Shown piece by piece: positions 1 through 64,000 of a DNA stretch of 64,000 nt. A model generated the notes under the pieces. The model had not been told where the DNA came from and made no database searches. It worked only from the letters and a program-made list of their open reading frames with translations. Each line of letters opens with the position of its first letter. Position 1 is the first letter of the stretch. Both the position numbers and the translations under genes were made by a program. Source of the DNA: Spirochaetales bacterium Spiro_09 (GTDB lineage Bacteria > Spirochaetota > Spirochaetia > Treponematales > Treponemataceae); contig LVBK01000013.1 of NCBI GenBank assembly GCA_001604385.1, forward strand, positions 1-64,000, read 5' to 3'.

Positions 1-133
1 GCATTATCCCCCGAAGAGTTTCAACTTTTTCAGTATATACTACTTTATTTTATTTGTACACGAAGAGTTTACCGCGGCAGAAAGTAAAAATAAAGCACTT
101 TTCTCACGACAGGCGGATCAGCACAGAATACCC

Positions 134-162
134 TTGACGGTCAGGATGCCTGCTTCTATTCT
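134..162 (+). promoter_or_regulatory. Promoter of the first membrane-protein gene
   Basis: TTGACG at 134-139, a 17-nt spacer, and TATTCT at 157-162. Only 7 nt separate the -10 box from the ATG at 170 and no Shine-Dalgarno sequence is seen, so the transcript would be leaderless or nearly so. Inferred from motif matches only. Confidence 0.55.
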
Positions 163-169
163 GGTGTGA

Positions 170-2143
170 ATGAGATACCGCCTGATCACCGTCATTGGTT
201 TATTTTTCTGTATATTGACCACACCATTTTGCGATGAAAACTTTCTTCAGGTTTTCGGTCCCTCCGAGGGAGAGCGCATTCTCTTTACCTTTCCTGCACA
301 GCGGGACGAAAACGCATATCAGCGTGCCCGTGAATTCTCGCAATGGTTCACCGAGAACCCCCCGACCATTCCCGTTATGATAATGGTTACCACTGATGAC
401 CTTCCGCAGCTTCCAGTTCCCCTGGATATGCCGGAAACCAGGGGCGGTTCGCGAGTTATCAGGGACCTGGGAATCGACCGGATCGCCGCAGTGATTGTGG
501 TTACATCGGGCAGCGACCAGGGTATCGTGGTAACTGCCGGAAGCAAGGGATACGTGACCCCCTTATGGCTTCTCGAATCAATGCATCGGGCCTTTACTGA
601 AGCCGATCTTCCCTTTTCCCTGTCGACCCATCGTGTTCAGCTGTACCGCATCGGATGGGCCCGGATCGAACCCTTCATACACCAGTGGCTTGAAGGTGGC
701 GCACCCGCATTGCAATGCGACACGAACCTTCCCGCGCACACAGTCCTTTCCCATATAATGAACGCATTCTACCGTCATTCCCCGCAACAGAATGACCGTC
801 ATTATGTAGTGTACCGTATCAGTGACAATTATTACTTTATCGGTGAGAGAACGCTGGTTATCATAGCGGTAGTATCCCTTGCAGTCATGCTTCTTTTTGT
901 GTTTGTATTCAGTTTCATATTCGGTACTGCCAGCGATCAGCATATACGCGATTTTTTGAGGGTGTGGTGGCTCCCATTTGTGTATTTGATCATCACGACG
1001 GGAGGCCTGTATGCCGGACAAACAATTATCACCTGGATATTCCGCCTCAGGTTCGGTAATCCCGATGCGTGGACTCTGATTCCCCGTGTCGCGCTTGCTG
1101 GAAAAGTTCTGCTTTCCTGGTTTGTTATCAATGGTATCCTTGCGCTGAACCAGCTGATTCGTTTCCCGAAAGGGAGCTTTATTTACGGATACATCGGGAG
1201 TCTTGTCTGTCTCTTTAATACAATTGTCTTTTCCTCTATCGATTTCTCCCTGTCCATTGTGTTCATCATTGCGTATCTCGTTTCATTTGTTATGTATCAT
1301 TTGAAACCTTTTTTCTTTAAATTGAGCGGTATCATTGTACTTGCTTTTCCCTTTATTCCCTTTATTGCCGCTCTTTTTGCGGGTACCGCTGAAGTGCTCG
1401 AACCGGTATATTCGGGAAAGGATTTCTGGAATGTTTTGATTGCCCTCTTTGCATTACCTTTTCAGCTTTTCACCGCGCGACTCATGCACTCGGCGGGTAT
1501 TTTCGGCCGTCAAAACCGTTTTTACATGCCCTTTAACCTTATTATCTTTTTCGGCGCATCGATGGTATTAACCGGTTATGTGCTATTACATCCCGTATGG
1601 TCAGCGGAAAAACCATTACGTGTACAATTGCAACACCGAATAACTGAAACGGGAGAATACCGTACAAGCAATGCATTGATACACCTTACGGGTCTTGAAA
1701 TGACAGAACACGCTTCAGACAACGCAATGTATGCAATTCCCCCGGAACCGGCTCAATTGATCGGCTTGCATGCCAAAGCCGCCAAATTCCTCGAACGACA
1801 GCTGGTAACCCTTACCTTGCAACCGCTTTTGCCCTTTCAACGAATTGATATCACCGTGGAAACATTGTCCGGCATCGCGGTGCATGACGCATCCAAACCG
1901 TTCAGCATATCCTCCGACGGTCAGAAGGCGGTCTTTTCTGTAATAAACAACCGTCAAGTGCCCTGGGAATGTGTCTTTTCTGCCGATGCAGATACAGTCC
2001 TGAATCTGACCGCAGAAGCGTGGACAACCGACAATCCGCGGGGTATTCGTTTTGTTAATGCGGGAATAACAACGGACTACCTTATGGAAGTCATTCATTC
2101 CTTTACCGTTGAAAACGCAACCGAGGCAGGAGCCGGTCTGTGA
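170..2143 (+). CDS. Polytopic membrane protein with signal peptide and C-terminal extracytoplasmic domain
   Basis: Function not recognised. The 657-residue product starts with a hydrophobic signal segment (about 1-21), followed by an exported N-terminal domain of about 200 residues. About seven hydrophobic segments lie roughly between residues 228 and 475, and a soluble tail of about 180 residues follows. The N-terminal part could be a degenerate TPM-like domain, but this is weak. The stop codon overlaps the GTG start of dinB (TGA within GTGA), so the genes are translationally coupled. The ATG has no Shine-Dalgarno sequence and follows a promoter directly. It is probably a conserved spirochaetal envelope protein. 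Confidence 0.75.
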   Translation: MRYRLITVIGLFFCILTTPFCDENFLQVFGPSEGERILFTFPAQRDENAYQRAREFSQWFTENPPTIPVMIMVTTDDLPQLPVPLDMPETRGGSRVIRDLGIDRIAAVIVVTSGSDQGIVVTAGSKGYVTPLWLLESMHRAFTEADLPFSLSTHRVQLYRIGWARIEPFIHQWLEGGAPALQCDTNLPAHTVLSHIMNAFYRHSPQQNDRHYVVYRISDNYYFIGERTLVIIAVVSLAVMLLFVFVFSFIFGTASDQHIRDFLRVWWLPFVYLIITTGGLYAGQTIITWIFRLRFGNPDAWTLIPRVALAGKVLLSWFVINGILALNQLIRFPKGSFIYGYIGSLVCLFNTIVFSSIDFSLSIVFIIAYLVSFVMYHLKPFFFKLSGIIVLAFPFIPFIAALFAGTAEVLEPVYSGKDFWNVLIALFALPFQLFTARLMHSAGIFGRQNRFYMPFNLIIFFGASMVLTGYVLLHPVWSAEKPLRVQLQHRITETGEYRTSNALIHLTGLEMTEHASDNAMYAIPPEPAQLIGLHAKAAKFLERQLVTLTLQPLLPFQRIDITVETLSGIAVHDASKPFSISSDGQKAVFSVINNRQVPWECVFSADADTVLNLTAEAWTTDNPRGIRFVNAGITTDYLMEVIHSFTVENATEAGAGL

Positions 2144-3327
2144 GTTCACATCCGGTATACTTCCATGTTGACTTGGACGCTTTTTTTGCCGCGGTAGAGC
2201 AACTGGATAATCCGTCATATCGGGGATTACCGGTCATCGTGGGCGGAGAGGTCGGCAAACGAGGTGTGGTATCTACCTGTTCCTATGAAGCGCGCAAATA
2301 TGGTATCCATTCCGCAATGCCGATGGCCCGGGCAGTTCAATTATGTCCTTCCGGTATTTATCTCCGGGGAAGAATGCACCGGTATCATGAAAAATCACAA
2401 GAGGTTATGACAGTGTTCAGCCGATTTTCGCCTGTCGTCCAACAAATGTCTGTTGATGAGGCCTTTCTCGATATGACCGGAACATACCGCCTCTTCGGTC
2501 CCGCCAAGGAGACCGCACAGCTCTTGAAGGATTGTGTGCGAAAAGAAACAGGACTGACTGTTTCTGTCGGGGTGGCATCCAACAAATATATTGCAAAAAT
2601 AGCTTCTGGCTTGTCAAAACCGGATGGTTTGGTAACGGTACGGGACGGGGATGAAAGAGCGTTTATGGAATCGTTGCGGGTCAAGGATCTGTGGGGTATA
2701 GGCGAAAAAACCAGGGAAAGACTGGCGGCAGCAGGAGTGAAAACGGTACCGGATATTGTAGACTGTCCCCCAAAGGTACTTTCGCTGATAATCGGTCCGT
2801 CCGGTTCGGATTTCCTGAAAACTGTCTTGAGCGGTGTCGATCCCGGACTGTTTGAAGGAGAGGTTTCCAGCAGATCGATCAGCACCGAGCGAACATTTGA
2901 AACAGATATTGAGTCGATGTCAGACCTTGAGACAGTACTGCTTGAATTGTCACAGGAGCTGATGTTTCGGCTGCTTGACGAGAATCTTCATTCACGGACA
3001 GTTCATCTGAAAATCCGTTATAGCGACTTTACCACGGTATCAATCCAGGAAACCGGAGAGCAGCATATCAATGACAGCGAAGATTTGTTCAAACGCGCAC
3101 GAAAGCTGCTCGGGAAAAAATATATAGCCGGTCAGGCTGTCCGTCTTCTGGGGATTGGTTTGCAAAAAGTATGCGATACACGTGACAATGAACAGATGGA
3201 CCTCTTTGATGACGGAACAAACGAAAAAAAAAGAAAGGTAGAAAAAGCGTTGCACTCATTGGCCGTCAAGCGGGGGAAACGAATGGTTACCCGTGCCCGG
3301 CTCATCAGGAAGCCGGGGGATGAATGA
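2140..3327 (+). CDS. dinB: DNA polymerase IV (Y-family translesion polymerase)
   Basis: Error-prone Y-family DNA polymerase acting in lesion bypass. The 395-residue protein shows the N-terminal metal-binding motif VDLDAFFAAVEQ (about residues 10-21), the catalytic SVDEAFLDMT motif near residue 103, the SVGVASNKYIAKIAS segment of the palm, and helix-hairpin-helix residues around LWGIGEKT. Near the C-terminus, QMDLF fits the pentapeptide that docks on the beta sliding clamp. The start is GTG, overlapping the upstream stop. The downstream gene begins in an ATGA overlap, so dinB is the middle gene of a tightly coupled trio. Confidence 0.95.
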   Translation: MSSHPVYFHVDLDAFFAAVEQLDNPSYRGLPVIVGGEVGKRGVVSTCSYEARKYGIHSAMPMARAVQLCPSGIYLRGRMHRYHEKSQEVMTVFSRFSPVVQQMSVDEAFLDMTGTYRLFGPAKETAQLLKDCVRKETGLTVSVGVASNKYIAKIASGLSKPDGLVTVRDGDERAFMESLRVKDLWGIGEKTRERLAAAGVKTVPDIVDCPPKVLSLIIGPSGSDFLKTVLSGVDPGLFEGEVSSRSISTERTFETDIESMSDLETVLLELSQELMFRLLDENLHSRTVHLKIRYSDFTTVSIQETGEQHINDSEDLFKRARKLLGKKYIAGQAVRLLGIGLQKVCDTRDNEQMDLFDDGTNEKKRKVEKALHSLAVKRGKRMVTRARLIRKPGDE

Positions 3328-6300
3328 AACAGTTCATCTTTGCCATTGCGTTGACCACGAGTATTTTCAGCATCACCCAGCAGCTTAGTGCGCAAGAAAT
3401 TGACGCACCACAAGATACGTATATCTCCGCAGAGGCTGAACTGCTCGCGCGTATGAGTGGTATATTCGAAGAAGAAGACCCGGAATCAATATATACCTAT
3501 ACTCTCGAGGATGAAGAAATTTCCTTTGTTCTTGACGGGTCATGGACGTCCAGACTGGAAGGCTCGATTGTGCATTCCTTCGGTGCCGGTGGCAGAAATC
3601 CGTTCACGATCATCCAGGTACCGGTTTTTACCCAATCAGTAGACCTTTCCACCTGGCTCGTCATCGCGAACAGATGGTATTTCGAGGCTAATTTTGCGGA
3701 GGAATTTACCCGCAATACCTTTGCTGCGGGTTTTACCGGTTCGGAGGATGAAGCCATCAAACACATCCGTCTGGGTAACTCGAATATCGTCTTTCCCGAT
3801 ACCTATCCCTTTGTACGATTTGGGGGCGGTTCTGTCATTTCTCCCGGTATTATGGGCACCTTCAGGAGGAATTCGTGGTATGCCGACCTGATGTTGAGAT
3901 ATGAAACAGCCTTGCAGGACGAGTTACTGATTTCAGGCAGTGACAGCATTACCGACCGTGATATCCTTGCCGGAAACATGATCAGAAGCCGGTGGTTTGT
4001 GCTACCCGACACAAATATAGCCGGTAGTGTCCGTTTGTTCACACGCTCCTCAAACCAAACCTGGAGAGAACTGACCACTGCAGAATTTCGTGTTCATGAA
4101 AACGATGGAATGATAGAAATCCTGAAACCTGTCGCGGGAAGCCTTGCCGCTCTCTATCCGCAACAAGGAAATGTGCAAGCCTTTCTTGATGAAGCCCATA
4201 GCTGGATACCCGAGGGCTTTATCCAGGCGGGAAGCGGCAGTGAAACGGCCGCATTCTGGAGCATCACAGTTCCGGAAGGTTCTGCCCTCTTGTTGAAACG
4301 AACAGGAAGCTTTTCTCCCTTCGAAGTCCTTTCCCGATACGCTTCGGAGGGTGGGGAAACCTCGGCAGTTTTCAGCGGCACCGATACCCGCGTTACCTGG
4401 CTTTTCACCCGTGAGCGCAGCACCGGGTTTACCGACCTGGTCCTCAATGATGGGGAACCTGAGGCCTCGCTCCGTGAGGCGAAAGGCAGGTTTCCGCTCG
4501 CGCGGAGCCAGATTCAGTTAACATCACTCGCGCCTTTATATTTACCCTCGACCGGAAGCACTGTCCTTGCAGGAGGGATCAGTATCCGAACCCGGATATA
4601 TCGGCCAATCGACCGGATCGAATTGGGTCAGGATGTTATACCGGGAACAATTCTGGTCTTTCGCAACGGAAGGCTTGACCCTCTCTTTCGGTTTGAGGAA
4701 ACCAGTGGCACACTGACGCTTTCAATTCCTCCCCTTTCCACAGAAACCATCAGGATAGAGTGGCTATATTCAAGCGAAGACGCTCAAAATGCCGCACTCG
4801 CCATGGCCGCCGGCGCGGGTCGCGCCTTCACATTCTTCGAGCTCAACTCGGTTGCCGCGCTTCGCTGGAATTTCAGCGACACGGGGTTTACAGACCAGCA
4901 TCAGGACAGCCCCGGCTCAATGCTTGTGGCAGGACGCATTTCCCGCAATACGGAGCGCGCAACGTTTACCAGCGATACTGCGCTTGGTTTTTCGGTCAGG
5001 GATACAACCGGATTCTACCGCATTGCCGGTATGGACACAAACGAACAAAAATACGTGCCCGAAGATTCCTGGTATATGCCGGTTGATACCTCACGGGAAA
5101 TCAGGGTTCCGGAATTGCTTTCCGCCTCGGACTTTATTCCCCTGAAGGCGACCGGTTCAAGCGGCGTCAGAACGGGCCGGGATCCCGATCTGAACGGAAG
5201 CATTCTGTATCTTGAGGCCGACCTTCCCGGCAGCGGTATTCGGACCTGGTGGTCAGCAGCCGACATTCTTGTCGGTGAACACGGCTCCCTCAGAATCTCC
5301 ACAGCCGAACGCATCCGAATTTTATTGCGCAATGACAGCTCCGGTGGTCAATTCAGACTGTTTGCACAACTGGGAACATCTGATAAAAATGCAGATGAAT
5401 ACAGCCAATCGACGGTCGTAAAAGAGATAGACCTTCCACAAAGCGGAAGCGGATGGAAGTACTGTTCCATTGAACTGGATGAAACGGACAGACAGGCGCT
5501 GGGTGCAGGACAAAACATCCGGCTTGTGGCTGTTTCTACCGGATCGTCGGACAGTTTTGTCCGTATCTATACCTCCCACATTCTGAGCCAGGAAACCTCT
5601 TTCGTGATACACGGGCCCGAACCACGTCACAGTGAGTCTGCAAGAGATGGAAGCAGGTTTCCGTTTCTTTCAGCTATGGAAAAAGATATAGTGAATCGCT
5701 TCAATCCTGACAGCGGGAATAATGTCCTCTATACACGTTTCGCCGGAACTGATGAAGGACCGGTTACCCTGACCAGGGCAATACATCCTTCACCCCTCGC
5801 TGATTATCGCTATTTGACCCTCTTTGTAGGAAGCAGGACAGCCCAAAACGGGACAATCAGGGTGACCTTGAGCGGCCCTGACGGAACGGGACCCAATTAC
5901 CAGGACCGACTGAATATTCTCGTTCCCGAAGGAACGCTTGCAGAGGGAAGCTGGCACCGTCTCGCAGTTGACTTGAAGGAAAGAAAGGTTTTTCTCGATG
6001 GCAGCGAGCGAACGGATTTACAGGCACTTTTGTACCTTTCATCCCGACCGGAAAACGCAAACCGGGTGGAAATCGTGTTTGAAGATTGGGAAAACGATGT
6101 GTTAACTGAAGACTATGAAGTATTTGTTGACGAAATTTATTTGTCGGATACTGAACCAGTAGTGTCAGTGCAAAACACGTCCCGTTTTTCCTGGCACGAA
6201 CCGGACGCACTCTTCACTATTGGCAGAACGCCGGTCATCTCGAACACACATATAACAGCGGATGCAGGTACTGTGTATCTTCCAGAAACAGGTAAAGCAG

Positions 6301-7817
6301 CGGTAACCGCCGACATGCAAGCCGGCATTTCAGTGTTGAAAGCCCGATTCGACGGCTCGCTCACAACACATTCGGAAAATCCGTCCCTGATCAACAGCAG
6401 TACCCACTCCGTGACGCTGCCGATCGCTGGTTTCGCGCAATTAACCGAACAGTATACCGGAGACTTTTCCGGTGCATCGATCAACCGTCGCAATACGTTT
6501 GATATACTGAAACTCCTGCCGGTACAGGTGCAAACCACAATGAAAATGGACCGTATTCGGGAGACTCACCGAACCGAAATTCGCGCCCTTCCTGTCCTGT
6601 CATATTCGGATACAGCACGAATCGGATTCGAAACACTGGCTCTTTTCAGCCAGGAACTTTCAGCCGACTGGATGAGCTTCAGTGCAACACGATGGGCCGA
6701 TATATGGCGGGACAGTCTTGAAAAATCCCTCTCGGCCGGGGAACCGGACGCAAACATACGATCCGGAGACCTTAGCCTGAAAATTAGTACTGAAAAATCA
6801 TTCTTTGACGGTTTACTTTTCGAAAGTGCGACTGCATCCCGATACCGGCTTGATACCGAAGAAACAGCCAAGATGGCAACAATCGCTTCATATTCCTGGT
6901 CCTGGCGTTTCGATGCTGCAAGGTTTTCCCTTACCCCCCGCTGGACCCGGGAAGCAGAGCGAACGGGTAATTATGCTATTGGTGGTTCCTGGTTAGAAGA
7001 TACAGCTACCTCGTTCCAGGCAATTTCTGAACAAAGGTGGTTATTCACCCTGTGGCCCGTATATGACCTTTTTGATCCGGATCTTCCACAGCGAATAACG
7101 TCGACACGCTATGATGAACATCGGGCAAAAAACACCTACGGTATTATGATTCACCGTACATCGATTGGCCAATTGTCTGATATATGGATACCTGTCTCTG
7201 CCGACACGGAGATACGCAGGGAAACTGTTTCCGGCAGCACCCGTGAAAATAGCAGGGACAGCTGGTCGAGCCGGGTTGCTCTGCGATTTGCGGCAATGAA
7301 TATTGCAGGTACTTACGGTATCTTTCCCGTTTTTTCCTGGTACGAACAGGACGAACTGTTACAAAGTCTGATATGGACCGATACCTGGGGTGCCGATTTT
7401 CATACCTGGAATATTGAGGTCCGGCATCAGCTTGCCCTCTTCTTTACCCGCAAGGGATTATTAACCGCAGAAAACCAGTGGATGCTGGTGTCGGATCAAG
7501 TGAATGGCACAAAGGGATATGCAAAAAATTCATTTCGACTGGTGTGGAAAAGGTCCGGCTCATCCTCGTTTGTCACCGCGCTTCTTTCAAACCGTCTGCC
7601 ATTTCTATTGTCGACTACCCGCAAGGATACTGCGGGTGTAACCGTCATGACCGGCGAGTATGCGGAAACCGCCTTTACCGCAGATCATGAATTGATCACA
7701 GGCATCGGAAAAAATGGAGCCATCATACTGGGAAGCGGAGCCGACTTCCGGAGACGTAAGGATGGTTCCGGCCAGTTCACCGGACGGCTATCGGTTGCAG
7801 GCAACCTTGTATACTAA
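3324..7817 (+). CDS. Large exported protein, predicted outer-membrane beta-barrel
   Basis: Function not recognised. The 1497-residue protein has a signal peptide (about 1-24, ending LSAQ). Long stretches alternate polar and aromatic/hydrophobic residues, typical of membrane beta strands, with many Trp, Tyr and Arg in the last 450 residues. It ends in Tyr, a common C-terminal residue of outer-membrane barrels. The middle section (about 600-930) looks like two extracellular beta-sandwich domains. Some features recall giant translocon barrels such as SprA, but I would not assign that name. The ATG overlaps the dinB stop (ATGA). The 3' end faces the next gene with only 10 bases between. Confidence 0.75.
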   Translation: MKQFIFAIALTTSIFSITQQLSAQEIDAPQDTYISAEAELLARMSGIFEEEDPESIYTYTLEDEEISFVLDGSWTSRLEGSIVHSFGAGGRNPFTIIQVPVFTQSVDLSTWLVIANRWYFEANFAEEFTRNTFAAGFTGSEDEAIKHIRLGNSNIVFPDTYPFVRFGGGSVISPGIMGTFRRNSWYADLMLRYETALQDELLISGSDSITDRDILAGNMIRSRWFVLPDTNIAGSVRLFTRSSNQTWRELTTAEFRVHENDGMIEILKPVAGSLAALYPQQGNVQAFLDEAHSWIPEGFIQAGSGSETAAFWSITVPEGSALLLKRTGSFSPFEVLSRYASEGGETSAVFSGTDTRVTWLFTRERSTGFTDLVLNDGEPEASLREAKGRFPLARSQIQLTSLAPLYLPSTGSTVLAGGISIRTRIYRPIDRIELGQDVIPGTILVFRNGRLDPLFRFEETSGTLTLSIPPLSTETIRIEWLYSSEDAQNAALAMAAGAGRAFTFFELNSVAALRWNFSDTGFTDQHQDSPGSMLVAGRISRNTERATFTSDTALGFSVRDTTGFYRIAGMDTNEQKYVPEDSWYMPVDTSREIRVPELLSASDFIPLKATGSSGVRTGRDPDLNGSILYLEADLPGSGIRTWWSAADILVGEHGSLRISTAERIRILLRNDSSGGQFRLFAQLGTSDKNADEYSQSTVVKEIDLPQSGSGWKYCSIELDETDRQALGAGQNIRLVAVSTGSSDSFVRIYTSHILSQETSFVIHGPEPRHSESARDGSRFPFLSAMEKDIVNRFNPDSGNNVLYTRFAGTDEGPVTLTRAIHPSPLADYRYLTLFVGSRTAQNGTIRVTLSGPDGTGPNYQDRLNILVPEGTLAEGSWHRLAVDLKERKVFLDGSERTDLQALLYLSSRPENANRVEIVFEDWENDVLTEDYEVFVDEIYLSDTEPVVSVQNTSRFSWHEPDALFTIGRTPVISNTHITADAGTVYLPETGKAAVTADMQAGISVLKARFDGSLTTHSENPSLINSSTHSVTLPIAGFAQLTEQYTGDFSGASINRRNTFDILKLLPVQVQTTMKMDRIRETHRTEIRALPVLSYSDTARIGFETLALFSQELSADWMSFSATRWADIWRDSLEKSLSAGEPDANIRSGDLSLKISTEKSFFDGLLFESATASRYRLDTEETAKMATIASYSWSWRFDAARFSLTPRWTREAERTGNYAIGGSWLEDTATSFQAISEQRWLFTLWPVYDLFDPDLPQRITSTRYDEHRAKNTYGIMIHRTSIGQLSDIWIPVSADTEIRRETVSGSTRENSRDSWSSRVALRFAAMNIAGTYGIFPVFSWYEQDELLQSLIWTDTWGADFHTWNIEVRHQLALFFTRKGLLTAENQWMLVSDQVNGTKGYAKNSFRLVWKRSGSSSFVTALLSNRLPFLLSTTRKDTAGVTVMTGEYAETAFTADHELITGIGKNGAIILGSGADFRRRKDGSGQFTGRLSVAGNLVY

Positions 7818-7827
7818 ATAACTGTGT

Positions 7828-9858
7828 CTATTCCAGCGGGGCAAAATACCCGGTTTCATCTCGGCCCGACCGTCCCAGAAGATAGGCTTCAAGCTCGACC
7901 GGCAAATAAGCACGGCCAAAATCGGTAGGCAGATTGGATGTATACGAGAGAAAGTACACGCCATTAGGGGAGGATCGCACCTGTGAGACAATATCAGCGA
8001 TACCCTCACTGCGATACAAATACATGATTTGACCCCGCGTCTTGTCGGTCAAATAGCGAAATTCGTTGCGGACAGTAGCCGGTTCAAGCTCGATGACAGA
8101 AAAAATTACCCCGTTATTCAGCATATAGGCCGCCAGATCGTCAAGTCCGTAACGGGTAAAGCTGGCAGAGGAAATGTCGCCGGTGGTCAAAAAAATGACT
8201 GCGCGTTTCTGTACCGCATTAATCAAATCATTCACTGCAAGACGAAGACCCAAATCGAAGGACCACTGACGACTTGCCGGTGTGCGCGGAACGAAACGGT
8301 TCCATGTGCCGGATGAAGGAGAGCCGGACCCTTCAAGAACTGGCTGCTGACCGGCTGACACAATGCGAAGGGTTCCCACTCCATTCATGGCCGCGGCAAT
8401 TTGCGTAAGAGCGTCCCGTATCCTGGGAAGATGAGCATCGGAGCCTGCTGAACGGTCAATGAGTACGGTAATATCGCAGGCCTCATCGCGATACGCCGCT
8501 CCCGTCAGACGCATACGGGAAACAGGTCTTTTTTCTTCCGTCACCAGAAAGTTCGATTGTGAAAGCCCGACAACCGGATTATGATTGGCATCCTCCACCC
8601 TGACTTCCAGCGTTATCTCGGGGAAGGAGAGCGAGTGAACACGATCAATTGAAACGGACATACCGCCGACAAGTTCGCGAATTCTGCTGACAATCTGGAT
8701 GGAATCACCCCGATAATCCGCCAGAATCAGGTTACCATTGGCATCGGGCACCGCCGAGGTAATTCTGATCGGGGCATTTCCCAAACGGGCAGCATCGAAA
8801 GATGCGCCAGTATCAAGGTTAAACAATACCACCCGGTTTCCTTGAGAAACAATCAGATGATTATTCCAGAGCCGGATTGCCTCAGCCTGTACAAGGGTAC
8901 CTTCCGGTAAAAATATTCCCTGATAGTTTCCCGACGTGTCGAATTCATAAAGTGCTCCGCTGATCGTATCGGCGACAAAAACCCGGTTCTCATGAATGAC
9001 TATTCCGCCGGGTGCGGTAAAGCCGGGGAAGGACACATTCCGTTCTCCGAACGTATACAAGCCTGTTCCCTTGCCATCGAATACCACAACCCGGGAATTT
9101 CCATAATCAGTAACGAATATATTTCCGCTTGCATCAAATGCGAGATATTGAGGTCCCACAAACTGCCCGTTGCCCCTGCCCCGTGAACCGAACGAGGATA
9201 CCCACTCGCCGGAGGGAGCAAGTACCGATACACGGTCCGCAGAAACCTCGGTTACAAGCAGTCTTCCATCAGGCAAACGGATGATGTCGAAGGGACGGTC
9301 AAAACCGGCAAGGGGACCGCGTGAACGTCCGACAACTTGACCGTTTACATCAAAACGTACAAGCTCGTTGCTTCCGTACGCACTGACCCAAAAGGAGCCG
9401 TCATTCAGGGCAACAACAGAAACCGGCTGACGGAATAACACGGTATCAGCAGTCGTTCCCCGTATTTCACCGGACTCCACAAAACGGGAAGTTTCTTCAA
9501 AATCGCCCCTGATAGTTCGCCGGGAGCGCACCAGTTCCATTCGCTGGCGAAGCAAAACTTGCGAAAAGCCTGCATCATGGGCAAATTGCCATTGCTGCAA
9601 GGCCGCATCCTCAATCCCCGACCGGTAGTAGGAACGACCAAGCCATTCAAGTATGAGCGGCTCACCGGGTACATATGACAGGGCATTTTCGAATACCATC
9701 ACGGCATCATTGAAAGCTCCGCGATAGTAGGCTTGCACCCCCCGGCGGAATTCTTCCGCAGCGCGGAGCCGGTCAGCAGCATCTACCTGTGAATAAAATG
9801 GAAGGGACGCACAGAGTATGGAAAACAACACGCATACAAGCTTTTTACCGGTATTCAT
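7828..9858 (-). CDS. Exported TPR / NHL beta-propeller / VWA-like protein
   Basis: Predicted exported scaffold protein of 676 residues. After a signal peptide (about 1-28) there is a TPR-like helical stretch (about 30-110). About six NHL-type blades follow (roughly 145-400, recurring 'DGSFWVSAYGSNELVRFD'-like units). The C-terminal region (about 455-640) resembles a von Willebrand A fold. Its metal site is degenerate: IDRSAGS replaces the canonical DxSxS. No catalytic motif was seen. The start ATG overlaps the stop of the upstream TPR gene, so both belong to the surE operon. Likely role is protein binding at the envelope. Confidence 0.8.
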   Translation of the reverse strand: MNTGKKLVCVLFSILCASLPFYSQVDAADRLRAAEEFRRGVQAYYRGAFNDAVMVFENALSYVPGEPLILEWLGRSYYRSGIEDAALQQWQFAHDAGFSQVLLRQRMELVRSRRTIRGDFEETSRFVESGEIRGTTADTVLFRQPVSVVALNDGSFWVSAYGSNELVRFDVNGQVVGRSRGPLAGFDRPFDIIRLPDGRLLVTEVSADRVSVLAPSGEWVSSFGSRGRGNGQFVGPQYLAFDASGNIFVTDYGNSRVVVFDGKGTGLYTFGERNVSFPGFTAPGGIVIHENRVFVADTISGALYEFDTSGNYQGIFLPEGTLVQAEAIRLWNNHLIVSQGNRVVLFNLDTGASFDAARLGNAPIRITSAVPDANGNLILADYRGDSIQIVSRIRELVGGMSVSIDRVHSLSFPEITLEVRVEDANHNPVVGLSQSNFLVTEEKRPVSRMRLTGAAYRDEACDITVLIDRSAGSDAHLPRIRDALTQIAAAMNGVGTLRIVSAGQQPVLEGSGSPSSGTWNRFVPRTPASRQWSFDLGLRLAVNDLINAVQKRAVIFLTTGDISSASFTRYGLDDLAAYMLNNGVIFSVIELEPATVRNEFRYLTDKTRGQIMYLYRSEGIADIVSQVRSSPNGVYFLSYTSNLPTDFGRAYLPVELEAYLLGRSGRDETGYFAPLE

Positions 9859-10538
9859 CGCTGCCTCCCGGGATTGTTCTGAATTTCGGTAAAATGAGCA
9901 GCAATCGTTTCGTTTCCGCTCATTTTATCGCGGGCACGTTTACTGAAGGCCCGGGCTTCGGCAGCAAAACCGAGTTTATAATACACCCATGCAAGGGAAT
10001 CAAGGTAGGCCGGATTGTCTGGGTCACGATCTACCGCCTTTTTGCCCATAGTCAGCGCCCGGGTCAAATCGGTGCCGCTTTCGGCAAGTATGTATGCAAG
10101 TCCGTTCATGGCGTTAGAGTTTTCGCCGTCAAGAGCAAGCGCTTTTTCATACCAGGAAATAGCCGCAGGACCATCGCGGTGTTCCCAGGCAATATAAGCC
10201 AGGGAAGAAAAAACCTGGGCAGACTCATACCCCGAATCAAGGAGTTTTCTCAGTTCGAAGTCGGCAAGCCGTGTTCGACCGGTAATTGTATACAACACTG
10301 ACAGTATCATGCGGCATTGGTATACCCGGGCAAGATCGGTATCTGTAGTCACAACCTGCTCAAGATATACGAGAGCGTCATCATAGCGCTCAAGCCGCGC
10401 GTAGCAAAGCCCGATGTAATAAGCCAGCTCATGATTTGTTTCGATATTTCCCGACGGCAGGGCAAGAAAAAAAACAAGAGCGTCATCGTATTTTCCACTT
10501 CGATATAAATCTATTCCGGTTCTCATGGATTGTGACAT
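9855..10538 (-). CDS. Tetratricopeptide repeat protein
   Basis: A 227-residue protein made almost entirely of TPR units. Examples are 'GIDLYRSGKYDDALVFFLALP' at the N-terminus and 'YLDSLAWVYYKLGFAAEARAFS' near residue 190. It has no signal peptide and no membrane segment, so it is probably cytosolic. The start ATG overlaps the surE stop by one base (TAATG), and the stop overlaps the next gene by 4 bases. These overlaps argue for co-expression of surE, this gene and the NHL protein. The binding partner cannot be told from sequence. Confidence 0.85.
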   Translation of the reverse strand: MSQSMRTGIDLYRSGKYDDALVFFLALPSGNIETNHELAYYIGLCYARLERYDDALVYLEQVVTTDTDLARVYQCRMILSVLYTITGRTRLADFELRKLLDSGYESAQVFSSLAYIAWEHRDGPAAISWYEKALALDGENSNAMNGLAYILAESGTDLTRALTMGKKAVDRDPDNPAYLDSLAWVYYKLGFAAEARAFSKRARDKMSGNETIAAHFTEIQNNPGRQR

Positions 10539-11299
10539 TATACTCCCTCTTCAGTACCGGATGAAAGTACAAAATCGGACATAACAACCGGTAACGGGAC
10601 AGCACACACCGGTTGGGACACAATACGGGACACTGAAACACAGCCCGCTTCGACGGCTTCCCAATCAGAAGAACCATTACCGGTTGTCACAATATTTCCA
10701 CCCTTGAAAAAGCTGTACTTGCACCCGTCAGGACCATCATGCATCACAATACTGTCCCGGTATTCACGGCGGGACACTCCGGTCATACACACGCCCCGGT
10801 ATACAGGAAGGGACGGAGCGTTGATATTGACAAATACATCACGCTCACACAGTCCAACAAGCTGTTCAAGATTTTCTGAAACAAATCGTGCAAGAGGCTC
10901 CCAGTACCAGGGCTCGGTATCAGATACAAGACTCACCGCAATTCCGGGGACCCCTGCAAAGGATGCTTGCCGTGCTGCAGCAGCGGTTCCCGAGAACACA
11001 ATGTCTGTTCCAAGATTCGCTCCACGGTTAATCCCCGAAATTACTACATCGGGTCGAAAAGGCATAATGCCCTGGGAACCGGTTATCGTGCAATCTACCG
11101 GTAAGCCGGAGCAGCTGAATTCCTTGTCGCCTTCAACGCGAAAACGCAGGGGATCACTCATGGTAATTCCGTGTGAAACACCGGAACGGTTTGTTGAGGG
11201 CGCAACAATCCAGACACTGTGACGTTTCCGCAATACGGCTGCAAGAACCTGCAAGCCTTCTGCTGTATAGCCGTCATCGTTGGTAACAAGAATATTCAT
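10538..11299 (-). CDS. surE: 5'/3'-nucleotidase SurE
   Basis: Metal-dependent nucleoside-monophosphate phosphatase of the SurE family, usually linked to stationary-phase survival. At 253 residues it has normal family length. The N-terminal metal-binding NDDGY motif is at residues 7-11, followed by 'WIVAPSTNRSGVSHGIT' and the ISGINRGANLG segment that supplies the second metal ligand. It is the first gene of a three-gene unit with the TPR and NHL proteins. No Shine-Dalgarno sequence precedes the ATG. Promoter-like elements lie directly upstream, inside the end of the GHMP kinase gene. Confidence 0.95.
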   Translation of the reverse strand: MNILVTNDDGYTAEGLQVLAAVLRKRHSVWIVAPSTNRSGVSHGITMSDPLRFRVEGDKEFSCSGLPVDCTITGSQGIMPFRPDVVISGINRGANLGTDIVFSGTAAAARQASFAGVPGIAVSLVSDTEPWYWEPLARFVSENLEQLVGLCERDVFVNINAPSLPVYRGVCMTGVSRREYRDSIVMHDGPDGCKYSFFKGGNIVTTGNGSSDWEAVEAGCVSVSRIVSQPVCAVPLPVVMSDFVLSSGTEEGV

Positions 11300-11305
11300 G
11301 AGTCA

Positions 11306-11334
11306 ACTATATCATAGAATGAAGGCGCCGTCAG
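11306..11334 (-). promoter_or_regulatory. Putative surE promoter
   Basis: On the minus strand CTGACG (11334-11329), a 17-nt spacer and TATAGT (11311-11306) lie 6 nt before the surE ATG, with no Shine-Dalgarno sequence between. A leaderless transcript is implied. The -35 box matches only 4 of 6 positions. Confidence 0.4.
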
Positions 11335-12466
11335 AGGGCGAAACCTCGTAACGGACCGGTTTAAAGCCGAATATCCGTTCGTACTCGTCCATCTTGCGTG
11401 CATAGGGTTCCACATCATCGTGTCTGATCATTGCGTAGGTACAGCCGCCAAAGCCCCTGCCAGTCATGCGGGAACACACCAGATCATGCGTCTCGGGGAT
11501 GATAAATTCAAGAGCTCGTTTGACAAGCCAGTCAAGTTCGGGACATGAAATTTCAAAACGGTCGCGCAAACCCTCATGAGAGCGGTTGACCGTTTTCGAA
11601 AATAATAGATAATCCCCCGCGTTCAAGGCAGCTACGGCATCACGTACACTTTCGCTTTCCCGGATTATAAATATTACACGCCGTCTCACCGATTCGGGAA
11701 TGTCTACTATTTCCTCAAGTATGGATTCTGTCAGCTGATTGAAATCCGATGGAGCATCAGGATCGGTTTTTACAATTTCATAGGCCTTGATGCACTCCTG
11801 AATACGCAGGGCCAATTCCTCGCGGGCCAACAAACGGGGAACACGGGAGTCCGTCAGTATAATCGCAGTCTCGGCAGGAAAGGGCACAAGATCGGTACGA
11901 ATGGAATTATGGTCTGTTCGTATGCAATGACCTTTTTTTGAATGAAGGGCGGTCAATATATCGGCACGATGTGCATACGTTTTTAAAAAATGCGTATTGG
12001 CACGCTCGAGAAGTGACACCAGAACCGCTTCATTAAGAGAAGGTGCGAACAGTGAACGCAGGGCAATTCCGGTCGCAACCTTGAGCGCGTTCGGGGTACC
12101 AAGACCGGCATCAGGCGGAATCTCTGAAAGTATGGTAAAATTAAGACCCGGAATATGTATCCCGTATTCCTCAAAGGATGAAATGACAGCCTTTACAGAG
12201 TTTGCCCACCGGTCTTCCTTTCGGTATTTCAGGTTTGAAGCGGAAACTTTTTTTCTTTCTCCGAGAGCAACGGAATACAGTCGGTAATTTTGATCGGTAC
12301 GTGCAGAAACAGCAAGAAATAGATGATAATTGATGGCCATCGATAGGGTGTTGCCTTTGGCGAACCAGGTATGCTCACCCAATAAATGAAAGCGGCCGGG
12401 TACTGCCACAGCCACCGCTGGTCCGGCATCGTACTCGCCGGTATGTACATCAACTATTTTCTGCAT
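11312..12466 (-). CDS. GHMP-family sugar kinase, galactokinase-like but with altered sugar site
   Basis: A 384-residue small-molecule kinase of the GHMP family, closest in layout to galactokinase. The N-terminal motif is PGRFHLLGEHTW (residues 23-34), the phosphate-binding loop is PPDAGLGTPNALK, and the C-terminal glycine-rich motif is MTGRGFGGCTYA. In true galactokinases the first motif reads GEHTD, and that Asp binds galactose. Here it is Trp34. The likely catalytic Asp in HRADILTAL is kept. ATP-dependent sugar phosphorylation is likely but the substrate is doubtful. I start at the ATG at 12466 because the longer frame is non-homologous and runs into lnt. Confidence 0.8.
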   Translation of the reverse strand: MQKIVDVHTGEYDAGPAVAVAVPGRFHLLGEHTWFAKGNTLSMAINYHLFLAVSARTDQNYRLYSVALGERKKVSASNLKYRKEDRWANSVKAVISSFEEYGIHIPGLNFTILSEIPPDAGLGTPNALKVATGIALRSLFAPSLNEAVLVSLLERANTHFLKTYAHRADILTALHSKKGHCIRTDHNSIRTDLVPFPAETAIILTDSRVPRLLAREELALRIQECIKAYEIVKTDPDAPSDFNQLTESILEEIVDIPESVRRRVIFIIRESESVRDAVAALNAGDYLLFSKTVNRSHEGLRDRFEISCPELDWLVKRALEFIIPETHDLVCSRMTGRGFGGCTYAMIRHDDVEPYARKMDEYERIFGFKPVRYEVSPSDGAFIL

Positions 12467-12472
12467 AGCATT

Positions 12473-12501
12473 ATAATAGAGGCAATATTGAAACAATTCA
12501 A
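12473..12501 (-). promoter_or_regulatory. Promoter of the GHMP kinase gene
   Basis: Minus strand TTGAAT (12501-12496), a 17-nt spacer and TATTAT (12478-12473). The -10 box ends 6 nt before the ATG at 12466, with no Shine-Dalgarno sequence, so the predicted mRNA starts at or next to the A of ATG. Confidence 0.55.
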
Positions 12502-12527
12502 GAAAAATGAGTAGAATGGAGTCAAAT

Positions 12528-14186
12528 ATGTCGCTACCAAAAGCAATCCTCTGCGTTATTCTTTCAGCTCTCAGTCTCTCGCTCGGCATACCGAATGAAC
12601 TGCTTCCCGGCTCATCGATACTTCTCGGTTTCGCCGCCCTTGTGCCTCTGTATACCCTGTTACGTTCGACTCGCAGCTGGTCTCTTGCGGCTGTATATGG
12701 CGGTTTCATGATGATGAGCGTTCATCTGATCTCCAGCTTCTGGCTTGCCTATTTCAAGGAGTTTGCCATATTTACCCTCGGCGCCTCGGCACTTGCCTAT
12801 CTGGTGATGGGTTTACTCGCGGGATGGCTCCTCAAATACAGTCTTTCTTTTCCTTCGCATCTCAGACCCTTTGTCTTCGCCGCAGTCTGGACCGTGTGGG
12901 AGTGGTTCAAATCAATTGGCTTTCTCGCCTATCCATGGGGGACGCTCATGATGAGTGCACCGCATGTTAAAAGTCTTATCCAGATAGCTGATATTACCGG
13001 AGCCTGGGGAGTCAGCTTTCTTATCGCCCTGTGTTCATCCGTCTGTGCAGAACTACTCGCGCAAAACAGGTTTCGTCCGTTTTCTTTGCTTCCTGTATAC
13101 CGGTCTTTGCTATTTACCGCCTTTGTGCTCCTTCTTACGCTTACGTATGGCAACATGCGCCTATCGACACTCCCGGCGAGCGAAGAAAGTATCAATGTGG
13201 TTCTGGTACAACAGAATACCGATCCTTGGGATGAACCGAACGCAGAGGTTCCCCTTCTCGTTTCTCAACGGTTAACACGGGAAGCGATTCTCAATTCCCC
13301 TGTTAAACCTGACCTTGTTATCTGGAGTGAATCAGTCCTTCCCTGGCCATATCAGGAATACCGCAATCATTATGCTCTCTTTCCGCGATCAGATCCCTTC
13401 CGGGCTTTTCTCTCGGAAATTGACACGCCGCTCCTTGTCGGTGCTCCCGTTCTTGTCAACCGGGAACGAAAAGAATATGCCAATTCGGTCATTCTGCTTT
13501 CACCGGACGGCAAAAAATCCGACTGGTACGGAAAGATACAGCTCGTTCCCTTCGCGGAATATATGCCATTTACTGAATATGCCTGGGTACGCAAGACATT
13601 CGATACCCTGGTCGGCTTCTCTTCCGGTTGGCAACCGGGCACCGAGTTTAAATCCCTCTCTGTGAAAACCCGTGATGGTAGAAATATTTCCTTCGCAACA
13701 CCCATTTGCTTTGAAGACGCTTTCGCAAGCCATGTTGCCCGTTTATATCGCACCGGAAGCTCACTACTGATAAATCTGACCAATGATTCGTGGTCAAAGA
13801 CAGACAGTGCGGAGATGCAGCATTATGCAATTGCGTCGTTCCGGGCAATTGAACTGAGAACTACACTGATTCGTTCAACCAATGCAGGCTATTCAGCGGT
13901 CATCGATCCAGCGGGAACCATTTTGTATGATATGCCGCTTTTTACCGAGGCTGCTATCAGCGCAAATGTGCCGATTTACCGCCACGGATTAACTTTTTAT
14001 GCCCGTTTCGGCGACTGGCTGCCAACGCTTTTCGCCCTCCTTCTTGCGGTCCTTTTTGCATACAAGGCCATACTTGACATTCTGGCATCACGCACGTTAA
14101 CTTATAATAATAAATGGTTAACGAGAATAACTCACGCAACACAAAACACCGGATTCTTGACATTCTCGGACTACGACCGGGACTGA
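12528..14186 (+). CDS. lnt: Apolipoprotein N-acyltransferase
   Basis: Inner-membrane enzyme that adds the third acyl chain to the N-terminal Cys of lipoproteins. This fits a genome with several lipoproteins in this window alone. The N-terminal half has about six membrane segments, followed by the nitrilase-type domain. The catalytic triad is visible as Glu268 (WSESVLPWP), Lys336 (WYGKIQLVPF) and Cys394 (ATPICFED), close to the E. coli positions 267, 335 and 387. A final membrane segment precedes the C-terminus. I prefer the ATG at 12528, which has GGAG 6 nt upstream, over in-frame ATGs at 12507 and 12519. The 3' end overlaps birA. Confidence 0.95.
   Translation: MSLPKAILCVILSALSLSLGIPNELLPGSSILLGFAALVPLYTLLRSTRSWSLAAVYGGFMMMSVHLISSFWLAYFKEFAIFTLGASALAYLVMGLLAGWLLKYSLSFPSHLRPFVFAAVWTVWEWFKSIGFLAYPWGTLMMSAPHVKSLIQIADITGAWGVSFLIALCSSVCAELLAQNRFRPFSLLPVYRSLLFTAFVLLLTLTYGNMRLSTLPASEESINVVLVQQNTDPWDEPNAEVPLLVSQRLTREAILNSPVKPDLVIWSESVLPWPYQEYRNHYALFPRSDPFRAFLSEIDTPLLVGAPVLVNRERKEYANSVILLSPDGKKSDWYGKIQLVPFAEYMPFTEYAWVRKTFDTLVGFSSGWQPGTEFKSLSVKTRDGRNISFATPICFEDAFASHVARLYRTGSSLLINLTNDSWSKTDSAEMQHYAIASFRAIELRTTLIRSTNAGYSAVIDPAGTILYDMPLFTEAAISANVPIYRHGLTFYARFGDWLPTLFALLLAVLFAYKAILDILASRTLTYNNKWLTRITHATQNTGFLTFSDYDRD
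14095..14123 (+). promoter_or_regulatory. BirA-operator-like inverted repeat over the birA start
   Basis: Perfect inverted repeat CGTTAAC - 15 nt - GTTAACG. BirA operators are known to be GTTAAC-type inverted repeats with about this spacing. The spacer contains TATAAT (14103-14108), and the right arm covers the ATG at 14114. A TTGACA lies at 14074-14079, too far from TATAAT for a standard promoter. BirA binding here would block initiation and give autoregulation of the biotin operon. Confidence 0.6.
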
Positions 14187-15076
14187 CTGTTTCCGGCGAA
14201 CGCATAGCCTCTGAATTGGGCATAAGCCGGGTAGCAGTATGGAAGGCAATCCGTTCATTAACTGAACGAGGGTATACCATATTGTCGACCCCCTCAGGGT
14301 ACCGGCTGGAAGAGATTCCTGCTGACAGCCTTGATGGGTGGGATCTCGGTCTGGATAACAGCCGGTTCCGTCATCTGGAAAGCACTTCATCGACAATGAA
14401 CGATGCGCTGCGCGCTGCTCTGGCAGGAGCCACTGACGGCTATATGATAGTCGCCGAAGAACAGATCGAGGGGCGGGGTACAGAAAACAAACGGTGGGAA
14501 TCTGCAACAGGAGGCCTCTTCTTTACGCAAATACACCGTCCGTGCCTGGAACCAAAATATGCAGAACGACAAAAAATGGCCACCCAATGTGCCCTTGTTC
14601 TTGCAATCAGGGAGACGTCTCTCCAACATGCCTGGAATGGTTGGCCAAACGACGTGTATGCTCGTTCACCGGCAGGAACCGAAAGCGGGAAGGCAGGAGG
14701 AATACTTGCTGAATATCTTGTCAGCGGCAATCGACTATCTTTTGTTAATATCGGAATAGGAGTCAACACCGGAACCCGCCCTGCACAAGAGGGAGCCATC
14801 ACAATTAACAGTTCACGAAAAGAACTCCTGAAAGCCTTTCTCTCATTCTCCCGGGACATTTCTCCTGAAGAAGCTGATCTTCATATCCGCTGGAACAGCC
14901 TCTGCCCGATGACCGGTTCAAAAATTCGATATGTATACCATAAGGCTGAACGCACGGGGATTTTTGAGGGAATAAACAGCGAAGGACAAGCCGTCATTCA
15001 CGATGCGGAAGTGTCCAGGACCTATAGTCCTGGCACAATAACCATCCGGGACAAAACCGAAAATTTCTTACTATAA
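14114..15076 (+). CDS. birA: Bifunctional biotin-protein ligase / biotin operon repressor
   Basis: Activates biotin as biotinyl-AMP and transfers it to carboxylase carrier domains. Its N-terminal winged helix lets it repress biotin genes. The 320-residue protein has the HTH at about residues 10-65 (SGERIASELGISRVAVWKAIRSL). The ligase core follows, with STSSTMNDALR near residue 90, EGRGTENKRWES as the adenylate-binding loop, and a C-terminal SH3-like domain. It overlaps lnt by 73 nt. The ATG at 14114 has no Shine-Dalgarno sequence, and no other in-frame start precedes the HTH. It is followed by bioY, bioM and bioN. Confidence 0.93.
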   Translation: MVNENNSRNTKHRILDILGLRPGLTVSGERIASELGISRVAVWKAIRSLTERGYTILSTPSGYRLEEIPADSLDGWDLGLDNSRFRHLESTSSTMNDALRAALAGATDGYMIVAEEQIEGRGTENKRWESATGGLFFTQIHRPCLEPKYAERQKMATQCALVLAIRETSLQHAWNGWPNDVYARSPAGTESGKAGGILAEYLVSGNRLSFVNIGIGVNTGTRPAQEGAITINSSRKELLKAFLSFSRDISPEEADLHIRWNSLCPMTGSKIRYVYHKAERTGIFEGINSEGQAVIHDAEVSRTYSPGTITIRDKTENFLL

Positions 15077-15087
15077 AGGAAGGAACC

Positions 15088-15648
15088 ATGCACAAAAAAA
15101 CGTTGAAATCTGTACTGACTGCCCTTTTTGCTGCCCTTATCAGCGCGGGAGCTTTGATTACAATCCCCCTGGGACCGGTACCCCTTGTCATGCAAAACGC
15201 ATTTGCAGTACTTGCAGGACTATTACTGGGTCCCGTTCAGGGAGCAGGAGCGGTCGGTCTTTTTCTCCTCTCGGGCGTTCTGGGATTACCCGTCTTTTCA
15301 GGCGGGAAAAGTGGATTCGCCGTACTGGCAGGACCAACCGGCGGTTATCTTGCAGGATATTTCATAGCAGCCCTAGTTGCCGGGTATGCAGTTCAACGCC
15401 TGGACAATGATACACGGAACGTCTCCCCGATTCCGGTACTGATCAGCGCCTGTCTTGCCTCGTTTCTCAGTATCTATATACCCGGCGTACTCAGACTGGC
15501 ACAAAGTCTTGAGCTTTCACTGCCCCAGGCCATAGCAAAGGGCTTTGTTCCCTTCATCGCAGCTGATATTGTCAAAACAGCCATACTGGTCCCCCTTGTG
15601 CTCAAGCTGAGACCGGTACTGTCACGGTATTTACATCCGGAGGCCTGA
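15088..15648 (+). CDS. bioY: Biotin transporter substrate-binding S component BioY
   Basis: Membrane S-component that binds biotin in an energy-coupling-factor transporter. The 186-residue protein is nearly all hydrophobic, with about six helices. It shows the BioY hallmarks 'GPVPLVMQNAFAVLAGLLLGP' near residue 30 and 'LPVFSGGKSGFAVLAGPTGGYLAGY' near residue 75. AAGGAAGG lies just before the ATG. The stop and the bioM ATG overlap at TGATG. With bioM and bioN downstream this is a complete three-component ECF biotin importer. No biotin synthesis genes are present in the window. Confidence 0.95.
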   Translation: MHKKTLKSVLTALFAALISAGALITIPLGPVPLVMQNAFAVLAGLLLGPVQGAGAVGLFLLSGVLGLPVFSGGKSGFAVLAGPTGGYLAGYFIAALVAGYAVQRLDNDTRNVSPIPVLISACLASFLSIYIPGVLRLAQSLELSLPQAIAKGFVPFIAADIVKTAILVPLVLKLRPVLSRYLHPEA

Positions 15649-16406
15649 TGATTCACTCCCCTCCCCTGCTCGAAATTTCGTCTGTCTCCAGACGGTTTCC
15701 CGGGCAGTCCACAGCAGCTCTCGAAGAAGTATCCTTCTCTGTACGCAAAGGAGAATGCCTGGTCATAAGTGGAGCAAACGGTTCGGGAAAAAGCGTCCTC
15801 ATGCACATAATTGCCGGTCTGGATGCCCCTACAACAGGAACAATCGAACACCCGTCAACTGGCGGTAAGGCACTTCGTATTGGTCTGGTGTTTCAGGATG
15901 CAGATGCACAAATTTTGGGAGATACCCCCCTGGAAGACGCTGCATGGGGACCGCGTAACAAGGGTGCTTCCAAGGCAGAAGCGGAAACTAAGGCCCGAAC
16001 CGCATTATATATTGCCGGATTGGCCGGGAAAGAATTGCATCCGGCCAGAACCCTGTCCGGTGGTGAAAAACGACGCCTTGCGGTCGCCGGAATACTTGCA
16101 ATGGAAGCAGAATTGATTATCTTCGATGAACCCTTTGCGAATCTTGACTGGCCGGGAGTCGTACAGGTCAATTCCATTATTTCGGAATTATTGCACAACG
16201 GCACCACGCTCATCATATTGACGCACGAACTGGAAAAAGTACTTGGCCTCGCCAACCGGCTCATTATCCTGTTTCAGGGACGACTAGTCTTTGACGGACT
16301 TCCGGAAACAGCCCTTTCAGGAACACGCCTCGAGCAGTGGGGTATCCGCAACCCCCTGAGATCATACTCGTCGGTAAGGGATCTGGTATGGACGGCAGAT
16401 ACATGA
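15648..16406 (+). CDS. bioM: ECF transporter ATPase, biotin module (BioM)
   Basis: ABC-type ATPase that powers the biotin ECF transporter. At 252 residues it has typical length. The Walker A motif is GANGSGKS (about 42-49), the Q-loop is LVFQDADAQ, the signature is LSGGEKRRLAVAG, and Walker B is LIIFDEPFANLD, followed by the H-loop THELE. It starts at the bioY stop and its 3' end overlaps bioN. It probably works as a BioM dimer or pairs with itself, since no second ATPase gene is nearby. Confidence 0.93.
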   Translation: MIHSPPLLEISSVSRRFPGQSTAALEEVSFSVRKGECLVISGANGSGKSVLMHIIAGLDAPTTGTIEHPSTGGKALRIGLVFQDADAQILGDTPLEDAAWGPRNKGASKAEAETKARTALYIAGLAGKELHPARTLSGGEKRRLAVAGILAMEAELIIFDEPFANLDWPGVVQVNSIISELLHNGTTLIILTHELEKVLGLANRLIILFQGRLVFDGLPETALSGTRLEQWGIRNPLRSYSSVRDLVWTADT

Positions 16407-17059
16407 TCAGGAGGGAAAGCCTTTTTTCCTACCGTCCCGGTTCAACGGTCATACACCATCTTCCCGCACCGGTAAAACTTGTTTTGCTGGTCATTTTTTC
16501 TGCTGCTGTCTCTGGCGGTCCCCGAGAACTGTTAACCGTTGCCTCCCTTTTTATATTTCTTGTTGCCTGTGCAGCCCGCCTTTCTGTCGCCTCTGTCCGT
16601 TCGCTTATCCGCATTATCATTTTTTATGGCCTGTTTATTGCCATTTTCAGCATCGGTACAGGAGAGCCTGACCATACGTATCAGGAACGTCTTTATTCAA
16701 CACTCCTCTACCTGTGGCGTCTTGCCACCCTGGTTACCGCCGGAAGTGTCTTCTATGAAACGACAAGCGCCACGGATGTTCGACACTGCCTGTACGCTCT
16801 CCAAAAGAAGTGTGAAACACTGCTTGCACGGTATGCAGGACGCACCGTGCAGTTTCCCGATATCGCCCTCCTCCTTTCGTTGACCGTATCTTTCATACCA
16901 CGCATATTCAGCACCTGGGACTCCCTGAATTCAGCCTGGCTTGCTCGCGGTGGCAGCAAGAACGGCCCAAGAAAGATGGGGGTTCTCTTGCCCCTCCTTC
17001 TCATACGTCTACTGTATATCGCCGCAGACACGGATCGTGCTGTTCGTAATCGAAGCTGA
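16388..17059 (+). CDS. bioN: ECF transporter transmembrane T component (BioN)
   Basis: Transmembrane coupling protein that links BioM to BioY. Four to five hydrophobic segments are seen, and the cytoplasmic coupling helix carries the typical Ala-Arg-Gly motif in 'SAWLARGGSKNG' near the C-terminal third. Two starts are possible. ATG 16388 has AAGGGA 6 nt upstream and overlaps bioM by 19 nt. ATG 16403 sits in an ATGA overlap. I chose 16388. An even longer frame from 16337 has no homologous look. It is the last gene of the biotin operon. Confidence 0.85.
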   Translation: MDGRYMIRRESLFSYRPGSTVIHHLPAPVKLVLLVIFSAAVSGGPRELLTVASLFIFLVACAARLSVASVRSLIRIIIFYGLFIAIFSIGTGEPDHTYQERLYSTLLYLWRLATLVTAGSVFYETTSATDVRHCLYALQKKCETLLARYAGRTVQFPDIALLLSLTVSFIPRIFSTWDSLNSAWLARGGSKNGPRKMGVLLPLLLIRLLYIAADTDRAVRNRS

Positions 17060-17088
17060 TTTTTTTAAATTTTAGTTATAAATTATCG

Positions 17089-17117
17089 TTGCAAAATAAA
17101 CGACCGAGTGATATAGT
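17089..17117 (+). promoter_or_regulatory. Promoter of the nrdR-nrdD operon
   Basis: TTGCAA at 17089-17094, a 17-nt spacer and TATAGT at 17112-17117. The -10 box lies inside the first NrdR-box-like sequence, a standard arrangement for repression. The leader to the nrdR ATG at 17210 is about 85 nt and contains the second box. Confidence 0.6.
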
Positions 17118-17151
17118 GTACTCAGGATGCGAGGTACACCATATCTGGTAT
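17104..17151 (+). promoter_or_regulatory. Tandem NrdR boxes
   Basis: Two 16-nt sites match the known consensus acaCwAtATaTwGtgt. The site at 17104-17119 matches 10 of 16, with the right half perfect (ATATAGTGT). The site at 17136-17151 (ACACCATATCTGGTAT) matches 12 of 16. The 16-nt gap between them is the spacing reported for NrdR box pairs. They imply NrdR-ATP/dATP control of its own operon. Confidence 0.65.
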
Positions 17152-17209
17152 CCATTTTGTACACACAGCAAGTAATCGACAAAGGTTTGATCAACAGGGA
17201 AGGAAAATC

Positions 17210-17683
17210 ATGCGATGTCCCCATTGCGGCAGTCTTGAAGACAAGGTTATAGAATCGCGAACACTCGCAAACGGAGACAGCATCAGGCGACGCAGGGAAT
17301 GTATCGAGTGCGGATATCGATTTACCAGCTATGAACGTATCGAAGAAAAGCAATTCATGGTCATAAAGCGTGACGGAAGACGTCAACCGTTCGACAGGAA
17401 AAAACTGGAGCATGGAATAGAACGTGCCCTTGAAAAACGTCCATTTTCGACAATGATGATAGACAATATTGTCAGCGAGATTGAAGATGAAGCGGCAATG
17501 TCCGGAAAGGCAGCTCACGAAATATCAAGTCAGGCTTTGGGGGAACTGGTTCTTGCCCGCCTGTATGATATTGACAAGGTAGCGTATATACGGTTTGCGT
17601 CTGTATACAGGCATTTTGAAAATTTGGCAGAGTTTATTTCAGAGGTGAATAAAGTGGGGGAAATGAATGGCAACGAACACTGA
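17210..17683 (+). CDS. nrdR: Transcriptional repressor NrdR
   Basis: Zinc-ribbon, ATP-cone regulator of ribonucleotide reductase genes that senses dATP/ATP. The N-terminal zinc ribbon has CPHC at residues 3-6 and CIEC near 31-34. The ATP-cone follows from about residue 48 (VIKRDGRRQPFDRKKLEHGI). The 157-residue length is normal. GGGAAGGA lies upstream of the ATG. The 3' end overlaps nrdD by 17 nt. Matching NrdR boxes lie in the promoter, so autoregulation is likely. Confidence 0.96.
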   Translation: MRCPHCGSLEDKVIESRTLANGDSIRRRRECIECGYRFTSYERIEEKQFMVIKRDGRRQPFDRKKLEHGIERALEKRPFSTMMIDNIVSEIEDEAAMSGKAAHEISSQALGELVLARLYDIDKVAYIRFASVYRHFENLAEFISEVNKVGEMNGNEH

Positions 17684-19802
17684 ATCGGGAACCCAGGAAC
17701 AAAGCGTGTTTCCGGAATGGAAACACTTTCTCGGATCGTCAAAAGATCCGGAAACCGGTTCATTTATCCGCAATGTTGTAAAACGTTCCGGTGAAATAAC
17801 GAGCTATGATCGCAGCAAGATAGAGCAAGCGATCGGGAAAGCCATACAGGCGACAGAACATAATCCCGATCCTGATCGCGCGGCTGCTTTGACTGACCGG
17901 GTCGAAGAACATCTTCGTGCACTCATGGCTGGACGACATGCGCATTCAATACCCGCAATTGAGGAAATACAGGATATCGTCGAGACGGTACTGATTGAAC
18001 AAAACGAGGTTGCGATAGCCAAGGCCTATATACTGTATCGTGCACGACATGAGGCTATCCGCGACACAGAACGGCTCATGCTCGATATCGATGATACCAT
18101 GAACGGATATTTGAGCCAGGCGGATTGGCGGGTCAAAGAAAACGCGAATGTTAACTTTTCTCTGGGCGGATTGATTCTGCACAATTCCGGTACCATTACC
18201 GCGAATTACTGGCTTAAAAATATTTACCCGGAAGAAGTAGCTGAAGCGCATAAAAACGCCGCCTTTCATATACATGATCTTTCAATGTTTTCAGGATACT
18301 GCGCCGGTTGGTCTATCCGTCAGCTCATAGCCGAAGGACTTGGGGGTGTACCGGACAAAATTACGTCAAAACCGGCTCGCCATCTTTCAACGCTCATTCA
18401 ACAAATTGTTAACTTCCTGGGAATCATGCAAAATGAATGGGCTGGCGCACAGGCTTTCAGTTCATTCGATACCTACCTTGCACCCTTTGTAAAAAAAGAC
18501 GGTTTGAGCGACAAGGAAATAAAGCAATGTCTGCAAAGCTTTATTTACGGAGTCAATACTCCGAGCAGATGGGGAAGCCAGGCGCCCTTTACCAATATTA
18601 CACTTGACTGGAACTGTCCTGCCGATCTAGCCGGATTACCGGCCGTTGTTGGTGGTTCGGAGATGCCCTTTACCTACGGTGACTGCCAAAAGGAAATGGA
18701 TGCAATCAACCGCATTTTTATCGAATTGATGCTCGAAGGAGACGCTGCAGGACGGGGATTCCAGTATCCTATCCCGACGTACAACATCACCTCCGATTTT
18801 GAGTGGTCCAGTCCGAACGCACAGCTGCTTTTTGAAATGACAGCCCGGTACGGAACACCCTATTTTCAGAACTTTGTCAATTCAGACCTGAATCCGAGCG
18901 ATGTGCGCTCAATGTGCTGCCGGCTTCAGCTGGATAAACGGGAATTGCGCAAACGGGGCGGCGGCCTGTTCGGTTCAGATGAATTCACCGGATCGATTGG
19001 TGTTGTCACTATAAACATGCCCCAGATAGGATATCTTTCCAATAGCGAAGCCCAGTACTTTGCACGGCTTGATTATCTTATGGAGCAGGCCCGTATCAGT
19101 TTGGTATACAAACGCAAGGTAATTGAACGTCTTCTTGAAGGGGGTCTTTTCCCGTATACACGAAGATATCTTACCCATTTGAACAATCACTTTTCCACTA
19201 TCGGTATTTGCGGAATGAACGAATCCTGTCTCAATTTCCTTGGAGTTGATATTGTAAATCCGCGAGGAAAGGCCTTTGCAGAGAAGGTGTTGACGCACAT
19301 GAGGCAGAAACTGGCCGACTTCCAGGAAAAAACCGGCGATTTATTCAATCTGGAAGCGACTCCGGCTGAAAGCACCTCATACCGTCTTGCACGACATGAT
19401 AAAAAGCATTACCCGGACATTATTACCTCCGGCGAAAAAGATCCCTTTTATACCAATTCAAGCCAGCTTCCGGTATCGTATACCACCGATGTCTTTGAGG
19501 CACTTGATCATCAGGAATCTTTGCAAACCAAATATACCGGGGGAACTGTCTTTCATCTCTTCCTTGGCGAAGCGATAAAAGATTGGGAGTCATGCCGGGA
19601 CCTGGTAAAATCGGTTGCTTCCAACTACCGAATTCCCTATTTCTCCATTTCTCCGACATTCTCGGTATGCCCGATTCATGGCTATATCAATGGGGAACAT
19701 TTTGAATGTCCGTCTTGCAAGGCCGAGCGGGTTGAGTTGCTGGCACACCGACTGACTGAGCTTGAAGCGGAATTACATTCAGCCGGAAATCCGAACCGCT
19801 GA
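17667..19802 (+). CDS. nrdD: Anaerobic ribonucleoside-triphosphate reductase, catalytic chain without glycyl-radical loop
   Basis: Class III reductase core that makes dNTPs without oxygen. Residues about 35-130 form an ATP-cone (VVKRSGEITSYDRSKIEQAI). The alpha/beta barrel contains Cys in FSGYCAGWSIRQL and RSMCCRLQL as thiyl and redox candidates. Near the C-terminus a CPIH...CPSC zinc site (about 674-693) is followed by a 20-residue helix and the stop. The RxxGY glycyl-radical loop that should follow the zinc site is missing, and the 711-residue length is short by about that domain. The loop is present in the next gene. GTGGGGGA precedes the ATG. Confidence 0.9.
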   Translation: MATNTESGTQEQSVFPEWKHFLGSSKDPETGSFIRNVVKRSGEITSYDRSKIEQAIGKAIQATEHNPDPDRAAALTDRVEEHLRALMAGRHAHSIPAIEEIQDIVETVLIEQNEVAIAKAYILYRARHEAIRDTERLMLDIDDTMNGYLSQADWRVKENANVNFSLGGLILHNSGTITANYWLKNIYPEEVAEAHKNAAFHIHDLSMFSGYCAGWSIRQLIAEGLGGVPDKITSKPARHLSTLIQQIVNFLGIMQNEWAGAQAFSSFDTYLAPFVKKDGLSDKEIKQCLQSFIYGVNTPSRWGSQAPFTNITLDWNCPADLAGLPAVVGGSEMPFTYGDCQKEMDAINRIFIELMLEGDAAGRGFQYPIPTYNITSDFEWSSPNAQLLFEMTARYGTPYFQNFVNSDLNPSDVRSMCCRLQLDKRELRKRGGGLFGSDEFTGSIGVVTINMPQIGYLSNSEAQYFARLDYLMEQARISLVYKRKVIERLLEGGLFPYTRRYLTHLNNHFSTIGICGMNESCLNFLGVDIVNPRGKAFAEKVLTHMRQKLADFQEKTGDLFNLEATPAESTSYRLARHDKKHYPDIITSGEKDPFYTNSSQLPVSYTTDVFEALDHQESLQTKYTGGTVFHLFLGEAIKDWESCRDLVKSVASNYRIPYFSISPTFSVCPIHGYINGEHFECPSCKAERVELLAHRLTELEAELHSAGNPNR

Positions 19803-19911
19803 ATGAACATTGTCTGAAAGTCCCGGCTGTCAGCCGGAACACGATAAAATAAAATGTCGTGAAAAACCGTCCGGTTTTGAGCGAAGAAAAAAGTCCCGGG
19901 AGGGGAACGAA

Positions 19912-20451
19912 ATGAGAACAGTTGCAGAAATAAAGGCGGATATTGATAAGGTCCGCGCTGAAATGCAGGATGTGCATGGTACCACAACCGAGGTATACGC
20001 GCGTATTGTCGGTTATTACCGCTCGGTACGTAATTGGAACAGGGGAAAGCGGGAAGAATACAACCATCGTAAACTCTTCGTTCCCGGAACCGAAAGCGTT
20101 CAGCAGCATCTTGCGTCAGCCTGCGATTGCGTAAGCCAGCAGGTTGTGCGCGACACCGTTGCTGCAACCCCGGAAGGTTCGGTTGCCCGCTATGAGCTTT
20201 TTGTCCGTGACACCTGTCCCAACTGCCCGCCTGTCAAGGACTGTTGCACCGCCTTACCGCTTTCAGGCGCCCAAATCAACGTCGATTCAGCGGAAGGTCT
20301 CGAACGCGCTGCCGAGCTGGGCATTCTGTCCGCTCCGACCGTAGTCTTTTTCGACCATTCCGGCAACGAAATTGCCCGGGCTCACTCCGTCAAGGAAATC
20401 CGGTCAATGACGACGCTCCGCCACGCGGTTGCAGAACCCGCGCTGTTTTAA
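19912..20451 (+). CDS. Detached glycyl-radical domain of NrdD fused to a redoxin domain
   Basis: A 179-residue protein with two parts. Residues 26-56 read like the C-terminal radical loop of NrdD: RIVGYYRSVRNWNRGKREEY, with Gly34 as the radical candidate. Residues 92-175 resemble a glutaredoxin/NrdH fold with CPNC at 102-105, a cis-Pro segment SAPTVVFF, and a further Cys pair at 71 and 73. It likely supplies both the radical and the reducing thiols for the nrdD product, with activation by NrdG. The ATG at 19912 has GGGAGGGG 6 nt upstream. The frame is open further upstream from 19810 but that part shows no homology. This gene arrangement is unusual. Confidence 0.8.
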   Translation: MRTVAEIKADIDKVRAEMQDVHGTTTEVYARIVGYYRSVRNWNRGKREEYNHRKLFVPGTESVQQHLASACDCVSQQVVRDTVAATPEGSVARYELFVRDTCPNCPPVKDCCTALPLSGAQINVDSAEGLERAAELGILSAPTVVFFDHSGNEIARAHSVKEIRSMTTLRHAVAEPALF

Positions 20452-20455
20452 TCCA

Positions 20456-21208
20456 ATGATGCGGGTAGGTCTCCTGAAAACCACCCTGGTCAATTTTCCC
20501 GGCCGCGTTGCAGCGGCCGTTTTCTTGCCGGGATGCAACCTTCGCTGTCCTTTTTGCCACAACGCAGAGCTTGCGGTTTCAAGTATTGTAAGCGGCCCGT
20601 CTGAAATACCGGAAAATGTCGGGGCCTATGTGCCGCTCGATAGCGTATATGAACTGCTGGATAAACGGAAACAGGTATTGGGCGGACTGGCGATTTCGGG
20701 AGGAGAACCTCTCTTGTCGCCGGTACTGACAGACCTGATAGCGTATGCCCGATCGCTCGGTCTCGCAATAAAAATCGACACCAATGGAACATTGCCGGAA
20801 AGATTGAGAAGTCTGATATCGGACAAATATACCTGTCCTGACATGATTGCACTGGACGTGAAAACCGATCCGGCGAGATACGGAGAACTGACAACAGAGA
20901 AAGCAGCCGGACAACGTGTGGAACAAGCAATCCGGGAATCAATCTCGATACTTTCAACCGTCGAACGGGAGGGATATCCGGTACGGATAGAATACCGGAC
21001 CGTATTGGTTCCCGGCCTTGTCGGCATGAAAGAGCTAGAAGTTATCGCTTCTCTTCTACCCGCAAACGCCAACTGGCAACTTGCATCCTTTGTTCCCGGG
21101 AACTGTCTTGATCCGGCATGGAACAACCTGCAACCCTATGGGCCTGCCGAAACGGAGAGACTGACCGCGTTTGCCCGGTCGCTCATCCCCTCAGCAACTC
21201 ACCGATAA
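20456..21208 (+). CDS. nrdG: Anaerobic ribonucleotide reductase activating enzyme
   Basis: Radical SAM enzyme that generates the glycyl radical on class III ribonucleotide reductase. The 250-residue protein has the cluster motif CNLRCPFCH (CxxxCxxC) at about residues 25-32 and the GGEPLLSP SAM-binding segment near residue 82. It is longer than the small E. coli NrdG and resembles the variants paired with NrdD in anaerobes. The ATG at 20456 follows the stop of the radical-domain gene by 4 nt. A longer frame from a TTG at 20429 is unlikely. It is the last gene of the nrd operon. Confidence 0.92.
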   Translation: MMRVGLLKTTLVNFPGRVAAAVFLPGCNLRCPFCHNAELAVSSIVSGPSEIPENVGAYVPLDSVYELLDKRKQVLGGLAISGGEPLLSPVLTDLIAYARSLGLAIKIDTNGTLPERLRSLISDKYTCPDMIALDVKTDPARYGELTTEKAAGQRVEQAIRESISILSTVEREGYPVRIEYRTVLVPGLVGMKELEVIASLLPANANWQLASFVPGNCLDPAWNNLQPYGPAETERLTAFARSLIPSATHR

Positions 21209-21222
21209 TCAGGTAAACCTCA

Positions 21223-23079
21223 TTAAACACGTTCAATCACAAAATAGTCCACCGCGGATTGCAGTTGTTTGGCCTGCCCGCTCAACTCTTCGCTCATGGA
21301 TGCCAGTTCTTCCGAGGCAGAGGCATTCTGCTGAACGACAAGATCGAGCTGCATAATTGCCTGCGATATTTGTTCGGCACCGGAATTTTGTTCAGAGCTT
21401 GACATTTTGATTTCCTGCACCAAATCTGCCGTTTGGCGGATATCGGGAACCATTTTTTCAAGCATGGTGCCTGCTTCTGTTGCAATACCGACACTGCGCT
21501 TGGAAAGATCCGCTATTTCCACCGCCGCGATCTGGCTTCGCTCTGCCAGCTTACGCACTTCGGACGCGACGACTGCGAAGCCCTTTCCCTGCTCTCCTGC
21601 CCGGGCCGCTTCTATGGCGGCATTCAGCGCGAGAAGGTTGGTACTGCGGGCAATTTCTTCAATTATGGTTATTTTTTGGGAAATTTCTTTCATTGCAGAT
21701 ACGGTTTGACCAACTACAGTACCGCCTGCGACCGCATCATCGGCAGAGCGCAGTGCGATTTTTTCCGTTTGTACGGCATTGTCGGCGTTTTGCCGTATAC
21801 TCGCGCTCATCTGCTCCATTGATGAAGAAACCTCTTCAGTAGAGGAAGCCTGCTCGGTAGCACCCTGGGACAAACTCATAGCAGTCAGGCTGACCTGCTG
21901 AGAACCGGACGCAACGTTTTTCGTCGCGGTGATAACCGCCTCGATGCTTGAACGAAGGCGTTCGGCCATATTCCCCAGAGCGCGTGAAAGTTCCCCGATT
22001 TCATCCCCACGTTTAAGACTTTTTACGGAGGGACTACGGGTAAGATCTCCTGAGGCAATGGCTCCCGCAAGCTCGACAGATTCTCTGACAGGTTGAATCA
22101 AAAGGCGGACAACCAGGAAAACAAGGGCGACGACCAACAGTATACCCAGGATGGCAAGAGATACCGTGAACATGAGTACCCGCCGGGACTCGGACAATAG
22201 CGCTGTCAGGGAAACAGTCAACACCATACTCCAGGGTGTATTGACGCCAGGAGGAGTTACCGGCTCGAAAACGAAGTAAGACAATTCATTGGTTGCGAGG
22301 GAGCGCTGTTCTTCCGTTCTGCGCCTTCCGGCGCGAACGTCGGCGTCGCGGTCAAAGGCAGTTGACCGCACCTCAAGGATTGATTTCCCGATCTGGTTGT
22401 CATTGGGGTGGGCAACATAACTGGTGTCATGCGCGAATAAGAAGCCATATCCCGCGTCAAGAGGTTTGATGCGGGCGACGATTTCCTGCATTCTCCCGGC
22501 GGTTATTTCCACGCCGGCCAAACCTGTCCTGTTTCCTCCCAGATGAACCGGGGCAGAAAAAAGAATCACCGGCACGGTCACGCCGTTAATGTCTGCCATA
22601 TAGGGCGCGGATATGGAAAGTCCCGGGGATTTCTCAGCGTCACCGAGCCGGGAGGTTCTTGTTTCATTGGTACCCCGAACGGCGTCCCGTTCGAGAGATG
22701 AGGTGGTACGGTACACCCTCAAATTCGCTTCAGGCCGGGTACCTTCTCTTTCAAGTAATATCCAGGCCGAATGAATGCTGCCATGGCCCGCCATGAGCCG
22801 GGCAAGAACGGTTTCATACTGATTTCTTGGGATCGCTGACTCTTCCATTCCGGAAATTGTATCCGCAAGGGATGACGCAACATCGAGGGCGCTCCGCAGT
22901 TCGCTTTCAATTTCTTTCGCGCTGCTGACCGCTTCAAGATTAACCGCTGAATAAACACCATCCTGAACAGATCGTATGTACCTTGAGCCCAGAAAAAACA
23001 CCAAAGCGGAAAAAACCAAGAGAACTCCGATACTGACAAACAAGGTAATTTTCAAGCCAACTCCCAAACGAACCGTCAT
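21223..23079 (-). CDS. Methyl-accepting chemotaxis protein
   Basis: Membrane chemoreceptor of 618 residues. It has an N-terminal membrane helix (about 9-31), an extracytoplasmic Cache-like sensor (about 35-275), a second helix (about 285-310), a HAMP domain, and a signalling domain with the hairpin tip sequence [27 protein letters not shown]. The start at 23079 is chosen because GGAGG lies 5 nt upstream. The longer frame to 23220 is spurious. It is the last gene downstream of a histidine kinase and receiver on the same strand. Confidence 0.93.
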
Positions 23080-23164
23080 GTGAACCTCCATCCGACTATT
23101 TCTCAAATAATGATAGTCGATGGCGCTCGCGAATGCAAAAAATCTGAGGCCGGGTGAAAATACT

Positions 23165-23599
23165 TCAGGAGGGAATGACCGGTATGGACTGCCTCGCATG
23201 GCGCCACTTGTCACATGCATTCTTGACGGTCAAAAGGAGATCGTCTCGGTTCCAGGGTTTCGATATAAAGTAATGGAGAGATTGACGATTAACCAGACGG
23301 ACAACCGCTTCGATATCGGCAAATCCGGTTAACAGTATATATAAGGTATCGGGCAGCTTTTCCCGCAGCGATAAAAGAAGCGTATCCCCGTTCATTCCCG
23401 GCATGCGCTGATCGGAGAGAATAACCGGAATACGTCCCCCTTCGGCCAGAATTTCATCCACCAGGGGGAGCACCTTGACGGCAGTGTCACAAACCTCTAT
23501 TGCTATTGAACTGAAGTAAGGATCCCGCTTTAACTCCTGCCGAAGGCTTTGCACTACTATCAGTTCGTCGTCAACACATATAATGTATTCCTGTTCCAT
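23165..23599 (-). CDS. Single-domain response regulator (CheY-like receiver)
   Basis: A 144-residue receiver domain with no output domain. Acidic DD near residues 9-10, the phosphorylated Asp in [13 protein letters not shown] (about residue 58), Thr in LLTGF (about 86) and Lys in ISKPW (about 109) are all present. The start at 23599 has GGGGAG 7 nt upstream. The gene lies between the histidine kinase and the chemoreceptor, so it may relay the kinase signal to motility or feed back to the kinase. The sequence type recalls receivers paired with HD-GYP or kinase outputs, but none is attached. Confidence 0.9.
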
Positions 23600-23662
23600 A
23601 CGCGCTCCCCGTCTAATATTGCCATATACCGCACACACGCACGGACGCAGACAAGTATACCG

Positions 23663-25390
23663 CTATTCTCCGGTAGACGGAAGACGTACAAGAAATTCCG
23701 TAGTACCGGGTTCAGAGCGAAAAGAAATACTTCCCTGATGGCTTTCAACAATTTTCTTGCATATATCAAGACCAAGCCCCATCCCGCCTGATTCTTTTTT
23801 TGTTGTAAAAAAAGGCTCAAATATCCTGTTGCCGATGTCCGGAGGAATACCCGGCCCTGAATCCGTAAATGACACAAACACCTCATTTCCTACCTGTGCC
23901 GTACTGATTTTTAAGGTGCCCTTGAATTCCATGGCTTGAAGCGCGTTGCGGATAATATTCATCCATACCTGGGATAATTTATCGGGCGAACCGGTCACGC
24001 AGACCGGAGAAAAATCAGTAACAATCTTGACGCCATTTATCAGTGAATTATGCATCAGGGTCAACACACGTGCAATATCCGAGGATATATCCACCAGAGT
24101 GTTTTCTTCAAGCGATCCCGGGCTGAGATACGTTCTGAGGGCAGATATTACCGCCGAAGCCTTACGGCCGGATTCAAGCACAACCTCAACCATCCTCCGG
24201 GCAATAATGGCTTCAGTAACTTCACGCAAGACCGGGATCAGGACTTCCCCGCGCATATACGGAATATAGGCATCCAGATTATCGGCGAGCCCTGCTTCCA
24301 GCAGCAATTCTGCCAGTTCTTTCACGTTACCCTGTATACCTTCATGGGAAAGCCTGTCCGCAAGTAAGCGTATCTGTTTACGGGCAGGTGGAGGTGTTTC
24401 AAGATTTTTTGCCGCTGGAAGTCCTCTTCCAAGCATGTCAAAAAAAAGATCACGATGTAACTGGCTGAACTGTACAAAGGACGAAAGGGATGAAACATAG
24501 CGTGTATCAAAATAATCCGCCACAATGTTCACCGAGGACTGAATCGCTCCAAGGGGCGTATTCAGTTCATGAGCTATTCCGGCCGCCAGCTGGCCAAGTG
24601 CGCCCATCTTGCTGGTTTCAACAAGACGATCCTGCAACAGACGCTGTTCCTGCAAGGATTTTTGCAGTTCCGAGGTCCGCAAGGCAACCCGTTGTTCAAG
24701 ACTTGAATTGGCAACCAAAAGCTCCACACTTTTTTGGCGAATTTTTCCGGACATTTCGTTGACATTTGAAATGATGCGATCGATATCGGAATACCCGCTC
24801 AGTTCGATTGCGTGCTCGTAGTTCCCGGAAGCAATGCGTTCCAGGCCGGCAGACAATAATGAGAAAATGGAGTTCACGCGACGCTTTACGAGTAACCGGG
24901 TTATCATGAAATTTGCTGCGGTAAGTGAACCGATAATGAGAATCGTTGCGGAGAGCATGATTATGATCGACTCCCCGAGGGCCTTTCCAGAATAAAAAAG
25001 ACTGATGCGACCAAGATATAAACCACGGTAGTTCAAATCTCGGCTTTGAGAACGAACCAGGGGGGTCGGCGTCTCTTTTTGAACATCCAGCACAATACCA
25101 TTGGCAGGAGATTCAATTTTCATACCCGCAATGCGACCCGAAGCAACCATTGTTTCCACGATACGCGCTGTTTGATCCTCATCAAGATTATAGAGGGGAT
25201 CCAGCAAGAGCACGGCCGCTTCGTCCGCTGTTCTGACGGCAGCCCTGTTCATGTCACGCAACATAAAAAGTATCAGGAAAATAAGCGTTGTGCACTGAAC
25301 AAGCATAATGATTGCGGTGGAGATCAATACGAAGGTTCGGTGAATGAACGAGACAAGACTTTTTCCGGAAACAGGGTTTATTGTATACAC
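23663..25390 (-). CDS. Membrane sensor histidine kinase with long insert in the dimerisation domain
   Basis: A 575-residue kinase with two membrane helices (about 17-42 and 140-162) flanking a small sensor, then HAMP and coiled coil. The phosphoacceptor is in AAGIAHELNTPLGA, with His near residue 274. The ATP-binding N-box is MNIIRNALQAMEF, and the G-boxes are DSGPGIPPDIG and GGMGLGLDI near the C-terminus. Between the H-box helix and the second dimerisation helix (SGRKASAVISALRTY) lies an extra helical segment of about 110 residues not present in standard kinases. The start appears to be GTG without a clear Shine-Dalgarno sequence. First gene of the kinase-receiver-chemoreceptor group. Confidence 0.9.
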   Translation of the reverse strand: MYTINPVSGKSLVSFIHRTFVLISTAIIMLVQCTTLIFLILFMLRDMNRAAVRTADEAAVLLLDPLYNLDEDQTARIVETMVASGRIAGMKIESPANGIVLDVQKETPTPLVRSQSRDLNYRGLYLGRISLFYSGKALGESIIIMLSATILIIGSLTAANFMITRLLVKRRVNSIFSLLSAGLERIASGNYEHAIELSGYSDIDRIISNVNEMSGKIRQKSVELLVANSSLEQRVALRTSELQKSLQEQRLLQDRLVETSKMGALGQLAAGIAHELNTPLGAIQSSVNIVADYFDTRYVSSLSSFVQFSQLHRDLFFDMLGRGLPAAKNLETPPPARKQIRLLADRLSHEGIQGNVKELAELLLEAGLADNLDAYIPYMRGEVLIPVLREVTEAIIARRMVEVVLESGRKASAVISALRTYLSPGSLEENTLVDISSDIARVLTLMHNSLINGVKIVTDFSPVCVTGSPDKLSQVWMNIIRNALQAMEFKGTLKISTAQVGNEVFVSFTDSGPGIPPDIGNRIFEPFFTTKKESGGMGLGLDICKKIVESHQGSISFRSEPGTTEFLVRLPSTGE

Positions 25391-25450
25391 GATTAAAGGG
25401 TAAGCTATAATTGGTGTAAGTCAAGACGGGAACCGTGCGTCGCCGGGAGT

Positions 25451-25897
25451 TTATTCAAGCGGAATACCCAGTACCGCGCACGGAGCTATTCTCAGGGCCT
25501 CTTTCGCCCCATCCGTGTGCCAAAATCCACCCTTTTTAACCGGTCGACCAATAACCAGCAGATCGATGTTCTCATCCCGAATCGCTGACATCAGTTCGTT
25601 TCGTGCGGAACCGACTGCAACCTTAATGCGGACACGGGGCAGAAGGGCTGGTTCAATCAGGGCAATATACTCTTCCGCAAAACGCCGGTCAATATCGGCT
25701 TTGGCTTTCTCATCCACGCGGTCAAGTTCATAAATATAGGTTTTCCAGAACTGGGCATCCGGTTCGGGAATGACATGAAACAATACGAGAACCGAATCCT
25801 CGTGAAGACGTGCCATGCCGAGGGCAGCGCTGAATACTTTTTGAGATCCTTCGGAGAAATCCGTACAGCACAAAATTCGTTTGAACTGACTGTTCAT
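25451..25897 (-). CDS. Universal stress protein (UspA family), TRAP-associated
   Basis: A 148-residue UspA-fold protein. 'ILCCTDFSEGSQKVFSAALGMA' begins the fold, and the nucleotide-binding region near the C-terminus is 'DLLVIGRPVKKGGFWHTDGAKEALRIAPCAVLGI', a variant of the GxxG(S/T) ATP motif. It follows the TRAP large permease gene by 54 nt on the same strand. A UspA protein encoded with a TRAP transporter is known from the TeaABC-TeaD system, where it modulates transport. I use the ATG at 25897 rather than the upstream TTG, with AAGGA 10 nt before it. Confidence 0.88.
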   Translation of the reverse strand: MNSQFKRILCCTDFSEGSQKVFSAALGMARLHEDSVLVLFHVIPEPDAQFWKTYIYELDRVDEKAKADIDRRFAEEYIALIEPALLPRVRIKVAVGSARNELMSAIRDENIDLLVIGRPVKKGGFWHTDGAKEALRIAPCAVLGIPLE

Positions 25898-25951
25898 AAC
25901 GGTACCATCCTTCTTTATCAAAGCGTCGAATCGTGGGCTCCACCGATCAAA

Positions 25952-27253
25952 TCAATGCGCGAGCGAGGGTAAAAAAAGCGCAATCTGGGGAAACATAATG
26001 AGCAAACCGGCAAAAGCAACCAGTGTCCATAAAAAGGGCAGCGAACCGCGGAATATGGTATCCAGGGCGATATCCCGCTCTATGCCACTGACAACATACA
26101 CATTCACTCCGACCGGTGGCGTAATGACCCCCATTTGAGTGATAACAACAATCAACACACCAAACCACACCGGATCAAAACCGAGGTTGGTCACAACCGG
26201 ATAAAAAATGGGAGTGGTAAGCAGAACGAGAGCCAGCGAGTCAATAAAACAGCCGACGAACAGATAAAAGCACAGTATCAATACCATGACCATAAAGCCC
26301 GGAAGAGGAAGTGAGGCAAACCATGCAGCAACGGTGAAGGGAATGCGCGAGACCGCAAGAAAGCGGCCAAAGACAACTGCCGCGGCAACAATAAGAAAAA
26401 TCATGCCGCTGGTCCGCGTCGTTTCGAGCAATATCCTTTTCATCACCGTAATGGAAAGACAGCGCTTGAACAGGGCTATCAGAAGACTTCCGCCGGCACC
26501 CACTGCAGCGGCCTCGATCGGGGTAAAGAGACCGGCAAACATGCCACCCATGACAAATAAAAAAAGAGCGAGAATCTCGATGACGCCGGTAAGGGACCGA
26601 AAGCGATCCTTCCAGCCAAAACGGGGTCCTGCTGGACCAAGTTCCGGATGCCGGATACAAAGAATCCAGATAGTCAGACAAAAAAGCATGCTGATAATCA
26701 AACCGGGTATAATCCCGGCCAGAAAGAGTGTACCGATAGATTGTTCTGTCAGGAGGGCATACACGATAAAGACGACACTGGGAGGAATCAACATACCAAG
26801 ACTGCCGCCTGCAGCGACCGTTCCCGAAGCAAGCTGGTCGGAATAATTATACCGCTTCATCTCTGGTAACGCAACGGTGGCCATTGTAGCGGCTGTTGCC
26901 GGTCCTGATCCGCTTATTGCACCGAAACCAGCACATGCGCCGACCGTTGCCATTGCAAGGCCGCCGGGTAAATGGCCGATCCAGGTATATGCCGAGCGGA
27001 AAAGGCTTGTGCTGATTCCCGCATGAAATGCAACCTGGCCCATCAAGACAAAGAGTGGTATTACTGTCAGGTTATACGACGAAAAGGTGTCAAACAGTTC
27101 GGCACTGACCATCGAGAATGCTGCCTGGGGATGAACTATGAGGGCAAAACCTGCAATACCTGAAACAAGCATGGCAAAGGCAACAGGCATACTTGAAAGC
27201 AGCAGTACAAATAACAGAATACAGCCAAGAGGGCCGGCATGCAGTGGATTCAC
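25952..27253 (-). CDS. dctM: TRAP transporter large permease (DctM type)
   Basis: Large membrane subunit of a tripartite ATP-independent periplasmic transporter, which uses an ion gradient to import a carboxylate-type solute. The 433-residue protein has about 12 hydrophobic segments and family sequences such as 'GFGAISGSGPATAATMATVALPEM' near residue 110. The ATG overlaps the small permease stop by 4 nt. Substrates of this family are mostly organic or sugar acids. The sequence alone does not choose one. Confidence 0.95.
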   Translation of the reverse strand: MNPLHAGPLGCILLFVLLLSSMPVAFAMLVSGIAGFALIVHPQAAFSMVSAELFDTFSSYNLTVIPLFVLMGQVAFHAGISTSLFRSAYTWIGHLPGGLAMATVGACAGFGAISGSGPATAATMATVALPEMKRYNYSDQLASGTVAAGGSLGMLIPPSVVFIVYALLTEQSIGTLFLAGIIPGLIISMLFCLTIWILCIRHPELGPAGPRFGWKDRFRSLTGVIEILALFLFVMGGMFAGLFTPIEAAAVGAGGSLLIALFKRCLSITVMKRILLETTRTSGMIFLIVAAAVVFGRFLAVSRIPFTVAAWFASLPLPGFMVMVLILCFYLFVGCFIDSLALVLLTTPIFYPVVTNLGFDPVWFGVLIVVITQMGVITPPVGVNVYVVSGIERDIALDTIFRGSLPFLWTLVAFAGLLIMFPQIALFLPSLAH

Positions 27254-27753
27254 GGTTTAATAAACTCCTTTCCGGGGTGCAGCATGTGATACAGTACAAT
27301 GATAAAAATCAATATGCAGGAGAAGCTTATCAGACAGGGGATCCAGAAAACGGGAACCGATAATGTAGGCATAACCTGGTGTGTCCGAAGAAGCATCAAG
27401 CCGTAGAGAAAACTTCTCCAGGCAAGAAGTGCGAACAAGGCAAGGGAAACCATGCGGAAGGATGTGTCAAGAACAAGACGTCCTTTTCGCGAACAACGGT
27501 GATAGAGAAACTCGATCGCTATGTGGCCCTTGACCGCGGTAACATACGGCAGGGAAAAAGCAATTGCAATAACTGCAGCGAGTCGCACTGCGTCATAGGC
27601 GCCCGGGATACCCGAGCCGGCAAGACGGAGAATAATATCCGCAAGTGTTATCACAATCATGGAAAGTATTGAGAGCCCGGATATTACTGCCAGAAAAAGA
27701 ACAAACCTGCGGATATAATTCCACAGGGAATTGACAACAAGGCTCATTTTCAA
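27250..27753 (-). CDS. dctQ: TRAP transporter small permease (DctQ type)
   Basis: Small four-helix membrane subunit of the TRAP transporter, 167 residues. Hydrophobic segments are at about 15-38, 50-70, 90-112 and 130-155, with the family pattern '[16 protein letters not shown]' in the central loop. It overlaps both neighbours by 4 nt and is translationally coupled to them. It should form the membrane complex with the DctM subunit. Confidence 0.93.
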
Positions 27754-28766
27754 CGGGCTCCCGCAACCATGCGCTGAATATCTTCTATAACGGTCCGTCC
27801 GCTTAAATTCTTGCTTTCTGCAGTTTTAATATACTCGTCAATTATTGGAGCGACCGCTTCCACCATGGCTTTTTCATCGGCGGGAGAAAGCGTTACGAAT
27901 CGGTGTCCGAGCGTATCGACCAATTCACGACCTTCCCGATCACTCGTATCCCAGGCAGTGCCCTGTATGTCAATCCACTGTGCATTCACCTCGTTGAATA
28001 TCTGCTGAATATCCTTGGGCAAGGAATCCCATTTCCCCTTGTTCATGACAACAAACATTGATGTGGTATATCCGATTGCGGTGGTGTCAACCACCTGTTG
28101 TATAACCTCAGCCTGTTTCCATCCAGAAAGCGTTTCAAGCGGACAAAGGGTTGCATCGACAACGCCTTTTTGAAGTGCCTCGTAGGTTTCTCCCTGGCTC
28201 ATTGAGACGGGCACCGCGCCGAGAGAGGATACTATTTTTGCTGATAATCCGGTTGCACGAATTTTGAGGGACGCTATATCTGACAATGAACGTACATGCT
28301 TTTTTGTAGCGAGAACTCCCGGACCATGACCGTGCAGATACATTACTTTTACGCCGGATAATTCATCCGGTGTATATTTAGCGAATATTTCATTGGCTAT
28401 TCTGGTAGCGGTAAGCCCATCCGGATACCCTACCGGCAGGTCAAGGGCTTCAAGAAGAGGGAAACGTCCACGGCTGTAGGCGAAGGCGCTCATTCCTATA
28501 TCGGAAATGCCGTTAACTACACCGTCATAACATTGAGGAGCCTTTGAAAGGGTCTCTCCCGCGAACACAGTGATTTTTACCCGGCCCTCGCTTCGCTTTT
28601 CAATTTCTGTTGCCCAGTCCTGGGCTGCACGTGATTGAGCATGACTTGCAGGAAAAAATATACTGTAGGTCAATTCAATGGTGTCATCGCGTTCACAGCC
28701 TGTCATAAGAGGCAATAGTAAAACGACACAGATACACAAACAAAGCGCAGGAAGAAAATTTTTCAT
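27750..28766 (-). CDS. dctP: TRAP transporter substrate-binding lipoprotein (DctP type)
   Basis: Periplasmic solute-binding protein of the TRAP system. The 338-residue precursor has a lipoprotein signal, lipobox LMTGC with Cys24, so it is membrane-anchored rather than soluble. Family features include '[16 protein letters not shown]', '[25 protein letters not shown]' and the substrate-carboxylate Arg region '[21 protein letters not shown]' near residue 170. GGAGAGG precedes the ATG. First gene of the TRAP-uspA operon. The bound ligand is probably an organic or sugar acid. Confidence 0.94.
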
Positions 28767-28853
28767 ACAATGGCCTCTCCGGATAAGGCAGGATACTGAT
28801 CGGGGCCCTCACGGCCTTTGTAAGTATATCATACATCCCTCGGGGAGCATAAT

Positions 28854-28881
28854 AAAAAAAAAGCCCGGCAATGTGCCGGGC
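28854..28881 (-). terminator. Rho-independent terminator after the SPFH operon
   Basis: Minus-strand stem GCCCGGCA / TGCCGGGC with a 3-nt loop, followed by a run of nine T (A-run on the plus strand at 28854-28862). It lies 14 nt past the stop of the downstream SPFH gene. Confidence 0.9.
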
Positions 28882-28894
28882 AGTTGGCAAGTTC

Positions 28895-29824
28895 TTACTG
28901 TTTGCCTTGTATCATCTCGCTGGCTTTGAAGGTCATAGTCTGAATATCGGTTAAATCGGCACTCAGAAGAACTTTGGAGCCGTTTTTCGCGATGCCACCC
29001 ATCGCCTCGATCCACGTTTCTGAAATCCTCAAATTTGCGGCATTTTCCCCGCCCGGCATGGCTACCGAGGAGGCGACACGCACAATACCTTCGGCTGTTG
29101 CACGAGCTACCGCAACAATCTCGCTGGCCTCGCCTTCAGCCTCGTTGATCATTCTCTGTTTTTGACCTTCACTCAGGTTGACAGCCTCTTCATAGGCCGC
29201 TTTGGATAAATTTATTTTTGTCTCCATCTCTCCTATTGATCGGGCTATCTCGGCGCGCTTCTCTCGTTCTGCCTTCATCTGGGCTTCCATAGCATCCATA
29301 ATAGAATCCGAAACACGGATATTCTGTATTTCGTACCGGGTAACTTTGACGCCCCAGGGATCGGACGCTTCATCAACAGCTTTGACGACCGCAGCGTTAA
29401 TTTGTTCACGGGCCTCGAAGGTATTGTCCAGTTCAAGTACACCGATTACGGAACGCATGGTCGTTTGGGCTAACAGAACGGTAGCATACGAATAATTCGT
29501 TATTCCATAACTAGCCTTCTTCGGGTCAACAACCTGCATGTACAGAACACCGTCAACCTTAACCTGAACGTTATCCTTGGTAAAACAGTCCTGGGCAGGA
29601 ACATCGACGGCCTGTTCCTTCAAGGTCTGTCGATATCTGACCTTGTCCAGAAAGGGAAAGAGAATATGGAAGCCGGCTTCAAGCGTCCGGTTATACCGTC
29701 CCAGGCGCTCAACTATCAGGGCAGTACGGTTCGGAACCACTCGAACGGAGCGGATCAGGGTAAAAACAAACACGATAGCACATATTGCAAGCAAGAATAA
29801 AAGCGGTGCGAAGGTGGTAATCAT
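28895..29824 (-). CDS. SPFH/band-7 membrane protein (first paralogue)
   Basis: A 309-residue stomatin/QmcA-type protein anchored by an N-terminal helix (about 4-25). The SPFH domain shows 'RYNRTLEAGFHILFPFLDKVRYRQTLKEQAVDVPAQ' and 'KVTRYEIQNIRVSDSI'. A C-terminal coiled coil rich in Glu, Ala and Arg (about 190-250) probably drives oligomers. These proteins form membrane microdomains and act with NfeD proteins and proteases. Start at 29824 (AAGGAGG 6 nt upstream) rather than the longer frame that runs into its neighbour. It overlaps the second paralogue by 4 nt. Confidence 0.92.
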   Translation of the reverse strand: MITTFAPLLFLLAICAIVFVFTLIRSVRVVPNRTALIVERLGRYNRTLEAGFHILFPFLDKVRYRQTLKEQAVDVPAQDCFTKDNVQVKVDGVLYMQVVDPKKASYGITNYSYATVLLAQTTMRSVIGVLELDNTFEAREQINAAVVKAVDEASDPWGVKVTRYEIQNIRVSDSIMDAMEAQMKAEREKRAEIARSIGEMETKINLSKAAYEEAVNLSEGQKQRMINEAEGEASEIVAVARATAEGIVRVASSVAMPGGENAANLRISETWIEAMGGIAKNGSKVLLSADLTDIQTMTFKASEMIQGKQ

Positions 29825-30762
29825 GTGTTGCCTCCTTTTTTGGCAGCAAGAGCGGTATCCTGCTTGAAGGATCCTTTCAATACGTCCGCAACGGCGGCAA
29901 TGCCCGCAAATTCCGCGGGATATACTGTCACATCGCATTTTTGTAGTGTAGAACGAAACCGTTCAATATACCCTTCCGCGAGCCGAATACCCATAGCGGT
30001 TTTTCCTCCGGGAACCGACAGTGCCTCTGCGATAAGACGCAAACCCTCTGCCGAGGCTGTTGTAGTAATTTCAATGGATTTGGCACGTCCTTCTGCAATA
30101 TTGATTCGACGTTGGCGCTCTCCCATGGAACGATTGATCGCATCCTGTTTTTCACCAAGAGAAACATTTATCAACGCCTGTTTTTTGCCCTCACTCGATA
30201 AAATATCAGCACGCTTTACACGCTCGGCACGCATCTGGCTTTCCATTGCGTCAAGGATCGTGTCAGTTGGGGTAATATCCCGTATCTCGTAACGGGTGAC
30301 CTTGATCCCCCAATTATCCGAAGCCTCGTCCAGGGCACGGACTATATTGTCATTGATACCCTCACGTCCACAAAAGGTCTTGTCAAGTTCAAGCTTTCCG
30401 ATTTCGCTGCGCATGGTTGTTTTGGCAAGTTGTGATACGGCAAAACGAAAGTTTTCTATTCCATAGCTTGCCTTGACCGGATCAAGAACCTTGAGATAGA
30501 GAATACCGTCAACCTTAACCTGTACGTTATCCGAGGTGATGCACAATTGCGGATCAACATCCAGAGCTTCTTCTTTCAGATTTTGTCTGTATGCAATATG
30601 GTCGATGAACGGAAAAAGTAAATGAAAGCCCGCCTCGAGGGTTTTCGTATACTTTCCCAAACGCTCAATCACATAGCTTTCCTGTTCTGGTACCACTACC
30701 GCAATTTTAAATAACACGATAATTGCAATAACCGCGATTACATACACCAATACTACCGGCAC
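29821..30762 (-). CDS. SPFH/band-7 membrane protein (second paralogue)
   Basis: A 313-residue paralogue of the adjacent SPFH protein, with the same layout: N-terminal membrane helix (about 3-24), SPFH domain with 'RLGKYTKTLEAGFHLLFPFIDHIAYRQNLKEEALDVD', then an alpha-helical Ala/Glu/Arg-rich tail. The start is GTG with AAGGAGG 5 nt upstream. Together with the first paralogue and the upstream NfeD gene this makes a typical SPFH-NfeD unit, except that the SPFH gene is duplicated. Confidence 0.92.
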   Translation of the reverse strand: MPVVLVYVIAVIAIIVLFKIAVVVPEQESYVIERLGKYTKTLEAGFHLLFPFIDHIAYRQNLKEEALDVDPQLCITSDNVQVKVDGILYLKVLDPVKASYGIENFRFAVSQLAKTTMRSEIGKLELDKTFCGREGINDNIVRALDEASDNWGIKVTRYEIRDITPTDTILDAMESQMRAERVKRADILSSEGKKQALINVSLGEKQDAINRSMGERQRRINIAEGRAKSIEITTTASAEGLRLIAEALSVPGGKTAMGIRLAEGYIERFRSTLQKCDVTVYPAEFAGIAAVADVLKGSFKQDTALAAKKGGNT

Positions 30763-30868
30763 TTTTTCCTCCTTAACAAACCAACCACTTCTGATTACAC
30801 GGTATGCAGTTTATACAGCAAACCACATACGCTATGACTACTCTTACTCATCCTGGTCAGGATTATCA

Positions 30869-31339
30869 TTACAAGGGTGACTTTCCCGCTTCAAGAGGTT
30901 CCACCACATATACAAGGCCCTCCCGGCTGATGACCCGAACTGAAGCGCCAGGGGCAAAGGTATCTGTTCCCGACGTACGGGCGTTCCAGGTCGTGCCACG
31001 GAACCGTATCCTGCCATCCTTTACCGGGCTGATGGTCTCCAGAACCTCGGCAACTCCACCGGTACCGATATCTTCATCGCTCATCCGGCGCGTATCAAAA
31101 ACGGTTCCGGCAAAAATCTTTTTGAATTGTTTGCGCAAAAAAACAAGGGAGCACACCGAATAGACTATGAACAACAATATTTGTAGCCATAAAATATCCG
31201 CTATGCCTGGAATCAGGCTTGTCAGAGCGGTCAACAAGGCTCCCATGCCAAAGAAGAAAATGACAAAACCGGGAACAAGCATTTCAAGCCCGATACACAC
31301 AATTCCTATCAACGCCCACACAAACCAGCTGTCATACAT
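30869..31339 (-). CDS. NfeD-family membrane protein
   Basis: A 156-residue short NfeD protein. It has an N-terminal membrane region of two to three helices (about 4-75, beginning WFVWALIGIVCIGLEMLVPG), then a C-terminal OB-fold domain containing 'GTGGVAEVLETISPVKDGRIRFRGTTWNAR', typical of NfeD-C. It acts with SPFH proteins, and two such genes lie immediately downstream. The start at 31339 has GGAGG 5 nt upstream. The longer frame to 31384 is not supported. Confidence 0.92.
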   Translation of the reverse strand: MYDSWFVWALIGIVCIGLEMLVPGFVIFFFGMGALLTALTSLIPGIADILWLQILLFIVYSVCSLVFLRKQFKKIFAGTVFDTRRMSDEDIGTGGVAEVLETISPVKDGRIRFRGTTWNARTSGTDTFAPGASVRVISREGLVYVVEPLEAGKSPL

Positions 31340-31566
31340 GGTAACCTCCACTTTATTGCACTTATACCAGTATACCACTGTCACACATTTTCGTTAGTTT
31401 TTTTTTCGCAAAACGTTTCCCGGTATGAGCCCTTTGAACGTGTCTACCATAACACCGTCAGCTCCATGCACAGTAAACGATGCTTCTTTTAGTTGACGAT
31501 AGCCACAAATACATGAGATATATTAGGAAGCGTTTACGAGCGGAAATGACGGCAAGGAGAATAAGG

Positions 31567-34482
31567 ATGCACTTTCAGGCAGCGGCTGATGGAAAAAGGT
31601 GGGAAATAGACAGCGCAACAGCGCTTGATGAAGCTACCGGTTTCCTGTGGAACCGACACATGGTGTTACACCAGCAATGTAGAGGATTCGCCATAGCTCG
31701 CTACATACATAACGGAACAGAAAAATACATACATACGCCGAATCTGGAAGCAAAAACCTTTATCCAGCCTGAACAGCCCTACTATGCCCATCATCCGGGC
31801 CGTTTTTTTTATCTGCGGGATACCCTGACAGGAAAACTATGCTCCCTTCCTCATGAACCGGTTCGCGCCCCGGCAGATTCCTGGCTTTTTTCCGCAGGAA
31901 CTGCTGATATAACCTGGCAGATACAGACTCTGGATCTCGAATGCAGACTGTCTGTGCATTTACCGGTGGACGCTGTTGCTGAATTATGGGAAATATCCAT
32001 TATCAATCGACATCCCGACAGCCGATCACTGTGCCTGTACCCGTACATACCCATCGGGTACATGAGCTGGATGAATCAGGGGGCTCACTGGAATGAACAG
32101 CTGGGAGGAATCATTGCAACCTCGGTCAGACCTTGGCAACGGCTGGAAGAATGGAACGACATACGGGAAGCTCTCGACATAACTGCGGTTCTGCCGGAAC
32201 GAAAGCCCGACAGCTGGGAAACCTGTCGAAAACGGTTTGAAGGAGAAGGAGGGTTGCAAAATCCCTCGGCATTGCAGGAAGCAAAACTGTCCTGTGAACC
32301 GGCACTCTATGAAAGTCCTGTCGCCGCTTTTCAATATACCTTCGACCTGATGAGCGAAGGTTCGGAAGTCTTCAGGTTCATGATACTGCCGGCACAAAAA
32401 GAAAGCGATATTGAACCATTGAAAAGAAACTATCTGTCTGAAGAAGGTTTTTCACGCTCCCGGGAGGAAATGAAACACTTTCAGGCCAGTATACAACCCG
32501 CTTTGGAGATTCATACACCGGATGCGAATTTGGACAGTCTGGTGAATCACTGGCTTCCGAATCAAATGAGATATTTGGGGGAACTGAACCGGCTCACCCT
32601 TGATCCGCAAACCCGTAATTATCTGCAAGACGGTATGGCCTTTACCTGGCTGGACCCGAGCCGTTTTCGTTCGGTTATCAAAAAAACTCTCTCGCAACAA
32701 AGACCCGATGGTTCTCTGCCAGATGGCATCAAGCTCAGGGATAATATCGAGCTGACTTATATTAACCGCATACCGCATACCGACCATTGTGTGTGGCTTC
32801 CGGTTTGTCTTGAACCCTGGCTTGCAGAGACGGGAGACCTGGCATTTCTCGATGAAATAGTTTCCTCCGATAACGGAGAGACAGCAACGGTTGCTGCCAG
32901 AATTTCACGAGCCCTTAACTTCCTGTTATCAAGACGGGACGAACGACTCCTGTGTTACATGGAACAGGGAGATTGGTGCGATCCCATGAATATGGCAGGC
33001 GCGCGTGGACGTGGAGTCTCTTCATGGCTCACTATCGCACTGGTTCATGCATTAACCGTATGGTCGTCAATTTGTGCAGCAAAAGGTGATACCTCACAAT
33101 GCGATTACTTTACTGCACACAAAAATGCAACCATTGATGCAGTTCACCGTCATCTGTGGGACGGAAATTGGTATTCAAGAGGTATCAGCGACGATGGTAT
33201 ACCGTTCGGTGTTGCATCCGATGCAGAGGGCCGTATGTACTTGAATCCGCAAAGCTGGGCGCTCATGGCACAGATTCCGGATGAGAACCAAAAACACTGC
33301 ATATTACAGGCGGTACGACAGCACCTGGAAACCCCCTTCGGACCGGTTATGCTTGCACCGGCATATACACACATGCATGAACATATCGGGCGCCTTACGC
33401 AAAAATTCCCCGGTTCAGCAGAAAATGGATCCGTGTATAATCATGCAGCAGCTTTCTGGATATATGCCTTATTTCAGCACCATGAGTATGCCCAGGCATG
33501 GCGGGCACTTGTTGATGTAACCGGTATACGCGGTAGCGCTGGTCGATACCGCCGGGGACAGCTTCCCGTCTTCATTCCAAATTATTGGCGAGGTGCCTGG
33601 AAGGAATTCCCCTCTCATGCAGGTAGATCAAGCCATCTATTCAATACCGGCAGCGCAGCCTGGATCTACCGTTCGATCAGCGAAGGCCTGTGCGGGTTCA
33701 AACCGACACCGCGCGGACTGCGCATAGAGTGCGGAATTCCGGCTGAATGGAGTACGGCACATTTTATTCGCCGTTTTCGTCAATCCATTATCGAACTCGA
33801 AGTTCGTAGAACAATAAACCCTGCTCCGGGGCTACGATTGATGAAGGTAACTCCCGATGACGGGGACACTAACTCTGCAAGCACAATTATCGAGGGCTCC
33901 GAACTGGTCGGAATACGGGAAGGGAAACGGTACCAGCTCTCCCTTGACCTTCCCCTTGCAAAACGACTTGTAGTAATCATGGGTGTAAGCGGTTCAGGAA
34001 AATCAACAGTAGCGCGACAAGTCGCACACAAAACACATGCTTTTTTTATGGAAGCAGATGATTATCATACGCCTGAAAACAAGGAGCGAATGGCAGGTGG
34101 AGAAAGTCTGACTGACGAAATGAGAGAACCCTGGATGAACGCCCTGTGTCAGGCTCTATGCGATACAGCAAAAACTGACACTTGTGGAATGATTGTTCTG
34201 GCTTGGTCAGGTTTGCGACAGGCTCATCGAAGCCGTATCAGATCTCTTGGATTACATACCAGTTTCTTTCTTCTACAGGGCAGCTTTGACCTAATCCAGC
34301 AGCGGCTTACTGCACGCATTGGACATTTTATGAATGCGAATCTTTTAGCGAGCCAGTTTCAAGCCCAGGAAAGCACTGATTTTGAAACTGACGTTACCGT
34401 TCTGGATGCCGCATTGCCAGTCGATTGCATTGAAGGGCAGATTACGAGCCAGATTGAATCTGGTTTTCAAGATATCCTATGA
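31567..34482 (+). CDS. GH94 glycoside phosphorylase (cellobionic-acid-phosphorylase type) fused to gluconokinase
   Basis: A 971-residue two-enzyme fusion. Residues 1 to about 790 are a GH94 phosphorylase. 'NLEAKTFIQPEQPYYAHHPGRFFY' near residue 60 and GDWCDPMN with Asp469/Asp472 near the active site look like cellobionic acid phosphorylase rather than cellobiose phosphorylase. Residues about 797-971 are a full gluconokinase: P-loop GVSGSGKS (806-813), DYHTPENKERMAGG, and RIGHFMNANLLASQF. Proposed path: cellobionate + Pi gives glucose-1-phosphate + gluconate, then ATP converts gluconate to 6-phosphogluconate. The start at 31567 has AAGGAG 7 nt upstream. A longer frame from 31480 lacks one. No signal peptide, so cytosolic. 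Confidence 0.88.
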   Translation: MHFQAAADGKRWEIDSATALDEATGFLWNRHMVLHQQCRGFAIARYIHNGTEKYIHTPNLEAKTFIQPEQPYYAHHPGRFFYLRDTLTGKLCSLPHEPVRAPADSWLFSAGTADITWQIQTLDLECRLSVHLPVDAVAELWEISIINRHPDSRSLCLYPYIPIGYMSWMNQGAHWNEQLGGIIATSVRPWQRLEEWNDIREALDITAVLPERKPDSWETCRKRFEGEGGLQNPSALQEAKLSCEPALYESPVAAFQYTFDLMSEGSEVFRFMILPAQKESDIEPLKRNYLSEEGFSRSREEMKHFQASIQPALEIHTPDANLDSLVNHWLPNQMRYLGELNRLTLDPQTRNYLQDGMAFTWLDPSRFRSVIKKTLSQQRPDGSLPDGIKLRDNIELTYINRIPHTDHCVWLPVCLEPWLAETGDLAFLDEIVSSDNGETATVAARISRALNFLLSRRDERLLCYMEQGDWCDPMNMAGARGRGVSSWLTIALVHALTVWSSICAAKGDTSQCDYFTAHKNATIDAVHRHLWDGNWYSRGISDDGIPFGVASDAEGRMYLNPQSWALMAQIPDENQKHCILQAVRQHLETPFGPVMLAPAYTHMHEHIGRLTQKFPGSAENGSVYNHAAAFWIYALFQHHEYAQAWRALVDVTGIRGSAGRYRRGQLPVFIPNYWRGAWKEFPSHAGRSSHLFNTGSAAWIYRSISEGLCGFKPTPRGLRIECGIPAEWSTAHFIRRFRQSIIELEVRRTINPAPGLRLMKVTPDDGDTNSASTIIEGSELVGIREGKRYQLSLDLPLAKRLVVIMGVSGSGKSTVARQVAHKTHAFFMEADDYHTPENKERMAGGESLTDEMREPWMNALCQALCDTAKTDTCGMIVLAWSGLRQAHRSRIRSLGLHTSFFLLQGSFDLIQQRLTARIGHFMNANLLASQFQAQESTDFETDVTVLDAALPVDCIEGQITSQIESGFQDIL

Positions 34483-34630
34483 GCGTATCATATGTCAGAT
34501 ACCCCATATCTATCAGTATCTCGCCGATACGTTTTTCCTTGTGAGTTTTCAGCTGTGCATCAAGCGCCGCATCTAGCTGAAGTTGCGTAATAAGCTTGTT
34601 TTCCACCAATATCTCACCGATACGCTTCAT
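34442..34630 (-). CDS. Stand-alone MshEN-like domain protein
   Basis: A 62-residue protein that is nearly a whole MshEN domain and nothing else. It shows two tandem helical repeats: KRIGEILVENKLITQLQLDAAL and KRIGEILIDMGYLTYDTLIGYL. MshEN domains, normally at the N-terminus of secretion ATPases, can bind cyclic di-GMP. The start at 34630 has GGAG 10 nt upstream. The gene follows the chemoreceptor-like gene by 49 nt on the same strand, and its 3' end overlaps the end of the GH94-gluconokinase gene by 41 nt on the opposite strand. Confidence 0.75.
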   Translation of the reverse strand: MKRIGEILVENKLITQLQLDAALDAQLKTHKEKRIGEILIDMGYLTYDTLIGYLENQIQSGS

Positions 34631-34679
34631 ATAGTATTTTCTCCGCAGCCAGTACACCCGAAAAACCAATGCCGGCTTC

Positions 34680-36056
34680 TTACAGTGTAATGCCTGCCAG
34701 TCCGTCTTTAAAGTGTTCGAACGATCCGGATACGGTCTTTCCGTTTTCAAGAATTCCAACCGCTTTATCTGAAAGGGTACCGATTCCGGATTGAATAACC
34801 ACGGATGTATTCAAAAGTACAGTCAGGGACTCTCTGGTGGCGCCAACCTGCTGCTTTAAATTCTGCATATTTTCTTTTATGTCTTTCAGAAGGTTATCAA
34901 TATGAAGACGGTTTTCTTCCATAGCGAGCATCCGGGTCGAAAGCAGGGAGTTTCGCTCGGAAAGCGAGGTGATCGAGGCCCTGATTCCCTCGATAATACA
35001 GGATTGCGAGTCCAGGGCCTCATTCAAATACCCTGTTACAGACCGAAGGCTCTGTTCGCCTCCGTACATTTCCTGAGATATTCTTCCTGTCAGGGAATGA
35101 ACTTCTTCGGCCAATGCCTTGATATTCGAAGCGATAATTCTGAATCCGCCGCCTTGCGCTCCCAGACGGGCCGCCTCTATTGCGGCATTAATCGAAAGAA
35201 CATTAGTGCGTTCGGCAATTCCGTCAATATCGCTTAACCGTTCCTTCACACCGCTGAATACTGACAGGCTCGTATCAATAGTTTCTCTCACCCGGTTTCC
35301 CAACTGAGTCTCAAGACCGGAAAGCGTTTGGTCAGAAAGGGTATTATCCGATCCAACTGCCCGCTCAATTTCTTTTAATGAAGTGACAACCTGCTCAAGG
35401 CTCTCCGTTTGACGATATATCGTCTCGCCGAACTCGCTTACATTTGTATAAAGTTCGATAATATTCGAGACGTTCAGTAAAATAGCCTTGCTCAGAGAAT
35501 CAAAGCCCTTATCCATTATCGAATTATGCTCGTCAAGCTCATCGGCGGCACCACTTATCAGATCTATGGTATCAAAAAGAACTTCGGTACTCTCAATGGT
35601 TGAAGCAAGGCTTTTTTCAATATCACCACCAACGCCGATCGCGTTGTCGGTTGTTTTCGAGACAGCATCAAGGGACTTCTTTAACAACTGCATGCCATCA
35701 AAAAAATTCCTGACCATCTCACCCAGTATGTCCGATGAATGAGCAAACTCGGTATCATCCACAAGCTTTCCAGAACGTACCTCTGTTATTGCAGTATTTA
35801 TGTTATGTGCGAGGCGAATAATGGGCCGTGTATTTATGATATACCCTGCTATACCAACAAGAAAACCGGCGAGAAGACAACCAACTATAAAAAAAATCCC
35901 CATCAGGGGGCTTTTAAAATCAACGAACACGAGTGCGTAAAGCGGGAAAAGAATACCCATCGCAAAACCAAACCCTATTGAAAGGCGAAAATTATGTGCC
36001 AGAATGCTTTTTTTTCTCTTCATGATATTACCATAAGAGTATCTTTGAGTTGCCAT
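34680..36056 (-). CDS. Methyl-accepting chemotaxis-like protein without extracytoplasmic sensor
   Basis: A 458-residue chemoreceptor relative. Two closely spaced membrane helices (about 28-50 and 54-76) leave almost no external loop. HAMP-like sequence follows, then a long coiled-coil signalling domain with tip sequence [24 protein letters not shown]. The tip fits CheA/CheW interaction although several positions differ from the canonical one. It probably senses an internal or membrane cue. The start is uncertain: ATG 36056 and ATG 36023 (12 residues later) are both possible, neither with a strong Shine-Dalgarno sequence. Co-directional with the MshEN gene downstream. Confidence 0.82.
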   Translation of the reverse strand: MATQRYSYGNIMKRKKSILAHNFRLSIGFGFAMGILFPLYALVFVDFKSPLMGIFFIVGCLLAGFLVGIAGYIINTRPIIRLAHNINTAITEVRSGKLVDDTEFAHSSDILGEMVRNFFDGMQLLKKSLDAVSKTTDNAIGVGGDIEKSLASTIESTEVLFDTIDLISGAADELDEHNSIMDKGFDSLSKAILLNVSNIIELYTNVSEFGETIYRQTESLEQVVTSLKEIERAVGSDNTLSDQTLSGLETQLGNRVRETIDTSLSVFSGVKERLSDIDGIAERTNVLSINAAIEAARLGAQGGGFRIIASNIKALAEEVHSLTGRISQEMYGGEQSLRSVTGYLNEALDSQSCIIEGIRASITSLSERNSLLSTRMLAMEENRLHIDNLLKDIKENMQNLKQQVGATRESLTVLLNTSVVIQSGIGTLSDKAVGILENGKTVSGSFEHFKDGLAGITL

Positions 36057-36088
36057 ATGTGCAAGGAAAAAAATGTTTATGTGTAATA

Positions 36089-36445
36089 TCAGGAAGAAAG
36101 ATCAACGTAGCCACGAATCTTGTCCATTTTCCGGATAAGTAAATCTGTCATCAGGGCAGGATAATTCCATGAAGCAACCTTGGCGGGCAGCTTTTGCCGA
36201 ATGCATTCGACAACTTCATCGATACTGGATAATTCCCTTTTTTCGAACTCGTCCAGTTCATGAATAAAATCAATTAACGCATTTATCTCGCTGCGATACA
36301 ATGCGGTGTTCTCGCGGAGTACATAGTCAGTATATTGACCGCTTGCATACTTTTTTTCAGCTGCCACAATGAGTGAATCAAGATCATCCTGCAAGTCAAG
36401 AAGTTCGAGTTTGAGAATCTTGAAAAATTTTTGCACTCGCGTCAT
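36089..36445 (-). CDS. Hypothetical helical protein
   Basis: Function not recognised. 118 residues, mostly charged alpha helix (for example KFFKILKLELLDLQDDLDSL at the N-terminus), with no signal peptide, membrane segment or Cys motif. The start at 36445 has GGAGG 6 nt upstream. The longer frame reaching 36604 lacks support. It lies just upstream of the chemoreceptor-like gene on the same strand and may be co-transcribed with it, so a signalling role is possible but unproven. Confidence 0.7.
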   Translation of the reverse strand: MTRVQKFFKILKLELLDLQDDLDSLIVAAEKKYASGQYTDYVLRENTALYRSEINALIDFIHELDEFEKRELSSIDEVVECIRQKLPAKVASWNYPALMTDLLIRKMDKIRGYVDLSS

Positions 36446-36612
36446 AGACAACCTCCGGATTATATACACTCGATCACGAATAACCTGTTCACAATAAACC
36501 TGGTTCGGCACAACTTGAAAACCAGAATTATGTGCACTGATTATAATTGTGTGGAGGAAAATATATTTGTCAAATGAACAGACACATCGTGCGATACTAC
36601 GCACAAGTGGTA

Positions 36613-36894
36613 TCAGGGGATACCGGCTGAATCCATTTCAGTGGAATACGTATCTTGACCACCAGTATGCTGCCGTGAATCCGCAGACGACTCAAAGAGC
36701 ACCCCTATCTCTACAGATAGGGCATTCGCAAGTTGTTCGACTGTATCCAGCGACACTCCACGCGTTCCGCGTTCAATATGCATCATAAAAGTGGGTGAAA
36801 TGCCTGTCGTTTCGGCAAGACGTGCCTGAGTCCATCCTCTGCATTCCCGGAGAAGACGGACATTTCTTCCCAGAGTTTCATGTACATTGGCCAT
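36613..36894 (-). CDS. XRE-family helix-turn-helix regulator
   Basis: A 93-residue DNA-binding protein. The Cro/C1-type HTH occupies about residues 6-62: 'LGRNVRLLRECRGWTQARLAETTGISPTFMMHIERG'. The C-terminal 30 residues are polar and unfolded-looking. The start at 36894 has GGAG 8 nt upstream. It lies between a hypothetical gene and the GH10 xylanase gene, so either could be a target. No clear operator pair could be assigned. Confidence 0.85.
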   Translation of the reverse strand: MANVHETLGRNVRLLRECRGWTQARLAETTGISPTFMMHIERGTRGVSLDTVEQLANALSVEIGVLFESSADSRQHTGGQDTYSTEMDSAGIP

Positions 36895-37006
36895 ACTTTT
36901 TTCTCCAAACACATTTTGTTTCCGTTATCATTTTATCCAAAAAGTGTAACACATCAAATATGACCATGCCAGTTTACGGACATTCTTTTTACAATTCGGC
37001 GACGAT

Positions 37007-37036
37007 GTCCTGCGTTGCCTCCCGACAACGCAGGAC
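37007..37036 (-). terminator. Hairpin downstream of the GH10 xylanase gene
   Basis: Perfect 11-bp stem GTCCTGCGTTG / CAACGCAGGAC with an 8-nt loop, 9 nt past the xylanase stop. There is no T-run directly after it on the minus strand, so it may end or stabilise the transcript rather than be a classic terminator. Confidence 0.5.
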
Positions 37037-37044
37037 GAGTCTTT

Positions 37045-38847
37045 CTATATCCCGCCGGAAGTTAATATCTCAATTACCGTGTCAAAGGCAGGTTTTGTGT
37101 AATACAGCCCGTCAAACAACAGCGGATAACTTGTCTCATCATGCAGATCAGTCAACCAGGTATTCGCATCCGTAATGCCCCATAGAGTTATCCCGGTAAT
37201 ACCGGGAAGGCTTCCCGTTTTGCGCTTTTCAAGGAACAAGGTAAAATAATCTGCATAAACTGAAGCGAGCTCGGCCTGTACCACAGCATCGTTCGAGGTA
37301 GTATGAATGTCCAATTCCGTTACCTGAACATCCAGACCTTTTTCAAAGAAAGCCTCAACAGCGGTACGGTAGGAAGACACGCCCGGATACCCGATCAGGA
37401 CATGGGACTGCATTCCCAATACATCTATACGCGCTTCGGGATCTGCCTGTATCGCATCGATTATTTTCAATATTGCAGCTGTTTTTGCGGGAATATAGGT
37501 ATTGTAATCATTATAGGCAAGAAGCACATCGGATGAAGCAAACTCGTTGGCATATACAAATGCATTTACAATAAAATCTGCATTCCCGTAAATCGCAAAC
37601 CAGGAGCTTGAATCTGCTCCCCGTAACCAGTTTGTGCTGGTAGCCTGGTCACTTGCGGCTTCATTTACCACATCCCAACTGGTTATAATGCGTTCACCGG
37701 CGTTATTCTCGTTCTCCCAATCCTGGACATGGGTCAATACAGATTCGATATACCACCGCATGCGTGCATTCATTTCTGCAACCCCGACACGGGGAAGAGA
37801 GGTATTAAAATCCTGCCTGAAAAACCATTCGGGCGTCTGGGAATGCCACACAAGCACATGGCCTCGCATGGTCAAGCCGGAATCCCGACAGTGGGAAAAG
37901 GCTTGATCCACAGTGGAGAAATTTAACGCACCGGGTACGGGGTATGTCACTCCGTCTGGACCAGTATACAAGACTGTCTGTGCCGGCGGGTTAGCGCCCA
38001 ATATGGCATCGGGCTTGAACTCGTTTCCCAGGGTAATACTGTCCGCATGACGCGCAAGTCCCGCACGGATACCGGACTGAGAAAGTTCCGAAGCGAGAAC
38101 TGCAATGCCAAAATAGTCAAACCACGGAGCGGCCGCTTCCTTGAGAGCGGGTGCTTCCGTCCAGTGAACGGCACCAGAGGGAACATTGATCAAACGGAGG
38201 TCATACAGAGTGAAGCTCGTGTCTGCGGGAGCAGATATTCCAATCGCCAGCTCTAATGTATTGGTAAGATTTCGGACATAGTCGCTGTCTGCACCGAGCG
38301 ATCCATAATCAAAGGCAATAACAAGCTCAAGGATATCCGACACAGCTGCTGAACCCGCCGAACGTCTGGCAAGGACAAGGTTCGTGGGAGGATTCATTTC
38401 AATAGCAGTAAACGCTGTTGCACCGGGAGCCTTTACTTCTACAGCAAGGTTCCGGTACGCCAAATTGTCAGAATCAATACGTACCTTCATACCGAGACCG
38501 GCAAAATCTGACAGAGTCTGTTCACCCAAATTTACTGAAAACACAGCTGCTGCGTTCCAGTTATTATTGACAATATGCCAGGCAGCTGTTCCATCCACAC
38601 TAGTTTCGGACACAGAGACACTTGTTGAACCTTCCCAACCGCAGGCACCGGTTTGTGTGAACAACAAAGGGCTCGAATCGACAGGAGTATCATCTACAGG
38701 ATTATCATCCGGGTCTGATGGTACCTCCGGTGAAGTATCAGAGTCCGGTTTTTCCGCGGTTGAAGTTGAACATGATAGAATAAAGGAACCAAAAACAAAT
38801 AAGGACACTGTAATGAGGCCAGCGATCAACGAGTTTGCTTTGCGCAC
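37045..38847 (-). CDS. GH10 endo-1,4-beta-xylanase lipoprotein with N-terminal beta-sandwich domain
   Basis: Cell-surface xylan-degrading enzyme of 600 residues. A lipoprotein-type signal ends ILSCS, and a Ser/Pro/Asp linker follows. A carbohydrate-binding-like beta-sandwich occupies about 50-215 (GWEGSTSVSVSETSVDGTAAWH). The GH10 barrel fills the rest: HVLVWHSQTPEWF, acid/base Glu in WDVVNEA (about residue 392) and nucleophile Glu in VTELDIH (about 511). I start at GTG 38847, which has GGAGG 5 nt upstream. An in-frame TTG at 38859 would include that ribosome-binding site. It works with the GH11 enzyme 1.8 kb away. Confidence 0.93.
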   Translation of the reverse strand: MRKANSLIAGLITVSLFVFGSFILSCSTSTAEKPDSDTSPEVPSDPDDNPVDDTPVDSSPLLFTQTGACGWEGSTSVSVSETSVDGTAAWHIVNNNWNAAAVFSVNLGEQTLSDFAGLGMKVRIDSDNLAYRNLAVEVKAPGATAFTAIEMNPPTNLVLARRSAGSAAVSDILELVIAFDYGSLGADSDYVRNLTNTLELAIGISAPADTSFTLYDLRLINVPSGAVHWTEAPALKEAAAPWFDYFGIAVLASELSQSGIRAGLARHADSITLGNEFKPDAILGANPPAQTVLYTGPDGVTYPVPGALNFSTVDQAFSHCRDSGLTMRGHVLVWHSQTPEWFFRQDFNTSLPRVGVAEMNARMRWYIESVLTHVQDWENENNAGERIITSWDVVNEAASDQATSTNWLRGADSSSWFAIYGNADFIVNAFVYANEFASSDVLLAYNDYNTYIPAKTAAILKIIDAIQADPEARIDVLGMQSHVLIGYPGVSSYRTAVEAFFEKGLDVQVTELDIHTTSNDAVVQAELASVYADYFTLFLEKRKTGSLPGITGITLWGITDANTWLTDLHDETSYPLLFDGLYYTKPAFDTVIEILTSGGI

Positions 38848-38943
38848 AAGCACCTCCAAAAAGTCTAATATATCTATTTTACTAGCATAGCTCCAGGATT
38901 ACAAGTATTGACCAGTTTATTTTACATAATTCAATTCTGATTG

Positions 38944-38952
38944 TGGTATACT
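38944..38952 (+). promoter_or_regulatory. Extended -10 promoter of ribA
   Basis: TGGTATACT at 38944-38952 is an extended -10 element (TGn plus TATACT). The ATG follows after 7 nt with no Shine-Dalgarno sequence, so ribA mRNA would be leaderless. A TTTACA at 38921-38926 is too far (20 nt) for a standard -35. Confidence 0.5.
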
Positions 38953-38959
38953 GCCACAC

Positions 38960-39655
38960 ATGACATACCCCACAATACAAGAAATAATTGCACAAAACCT
39001 CGACGAACTGCGAAAATGTCCGACGGGAATGAATTGTGCCGAATGTGCCAAGGATGTGTGCGTTACCGTAGTTTCCGCTGCGGACTTTCCAACCCGTTTC
39101 GGGCACTTTACCATCGTTGCATTTGTCAACAACAAGGACGCGAAGGATCACATCGTCATTCTCAAAGGTGATATTGGCGACGGCAGCGCGATGCTCACCC
39201 GTGTACATTCAGCCTGCTTGACCGGTGATGCGCTCGGCAGTTTGAGATGCGATTGCGGGCCACAGCTGCATCAGGCCCTCTCGCTCATAGAACGCGAAGG
39301 CAGGGGTATCGTGTTGTATCATCAGGAAGAGGGACGAGGCATTGGCCTTGCGAACAAACTTCGAGCGTATGCCCTTCAGGATACCGGGTATGACACACTC
39401 GATGCCAATATTGCCCTCGGTTTCAAGGCCGATGAACGGGATTACCGGGTTCCCTCTGCAATGCTTCGTGCCCTGGGTATAAAAAGTGTTCGGCTAATGA
39501 CCAATAATCCTGAAAAAGTGGAAGATATGGAACGTAACGGCATTCGCGTCCTTGAGCGGGTCCAGCATGAACTGCCTGCCCATGAACACGATCGCCAGTA
39601 CCTCGAGACGAAAAAGGACCGGTTCGGTCACTACCTGAATCTCAAAGGAGAATGA
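38960..39655 (+). CDS. ribA: GTP cyclohydrolase II with Cys-rich N-terminal extension
   Basis: Opens GTP in the first step of riboflavin synthesis. The core is standard: RVHSACLTGDALGSLRCDCG supplies the zinc cysteines, followed by EEGRGIGLANKLRAYALQD and ADERDY. RibA alone is present, without a fused RibB domain. Compared with E. coli RibA it has about 35 extra N-terminal residues carrying four cysteines, C20, C26, C29 and C34 (Cx5Cx2Cx4C), possibly a second metal site. No other rib gene is in the window. The pirin gene follows after 3 nt. Confidence 0.92.
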   Translation: MTYPTIQEIIAQNLDELRKCPTGMNCAECAKDVCVTVVSAADFPTRFGHFTIVAFVNNKDAKDHIVILKGDIGDGSAMLTRVHSACLTGDALGSLRCDCGPQLHQALSLIEREGRGIVLYHQEEGRGIGLANKLRAYALQDTGYDTLDANIALGFKADERDYRVPSAMLRALGIKSVRLMTNNPEKVEDMERNGIRVLERVQHELPAHEHDRQYLETKKDRFGHYLNLKGE

Positions 39656-39658
39656 CAC

Positions 39659-40513
39659 ATGATCAGAACAGCGGCAAAAACAGTAACAGGCCGACCCGCG
39701 GTCGACGGAGCAGGCGTGCACATGGTACGGGTGTTCGGAAACCGGGAAGTTCGTGACTTTGATCCCTTTCTTCTTCTTGACGCGTTTGATTCAACGAATC
39801 CTGCCGACTATGTCAAGGGCTTTCCCTGGCATCCCCACCGGGGCATTGAAACTATTACCTATCTTTCACAGGGAATTATCGAACATGGCGACAGCCTGGG
39901 TAACGGCGGGGTTATTGCCTCCGGTTGTTGTCAATGGATGACGGCTGGCAGCGGCATCATACACCAGGAAATGCCCAAGGAGGCGAAACGCATGCTCGGT
40001 CTCCAGATTTGGCTTAACATGCCGGCAGCCCAAAAAATGTCAGAACCCCAATACAACGATCTTGACTCGACGAAAATTCCCGAATTCAAACGCCAGGACG
40101 CAACAATACGCCTGATCTCGGGTGTACTTGACGGCAGGGAGGGTGCAATGAGAGGCCGTCATGTGGATGCAATGATCATGGCCATACACCTTGAACCGGG
40201 TGGCGAATGCTCCATACCGGTGGAAGCCGGCCACACAGCCTTTGTGTACGGGCTGGAAGGAAGTTTCTTTCTTTCACCCGATACGAATGCGCAAGAGGAG
40301 GAATCCCGACGGGCAATCATTCTTGAAAACGGGGATTCAGTATACCTTAAAGCAGGGCCGTCCCAAATGGCCCATTGCGTACTCTGTGCAGCCCCCCCGC
40401 TCGGGGAGCCGATAGCATGGGGTGGTCCCATTGTCATGAACACCGAAAAGGAGCTGCAGTTCGCCTTCGAAGAACTTGACCGGGGAACATTTATCAAGCA
40501 CAAGCGCACATAA
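39659..40513 (+). CDS. Pirin family protein
   Basis: A 284-residue bicupin of the pirin family. The metal-binding cupin shows FPWHPHRGIETITYLSQG and the later SGIIHQEMP, which supply His/Glu ligands as in pirin and quercetinase. The second half has the C-terminal cupin (GDSVYLKAGPSQMAHCVL). Pirins act as redox-linked regulators or dioxygenases; the actual role here is unknown. It starts 3 nt after the ribA stop, so the two are one transcript ending at the terminator at 40534. Confidence 0.92.
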   Translation: MIRTAAKTVTGRPAVDGAGVHMVRVFGNREVRDFDPFLLLDAFDSTNPADYVKGFPWHPHRGIETITYLSQGIIEHGDSLGNGGVIASGCCQWMTAGSGIIHQEMPKEAKRMLGLQIWLNMPAAQKMSEPQYNDLDSTKIPEFKRQDATIRLISGVLDGREGAMRGRHVDAMIMAIHLEPGGECSIPVEAGHTAFVYGLEGSFFLSPDTNAQEEESRRAIILENGDSVYLKAGPSQMAHCVLCAAPPLGEPIAWGGPIVMNTEKELQFAFEELDRGTFIKHKRT

Positions 40514-40533
40514 GCGATTGATACAGTGAACAT

Positions 40534-40572
40534 AAAAAAAGCTCCGGCGCTACGTGCCGGAGCTTTTTTTTT
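40534..40572. terminator. Bidirectional terminator between pirin and GH11 genes
   Basis: Stem GCTCCGGC / GCCGGAGC (40541-40548, 40556-40563) with an A-run before it and nine T after it. It can end the pirin transcript on the plus strand and the GH11 xylanase transcript on the minus strand. Confidence 0.92.
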
Positions 40573-40604
40573 GCCTGCCAACCAGTTGTCGGCACGCGAA
40601 TCAA

Positions 40605-41693
40605 TTACTGAAGAGTTATGGTTCCCACGTTTGCAGCGCCACTTCCACAGATCACATACAGAGTCTGATTTCCGGTGCGTCCCTGCAGATTCAAGGTAGT
40701 GGAAACATTCTGGTAATTGTTCCATCCGCCGGTTGAACTGAAGTTCAGGGTTCCTACCTGTGTGCCACTGTAGCTTCCAAGAACGATCTTGTAACTGCCG
40801 CTCTGTGCGGAAGCAAGATTAAAATTGATTCTGGTCTTGCCAGTCACGTTTACGTTATTGAACTGAAGCCAGTCACCGACCTTCCATCCGCCGACTCCGC
40901 CAGTCCATACGGTCAGGCTGGAACTTCTCTGGTTTGCCTGCCATGAATTAAGGGTGATCGCTCCGGTTGTAGGAGTGGTAGGTGTAGTGGGGTTCGTAGG
41001 AGTGGTTGTAGTTCCACCAATTGTAATGTTGGAACTTCCGCTGCTCTGATAGCCTTCTGTCGCAAGAATCATGTAATTGTGTGAACCAAGGTTCATGCCC
41101 TTGCTCGCCCAGGCGTTGAAGTGATTACCGGAAGTAATTGTTCCGCCGACGCGCTTTGACTGGCGAACGCTCCAGAACTGCTTGAAGGTTGCGGTTCCCT
41201 GGATTGAGGGCTGGTTTGTTCTGGTGGTTTCATAGATATCATAGGTGCCGCCATCGCTCGTTACGGTTCCCTTGTAGGTTCCGGTCGGGCGGTAGGTTCC
41301 CCAGCTGTCAACGATGTAGTACTCGATCAGGGGATTGGTGGTCCATCCATACAGGCACAAATAGGCGTTTCCTGACGGATTAAATGATCCCGAATAGGTG
41401 ACCGCGCGGTTGCCGCCGGTGCTCCAGCCCTTGCCGGCCACAAAGTTGCCGGTGTTGCTCCATGAGGTGCTGTAGTTTCCGCCGGAACCCAGTTCCATGG
41501 ATACGGTACCGGGAGCGTCTGTCCAGAACGAATAATAATATCCGTTATTGGTTCCCGTTGAATTGGATGTTACTGCACGGGCATCGGAATCTGCCTCGGC
41601 AACCGGTTTTTCGTTCAGTGCGGTGTTTGAACAACCGGCAAGAACGAGCGCGAGCATTGCAAGCGCGACAATGAGTTTCATTGTACTTTTCAT
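40605..41693 (-). CDS. GH11 endo-1,4-beta-xylanase lipoprotein with C-terminal carbohydrate-binding module
   Basis: Secreted xylanase of 362 residues. The lipoprotein signal ends LVLAGC. The GH11 jelly roll (about 48-228) has catalytic Glu in [13 protein letters not shown] (about residue 123) and in [11 protein letters not shown] (about 213). A Thr/Pro linker (about 230-248) leads to a beta-sandwich module of CBM6/CBM36 type ([14 protein letters not shown]). The match to Firmicutes-like GH11 sequence is very close, which suggests horizontal acquisition. AAGGAG precedes the ATG. The upstream region holds operator-like palindromes. It should act with the GH10 enzyme on xylan. Confidence 0.95.
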
Positions 41694-41752
41694 TTTCTCA
41701 CTCCTTTGAAAGTCGTTTGTCCTTCATCTGCGTCGTGACTAAGCGATACCAG

Positions 41753-41766
41753 TGAAAACGTTTCTG
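41753..41766 (-). promoter_or_regulatory. cre/LacI-type operator-like site before GH11
   Basis: TGAAAACGTTTCTG, with a perfect AAACGTTT core, fits the LacI/CcpA-family operator pattern TGWAARCGYTWNCW at all but one position. It lies 60 bp upstream of the GH11 start codon. The binding protein is unknown. Confidence 0.4.
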
Positions 41767-41873
41767 AGTGAAAAAATATTCGTAAAACCGGAAACCTCAT
41801 ACTGCCCCTCCCTTAACACGATTTCAATGGAAAACAAACTGTGCTTTCACGGTACAACCGTTTTCCTGTCTCC

Positions 41874-41885
41874 GAAACCGGTTTC
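41874..41885. promoter_or_regulatory. Perfect palindrome GAAACCGGTTTC
   Basis: A 12-bp perfect palindrome of the AAACCGGTTT type common among LacI-family operators. A degenerate copy, AAAACCGGAAACC, lies at 41784-41796. Position between the regulator and the GH11 gene suggests control of xylanase expression. Confidence 0.4.
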
Positions 41886-42026
41886 GTGGTACCGTTGGAC
41901 CAGTACCTGAGGTATTGGTTTCGGGCACAGTATGTTGACGCGAACATCAAGATTGAGGCAGAAAACCAATGCCGGGAGAACTACTTGACGGCGGAGCCGC
42001 CGCCAACACAGACCTTGCCGGGAGCC

Positions 42027-44009
42027 CTATTCCCGCAATAGGCGGGATAGCAAAGAAAACATCAGGGAATCATACCCCCATTTGCCGATAATACGTTCCT
42101 GCAATAGTGAAAAAAGCTGATCGCGGGAGCCTACACCAAGCTTGCGATATATTGAGCCCACGTGCCCTTTTACCGTTGACAGCGATATTGCAAGTTTATC
42201 GGCAATTTCCTTGCCAAGATATCCTTCCAGTTCCAGCTGAAGTATTTCGCGCTCACGGGGTGAAAGATCATAGCCGTCTAGCATCCGGTCATCAGGCATC
42301 ATCATTGAAGCGAGTACCGGCTTGAAGTCCATACCGTGCCAGCGTATTTTCCCTCCGGCACCTTCCGGACGGCTTTTCTTTGCGAGCAAGAAACTTTCAC
42401 TGTTCATACCATTGCGTATGCGAAGTTGCACATATCCCGATTGGGTATCCGGGTGCGTTTCTTCAAGCACGAAATCGGTCAGCCGGTACTGAACGGTACT
42501 ATCAAAACTTTCAAGCCCGAAGAGCTCGCATCCTGCCCGATTGAGATAGGTCAATCTGCCATCCCCGCTGCTTTCCATAATGACTGCGGGAACAAAGTCG
42601 GCAATCTCCCGGAAACGGCGTTCACTTTCCTCAACGTTGCGCAAAGCCTCACGGAGTTTTTCCTCCGTACGCTCCCCTTCCCCTACCAGAAGAATATTAC
42701 TGATTGCGGCACTGACCTGGTAGTGCAGTGATACATAGACATCGCTTTCCGTGCCCTCGTCCTGGCACACCAGAAAGCCGTAATCCTGCTCACCCCGGTA
42801 CAGGGCCTGGACAATCAGTGTTTTACGCTCATCATTATCAAACAGATAATCCGGAACAAGCTGCGCGGAAAGAAAACGCCGCGGAAGCGAGGGTTCAACC
42901 AGCTGGATGCCCCTGCCATCTGTAGCCGCAATGACCAGGCTGTATTTTTGATCCTGATCGTACATGGAGACAAAGGCACCTCTGCCGCTTATAGAAGGCA
43001 TCAGCGCGTTCAACTCCCGGGACAGGTCGCTGACAGTCAGGACTGCACCGAGCCCCTCGGTGACCTGCTTCATGCCGGAAATAGCTTTGTGATATTTCAG
43101 CACAAAATCCATGTTCCCGTTGTCGGCAGGACAACCGCACGAGGCTCTCTGGATCAGACGCACCGGAACCGTACAGCGGTCTGGCACCGCCATGCCGTTT
43201 ATTGCGTCCAGTAAAAGCTGTCCTGCCCGCCAGGCCTTTGCCTCGACTGGCTGAGCGGCGGTTGTCAGGGACGGTTTCTGAAAGGCTGACAAAAAGGTAT
43301 TATCGAAACCGGTCACAAGAATTTCTTGCGGAACGTCGATACCCCGGCGCTTCAGTTCATACAAGCCGCCGAACGCCATTTCGTCGTTGGCAAACATGAT
43401 CGCATCAGGCATTGATGATTGCACATCCAGAAAATACCGGACCGCATCCCGACCGCTTGCAAAGACAAATTGTCCTTCAAATTCACAGAAGCTCTCATGC
43501 GGCAAACCGAAAGCGTCCATGGTTTTACGCCATGAATCGAGCCGCTTTCGGGCATCTTCGACACCGCCAGGACCCCCGGCAAAACATATTCTTTTACAGT
43601 GATGTTCGCTCACCAGATGGGTTACCAGTTCCCGTATGCCACCCTCATTGTCGGGAACAACGGAGGGAAAAAGCGGTGTATCCATGGAGGATGCGATAAC
43701 CGGAATATGAGAAAGGCCGATCGCCTGTGCGATAAAATCCAGAAAAGAGGATTCCGAGGAGAACGCGCTCGAATCCACGCACAGTCCGTCTATCCGTGAT
43801 TTATCGGCCAAACGGTACACCGCTTCACGAACACGCTCGTTTCCCGTCTGTTCATTCGGGTAAAATCGGGAGCTGTACACTATCAGGTCACAATCGAATT
43901 CGCGGCAAAATGTATCGAACCCCCGCCAGAAATGTTGCTGGTACGGTCCTTCGAGGTGACTGACAAAAAGACCCAACACTGGTCGACGCCGGCATGAAAG
44001 CGGATTCAT
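42027..44009 (-). CDS. Sensor regulator: LacI-type sugar-binding domain, PAS domain and LuxR-type HTH
   Basis: A 660-residue one-component regulator. The N-terminal part (about 10-290) is a periplasmic-binding-protein fold as in LacI sensors ('VLGLFVSHLEGPYQQHFWRGF', 'PDAIMFANDEMAFGGLYEL') but lacks the LacI HTH. A middle region (about 300-440) looks GAF-like. A PAS domain (about 460-570) follows, then a LuxR/GerE HTH at the C-terminus (LSPREREILQLELEGYLGKEIADKLAISLSTVKGHV). It has no signal peptide, so it is cytosolic and probably binds a sugar. It lies between the GH11 xylanase and the carbohydrate-binding lipoprotein and is the best candidate for their regulator. Confidence 0.88.
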   Translation of the reverse strand: MNPLSCRRRPVLGLFVSHLEGPYQQHFWRGFDTFCREFDCDLIVYSSRFYPNEQTGNERVREAVYRLADKSRIDGLCVDSSAFSSESSFLDFIAQAIGLSHIPVIASSMDTPLFPSVVPDNEGGIRELVTHLVSEHHCKRICFAGGPGGVEDARKRLDSWRKTMDAFGLPHESFCEFEGQFVFASGRDAVRYFLDVQSSMPDAIMFANDEMAFGGLYELKRRGIDVPQEILVTGFDNTFLSAFQKPSLTTAAQPVEAKAWRAGQLLLDAINGMAVPDRCTVPVRLIQRASCGCPADNGNMDFVLKYHKAISGMKQVTEGLGAVLTVSDLSRELNALMPSISGRGAFVSMYDQDQKYSLVIAATDGRGIQLVEPSLPRRFLSAQLVPDYLFDNDERKTLIVQALYRGEQDYGFLVCQDEGTESDVYVSLHYQVSAAISNILLVGEGERTEEKLREALRNVEESERRFREIADFVPAVIMESSGDGRLTYLNRAGCELFGLESFDSTVQYRLTDFVLEETHPDTQSGYVQLRIRNGMNSESFLLAKKSRPEGAGGKIRWHGMDFKPVLASMMMPDDRMLDGYDLSPREREILQLELEGYLGKEIADKLAISLSTVKGHVGSIYRKLGVGSRDQLFSLLQERIIGKWGYDSLMFSLLSRLLRE

Positions 44010-44071
44010 ACAGGAAGTATCAGGTGTTTCAGCTGTTCCAGTAATAGGGAATTTCCTCGATATTCATAAAC

Positions 44072-44101
44072 TTGACAGAATCAGAAAACCGCCAATATCA
44101 T
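44072..44101 (+). promoter_or_regulatory. Promoter of the carbohydrate-binding lipoprotein gene
   Basis: TTGACA at 44072-44077, an 18-nt spacer and TATCAT at 44096-44101. The ATG at 44173 is preceded by GAGGAGAAAG. The leader is about 65 nt. Confidence 0.6.
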
Positions 44102-44172
44102 AAACACTGTGACAGTACGTCATGCGATGAAACAAAGTCATTCATCGCGCACAAAAAAAGAGGAGAAAGTCT

Positions 44173-44667
44173 ATGAAAAAGAGTATGGTAGTTCTTGCGG
44201 TGATTGCACTGGTATCAATCCTTGCAACATCATGCGCCTCCGCACCCAAGGCTGAAGCCGGCGCTGCCCCCAAGGCAGTCAATGTTGTACTTCGCGCAGA
44301 CAAGGCGAAACTGGTAGACGGCGGCGGAGAGGGAATACGTCTTGAAGGCGGCGGAAACGTCGGTTACTGGTCAAGCACAGAAGACCTTGTTAAATGGGAC
44401 ATGGTCATCGCCGAAGCCGGAGATTATACCGTTATGGTAGATTACTCTGTTGACAAGAGCTTTGCGGACGCAGTCGTCAAAGTCAGCCTCGCCGGACAGG
44501 ACATTGAATGGAAGGTAGAGAGCACCGACTCATGGGGAACATACAAGAAAGCCGAGATTGGCACAGTAACCCTCGCAGCGGGAACCCATCCTGCCAGCAT
44601 GCAGGCAACCGCCATTGCCAATCGCTTTGTCGCAAATGTGAAGTCCATCATTCTGACCAAGAAATAA
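44173..44667 (+). CDS. Lipoprotein with CBM6/CBM35-like carbohydrate-binding domain
   Basis: A 164-residue lipoprotein with lipobox LATSC, then an Ala/Pro-rich spacer. A single jelly-roll domain follows (about 38-162): 'LEGGGNVGYWSSTEDLVKWDMVIAEAGDYTVMVDYSV' and a final 'ANRFVANVKSIILTKK', matching the pattern of CBM6/CBM35 folds. It probably binds polysaccharide at the cell surface and helps the lipoprotein xylanases. It is divergent from the sensor regulator gene and has its own promoter and terminator. Confidence 0.82.
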   Translation: MKKSMVVLAVIALVSILATSCASAPKAEAGAAPKAVNVVLRADKAKLVDGGGEGIRLEGGGNVGYWSSTEDLVKWDMVIAEAGDYTVMVDYSVDKSFADAVVKVSLAGQDIEWKVESTDSWGTYKKAEIGTVTLAAGTHPASMQATAIANRFVANVKSIILTKK

Positions 44668-44693
44668 GAATACAGTTCGCTGTAGAGTCTGAC

Positions 44694-44723
44694 AGAGCCT
44701 GCTTGACCGCAGGCTCTTTTTTT
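44694..44723 (+). terminator. Rho-independent terminator after the carbohydrate-binding lipoprotein gene
   Basis: Stem AGAGCCTGC / GCAGGCTCT with a 6-nt loop and a T-run at 44718-44723. Confidence 0.92.
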
Positions 44724-44761
44724 CTCTTGCAGTCCGACAGATACAGATACTCTGAAAAGCA

Positions 44762-45742
44762 CTATACATCCAGGGCAGCAAACTGCGGTGCAAAGGCCTC
44801 CACCAGACGAGGCAGTAATTCTTCAATTGTGCCTGCAATGGAAAGACCGGAGGCCTGACGATGACCGCCCCCGCCAAAGGATGAAGCTACCTGACTTACG
44901 TCTATTTTGTCGCGGGAGCGAAAACCTACCGTACAATTTGTTTCTGTTTCCTGTCGTATGACTACAATTGCCTCGACGCCGGAAATACTCTGAATCAATT
45001 GATACAGCGAGTCTGAATCACGACCTTCCATACCGAACTCTGCAGTCTCTGCAAGCGTTTCCCAGGAAATGATAAGTGCTCCGTCATAATAACTCTGCAT
45101 GCGCCCAAGAATGCGGGATATCAGAATACGCGATCCGAATGATTTTCCCCCGGTAATCCGGGAATATGTTTTTTTCGGATCAGCTCCCGCTTCTGCAAGA
45201 CGACCCGCACAATGAAAGGCCTCTCCCTGACTCTTGTCCAAATGGCGGAAATAGCCCGTATCGGTACATAATCCGAACAATAGACAATCAGCTTCCTCGG
45301 CACTGACCGCTCCGTTTACGTGTTCGATAATTGCCTGGACAAGGACGGTCGTCGAGGGCGCATGACTGTCAATATAATCCGCCGGTCCCTCTGCCGAATT
45401 CGTTGCATGATGGTCAATCACAACACGATCGAGATGGGTAATACCTTCGGCGGCATCACCGACCCGTTCAATGTTAGAACAATCCAGCACGAGAACCCCG
45501 GTGTCCGCTGATAAAGAAGCCGGATCAATACGCTGTGCAAAATAGTGCTCCATTCCATGCAATTCAGGTCGTTTAAACGGACCAGCGCTGAGCAGGGTTG
45601 TTGTTTTTCCCTTACTCCGTAAAAAATGATCCATAGCCCGACTTGAACCGACACTGTCTCCATCCGGTTCTTTGTGGCTTGCAATAATATAATGAGAATA
45701 TTTATTCAAAAAAAGTAACAGCTCTTCAGGTATGTGCTTCAT
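44762..45742 (-). CDS. nrnA: DHH-family phosphoesterase (NrnA-type nanoRNase / pAp phosphatase)
   Basis: Degrades very short RNA and dephosphorylates 3'-phosphoadenosine 5'-phosphate. The 326-residue protein has SHKEPDGDSVGSS near residue 22, LDCSN, the DHH motif in VVIDHHATNS near residue 109, and the C-terminal DHHA1 domain with SFGGGGHRQASG. Length is normal for NrnA. GGGAG precedes the ATG by 8 nt. It is also a candidate for hydrolysing the dinucleotide left by c-di-GMP phosphodiesterases. Confidence 0.92.
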   Translation of the reverse strand: MKHIPEELLLFLNKYSHYIIASHKEPDGDSVGSSRAMDHFLRSKGKTTTLLSAGPFKRPELHGMEHYFAQRIDPASLSADTGVLVLDCSNIERVGDAAEGITHLDRVVIDHHATNSAEGPADYIDSHAPSTTVLVQAIIEHVNGAVSAEEADCLLFGLCTDTGYFRHLDKSQGEAFHCAGRLAEAGADPKKTYSRITGGKSFGSRILISRILGRMQSYYDGALIISWETLAETAEFGMEGRDSDSLYQLIQSISGVEAIVVIRQETETNCTVGFRSRDKIDVSQVASSFGGGGHRQASGLSIAGTIEELLPRLVEAFAPQFAALDV

Positions 45743-45781
45743 TGTTCAAACTCCCAAAAAAATACAAAACGTTTAACTAGA

Positions 45782-46948
45782 TCAATCCAATACCGTAAAC
45801 GAAAGCAAACGGTTTTGTATCGGACCGCCGGAAATAACCGGTCGGCCGTTTTCTATGAATATATTTATTTCACTGCGAAAACCATATGTGTCGAAGTATA
45901 TACCCGGTTCAACCGAAAAACAGCTTCCCTCAAGAATGCAGCGATGATCGGGAAATTCAACAGAATCCAGATTGACACCAGAGCCGTGACACTGTGTATC
46001 AATGCCATGACCGGTACGATGACGGAGAGCAGAATCAGGCACATGTTGCAATAAAAATGAACGCACGAGTCGATCAAGTTCTGCTCCCGTCACCCTGCGT
46101 TCGCAGCGATACGCTTCATCAAGCGCACTGAAAACAAGATCCCGCGCAGTACACACCAGCGAGAATTCCCGCTCTATCGGCGAAGGGACCGTTTCGTCAC
46201 AATAGCCAACCCATGAAATGTCGGCATAGATACCGGACGGGTATTTCGCCCAAATATCAAATTGAACAATATCTCCGCGTGTAATCCGGCGGGTATCTTC
46301 CTGACAGGAATAGTGCGGATTCGCCGATGACCTCCCGGCACCCACTATCGGGGGGTGGTCTGTGACAAGCCCCTCACCCTCGAGAAGAGATATCAGAGCC
46401 GCTTGTACGTCAGATTCGCAAAGCTCCTTCGAAGCGCCAAAAGCGTCTACAATCATTCTCCATCCCTGATGCACAATGCTGTACAGGCTTTTCGCTGCAC
46501 GCATGTGACTTTCTATTCCGTTCCTGTCGAGGATACCATGTACACGCTGAACAAGTGGAGCAGCCGAAACACATTCGATACCGCACTGTACGGCCAGGTC
46601 GCGGGACGATGCGTCCATTGTCGAAAGAACGGGAATCATCGGATCGGAGAGAACTCCCATACGGGTTCCGGAAAGCGAAGCGAGTGCAGCCTCGAGCTGA
46701 TTACGGGATGAATACAGACGCGTTCTGCCCGGCAGGGATCGCAGAATATCGGGTTCAATTGCATGCACTATGGCAAGGGGTTCTCCATCTGAAAGAATCG
46801 CATAAAACCATGGGCGGGTAGATACAGAACCGCTTTCAAGACCGAGTAACCGGTCGGTAAGCGTATCCCGGTGTGCAAAATTGCAAAAAAGCCATCCGTC
46901 GAGCTCTTCGCGACGGATGGCTTCCCTGAAAACGGATAAATCAGGCAT
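45782..46948 (-). CDS. M24-family metallopeptidase (Xaa-Pro aminopeptidase-like)
   Basis: A 388-residue peptidase with a creatinase-type N-terminal domain and an M24 pita-bread C-terminal domain. The five metal ligands are seen in FDIWAK, ADISWVG, RTGHGID, SVEPGIY and RSEINIFI. Cleavage of an N-terminal residue before proline is the usual reaction, but the family also includes dipeptidases. AAGGA lies just before the ATG. It is separated from nrnA by 39 nt on the same strand, and the hypothetical exported protein gene lies upstream. Confidence 0.9.
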   Translation of the reverse strand: MPDLSVFREAIRREELDGWLFCNFAHRDTLTDRLLGLESGSVSTRPWFYAILSDGEPLAIVHAIEPDILRSLPGRTRLYSSRNQLEAALASLSGTRMGVLSDPMIPVLSTMDASSRDLAVQCGIECVSAAPLVQRVHGILDRNGIESHMRAAKSLYSIVHQGWRMIVDAFGASKELCESDVQAALISLLEGEGLVTDHPPIVGAGRSSANPHYSCQEDTRRITRGDIVQFDIWAKYPSGIYADISWVGYCDETVPSPIEREFSLVCTARDLVFSALDEAYRCERRVTGAELDRLVRSFLLQHVPDSALRHRTGHGIDTQCHGSGVNLDSVEFPDHRCILEGSCFSVEPGIYFDTYGFRSEINIFIENGRPVISGGPIQNRLLSFTVLD

Positions 46949-47008
46949 AGATTCCTTTTACTGAATGAATCTGTCAGTCACTTTGCCATGAAAGAAGACA
47001 CAACAGGG

Positions 47009-47416
47009 CTAAAATTTGATATCAAGCTTTTCTACTTCAAACTTCGAATCAAGATCTTCGCGCATACCCATAACGCCCCAAACCGGGTGCTTCAGGTTTT
47101 TCGGTACGACCACACGCACATGATTAAATTCACCTTCCTTTAGAACGATGGTCATGTACGGGGCAATGTCCCCGGTATACAGATTCATCATTGCACGTTG
47201 GTCACGGCGGTCAAGCCAGGTTTTCGGCACATAGGCTTCTCCTGTTTTCAAACCGGAGCGCCGGTAAATGACATAATATCCCTGTCGGTGCGGGAAAATC
47301 TTGAGTATCGGTACGTTGATGTAGTACATATCCGATTCTTGGGACGCGGCAGGAATGACCGCAAAAAAAGACAATACAATCATGAACGCAAGAATCAGAA
47401 GCACGGGCCTTTTCAT
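47009..47416 (-). CDS. Small exported protein of unknown function
   Basis: Function not recognised. The 135-residue protein has a clear signal peptide (about 1-25, ending PAASQES). The mature part is basic and beta-rich, including KIFPHRQGYYVIYRR and 'TGDIAPYMTIVLKEGEFNHVRVVVP'. It has no Cys and no lipobox, so it is probably periplasmic. CGGAGG precedes the ATG by 6 nt. It looks like a conserved treponemal protein but no domain could be named. Confidence 0.75.
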   Translation of the reverse strand: MKRPVLLILAFMIVLSFFAVIPAASQESDMYYINVPILKIFPHRQGYYVIYRRSGLKTGEAYVPKTWLDRRDQRAMMNLYTGDIAPYMTIVLKEGEFNHVRVVVPKNLKHPVWGVMGMREDLDSKFEVEKLDIKF

Positions 47417-47455
47417 AGTAAACCTCCGGATCTTACTTAATTATATAACCCACCC

Positions 47456-48394
47456 TTACAATGTTGCAAGCATAATTGCTTTAATAGTATGTTTGCGGTT
47501 TTCCGCCTGATCCCACGCCCTGCTTTTCGGACCGTCTATTACAGAGGCGGTCACCTCCTGGCCTTTGACTGCGGGAAGGCAGTGCAGGAAAATACAGGAT
47601 GGATTTTCGGTACGATCAAGGAGGGCGTCATTAACCTGATAGGGAGCGAGCAATTCCTTGCGGGCATCGGTCTGGGATTCTTCACCCATTGAAATCCAGA
47701 CATCGGTATACAGCGCGTCGGCACCACGTACTGCGTCAAGACTGTCTGAAACCGTAATATGTGCTCCGGAATTGTTGGCCCAAAGCTCGCATTCCTTTAA
47801 AAACTCGGGCCGGGGCGACAGTTGGGAGGGACAGACTACGGTCAAATTTATTCCTAATTTTGAACAAATAATGATAAGGGAGTGCACAACATTATTCCTG
47901 CCGTCGCCAACAAAGCAAACCTGTTTGCCTTCAACCCGTTCAAAGGCTTCCTGCAATGTCATGACATCAGCCAGAACCTGGGTCGGATGGTATTCATCGG
48001 TCAGACCGTTATATACGGGAACACCGGAATAGGAGGCAAGCGTTTCAACAGTTTTCTGGCTGTAGCCCCTGAACTCGATGGCGGAAAACATGCGGCCAAG
48101 CACTCTTGCCGTATCTTCAACGGATTCCTTGCTACCAAGCTGAATGTCCTGCGTGGACAAGAAAACAGGATGACCTCCTTCCTCTCCAAATGCGGTTTCA
48201 AAGGCGCAACGTGTCCTGGTAGAACGCTTTTCGAAAACGAGGGCAAGGGTTTTTCCCATAAAGCGATGGTGTACGTCTCCGTTTCGCGATGACTTCTTCG
48301 CCAAATGCGAAAGTTCAAGCAAGTACCTGATTTCCTCCGGTGACCAGTCTTTCCAGTTAACCAGAGATCTTCCTTTCAATGCGGCAGGATTCAT
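47456..48394 (-). CDS. argF: Ornithine carbamoyltransferase
   Basis: Joins ornithine and carbamoyl phosphate to citrulline, or runs backwards in the arginine deiminase pathway. The 312-residue protein has the carbamoyl-phosphate motif STRTRCAFE near residue 54, EYHPTQVLADVMT, and the ornithine-binding HCLPA near the C-terminus. No other arginine gene is in the window, so the anabolic or catabolic role (argF or arcB) cannot be decided. I use the ATG at 48394 with AAGGGG 6 nt upstream. Confidence 0.93.
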   Translation of the reverse strand: MNPAALKGRSLVNWKDWSPEEIRYLLELSHLAKKSSRNGDVHHRFMGKTLALVFEKRSTRTRCAFETAFGEEGGHPVFLSTQDIQLGSKESVEDTARVLGRMFSAIEFRGYSQKTVETLASYSGVPVYNGLTDEYHPTQVLADVMTLQEAFERVEGKQVCFVGDGRNNVVHSLIIICSKLGINLTVVCPSQLSPRPEFLKECELWANNSGAHITVSDSLDAVRGADALYTDVWISMGEESQTDARKELLAPYQVNDALLDRTENPSCIFLHCLPAVKGQEVTASVIDGPKSRAWDQAENRKHTIKAIMLATL

Positions 48395-48486
48395 AGCTTT
48401 CCCCTTGCTGTTCAAAAAAACTCGATTTTTATAGTATTTACGGTTATACTAGCAAGCTGTACACACGCTGTCAATCAGAGGTAATC

Positions 48487-50877
48487 ATGCTGTATATACA
48501 CGTCAGTCTCCGGTATCACCGCCAACTGGCACGAATAAGTCCGGAGACTGTTTCCTCCTTTTTCTCGACATTACAAGAATCCGTCAAGAATAACGGTGGA
48601 ACTGAATATACATCCTCACAAACATCAATCTACTGTTTTGACGAAAAATCGGTCGGCTTTGCCTTTGCGACATCGCGTGTAATCGGGGATATTCAGCAAA
48701 TTCTTGACCATCAGCGGGAACGCATTCGCGAATATTTTATTCTGGTAGACCGAATACCCGACACCAGTTCGTGTGAACAGGCTATCGACGCCGCAGGAAA
48801 ATTTCTGTGTACACCTCTTCCGGATGAAGGTGTATTAATTTCGGAAACAGCGGTACAGTTGCTTGATTCTTACATTAATACCGTTCCTCTAGCCGGAACC
48901 CTGCTCCGGGCATGTACCGGAAGCAAACTGATTCCTTACAGCACAGATACCCGCGATAAAAGCGAAGGTTCCGGGGATTTTTTCTGTCTCTTTCCAACCG
49001 ATCCGGATGACATGATTTCCCCTCTTATAGATTTTCTCGACCAGTCTCGATTTCCGCAACCGGACTCACCGTCCCGGCAAGCAGTCCGAATGTTCCAGGC
49101 CAACCGTTTTTCGCCTGCTCAACCGGAATTCCGTCTTGTCGCCTGTTATGAGTATATCAGTCTTTGTTTTGACAACTGGAGCAAGCAAAATGGACGCCTT
49201 CCCCTGCTCCGGCTGTACGGTCCCCATGCGACACGGGAGATGCAGGGTCATCTTGAAAAATTTCTTGAAGGAAGCTGCCGGTTCGAGAGTGACAATACTC
49301 CGGTACAGTACATGCCGATCGATTTCAAGAACATTCCGCGAGATTTACTTGAACTTGCCTATCTTTCGTACCGCTGCGTACAGTTTCTCTACGCCAGTGA
49401 GTATGAATCTTTTTTTGCTTCTATCGGGAAAAAGGGGGCCTTCATTCAATCCCTGGGGTCATGGTTGTATTCGTTCGGCTTTTTGTCGGATCCCTTCGAT
49501 TACCGTTCGTTGAATCGCGATACATATTCAAAACTGGTTGAACTGCTGGGATTCAAATGCGCCGACCTTGACAAGCTTCTTGCCCGCTGGTTGTGGAATA
49601 GTTATTTGAAAGGAATATTACAAGCAGGGTTTCCGCTCATGGAAATACTGGATAAGCTCGGTTTTTCAGTACCTGATTCATTTATGGTCAACTGCATCTA
49701 TCACGCACCCAATCCACAGGAAGCGGTAAACTCCCTGAACAGGCCCTTTTCGTCGACAAAGGTTGCACATGCAGTCAGGGAAAGCAACCGTTCATGGAAT
49801 CTGTATGAACGAGGTCTCTTTTCGGAAGCAGCTCTAGTTTCGAAAGAGTGTTTGCATACATTCCAGAAAGAACATATAGCCGCAGGAGAACACCGGACCT
49901 TTTCACTCATATCACGTTTATCCCTGGCACTCGGCAAAGGTGCCGATGCGGCTGTCTATCTTGAATACGCCTATGAAAGTGCTGAAAAACTGCATGATTA
50001 TGATTTTACACTTCAAACCAAATTCGATATGGCGATGGTGCATTTTTTAAATGGAAACCTGCCGATTGCAGCGACATTGCTCGATACCGTCGATAAAATG
50101 ATTGAGGCATGCTATGCAAAAGACTGGGAAATTGTCTGCTTGTTCATGAAAGGCCGCACCTCCTTTGAAATGGGTGACTACAAGAATGCCGCACTCATAT
50201 TTAACACCGCAACTACGTATGCCTCCGTACACCAGTTATCGGGTTCGATATGTTTGTGCAGAACATGGTACGCACGAACATTGTCGCATATGGGCAATTA
50301 TCAGGAAGCCGCAGATATTTTGGCGCAATGTACGCAGCACATTCCCGACGCATGGCTCTTCCTGGTTGAGGCAGGCATCCTGGCCCAAAAAAAATTGGGA
50401 GGTCTTGAATTTCCGGATTCCGTTGACCCTATGTTTACCACTTCCCAATTATCCGAAGGCGACAAAATAAGCTGGGTTACCGGATTTGAATGCGCCGAGG
50501 ACAGGGCATATTGTTCATCACCCGTGACGCGTACGGCAAGCAAAATGTATAGCGTGTTTATTATTGCCTACCGCTCGCTTTGTGCATCGAATCGTCCGGA
50601 TACCTCAGTTTTCATCAACATGACCGAGCTTGCAAGAAGCGCAACAGAACGTTCAGATCCATGGGCAGCCACTTACTGGTATTTATGGTACACTATTGGT
50701 AGACGGTGGAATTTCATAGAAGCCGCAGAAGGCGAAGCAGCCCTGAGCAGGGGATTCAAATTGCTGCAAAAAAGGACAAACGCTATACCCGACACTGTAG
50801 AACGCGAAGCATTCATGCAAAAACCGGTGTGGAACCGCAAGTTGTTTATGACCGCCCGGGACAATAAGCTCATCTGA
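48487..50877 (+). CDS. Large TPR-containing protein of unknown function
   Basis: Function not recognised. A 796-residue soluble protein. The N-terminal 160 residues (SSQTSIYCFDEKSVGFAFAT, then LISETAVQLLDSY) faintly resemble a class III nucleotide cyclase domain without the metal and base-binding residues. A middle helical domain follows. TPR-like repeats run from about residue 440 to 650, for example DYKNAALIFNTATTYA. No signal peptide. AGAGGT precedes the ATG. It may be a signalling scaffold; this is inference only. A tRNA gene follows 60 bases later. Confidence 0.7.
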   Translation: MLYIHVSLRYHRQLARISPETVSSFFSTLQESVKNNGGTEYTSSQTSIYCFDEKSVGFAFATSRVIGDIQQILDHQRERIREYFILVDRIPDTSSCEQAIDAAGKFLCTPLPDEGVLISETAVQLLDSYINTVPLAGTLLRACTGSKLIPYSTDTRDKSEGSGDFFCLFPTDPDDMISPLIDFLDQSRFPQPDSPSRQAVRMFQANRFSPAQPEFRLVACYEYISLCFDNWSKQNGRLPLLRLYGPHATREMQGHLEKFLEGSCRFESDNTPVQYMPIDFKNIPRDLLELAYLSYRCVQFLYASEYESFFASIGKKGAFIQSLGSWLYSFGFLSDPFDYRSLNRDTYSKLVELLGFKCADLDKLLARWLWNSYLKGILQAGFPLMEILDKLGFSVPDSFMVNCIYHAPNPQEAVNSLNRPFSSTKVAHAVRESNRSWNLYERGLFSEAALVSKECLHTFQKEHIAAGEHRTFSLISRLSLALGKGADAAVYLEYAYESAEKLHDYDFTLQTKFDMAMVHFLNGNLPIAATLLDTVDKMIEACYAKDWEIVCLFMKGRTSFEMGDYKNAALIFNTATTYASVHQLSGSICLCRTWYARTLSHMGNYQEAADILAQCTQHIPDAWLFLVEAGILAQKKLGGLEFPDSVDPMFTTSQLSEGDKISWVTGFECAEDRAYCSSPVTRTASKMYSVFIIAYRSLCASNRPDTSVFINMTELARSATERSDPWAATYWYLWYTIGRRWNFIEAAEGEAALSRGFKLLQKRTNAIPDTVEREAFMQKPVWNRKLFMTARDNKLI

Positions 50878-50896
50878 AAGCCCCAAAGCCCCCCGC

Positions 50897-50925
50897 TTGA
50901 CTTTTTTTAATCGTTTTGTTACTGT
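50897..50925 (+). promoter_or_regulatory. tRNA promoter
   Basis: TTGACT at 50897-50902, a 17-nt spacer and TACTGT at 50920-50925, 12 nt before the mature tRNA 5' end. Confidence 0.6.
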
Positions 50926-50937
50926 GACTTTCGTAAC

Positions 50938-51010
50938 GGCGGCATAGCTCAGTTGGTAGAGCATACGGCTCATATCCGTCAGGTCATAGGTTCAAGCCCT
51001 ATTGCCGCTA
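50938..51010 (+). tRNA. tRNA-Met (CAT anticodon)
   Basis: A 73-nt cloverleaf can be drawn. The acceptor is GGCGGCA with TGCCGCT (one G-U), the D-stem GCTC/GAGC, the anticodon stem ACGG/CCGT with loop CTCATAT, and the T-stem ATAGG/CCTAT with TTCAAGC loop, then discriminator A. CCA is not encoded. The anticodon is CAT. Elongator Met is favoured by overall similarity to bacterial tRNA-Met. An isoleucine tRNA with lysidine-modified CAT is possible. It is not initiator-like, because the acceptor ends pair. Confidence 0.92.
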
Positions 51011-51017
51011 CGACAAG

Positions 51018-51053
51018 GGTTGTCAGGTAAGTGTACCGGACAACCTTTTTTTT
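51018..51053 (+). terminator. Rho-independent terminator after the tRNA
   Basis: Stem GGTTGTC / GACAACC (51018-51024, 51039-51045), extended inside by GGTA / TACC, followed by eight T. Confidence 0.93.
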
Positions 51054-51274
51054 ATGCACACCCAAGAATCAGCCGGGTCAAGAATATCACACTCAAGAGC
51101 AAGTTACCGAAAACTCAAGAGTTGTTCATCCGGTTACAGAACAAGCGCTTCAAATAATCATCTTTTCTTAACCTCTTGCATAACCGATAGATACGAGGCC
51201 TCCATCTCCTATTGACCGGAATTGCTGACAGTACGAGAAATCAAAAAAAAAGAAAAATACCGATAATTCGCAGA

Positions 51275-51290
51275 TGGCATGATTTTTGCT
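51275..51290 (+). promoter_or_regulatory. Sigma-54 (RpoN) promoter
   Basis: TGGCATG-ATTT-TTGCT matches the -24/-12 consensus TGGCAYR-N4-TTGCW at every defined position, with GG and GC 10 nt apart. The predicted start is near 51301, giving a 17-nt leader that holds the AAGGAGG ribosome-binding site of the next gene. The 220 bp between the tRNA terminator and this site hold nothing else I can name, but could carry an activator site. Confidence 0.75.
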
Positions 51291-51317
51291 GGTTCTATAT
51301 TCCCCAAGGAGGAATAT

Positions 51318-52172
51318 ATGACAGATCAAGAATTGGCACGTATCATGGCCGTATATTGTGCCGAACCAAACCCGGACATGCTCGGAAAACTGGTCAACCA
51401 GGTGGCTGAATTTCTTTATTTTAATATCGGTCAATACCGGTTGCGTATGATGGATGAAGACTTCAGAGGTGATTTCATCGTTTGGATATATCCGCGACTC
51501 TCCGTCATCATCAATCGGTATTCAGCCGAACGCGCGCTTTTTAAAACATATCTGCGCGGCATTATCAGCACCTCCTGGTATAATTTTTTACGCCAGCGAA
51601 TTAAAACCACTGCCAAGGAACGTGTCGTAGAACAGGAGGAAGAAACCAGACTGTTAAGCATTGAAGCCGAAGGGTATACCCGTTCAGAACAGCTGGGAAT
51701 CATGACAGCATTTGAACAACCCGGCACACCGAAAATGAAAGCGATAAAACGACGTTCACTCCTGTTGCTCGCATGCAAGGCAGGCAGACAAATAGGTGAT
51801 GAAGATATTGAGAAAGTAGCCAGAACCTGCAATATATCCGTACCCTACCTGCAAAACAAGATTGAGGTATTAAGAAAAGAATGCAGCAAAATTGAGGATA
51901 AGTTCTTCAAAAAGCAGGAGAACAGATACTATTACTATTTGCGCGCTCGTCGATGTCTGGTTGAAATGAGTTACCACGATCCGGTAAGCGCAACCTATGC
52001 ACGTTTAAAAGAAGAATACGCCTGGTGCAGGAAACGTATACAGGTACTTGATATTGAACGTCGAAGACTGTCCCGCGGGCCAAGCAACCGATTGATAGCC
52101 CGGTGTCTTGAAATACCACGGGGAACCGTAGATGCAAGTCTTGCACATGCACAACAGCGCTGGTATCCTTGA
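51318..52172 (+). CDS. Divergent sigma-70-like protein
   Basis: A 284-residue protein whose N-terminal half resembles sigma-70 region 2: 'DEDFRGDFIVWIYPRLSVIINRYSAERALFKTYLRGIISTSWYNFLRQ' is similar in pattern to the core-binding and -10-melting helices. The C-terminal 40 residues look like a region 4 HTH (NRLIARCLEIPRGTVDASL). The linker (about 110-240) is longer than in ECF sigma factors. I infer an alternative or regulatory sigma factor. A consensus sigma-54 promoter drives it, so it could form a sigma cascade. AAGGAGG lies 5 nt before the ATG. It is followed by rdgB. Confidence 0.6.
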   Translation: MTDQELARIMAVYCAEPNPDMLGKLVNQVAEFLYFNIGQYRLRMMDEDFRGDFIVWIYPRLSVIINRYSAERALFKTYLRGIISTSWYNFLRQRIKTTAKERVVEQEEETRLLSIEAEGYTRSEQLGIMTAFEQPGTPKMKAIKRRSLLLLACKAGRQIGDEDIEKVARTCNISVPYLQNKIEVLRKECSKIEDKFFKKQENRYYYYLRARRCLVEMSYHDPVSATYARLKEEYAWCRKRIQVLDIERRRLSRGPSNRLIARCLEIPRGTVDASLAHAQQRWYP

Positions 52173-52177
52173 CCATC

Positions 52178-52768
52178 ATGAAGATATATTTTGCGTCAGG
52201 TAATTCACACAAACGGGAGGAAATGGCCCGTATTTTTCAGCCTCATTCCATTGTTTTGCCCTCGGACGAGGGCATTTCATTCAATCCCGAAGAAACAGAA
52301 AACAGTTTTTTTGGCAACTCACTTTTAAAAGCCAGGGCCTTGTGGGAAATTGTACAAAAACCTGTTCTGGCAGATGATTCAGGCATTTGTGTCGACGCAC
52401 TTAATGGAGCACCCGGCATCTATTCCGCACGTTTTGGCTCTGAGAATGGCATTGAATTGTCATCCGGACAACGAAATGAACTGCTCTTGTCACGAATGAA
52501 AGGAATCACGAACAGAACAAGCCGGTTTGTGTGCAGTATGGTACTCTATTTGGGGAAGGACCGGTTTATCAACGTTCAGGAAACTCTCGAAGGAGTCCTT
52601 ATCGACAGAGAACTGGGAACAGGAGGTTTTGGCTATGATCCGGTGCTTTTTGTGCCATCCTACAATAAAACAGTTGCACAAATGACTGCAGAAGAAAAGG
52701 ATGCGTGCTCGCACAGAGGAAAGGCAGGACGCTTGCTTGTACGATTGCTGACAGATGACATTACATGA
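52178..52768 (+). CDS. rdgB: XTP/dITP diphosphatase (Ham1/RdgB)
   Basis: Removes non-canonical purine nucleoside triphosphates such as XTP and dITP from the pool. The 196-residue protein has the N-terminal SGNSHKREEM substrate motif, ADDSGICVDALNGAPGIYSARF near residue 67, and the GTGGFGYDPVLFVPSYNKTVAQM segment. Normal family length. The ATG at 52178 lies 5 nt after the stop of the sigma-like gene, so both belong to the sigma-54-driven transcript. Confidence 0.94.
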   Translation: MKIYFASGNSHKREEMARIFQPHSIVLPSDEGISFNPEETENSFFGNSLLKARALWEIVQKPVLADDSGICVDALNGAPGIYSARFGSENGIELSSGQRNELLLSRMKGITNRTSRFVCSMVLYLGKDRFINVQETLEGVLIDRELGTGGFGYDPVLFVPSYNKTVAQMTAEEKDACSHRGKAGRLLVRLLTDDIT

Positions 52769-52791
52769 CATGGATTTTCCTGAAACATTGG

Positions 52792-52827
52792 TGCATCCCG
52801 TACCGGCAACAGACGATACCGGATGCA
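52792..52827. terminator. Weak hairpin between convergent rdgB and methyltransferase genes
   Basis: TGCATCC / GGATGCA stem with a 22-nt loop that can partly pair internally. It has no T-run on either side, so a terminator role is only suggested by its position between convergent genes. Confidence 0.3.
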
Positions 52828-52832
52828 TCGCG

Positions 52833-53498
52833 TTACTCCCGAATGAAAAAATGTATATGAGGACCCGAACATCCGGACCACCTGAAACCCGCTCTGGATG
52901 CAAGCTGACAAAGAGCTTCCTTGGTGTAAAACGCAACATGAGTGATATCCTGTCGATACCACCAGGAGTTGAAGTACACACGGTTATCCCCATTTTCCGA
53001 GGGTAAGGTACGGGTCCCAATCGCGCAAAGACCTCCAGAGCGAACAGACTCATATAAACCCGCAAAACCTTCTTCCGGATTAGTAAAATGTTCTGCGACC
53101 TCGAGGCAGGTCACGATATCTGCCCCTCCCTCAAACGAAGGAGTATCTGCGCTAAAAAGGGGATCCCAGCCCCTGCATTGTATACCCTTTTCCTCTAACA
53201 GCATTACAAGTGCAGGCACAGGCCCGCAGCCGAAATCGAACACCTTACAGGAGGCAAGTCCTATAGCGTGTGCATGGGCTGATACTGCATTCCAGAAGGA
53301 TTCAAGATAGGTGCGGTATCCCGTATTTGACAGGGTATTATTATGAAGTTGATAGCGTTTCTTTTCGGTTTCCCTGTCCGGCACACAGCCGGCATCCATA
53401 AAAATGGACTTACATTGTACACAATAATGATACAATCGCTCACCTGCCATAAAGGGCTCACATTGGGGTTCACGACAGAAAATACAGTTTTTTATCAT
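52833..53498 (-). CDS. Class I SAM-dependent methyltransferase with N-terminal zinc ribbon
   Basis: A 221-residue protein. The first 35 residues hold CIFC and CVQC pairs (zinc ribbon). The SAM-binding motif I is VFDFGCGPVPALVMLL near residue 86, followed by ADIVTCLEVAEHF. The substrate is unknown. Relatives occur next to flagellar or cell-envelope genes and may act on proteins or lipids. I use the ATG at 53498. The ribosome-binding site is poor and a TTG at 53519 is the alternative. Its 5' region overlaps the sigma-28 promoter of the flagellin gene on the other strand. Confidence 0.8.
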   Translation of the reverse strand: MIKNCIFCREPQCEPFMAGERLYHYCVQCKSIFMDAGCVPDRETEKKRYQLHNNTLSNTGYRTYLESFWNAVSAHAHAIGLASCKVFDFGCGPVPALVMLLEEKGIQCRGWDPLFSADTPSFEGGADIVTCLEVAEHFTNPEEGFAGLYESVRSGGLCAIGTRTLPSENGDNRVYFNSWWYRQDITHVAFYTKEALCQLASRAGFRWSGCSGPHIHFFIRE

Positions 53499-53515
53499 AT
53501 TTTGGGTGTTTATCC

Positions 53516-53543
53516 TCAAGTTTTCACTTCCTTATGCCGATAA
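53516..53543 (+). promoter_or_regulatory. Sigma-28 (FliA) promoter of the first flagellin gene
   Basis: TCAAGTTT (7 of 8 to TAAAGTTT) at 53516-53523, a 12-nt spacer and a perfect GCCGATAA at 53536-53543. The predicted start is about 53550, giving a leader of about 125 nt. Confidence 0.85.
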
Positions 53544-53590
53544 AGAGTCAGGGGTAAGACTATTCTTTTTGAATGGCCTTATCAATACTG

Positions 53591-53616
53591 GACCAGCGGG
53601 TACATGGACCTGTCAC
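53591..53616 (+). promoter_or_regulatory. CsrA-like site in the leader of the first flagellin
   Basis: GTACATGGACCT at 53600-53611 matches RUACARGGAUGU at 9 of 12 positions. It lies in the loop of a stem formed by ACCAGC and GCTGGT (about 53591-53622). A second GGA is in the ribosome-binding site GGAGG. Confidence 0.4.
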
Positions 53617-53677
53617 TGCTGGTTCGGGCGGCACTCATGGATGAATGCCGTTAGAAGTATTCCACGGAGGAATAACT

Positions 53678-54538
53678 ATGGTTATCAACCACAACCTTTC
53701 TGCAATGTTCGCTCAGCGAACTCTCGGCGTCACCAACGGTGCAATCGGCAATGACATTTCAAAACTGTCTTCCGGTTTACGCATCAACAAAGCGGGTGAC
53801 GATGCTTCCGGTCTTGCGGTATCAGAAAAAATGCGCAGCCAGATTCGCGGTTTGAATCAGGCATCACAAAACGCATCCAATGGTATCAGCTTTATCCAGG
53901 CAACCGAGGGATATCTGCAGGAAACCACCGACATTCTGCAAAGAATTCGCGAACTGGCTGTTCAGTCTTCAAACGGAATCTATTCCGCTGAAGATCGTAT
54001 GCAGATCCAGGTCGAGGTTTCCCAGCTCGTGGCTGAAGTAGACAGAATTGCAAGCTCCGCACAGTTCAATGGAATGAACATGCTGACCGGCCGGTTTGCC
54101 CGCGAAACAGGTGAAAACCAGATTACCGGTTCAATGTGGTTCCACATCGGTGCAAACATGGACCAGCGCGTCCGTGCGTACATCGGTACAATGACCAGCG
54201 CGGCGCTCGGCATCCGCAATCTTGGTGACGAAACAATCATGACACTTGAGAGCGCAGATTCTGCCAACCGCAGTATTGGCGTACTCGATGAAGCCCTGAA
54301 AACAGTCAACAAGCAGCGTGCCGATCTTGGTGCATATCAAAACCGCCTGTCACACGCTGTCAGCGGTTTGAATATTGCATCGGAAAACCTCTCTGCAGCA
54401 GAATCCCGCATTCGTGATACCGATATGGCCAAGGCCATGGTCGAGTACACAAAGAATCAGGTTCTTTCGCAGTCTGGTACTGCAATGCTTGCCCAGGCTA
54501 ACGCAAATAGCCAGCAAGTCTTGTCGCTTCTCCGATAA
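53678..54538 (+). CDS. flaB: Flagellin FlaB (first copy), periplasmic flagellar filament core
   Basis: Core subunit of the periplasmic flagella. The 286-residue protein has typical conserved flagellin ends: [15 protein letters not shown] and [25 protein letters not shown] at the N-terminus, and '[28 protein letters not shown]' at the C-terminus, with a short middle as in spirochaetal FlaB. There is no signal peptide, as expected for type III export. The ATG at 53678 has GGAGG 7 nt upstream. It is driven by a sigma-28 promoter and followed by a related flagellin. Confidence 0.97.
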
Positions 54539-54931
54539 CGTAGTATAATTGCAAGAAGGATCAGCCGGAATAATATATTCCGGCTGCCCTTCCCGCAATG
54601 ACATGAACCTGCAATTGCCAGGTTTTGTATGTTTTTTAAAGAAATGTTGAGTGTGAGCATGATGCATCATTCAACACTATGAAATATAGCCTCTACCGTT
54701 TAGCTAACCGGTACTGTGCGATGATCTTTGAAAAATACCTTCCTTAAAGTGTGTCCGGACAGCATGGACGGTTAATTTTCTGTATATCAGGTAAAATTAA
54801 CCATCCGTGCTGTTGATTGGGACACAGATCGGTCGCTCAAGAGGCGCTCTTGGCTGATCGGTCTTTCCGTTTCGACGGCAGGTTGTCCGGCAAGGATTGA
54901 CGGACAAACAAGACTTCAAGGAGGGTCATAA
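54539..54931. repeat. Hairpin-rich region between the two flagellin genes
   Basis: 393 bp without a gene but with six inverted repeats. They are CAGCCGGAATA / TATTCCGGCTG (54562-54586); palindrome ATGATGCATCAT (54659-54670); a near-perfect 20-nt palindrome at 54694-54713; a 21-bp stem with two G-U type mismatches (54759-54779 / 54793-54813), extended by GTGTCC / GGACAC to 54751-54825; CAAGAG / CTCTTG (54838-54852) between direct repeats GATCGGTC; and TTGTCCG / CGGACAA (54883-54907). The first may end the upstream mRNA. The last is the CsrA-type hairpin. Confidence 0.8.
54883..54925 (+). promoter_or_regulatory. Double CsrA-binding site in the leader of the second flagellin
   Basis: A 7-bp stem TTGTCCG / CGGACAA presents the loop GCAAGGATTGA, which contains CAAGGAU, a match to the CsrA core CARGGAU with GGA in a loop. 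A second CAAGGA is the ribosome-binding site itself (54917-54925). The GGA motifs are 26 nt apart. This mirrors the two-site CsrA leader of Bacillus subtilis hag. Confidence 0.65.
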
Positions 54932-55786
54932 ATGGTCATTAACCATAATTTGAGTGCTATGTATGCTCAGCGGTCTACCGGCGTCATTCAGTCCGGTATG
55001 CAGCAGAACATCGAAAAGCTCTCTAGCGGTCAGCGTATCAACAAGGCTGGAGATGATGCTTCAGGTTTGGCTGTATCTGAAAAGATGCGGAGCCAGATCC
55101 GGGGACTCAACCAGGCCGGACAGAATATCCAGAATGGTGTGTCGTTCATCCAGGCAACAGAAGGTTACCTGAACACAACAACAGACATCATTCAGCGCCT
55201 TCGTGAACTTGCCATTCAATCTTCAAACGGTATTTATTCCGCAGAAGACAGAATGCAGATTCAGGTAGAGGTTTCACAGCTTGTTGATGAAGTAAACCGC
55301 ATCGCCAGCCATGCCCAGTTCAACGGAATGAACATCCTGACCGGACGTTTCGCCCGTGACTCCGTATCCGGTCCAATGCAGCTCCATGTTGGAGCGAACG
55401 TTGACCAGAACGAAAAGATCTTTATCGGGACCATGACCGCTACGGCTCTTGGTCTTACCGGAGCCCAGGGGATGGAAGACTCTATGATTTCACTTTCTTC
55501 TGTTGACGGCGCTAATATGGCTATTGCTTCCCTTGATTCTGCCCTCAGAACCGTTTCAAAGCAGCGTGCCGATCTCGGTGCCTATCAGAACCGGTTTGAA
55601 ATGGCTTATAAGGGAATCACTATCGCAGCGGAAAATCTGCAGGCAGCTGAATCACGTGTTCGTGACACAGACATGGCCAAGGAAATGGTTGATTTTACAA
55701 AAAACCAGATCCTGACCCAGGCAGGAACCGCAATGCTTGCACAGGCCAACACACAACCGCAGTCAGTTCTCAGACTGATTCAGTAG
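54932..55786 (+). CDS. flaB: Flagellin FlaB (second copy), periplasmic flagellar filament core
   Basis: A second core flagellin of 284 residues, closely similar to the first. It begins [17 protein letters not shown] and ends with '[15 protein letters not shown]'. The conserved D0/D1 ends are complete, with a short D2-less middle. AAGGAGGG precedes the ATG by 6 nt and overlaps a CsrA-like site. I found no convincing promoter of its own in the 393-bp gap, so transcription may come from upstream. Treponemes usually have several FlaB proteins in one filament. Confidence 0.97.
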
Positions 55787-55804
55787 CATGTGGCTTTATC
55801 GGGT

Positions 55805-55841
55805 GAAAAAGAGAATTCTGGACGTCATCTCTTTTTCGGGT
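55805..55841 (+). terminator. Terminator after the second flagellin gene
   Basis: Stem GAAAAAGAGA / TCTCTTTTTC with a 13-nt loop (55805-55814, 55828-55837), followed by GGGTTTTAT. Two more hairpins follow before flaG: TGGACTG / CAGTCCA (55867-55886) and GGAAGAAGAA / TTCTTCTTCC (55893-55921). Confidence 0.6.
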
Positions 55842-56049
55842 TTTATAAAACAGCCTGAACGGGTTGTGGACTGATCAGACAGTCCATAATCAGGAAGAAG
55901 AAGAAGCGCCCTTCTTCTTCCCTTTTGAAATGAACCGGTACTATCCGGATCACCATACCGCATACCGAATGGGGTTTATTCCCTTCGGACAGCAATTTTT
56001 CGCGTATCAGGGAAGATACACATGCGAATTTCTTTCAAGGAGGTAGCCG

Positions 56050-56421
56050 ATGAGTATAGAAGCAGTCAGCATCGGCCAGCAATTATCGGCAATGGATCGC
56101 CGTCTTGAAAGTTCAGTCAACACTACATTGCGTACCACAGCAGCAACTTTACAGACAGCAGAACAGGTAACTCACTCAGAGCGGGAACAACCATCGACCG
56201 ATGAAAACGTAGAGCGTTTTGTTGAGCAGATGCAGAGTTTATCAAACATGTTCGACAGGAAATTGCAATTCCAGGTCAATCGCGAGCTGGAACGGGTAAT
56301 TATCAAGGTTATCGACTCTAATACCGATAAGATAATCAGGGAAATACCCTCTGCAGAGATACAAAAGCTCCAATTACGGATCAAGGAGGCTCTTGGCCTT
56401 CTTTTTGACGAGTCGATATAG
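56050..56421 (+). CDS. flaG: FlaG family flagellar protein
   Basis: A 123-residue protein. The C-terminal 60 residues form the FlaG domain ('LQFQVNRELERVIIKVIDSNTDKIIREIPSAEIQKL'), preceded by a disordered Ser/Thr-rich N-terminus. FlaG proteins affect filament length and are usually next to fliD, as here. AAGGAGG lies 6 nt before the ATG. It starts after a cluster of hairpins behind the flagellin gene and is followed by fliD after 57 nt. Confidence 0.93.
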   Translation: MSIEAVSIGQQLSAMDRRLESSVNTTLRTTAATLQTAEQVTHSEREQPSTDENVERFVEQMQSLSNMFDRKLQFQVNRELERVIIKVIDSNTDKIIREIPSAEIQKLQLRIKEALGLLFDESI

Positions 56422-56478
56422 ACAAGGCCTACGCCGTGAATCCGGAAACCTCTGCATGAGCAAGATGAGGAGGTCAGT

Positions 56479-58431
56479 ATGTCCGATTTAAGCATACCGG
56501 GCGTAACGGCAAGCAAATATAAAACTGACGAACTCATCGAAGCCTTAATGAAGGTTGAACGACTCCCCCGAGACAGGGCAGAGGCCGAACTTGAGACGTT
56601 CCGCAGCCAACAATCAGCCTGGAGACAGATTAATCAGCTTTCAACGACACTGCGTGACACATCACGCAGTATGTACTCGTACAACAATCCATTCAACGAA
56701 AAACTTGCCAGTTCCACCAATGAGCGTGCAATAGACGCAACGGCAACACGCGACGCAAGAGAGCAGTCCTTCAGGGTGTCTGTAGCACAGATTGCACAGG
56801 CAGACAGTTTCCTTTCAGAAGAAATTTCCCGGGACGGCAGGGTGACAGCCGGCGAATATATCTTTTCTGTAGGTGATAAAAGCATCCGGTTCAACTGGAA
56901 AGGCGGGAGCTGGAGGGAATTCAGCGATGCGGTAAACAGGCGGTCAGAAGGGCTGATCCGTACGTCAATCATTCAAACAAGTCCCGGTAAGCAGGCGATT
57001 CTTTTTGAGGCATTGAAAACAGGTTCCGATCAGCGTTTAGGATTCAATGGCGCGGCTCTTGACCTGGCTCTCGAGGCAGGAATAATAAAAAAGAACGATT
57101 CAACTGTTGTAGAAGTAAACCCCTCCTCTCTTTCAACACCTGCACAAACCAACAATATTGCCTCATTTTCAGAAATTGCGCGCGCCTCGCAGAACTTGGT
57201 ACTGGAAATGTCTGTTTCAGTAAAAACCCGCGAAGCGTCCTCAAGTACTCAAGCACAAAATCGGGGAGTACAACTGGAAGAGCCGGGAAATCTGACCTTT
57301 CAGGGTATAACCATACAAAATGCACCCTCGGAGACCGGTCCTGGATTACAGCGGCCCCAGGAGAAGCAAGCACCGGTAGAAAACCTGAATGTGCTGTCAG
57401 TGCGGACCAGCAGGGGCATTTCCATACCGCTTGATGCGCTCACAGATTCCCCCGATACTCAGTCCCTTTCGATTCCTCTTTCCGAATTCGGAGATATTGA
57501 CGCACTTCTGGTGAATAATAAAAACACAGCCAAAGACATCATTATCGAGAACATGAGAATAATTGATCCCCGGGCAACAGGAGAATATACTCCGGTCAAC
57601 CCTGTTTCTACGGCACAGGACGCACTCCTGTCATTCGAGGGAATCCGTATTACCAGAAAGACAAACACCATTGACGATCTGGTTCCCGGTGTCACGCTCA
57701 ATCTACACGAGCAAACAACAAAGAATGAAACAATATCAATTACGCCAAATACAGAAGCAGTCAAGGAAAATGTTATCGAGCTGGTTGCCCGATATAACCG
57801 GGTATTGGCTGAAATAAACATATTGACCCAAAACAAGCCGGAAATTATTTCCGAAATTCAATACTTTACTCCGGAAGAGCGCACAGAAGCAGAAAAAAAA
57901 CTCGGTATGATGCAGGGTGATACGACACTGAATACGATCAAAAATAATCTTCAGCGTATAGTAACCTCCGTATATCAAACCGGAGAATCAAATTCAATAC
58001 GCATGCTTTCAGACATCGGAATATCCTCCAAAGCTACAGCTGGAGCCGGAATTGATGCCAGCAGATTGCGGGGATATCTGGAAATTAATGAAAAACAACT
58101 GGATGATGTACTGAAAAATCGTATGGAGGAAGTAAAGACCCTGTTTGGTTTTGATACCGATGCGGATCTTATTATTGACTCGGGCGTCGGATATGCACTC
58201 GACACAGCGGTTAATCCCTATGTGCAAACAGGAGGCATATTCGCAAACCGTACATCAGGTCTTGATACCCGTATAACAAATAGCGAAAAACGGATAACAC
58301 AGCTGGATATACAACTGGCATCAAAAGAAGCAGACTTGCGGAGAAAATACGGGCAAATGGAGGGTACCCTCAACAGTTTGCAAAATCAGTCCAATTCCAT
58401 AAGCAATTTTAGCAAGCAAAACAGTAATTAA
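56479..58431 (+). CDS. fliD: Flagellar filament cap protein FliD
   Basis: Caps the filament and guides flagellin assembly. The 650-residue protein begins with the FliD N-terminal domain (SDLSIPGVTASKYKTDELIEALMKVERLP). The C-terminal domain includes 'LQRIVTSVYQTGESNSIRMLSDIGISSKA' and ends with a coiled coil. GAGGAGG precedes the ATG. In spirochaetes the cap works inside the periplasm. It is co-directional with flaG and the four genes downstream. Confidence 0.95.
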   Translation: MSDLSIPGVTASKYKTDELIEALMKVERLPRDRAEAELETFRSQQSAWRQINQLSTTLRDTSRSMYSYNNPFNEKLASSTNERAIDATATRDAREQSFRVSVAQIAQADSFLSEEISRDGRVTAGEYIFSVGDKSIRFNWKGGSWREFSDAVNRRSEGLIRTSIIQTSPGKQAILFEALKTGSDQRLGFNGAALDLALEAGIIKKNDSTVVEVNPSSLSTPAQTNNIASFSEIARASQNLVLEMSVSVKTREASSSTQAQNRGVQLEEPGNLTFQGITIQNAPSETGPGLQRPQEKQAPVENLNVLSVRTSRGISIPLDALTDSPDTQSLSIPLSEFGDIDALLVNNKNTAKDIIIENMRIIDPRATGEYTPVNPVSTAQDALLSFEGIRITRKTNTIDDLVPGVTLNLHEQTTKNETISITPNTEAVKENVIELVARYNRVLAEINILTQNKPEIISEIQYFTPEERTEAEKKLGMMQGDTTLNTIKNNLQRIVTSVYQTGESNSIRMLSDIGISSKATAGAGIDASRLRGYLEINEKQLDDVLKNRMEEVKTLFGFDTDADLIIDSGVGYALDTAVNPYVQTGGIFANRTSGLDTRITNSEKRITQLDIQLASKEADLRRKYGQMEGTLNSLQNQSNSISNFSKQNSN

Positions 58432-58446
58432 AGAAGGAATCATAGA

Positions 58447-59061
58447 ATGGATATTTTTATTGACAACAAGGCTATTGACTTTACGATCGAAAATGAAAAC
58501 ACCATAGGACAACTTTTAGGCGAAATAGAAAAGCTATGTGAAAATGCAGGTATGACCATCACCGGGATTCAGATAAACGGAGCTTCAGTTGCCGCTGAAG
58601 ATTTAGATGAAATATTTCTCAAACCATTAACCGCAGTACAAAGAATAGACCTTGAAACCATATCCGGCGTTGAAATCAGACACATGATGAATTCACTCGG
58701 AACCGCCTTTCTGTCTCATGCACACATGCTGAGGGAAATACCGGTAAAATTGCAAACCGGCAATGATCTGTTTGTCATGGAAGGGATCAACCATTTTTCC
58801 CGGGATCTGCAAAACATCTACCGCATTATACCGCTCCTTCACTTGACCGGTCTTGAAGAAACCGATCTTATGATCGAGGGAGAACCATTGAACACGCTGC
58901 CTGAACGCCTGTCTCCCCTCCTCCACGACCTGCTTGAAGGATTGAAAACGGGAGATACCGTTCTGGTCGGCGATATATCGGAATATGAACTGGCGCCACG
59001 CATAGAGAACCTCAGTGGGATATTATCGGCTATGCCTTCAACAGGCAACGGAATGAGGTGA
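58447..59061 (+). CDS. Conserved spirochaetal protein in the fliS position after fliD
   Basis: Function not recognised. A 204-residue acidic protein without signal peptide. It starts with a beta-rich 80-residue part (MDIFIDNKAIDFTIENENTI) and continues with a helical region (about 90-180). It lies 15 nt after fliD. In many bacteria the fliS export chaperone occupies this position, but the sequence does not look like FliS. A flagellar chaperone or assembly role is inferred from position only. Confidence 0.75.
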   Translation: MDIFIDNKAIDFTIENENTIGQLLGEIEKLCENAGMTITGIQINGASVAAEDLDEIFLKPLTAVQRIDLETISGVEIRHMMNSLGTAFLSHAHMLREIPVKLQTGNDLFVMEGINHFSRDLQNIYRIIPLLHLTGLEETDLMIEGEPLNTLPERLSPLLHDLLEGLKTGDTVLVGDISEYELAPRIENLSGILSAMPSTGNGMR

Positions 59062-59100
59062 TACAGTAACGATTCACTCGGAATAAAGGGAGGTGCATTC

Positions 59101-60258
59101 ATGTTTCTATTCGCGCAAATATTGCCACAACCGAAAACCAGTCTGGGCAGTGGCTATGTCATTGCACTGGCTGTAATTGCCTCTGGCATCATCCTCCTAA
59201 AAATTTATAATTCACAAAACGAGAAAAAAAGCGGAACCCGGCTTCCCGGCCATGCAAAGCCGGTACATTCAACCGTACCTTCAGCTGACAAGCCGCTTAC
59301 ACAGGCGGGTACAATCAGCCAGATACGGAACGAAATGAAAAAAATGACTCAAACGTTCGGGTTTACCCCAGAAGAAGAGGAATACTTTATTGCCCTGTGT
59401 GTAAAGAACGCAATCAAAAGACCGATACAGCTGGTTAAAAACACATCCTTACTTGATGATCTTTTTTCCCGGGTTGTGTCTCAGCTTAATCAGGGACATG
59501 GACAGACAAAAAAACCTGAAAATGAAAAAATGACAATCTTTCGAATTAAAGAAAAAATTGAGGCAGCAAAAAGGAATGCGAAAAACATAAAAACCACGCG
59601 AAAACTATCACAGGGACAGGCAATCACGCTCATTACCAAGAAAGATGAACAGTATGCGTCGTATATTGTTAATGTTGACGATCAGGGATTTGCCTTTCCT
59701 GTACCCCGCGATTTCTTCGGTAATGAACTGCGCATTCCGGTTTGGTCAGTGCAAACTGTTTTTTTTCAATCACCGACAGGACAATCCTACCGTTTCAAGG
59801 CTCGAGTCAGGCGGTACGTCTCAAAAATGAATGAAAACAGAATTCTGATGTATCATAGCGATTCCCTGAAGGCACTTCCAAACAGGCAGCATGAACGAAG
59901 AGAAATACGGGCACCGGCCAATTTTGTGCACGTAAACGTGGCGAATATAGTGAATGGTAAACAAACAGAACACCGGTTCTATCCAAATGGAAAAGAATTG
60001 ATGGGAACGTTGATTGATATTTCAGCGGGAGGATGCAGCATAATCAGTCCTGCACCACGGCCGGAGGGCGATTATATCGAAATTAAAACGATAATCGACG
60101 GTACAATTGAAGACACGATGATCGGAAAAATTATACGCTGTCATAAAGAAAGCGCAAGCGATGATACAATCATGCACATTCGCTTCGCAAAGATGTCCAG
60201 GGCTACCATGAATAGAATTTTTGCATATATTTATAAGTACGGAGAAAAACATACGTGA
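59101..60258 (+). CDS. PilZ-domain protein with N-terminal membrane anchor
   Basis: A likely cyclic-di-GMP receptor of 385 residues. One membrane helix (about 12-33) is followed by a helical linker, a YcgR-N-like beta domain (about 155-255) and a PilZ domain. The PilZ ligand motifs are present: RREIRAPANF (RxxxR) near residue 263 and DISAGGCS (D/NxSxxG) near residue 309. It may adjust motility in response to c-di-GMP, and an HD-GYP protein lies 1.4 kb downstream. The stop overlaps the next start by 4 nt. Confidence 0.9.
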   Translation: MFLFAQILPQPKTSLGSGYVIALAVIASGIILLKIYNSQNEKKSGTRLPGHAKPVHSTVPSADKPLTQAGTISQIRNEMKKMTQTFGFTPEEEEYFIALCVKNAIKRPIQLVKNTSLLDDLFSRVVSQLNQGHGQTKKPENEKMTIFRIKEKIEAAKRNAKNIKTTRKLSQGQAITLITKKDEQYASYIVNVDDQGFAFPVPRDFFGNELRIPVWSVQTVFFQSPTGQSYRFKARVRRYVSKMNENRILMYHSDSLKALPNRQHERREIRAPANFVHVNVANIVNGKQTEHRFYPNGKELMGTLIDISAGGCSIISPAPRPEGDYIEIKTIIDGTIEDTMIGKIIRCHKESASDDTIMHIRFAKMSRATMNRIFAYIYKYGEKHT

Positions 60259-60515
60259 CGATAGATGATATAAGCGATATTACCAGAAAAGAAAATTTTA
60301 TCTATTACAGACGAGAATTCTTTGGAAATGCCTCATATAACTTTATGAACAGGGTTCACAAGGGACGTATCGAGTTTACCATAGAGACTACTCCAATGGG
60401 CACAAAGGATATAACCATAAAAATTGTAGATCCTGTTGAATACCCCCTGATACCGGTAATAAAAAGCTTGAAGGATTATATAAAGACAATGGATAAAGAG
60501 GGAAAACTGCCCTGA
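60255..60515 (+). CDS. Small conserved hypothetical protein
   Basis: Function not recognised. 86 residues, mixed alpha/beta, with no membrane segment or Cys. It starts at a GTG that overlaps the PilZ gene stop (GTGA), so it is translationally coupled to the PilZ protein and may act with it. Its centre (GRIEFTIETTPMGTKDITIKI) looks like paired beta strands. Confidence 0.75.
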   Translation: MTIDDISDITRKENFIYYRREFFGNASYNFMNRVHKGRIEFTIETTPMGTKDITIKIVDPVEYPLIPVIKSLKDYIKTMDKEGKLP

Positions 60516-60526
60516 CGGCATGAATC

Positions 60527-60556
60527 TTGACCCGCCCATGCGAATCACGTTACTTT
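60527..60556 (+). promoter_or_regulatory. Putative tsaE promoter
   Basis: TTGACC at 60527-60532, an 18-nt spacer and TACTTT at 60551-60556. The ATG at 60564 follows after 7 nt without a Shine-Dalgarno sequence. The -10 match is weak. Confidence 0.35.
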
Positions 60557-60563
60557 ACTGTTC

Positions 60564-60998
60564 ATGACACTGGTTTCACATTCTTCCCTGGAAACATATA
60601 AAATTGGTACATCTATAGGACAGGCTGTTAAAGAGGGAGATATTTTGGCCCTTCAAGGAACCCTGGGAGCCGGAAAAACCAGTTTGACAAAGGGTATTGC
60701 TCAAGCTCTTGGTATATCCGATGACATAACCAGTCCTACGTTTACCCTTATCAATGAATATACGGGCCGTATGCCCTTATATCACATGGATGTATACCGA
60801 CTTGAAACAAATGAAGATTTCCTCGATCTGGGTGCAGAAGAATTACTGTATGAAAAGGGAGTCTGCGTCATCGAGTGGAGCGAAAAAGTCATGTCAGTAC
60901 TCCCCTCTCACACCATAATTATTTCCATTTCAATACAGAATAACAATGAAAGGCTCATCACTATACAGAATTGGCCCTATGGAGTAATTAGCATATGA
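60564..60998 (+). CDS. tsaE: tRNA threonylcarbamoyladenosine ATPase TsaE
   Basis: Partner ATPase in synthesis of the t6A base next to the tRNA anticodon. The 144-residue protein has Walker A GTLGAGKTS near residue 32, the switch motif TSPTFTLINEY near 59, and the HMDVYRL segment. Its stop overlaps the tsaB ATG by 4 nt. No Shine-Dalgarno sequence precedes its ATG, and a promoter-like element lies directly upstream. Confidence 0.95.
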   Translation: MTLVSHSSLETYKIGTSIGQAVKEGDILALQGTLGAGKTSLTKGIAQALGISDDITSPTFTLINEYTGRMPLYHMDVYRLETNEDFLDLGAEELLYEKGVCVIEWSEKVMSVLPSHTIIISISIQNNNERLITIQNWPYGVISI

Positions 60999-61687
60999 AT
61001 ATTATCGCACTTGATACGGTCACGCCGGTACTGTCAGTAGCAGCAAAAGGCAGAGGAGGAACCGCATGTCTGACTCTGACTGATGGAGGACAACACGCTC
61101 CGAAATTGCTGGAACTCCTGACCGAGGCCTGTTCCCTTGCCGGGTTTTCACCCGATCAGACTGATGTAATCGCAGTTCCCGAGGGGCCCGGCTCATTTAC
61201 CGGGCTGCGACTGGCATGGTCTTCAGCCAAAGCATTGCAGCTCGCTTCCGAGTGCCGGCTGGTACCTGTCCCCCTGCTTTCATGCTACGCTCTGCCGTTT
61301 TTTTCCTGGAACGGAGCCCTTGTTTCGGTTCTTGACGCCAAAAAAAACCGGTTTTACGTGCAAATTTTTCGAAAGGGCAAACCGGTGCACGCAACAGAAG
61401 ATATTGAGTGCGGAGAAATTGTCGAACGGCTTGATCCGGAAGAACGAATCCTGATTACAGGACCAGACGCGGAGCTTCTTTGCCAGAACATGACGCTGCC
61501 CCAAAGTTTGCATCCAATACTTTGCATACCGACCCGGCCACAAGGAGTTGCAGAATTAATGGTTCAATTTGCGGATAATATCAAATCGGAGTATACTGAT
61601 AACATAACGGATTATTCCGGTCCGTTGTATGTGAGAAAAAGTGATGCAGAAACAAACTACTCCGGGAATGGAAAAACAAATACATGA
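60995..61687 (+). CDS. tsaB: tRNA threonylcarbamoyladenosine protein TsaB
   Basis: Scaffold subunit of the bacterial t6A complex (TsaB-TsaD-TsaE). The 230-residue ASKHA-fold protein starts MNIIALDTVTPVLSVA, with the family segment 'IAVPEGPGSFTGLRLAWSSAKAL' near residue 57. It is co-expressed with tsaE through an ATGA overlap. The last 44 nt overlap the HD-GYP gene in another frame. Confidence 0.94.
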   Translation: MNIIALDTVTPVLSVAAKGRGGTACLTLTDGGQHAPKLLELLTEACSLAGFSPDQTDVIAVPEGPGSFTGLRLAWSSAKALQLASECRLVPVPLLSCYALPFFSWNGALVSVLDAKKNRFYVQIFRKGKPVHATEDIECGEIVERLDPEERILITGPDAELLCQNMTLPQSLHPILCIPTRPQGVAELMVQFADNIKSEYTDNITDYSGPLYVRKSDAETNYSGNGKTNT

Positions 61688-62792
61688 TCCTCGCGACCCG
61701 CCAGACATTACAGAGTTGGATTCTCTTGAAGACGATCTAGTGGAAAAAGAATCCTCTCTTAGCTGTGAGCAGGAAATACAAACGATGATCCAGCTGGCGA
61801 AAAATCCGAACACAGCCCAGATGATTCTTGACCGGAATTTCGTTGTTGTCTATTCCAGTCCGAAAACCGAACTACTTTTCAAAGACTATTATAAAATTGC
61901 AAAGAAACCCTTTTTCAATATTTTCAATCAACCTTTTCGAACCAATGAAATACGGGAATTATTGATTTCCTTAAAATCCTGGGAACGGGGCTACTCCTGG
62001 TCGGGCACGCTCATGCACAAAACGCAAACGACACGGACCATGATAACCCGTACCTCCATCAATCCCTTTTTTACGAACGGTACTGAAATTGCGGGGTTTA
62101 TCCTGTTCTTTGAGGATGTAACGCGGCGATACAATGAACGGCTCCGGTCAACTTTCAGCAGCATACTGGAAGCAGCAAAATTGAAGGATAACGATACCGG
62201 TCTGCATAATGAACGGGTCAGTTACTATTCCAAGAAAATGTCATCATATTTGTATAAACAGCGGCTCTACCCGCAAATTGACCCCGATTTCATCGAAGAT
62301 ATCGGCTTCCTCGCAGCCATGCATGATGTCGGAAAAATAGGGACCCCTGACTATATTTTGCAAAAACCGGGAAAATTGACGGAACTTGAATGGGAAATAA
62401 TGAGGGAACATACGATCAACGGAACCTTTATCCTTTCATCCTATCCAAATCCGATGGCGAAGGAAATTGCCCTCAGTCATCATGAATGGTGGAATGGGAA
62501 CGGTTATCCGTTCAAGCTTGAAGGAGACATGATACCCCTGTCTGCCCGAATTGTAACGATCGCGGATGTCTATGATGCCCTGCGCATGAAGCGCACGTAC
62601 AAAGAAGAGTTTACCCACGAAGAGACCGTTTCGAAAATTCAGGCAGCCTCGGGGGTACAGTTTGATCCTGCGCTGGTTGAAGTTTTCATGCACATAAACC
62701 GGGATTTTGATGAAATATGGAACCTCTTGCGCGACAATAATCACAACGAGGACAGCAGAGCACGGGAACAGGAATATTCAGATATCATATAG
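61644..62792 (+). CDS. PAS / HD-GYP protein, cyclic-di-GMP phosphodiesterase type
   Basis: A 382-residue signalling enzyme. A PAS-like domain (about 45-165, from 'QMILDRNFVVVYSSPKTELLF') leads to an HD-GYP domain: HDVGKIGTPDYILQKPG, REHTINGTFIL, SHHEWWNGNGYP and ARIVTIADVYDALR. The metal-binding His/Asp residues and the GYP triplet are all kept, so c-di-GMP hydrolysis is likely. The start is uncertain: ATG 61644 inside tsaB, with GTG 61641 and ATG 61668 as alternatives. Context with PilZ and flagellar genes fits motility control. Confidence 0.9.
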   Translation: MQKQTTPGMEKQIHDPRDPPDITELDSLEDDLVEKESSLSCEQEIQTMIQLAKNPNTAQMILDRNFVVVYSSPKTELLFKDYYKIAKKPFFNIFNQPFRTNEIRELLISLKSWERGYSWSGTLMHKTQTTRTMITRTSINPFFTNGTEIAGFILFFEDVTRRYNERLRSTFSSILEAAKLKDNDTGLHNERVSYYSKKMSSYLYKQRLYPQIDPDFIEDIGFLAAMHDVGKIGTPDYILQKPGKLTELEWEIMREHTINGTFILSSYPNPMAKEIALSHHEWWNGNGYPFKLEGDMIPLSARIVTIADVYDALRMKRTYKEEFTHEETVSKIQAASGVQFDPALVEVFMHINRDFDEIWNLLRDNNHNEDSRAREQEYSDII

Positions 62793-62831
62793 CAGGCTGT
62801 TGAACAGCAACGGGACTTTCAGCAACCTGCT
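62791..62831. terminator. Inverted repeat between HD-GYP and csrA genes
   Basis: AGCAGGCTGTTG and CAGCAACCTGCT pair over 12 positions with two wobbles and a 17-nt loop, between convergent genes. No strong T-run follows, so termination is inferred from position. Confidence 0.45.
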
Positions 62832-62865
62832 CAAAATATGCGTTATTACCGGAAAAGCTGTTTAA

Positions 62866-63087
62866 TTACCCAAGAATATCGGGCAATTTGGAGGCATCAG
62901 CATTCGAGACAGCTGCAGCGCGATTCTCGTTCTGTATTGCTTCATACACCTCATGGCGAAAAACCTTGACGGATTTTGGCGCTTCAACCCCGACCTTGAC
63001 CTGATCGCCCCGTATTTCAATGATTGTCAAAGATATATCCTCACCAATCATTATTCGTTCATTGACCTTTCGTGACAATATCAGCAT
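62866..63087 (-). CDS. csrA: Carbon storage regulator CsrA
   Basis: Small RNA-binding dimer that blocks translation at GGA-containing leaders. The 73-residue protein shows the standard [25 protein letters not shown] and [20 protein letters not shown]. The ATG overlaps the fliW stop by one base (TGATG). FliW normally sequesters CsrA until flagellin binds FliW. CsrA-like sites lie in both flagellin leaders of this window. Confidence 0.96.
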
Positions 63088-63530
63088 CAATGACCTCGCT
63101 TCGCGGCGAATTCCGCCACAAGATCATGCTTGGTATGCCATTTCGGGTCCACCAGAATCGCCTGCATCGCCATATTGTTTTTTTTATTGATGATCAGAGG
63201 GCCTTGCAGATTCGCGGTGACAGGTCCGCCATCACCCGGTATGGTAATAAGCGTAAAGACCAAAACGTCAGAGGGTGATTCAACCTGCAAAGGAGAAAGA
63301 AGACTGTCGTCAATATCCAGTTCATAATCAGGTCTGAAAAGAAAGGGATCAACACACAGGAAGGCAAGTTCTGCCGATTCCAGGGATTGTATCCATACAA
63401 AGGGCTGCTGGGACGCATCTATCAACGCAAAACGATGATACTGCTCAAACCCGTAAAAACCCCTTTCAAGGGTAATAATCTGCTTGTCCACAATGGAAAC
63501 CGTTCCCATTGCCTTCGTTGAAATTTCCAT
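63087..63530 (-). CDS. fliW: Flagellar assembly factor FliW
   Basis: Binds flagellin and antagonises CsrA, coupling flagellin synthesis to its export. The 147-residue protein has the family pattern '[20 protein letters not shown]' near residue 20, '[17 protein letters not shown]' in the middle, and the C-terminal '[20 protein letters not shown]'. It lies between flgL and csrA with 9 nt to flgL. The gene order matches many CsrA-FliW organisms. Confidence 0.95.
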
Positions 63531-63539
63531 TCTGTCACC

Positions 63540-64000
63540 TTATCGCAAGTAGTTCAAAAGCGTGCTGGAATACAGCTTTCCTGCCGTACTGAGCGTCGCC
63601 TGTTGTGTATATTCGTACATCTTAAGATCCGTGATTGCTTTGGTAAAGTCAAGATCACCTTCCCGGGAAGCTGCAGCCGTTACGTTCAGCGTTTGCGTAT
63701 CTAGCCGGGAAATGGTTGCCTGCGAGCGCTCATGGCGCGAGCCAATTTCCGCAAGCCGTGTCGAAAGATTTTCAACCGCACTGTCAAGCGCACCCAGGAC
63801 ACGGCTACCGATGCGTTCCTGATCCCCTTTCATCAGTGAATCGCGGAGCGCTATAACAGAATCAAACATCGATCCTCCCGAAACGCGGACTGAGGGCGAA
63901 AGGTTGTACGGAGGGCGTTGGCCCTGACGGATCATGCCCAAGGATGATAACACGGAACCACCCGGCGAATCGGATAGCCACAATTGACGCGCATCGGTTG
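63540..64000 (-). CDS. flgL: Flagellar hook-filament junction protein FlgL (C-terminal part)
   Basis: The gene runs off the window end, and the frame is open through 64000. The visible 153 codons give the C-terminal helix of a flagellin-like protein: 'DALRD'-type helix SVIALRDSLMKGDQERIG, then 'LDFTKAITDLKMYEYTQQATLSTAGKLYSSTLLNYLR', the usual FlgL ending. FlgL (HAP3) joins hook and filament. It is followed at once by fliW and csrA. Confidence 0.88.
   Translation of the reverse strand, partial: TDARQLWLSDSPGGSVLSSLGMIRQGQRPPYNLSPSVRVSGGSMFDSVIALRDSLMKGDQERIGSRVLGALDSAVENLSTRLAEIGSRHERSQATISRLDTQTLNVTAAASREGDLDFTKAITDLKMYEYTQQATLSTAGKLYSSTLLNYLR

Follow-up and report, generated by a model that had tools for sequence, protein, structure and literature searches.

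A single gene for a putative cellobionate phosphorylase and gluconokinase

The window analyzed here, a DNA stretch of 64,000 nucleotides, carries a gene whose product is very probably bifunctional and would convert cellobionate, inorganic phosphate, and ATP into glucose-1-phosphate and 6-phosphogluconate. The gene (positions 31567 to 34482 of the plus strand, stop codon included) is a single open frame of 971 codons and encodes a protein of 971 residues (P0001). Residues 1 to 796 form a GH94 part that is, judging from its sequence, of the cellobionic acid phosphorylase (CBAP) type, and a kinase part follows. The ATG at 31567 is likely the start codon, since a likely ribosome-binding site, AAGGAG (31554 to 31559, plus strand), precedes it with a gap of 7 nt and since the alignment with chain 4ZLE, the CBAP of Saccharophagus degradans (SdCBAP), opens at query residue 5 and chain residue 4. 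The alternative start, an upstream ATG at 31480 that gives a longer frame, appears less likely. A promoter and terminator scan gave counts close to those of shuffled sequence (5 versus a mean of 4.5; 4 versus 2.9).

Profile searches placed three domains on the plus strand of the frame, with GH94 and gluconokinase scores far from chance. The GH94 N-terminal beta-supersandwich domain (PF06165 in Pfam) spans residues 75 to 272 (31789 to 32382), and the GH94 catalytic domain (PF17167, E = 3.9e-54, and the Foldseek match to 4zle) covers residues 312 to 710 (32500 to 33696). The gluconokinase domain, recognized by TIGR01313 of NCBIfam and by its match to E. coli GntK (1KNQ), extends over residues 802 to 961 (33970 to 34449). 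Only four residues, 797 to 800 (33955 to 33966), lie between the GH94 part and the kinase part; according to the alignment and the predicted strands (787 to 796 and 800 to 805), this linker leads from the last GH94 strand to the first kinase strand. The original prediction had described a 971-residue frame with a GH94 domain and a complete C-terminal gluconokinase, and the Pfam and NCBIfam matches agree with it. The motifs that it had located in the frame, namely, GDWCDPMN with D469 and D472, the P-loop GVSGSGKS at residues 806 to 813 (33982 to 34005, also seen in the kinase alignment), and HFM...SQF at residues 920 to 931, all lie at the positions that it gave.

The GH94 part groups with cellobionic acid phosphorylases

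Among PDB chains, the top match of the GH94 part was SdCBAP 4ZLE, with an E value of 1.1e-257 and 861 bits. The next distinct PDB sequence, a cyclic glucan synthase, reached 169 bits, and the chains of cellobiose, lactose, and chitobiose phosphorylases reached 85 to 159 bits. A structure of the protein was predicted with AlphaFold2 from an alignment of 78 rows (A2), with a mean pLDDT of 88.7 and a pTM of 0.90. Foldseek ranked 4zle and 4zlf, both titled cellobionic acid phosphorylase, first and second for this model, which superimposed on them with a TM score of 0.96 by target length and 0.78 by query length at 46% identity; ranks 3 to 16 were other GH94 phosphorylases with 18 to 20% identity.

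The alignment with 4ZLE pairs Q191 (codon at 32137 to 32139), N351 (32617 to 32619), D472 (32980 to 32982), R609, and K613 (codons R609 to K613, 33391 to 33405) with Gln190, Asn350, Asp472, Arg609, and Lys613 of SdCBAP, respectively. D472 would be the general acid of GH94 phosphorylases. In the SdCBAP structure of Nam et al. 2015, Arg609, Lys613, and Gln190 of the partner subunit reportedly bind the aldonate carboxylate, and we take R609, K613, and Q191 of the fused protein to make the same contacts, so that R609, K613, and a partner-subunit Q191 would hold the carboxylate of the aldonate. Q191, N351, R609, and K613 are kept in all 108 rows of the CBAP clade. The aspartate at position 472 is common to these rows (108/108) and to the other GH94 rows (17/17). 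Among 16 other GH94 rows, K613 and Q612 never occur (0/16 each) and R609 occurs in 4; where those rows have a residue at the site, N351 is found in 0 of 15 and Q191 in 0 of 6. A 17th low-scoring row, L078, was left out of the 16 because it is itself a CBAP with a phmmer hit split in two, and it shows Q, N, D, R, Q, and K at positions 191, 351, 472, 609, 612, and 613. Two further GH94 genes of the same genome (L002 and L003) fall among the non-CBAP comparison rows.

These scores, the structure match, and the residue counts against other GH94 enzymes bear out the cellobionate-type assignment of the original prediction, and the alignment with characterized GH94 enzymes that it had proposed finds Q191, R609, K613, and N351 all present. 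Grouping of the GH94 part with cellobionic acid phosphorylases (EC 2.4.1.321), apart from other GH94 enzymes, is thus supported by independent comparisons. CBAP has Asn350 at a position where most GH94 enzymes carry Asp (PMC8741936). Solabiose phosphorylase, 11.5 to 29.2% identical to characterized GH94 enzymes, has Asp there (PMC8741936), and a solabiose-phosphorylase-like specificity was rejected on the grounds that the fused protein has Asn at this site. The CBAP of GH94 forms a dimer, and its pocket lies at the interface of the two subunits (PMC5309861).

The kinase part is of the GntK type

The kinase part matches TIGR01313, the GntK/IdnK-type family, over residues 802 to 961 and profile positions 1 to 160 of 164 with 130.6 bits, above the cut-off of 113.75. 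Its scores lie below the two E. coli gluconokinase equivalog cut-offs (NF008583, 124.4 versus 265 bits; NF007336, 94.9 versus 304 bits); by these profiles, it is of the same subfamily as the E. coli enzymes and is not filed as their equivalog. Searched alone against the PDB, the kinase domain found 1KNQ, the GntK of E. coli, with E = 4.3e-34, besides two further kinases. All 13 residues common to 67 of 67 kinases, its own included (G806, G809, G811, K812, D831, H834, R853, W856, S881, R888, R917, H920, and Q930), are present in it, which together with the TIGR01313 score upholds its earlier reading as a GntK-type gluconokinase. The genome (88% complete) contains a single TIGR01313 match, namely, the kinase part of the fusion. 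Likewise, each of 10 genomes picked for comparison (5 with the fused gene, 4 with the same-frame pair, and 1 with adjacent genes) has exactly one kinase above the cut-off, linked to the CBAP by its coordinates, and 4 of the 10 have additional weak matches below it.

The kinase alignment revealed one motif that departs from the E. coli form: the fused kinase reads SGLRQAHR (residues 881 to 888; 34207 to 34230, plus strand) where E. coli GntK reads SALKKHYR, a case of SALxxxYR. The form SGLxxxHR is found in 47 of the 67 kinases of CBAP loci, including five of the six fused ones, the sixth having SCLxxxHR. This variant could mean that the substrate of the kinase is shifted, and SGLxxxHR in place of SALxxxYR may mark a specialized kinase branch. 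In a separate observation, the fused kinase of Psychrosphaera saromensis (L027, 5923 to 8898) has GKN in its P-loop in place of the usual GK[S/T] and may be altered in activity.

The variant motif bears on the alternative that the main substrate of the GH94 part is a glucosyl-uronate or some other beta-glucosyl sugar acid, with the corresponding acid as the substrate of the kinase. SdCBAP was also crystallized with 3-O-beta-glucosyl-glucuronate (4ZLI; PMC8741936). We nonetheless regard this alternative as quite unlikely, given that the fused kinase exceeds the GntK/IdnK-type cut-off and that the compared +1 residues match those of the characterized CBAP. Cellobionate and gluconate are the substrates that we retain below.

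The fusion is rare but recurs in other bacteria

To place the gene among its relatives, one genome each of 84,980 species was scanned, and the best 80 of 460 relatives were taken, a selection that favors fused ones. An order survey around a Thalassotalea genome (L008), in which 31 of 345 genomes matched at E ≤ 1e-100, was added, and the two together gave 108 different CBAP rows. Before the counts, L098 (a partial second copy of the gene described here) and the split-hit CBAP L078 were left out, and three duplicates (L084, L099, and L100, which are the GH94 domains of L004, L008, and L018) were removed; L130 to L133 came after the trees and are in neither the trees nor the counts. Six rows are fused, 4 have a single stop codon between the CBAP and an in-frame kinase, and 29 have the kinase adjacent, with the kinase match starting −60 to 250 nt from the end of the CBAP frame, as with the adjacent or overlapping genes of Pseudoxanthomonas and Luteimonas. 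In 8 others the kinase lies further off on the same strand and in 20 on the opposite strand. Since the remaining 41 of 108 rows have no such kinase in the flanks examined (up to 6 kb, and for some loci 1.5 kb), the pairing of CBAP and kinase in cis is not obligatory.

The search for the same domain pair in other genomes, which had been suggested along with the prediction, thus yielded five further fused genes. They belong to Spirochaetes bacterium ADurb.Bin215, a MAG of the same genus (L004, the same as G005) whose fused gene is 49% identical to ours, to the Thalassotalea MAG (L008), to Thalassomonas sp. M1454 (L013), to a gammaproteobacterial MAG (L023), and to Psychrosphaera saromensis SA4-48 (L027). 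The fusion is rare: it accounts for 1 of the 31 CBAPs in the order survey and for 1 of the 10 found when 398 genomes were drawn from the phylum of G418, and both times the sole fused case is the very genome around which the sampling was centered. When 392 genomes of the phylum Spirochaetota were drawn, only the genome described here passed 1e-150, and among 59 relatives, itself included, only it and G005 did. Two of 12 same-genus genomes searched carry the fusion, several of the 12 being incomplete. As for plasmids, matches occur in 553 records, of which none spans 80% or more of the query, and the 20 listed are 23.8 to 26.8% identical.

Draft genomes such as this one (83 contigs, 88% complete) invite the suspicion that two genes were misjoined in assembly or that the contig is foreign to the bin. 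Such an artefact is extremely improbable here. The same fusion is found in the same-genus MAG with 49% identity and with the SPFH and NfeD genes, OTC, and a 796/797-residue protein shared between the loci, and it recurs in four gammaproteobacterial genomes, two of which belong to named strains (Thalassomonas sp. M1454 and Psychrosphaera saromensis SA4-48).

Origins of the fused gene

Three changes of the fused state are required on the GH94 tree built from 108 rows, each of them imposed by well-supported branches, and a mixture-model GH94 tree of 48 rows likewise needs three. The spirochaete pair, the Colwelliaceae pair, and the L023/L027 pair stand apart in the tree, each with nonfused relatives nearby. 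A single origin was rejected: one fused clade, a grouping defined by gene structure and tested after the first 108-row tree had been seen, gave a p-AU of 1.2e-5 in an AU test on 48 rows selected from the 108 with all 6 fused ones included. The best kinase tree has four changes, of which well-supported branches force only one, and is compatible with three origins without proving them. Both full trees have long branches, that of our gene among them, and counts of changes alone cannot separate gains from losses; the three changes are nevertheless best read as three independent origins, with the same fusion apparently arising separately in unrelated bacteria.

Within the spirochaetes, the locus is partly syntenic, which favors one acquisition in an ancestor of both. 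On one side, NfeD and two SPFH genes occur in both genomes and are 61 to 80% identical. On the other side, OTC (73% identical) and the 796/797-residue protein (36%) lie next to the fused gene in G005, and in the window they lie about 13 to 16 kb from it in reverse order. The G005 gene itself is divided between two contigs, which have an overlap of 75 identical bases.

Whether the join confers anything beyond proximity can be weighed on the same data. It is somewhat probable that the fusion is functionally neutral, a joining of operon partners by loss of a stop codon that brings only coexpression and equal amounts, with no channeling and with both activities unchanged. The kinase gene is adjacent in 29 of 108 rows and in the same frame after one stop in 4 of 108, which makes the step small, and the linkers of the six fused proteins vary in length (4, 8, 12, 10, 8, and 8 residues from the last GH94 proline to the first kinase leucine). 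The three changes on the GH94 tree, read as three origins, hint instead at an advantage, although repeated chance joins of adjacent genes would look alike on a tree. If there is one, it is probably that kinase and phosphorylase are always supplied 1:1; the direct passing of gluconate from one site to the other that the original prediction had inferred, a form of substrate channeling, is possible. The most elaborate reading, in which the genes fused three times or more independently, the closely attached kinase catches gluconate leaving the +1 site at the dimer interface before it escapes from the complex, and the SGLxxxHR gluconokinases form a branch that coevolved with CBAP, strikes us as doubtful. 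The single stops of the four same-frame loci (L005, 6834 to 6836; L006, 8368 to 8370; L018, 3757 to 3759; L034, 5464 to 5466) were also noted and possibly represent a state half-way to fusion.

Proposed pathway and genomic surroundings

From these comparisons we infer the two activities, the order of the steps, and the location of the protein, which is presumably cytoplasmic. The GH94 part would use inorganic phosphate to split cellobionate (4-O-beta-glucosyl-gluconate) into alpha-glucose-1-phosphate and gluconate, and the fused GntK-type kinase would phosphorylate the released gluconate with ATP to 6-phosphogluconate. The latter could then enter the pentose phosphate pathway through a 6-phosphogluconate dehydrogenase (6PGDH) encoded elsewhere in the genome, where a 6PGDH match was found. 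No G6PDH turned up in the MAG, which is 88% complete. The gap is probably due to incompleteness, since G6PDH is present in 10 of the 11 other genomes of the genus; 6PGDH matches occur in 11 of 11, some of them fragmentary. With G6PDH in those 10 genomes, the notion of the fusion as the only entry to 6-phosphogluconate was set aside as unproven.

The route had been called a self-contained salvage pathway, which overstates the case. When the eight window neighbors of the gene were scanned against Pfam, no dedicated transporter adjoining it was seen, and the only transporter parts were TRAP DctP and DctM (25952 to 28766, minus strand), which lie about 3 kb away on the opposite strand. The substrate of this TRAP system could be a sugar acid. 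A GH10 xylanase-type protein is also encoded nearby (37045 to 38859, minus strand), in keeping with a diet of plant polysaccharides. In the gammaproteobacterial L013, an MFS_2 sugar transporter gene comes before the fused gene and one for a CBM9-like protein after it, and L027 has the same gene order by reading of the locus. This arrangement is a coherent uptake cluster in fused gammaproteobacteria and is not seen beside the spirochaete gene.

The original prediction had also expressed surprise at finding oxidized sugars used beside a class III ribonucleotide reductase. A gene resembling one, named so by the same prediction, is present in the window (17667 to 19802), and no AA10 LPMO match was found in the 88% complete genome. 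The two observations suit a bacterium that scavenges cellobionate in a low-oxygen habitat, not one that makes it. The apparent paradox for an anaerobe is weak because the substrate may come from outside, and the surprise was overstated. An engineered yeast consumed cellobionate under anaerobic conditions (PMC4537572). With neither LPMO nor G6PDH found in the MAG, the physiology of the bacterium itself is uncertain.

Comparison with known systems

If the proposed activities hold, two consecutive steps of the oxidized-cellulose route would reside within one chain, and the gene would strongly indicate, at the genomic level, what becomes of the gluconate half. It would also offer a bifunctional enzyme ready for use in engineering cellobionate utilization, a setting in which too little kinase activity was the limit inferred by the authors of the yeast work (PMC4537572). 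The repeated joining of adjacent genes is in effect a small experiment of nature on what drives pathway enzymes to fuse. Cellobionate salvage would be placed in a spirochaete with a class III ribonucleotide reductase-like gene, which suggests that oxidized cello-oligosaccharides reach such habitats.

The original prediction knew of no described fusion of this kind, and we likewise found no description of a fused CBAP-gluconokinase in the titles and abstract beginnings of the open-licence papers searched. Kinase genes clustered with those of other glycoside phosphorylases, unfused, are reported in one study (PMC7178133). Both activities and their pairing in a pathway are already known, and the fused form seems to be undescribed. 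SdCBAP (Sde_0906; PDB 4ZLE, 4ZLF, 4ZLG, and 4ZLI) shares with our protein full-length GH94 homology, the compared +1 residues, and the Asn350-type substitution, but its 4ZLE chain of 796 residues, in which the match ends at 785, has no kinase domain. E. coli GntK (1KNQ) shares the family and the P-loop, yet it is a separate protein of 175 residues and reads CSALKKHYR where the fused kinase reads AWSGLRQAHR. In Neurospora crassa, the CAP (NCU09425) and a gluconokinase (NCU07626) carry out the same two consecutive reactions, but there they are the products of two fungal genes, separate proteins that were moved to yeast (PMC4537572). The CBAP-gluconokinase pairs of Pseudoxanthomonas and Luteimonas comprise the same enzymes, encoded by neighboring or overlapping genes, as separate chains.
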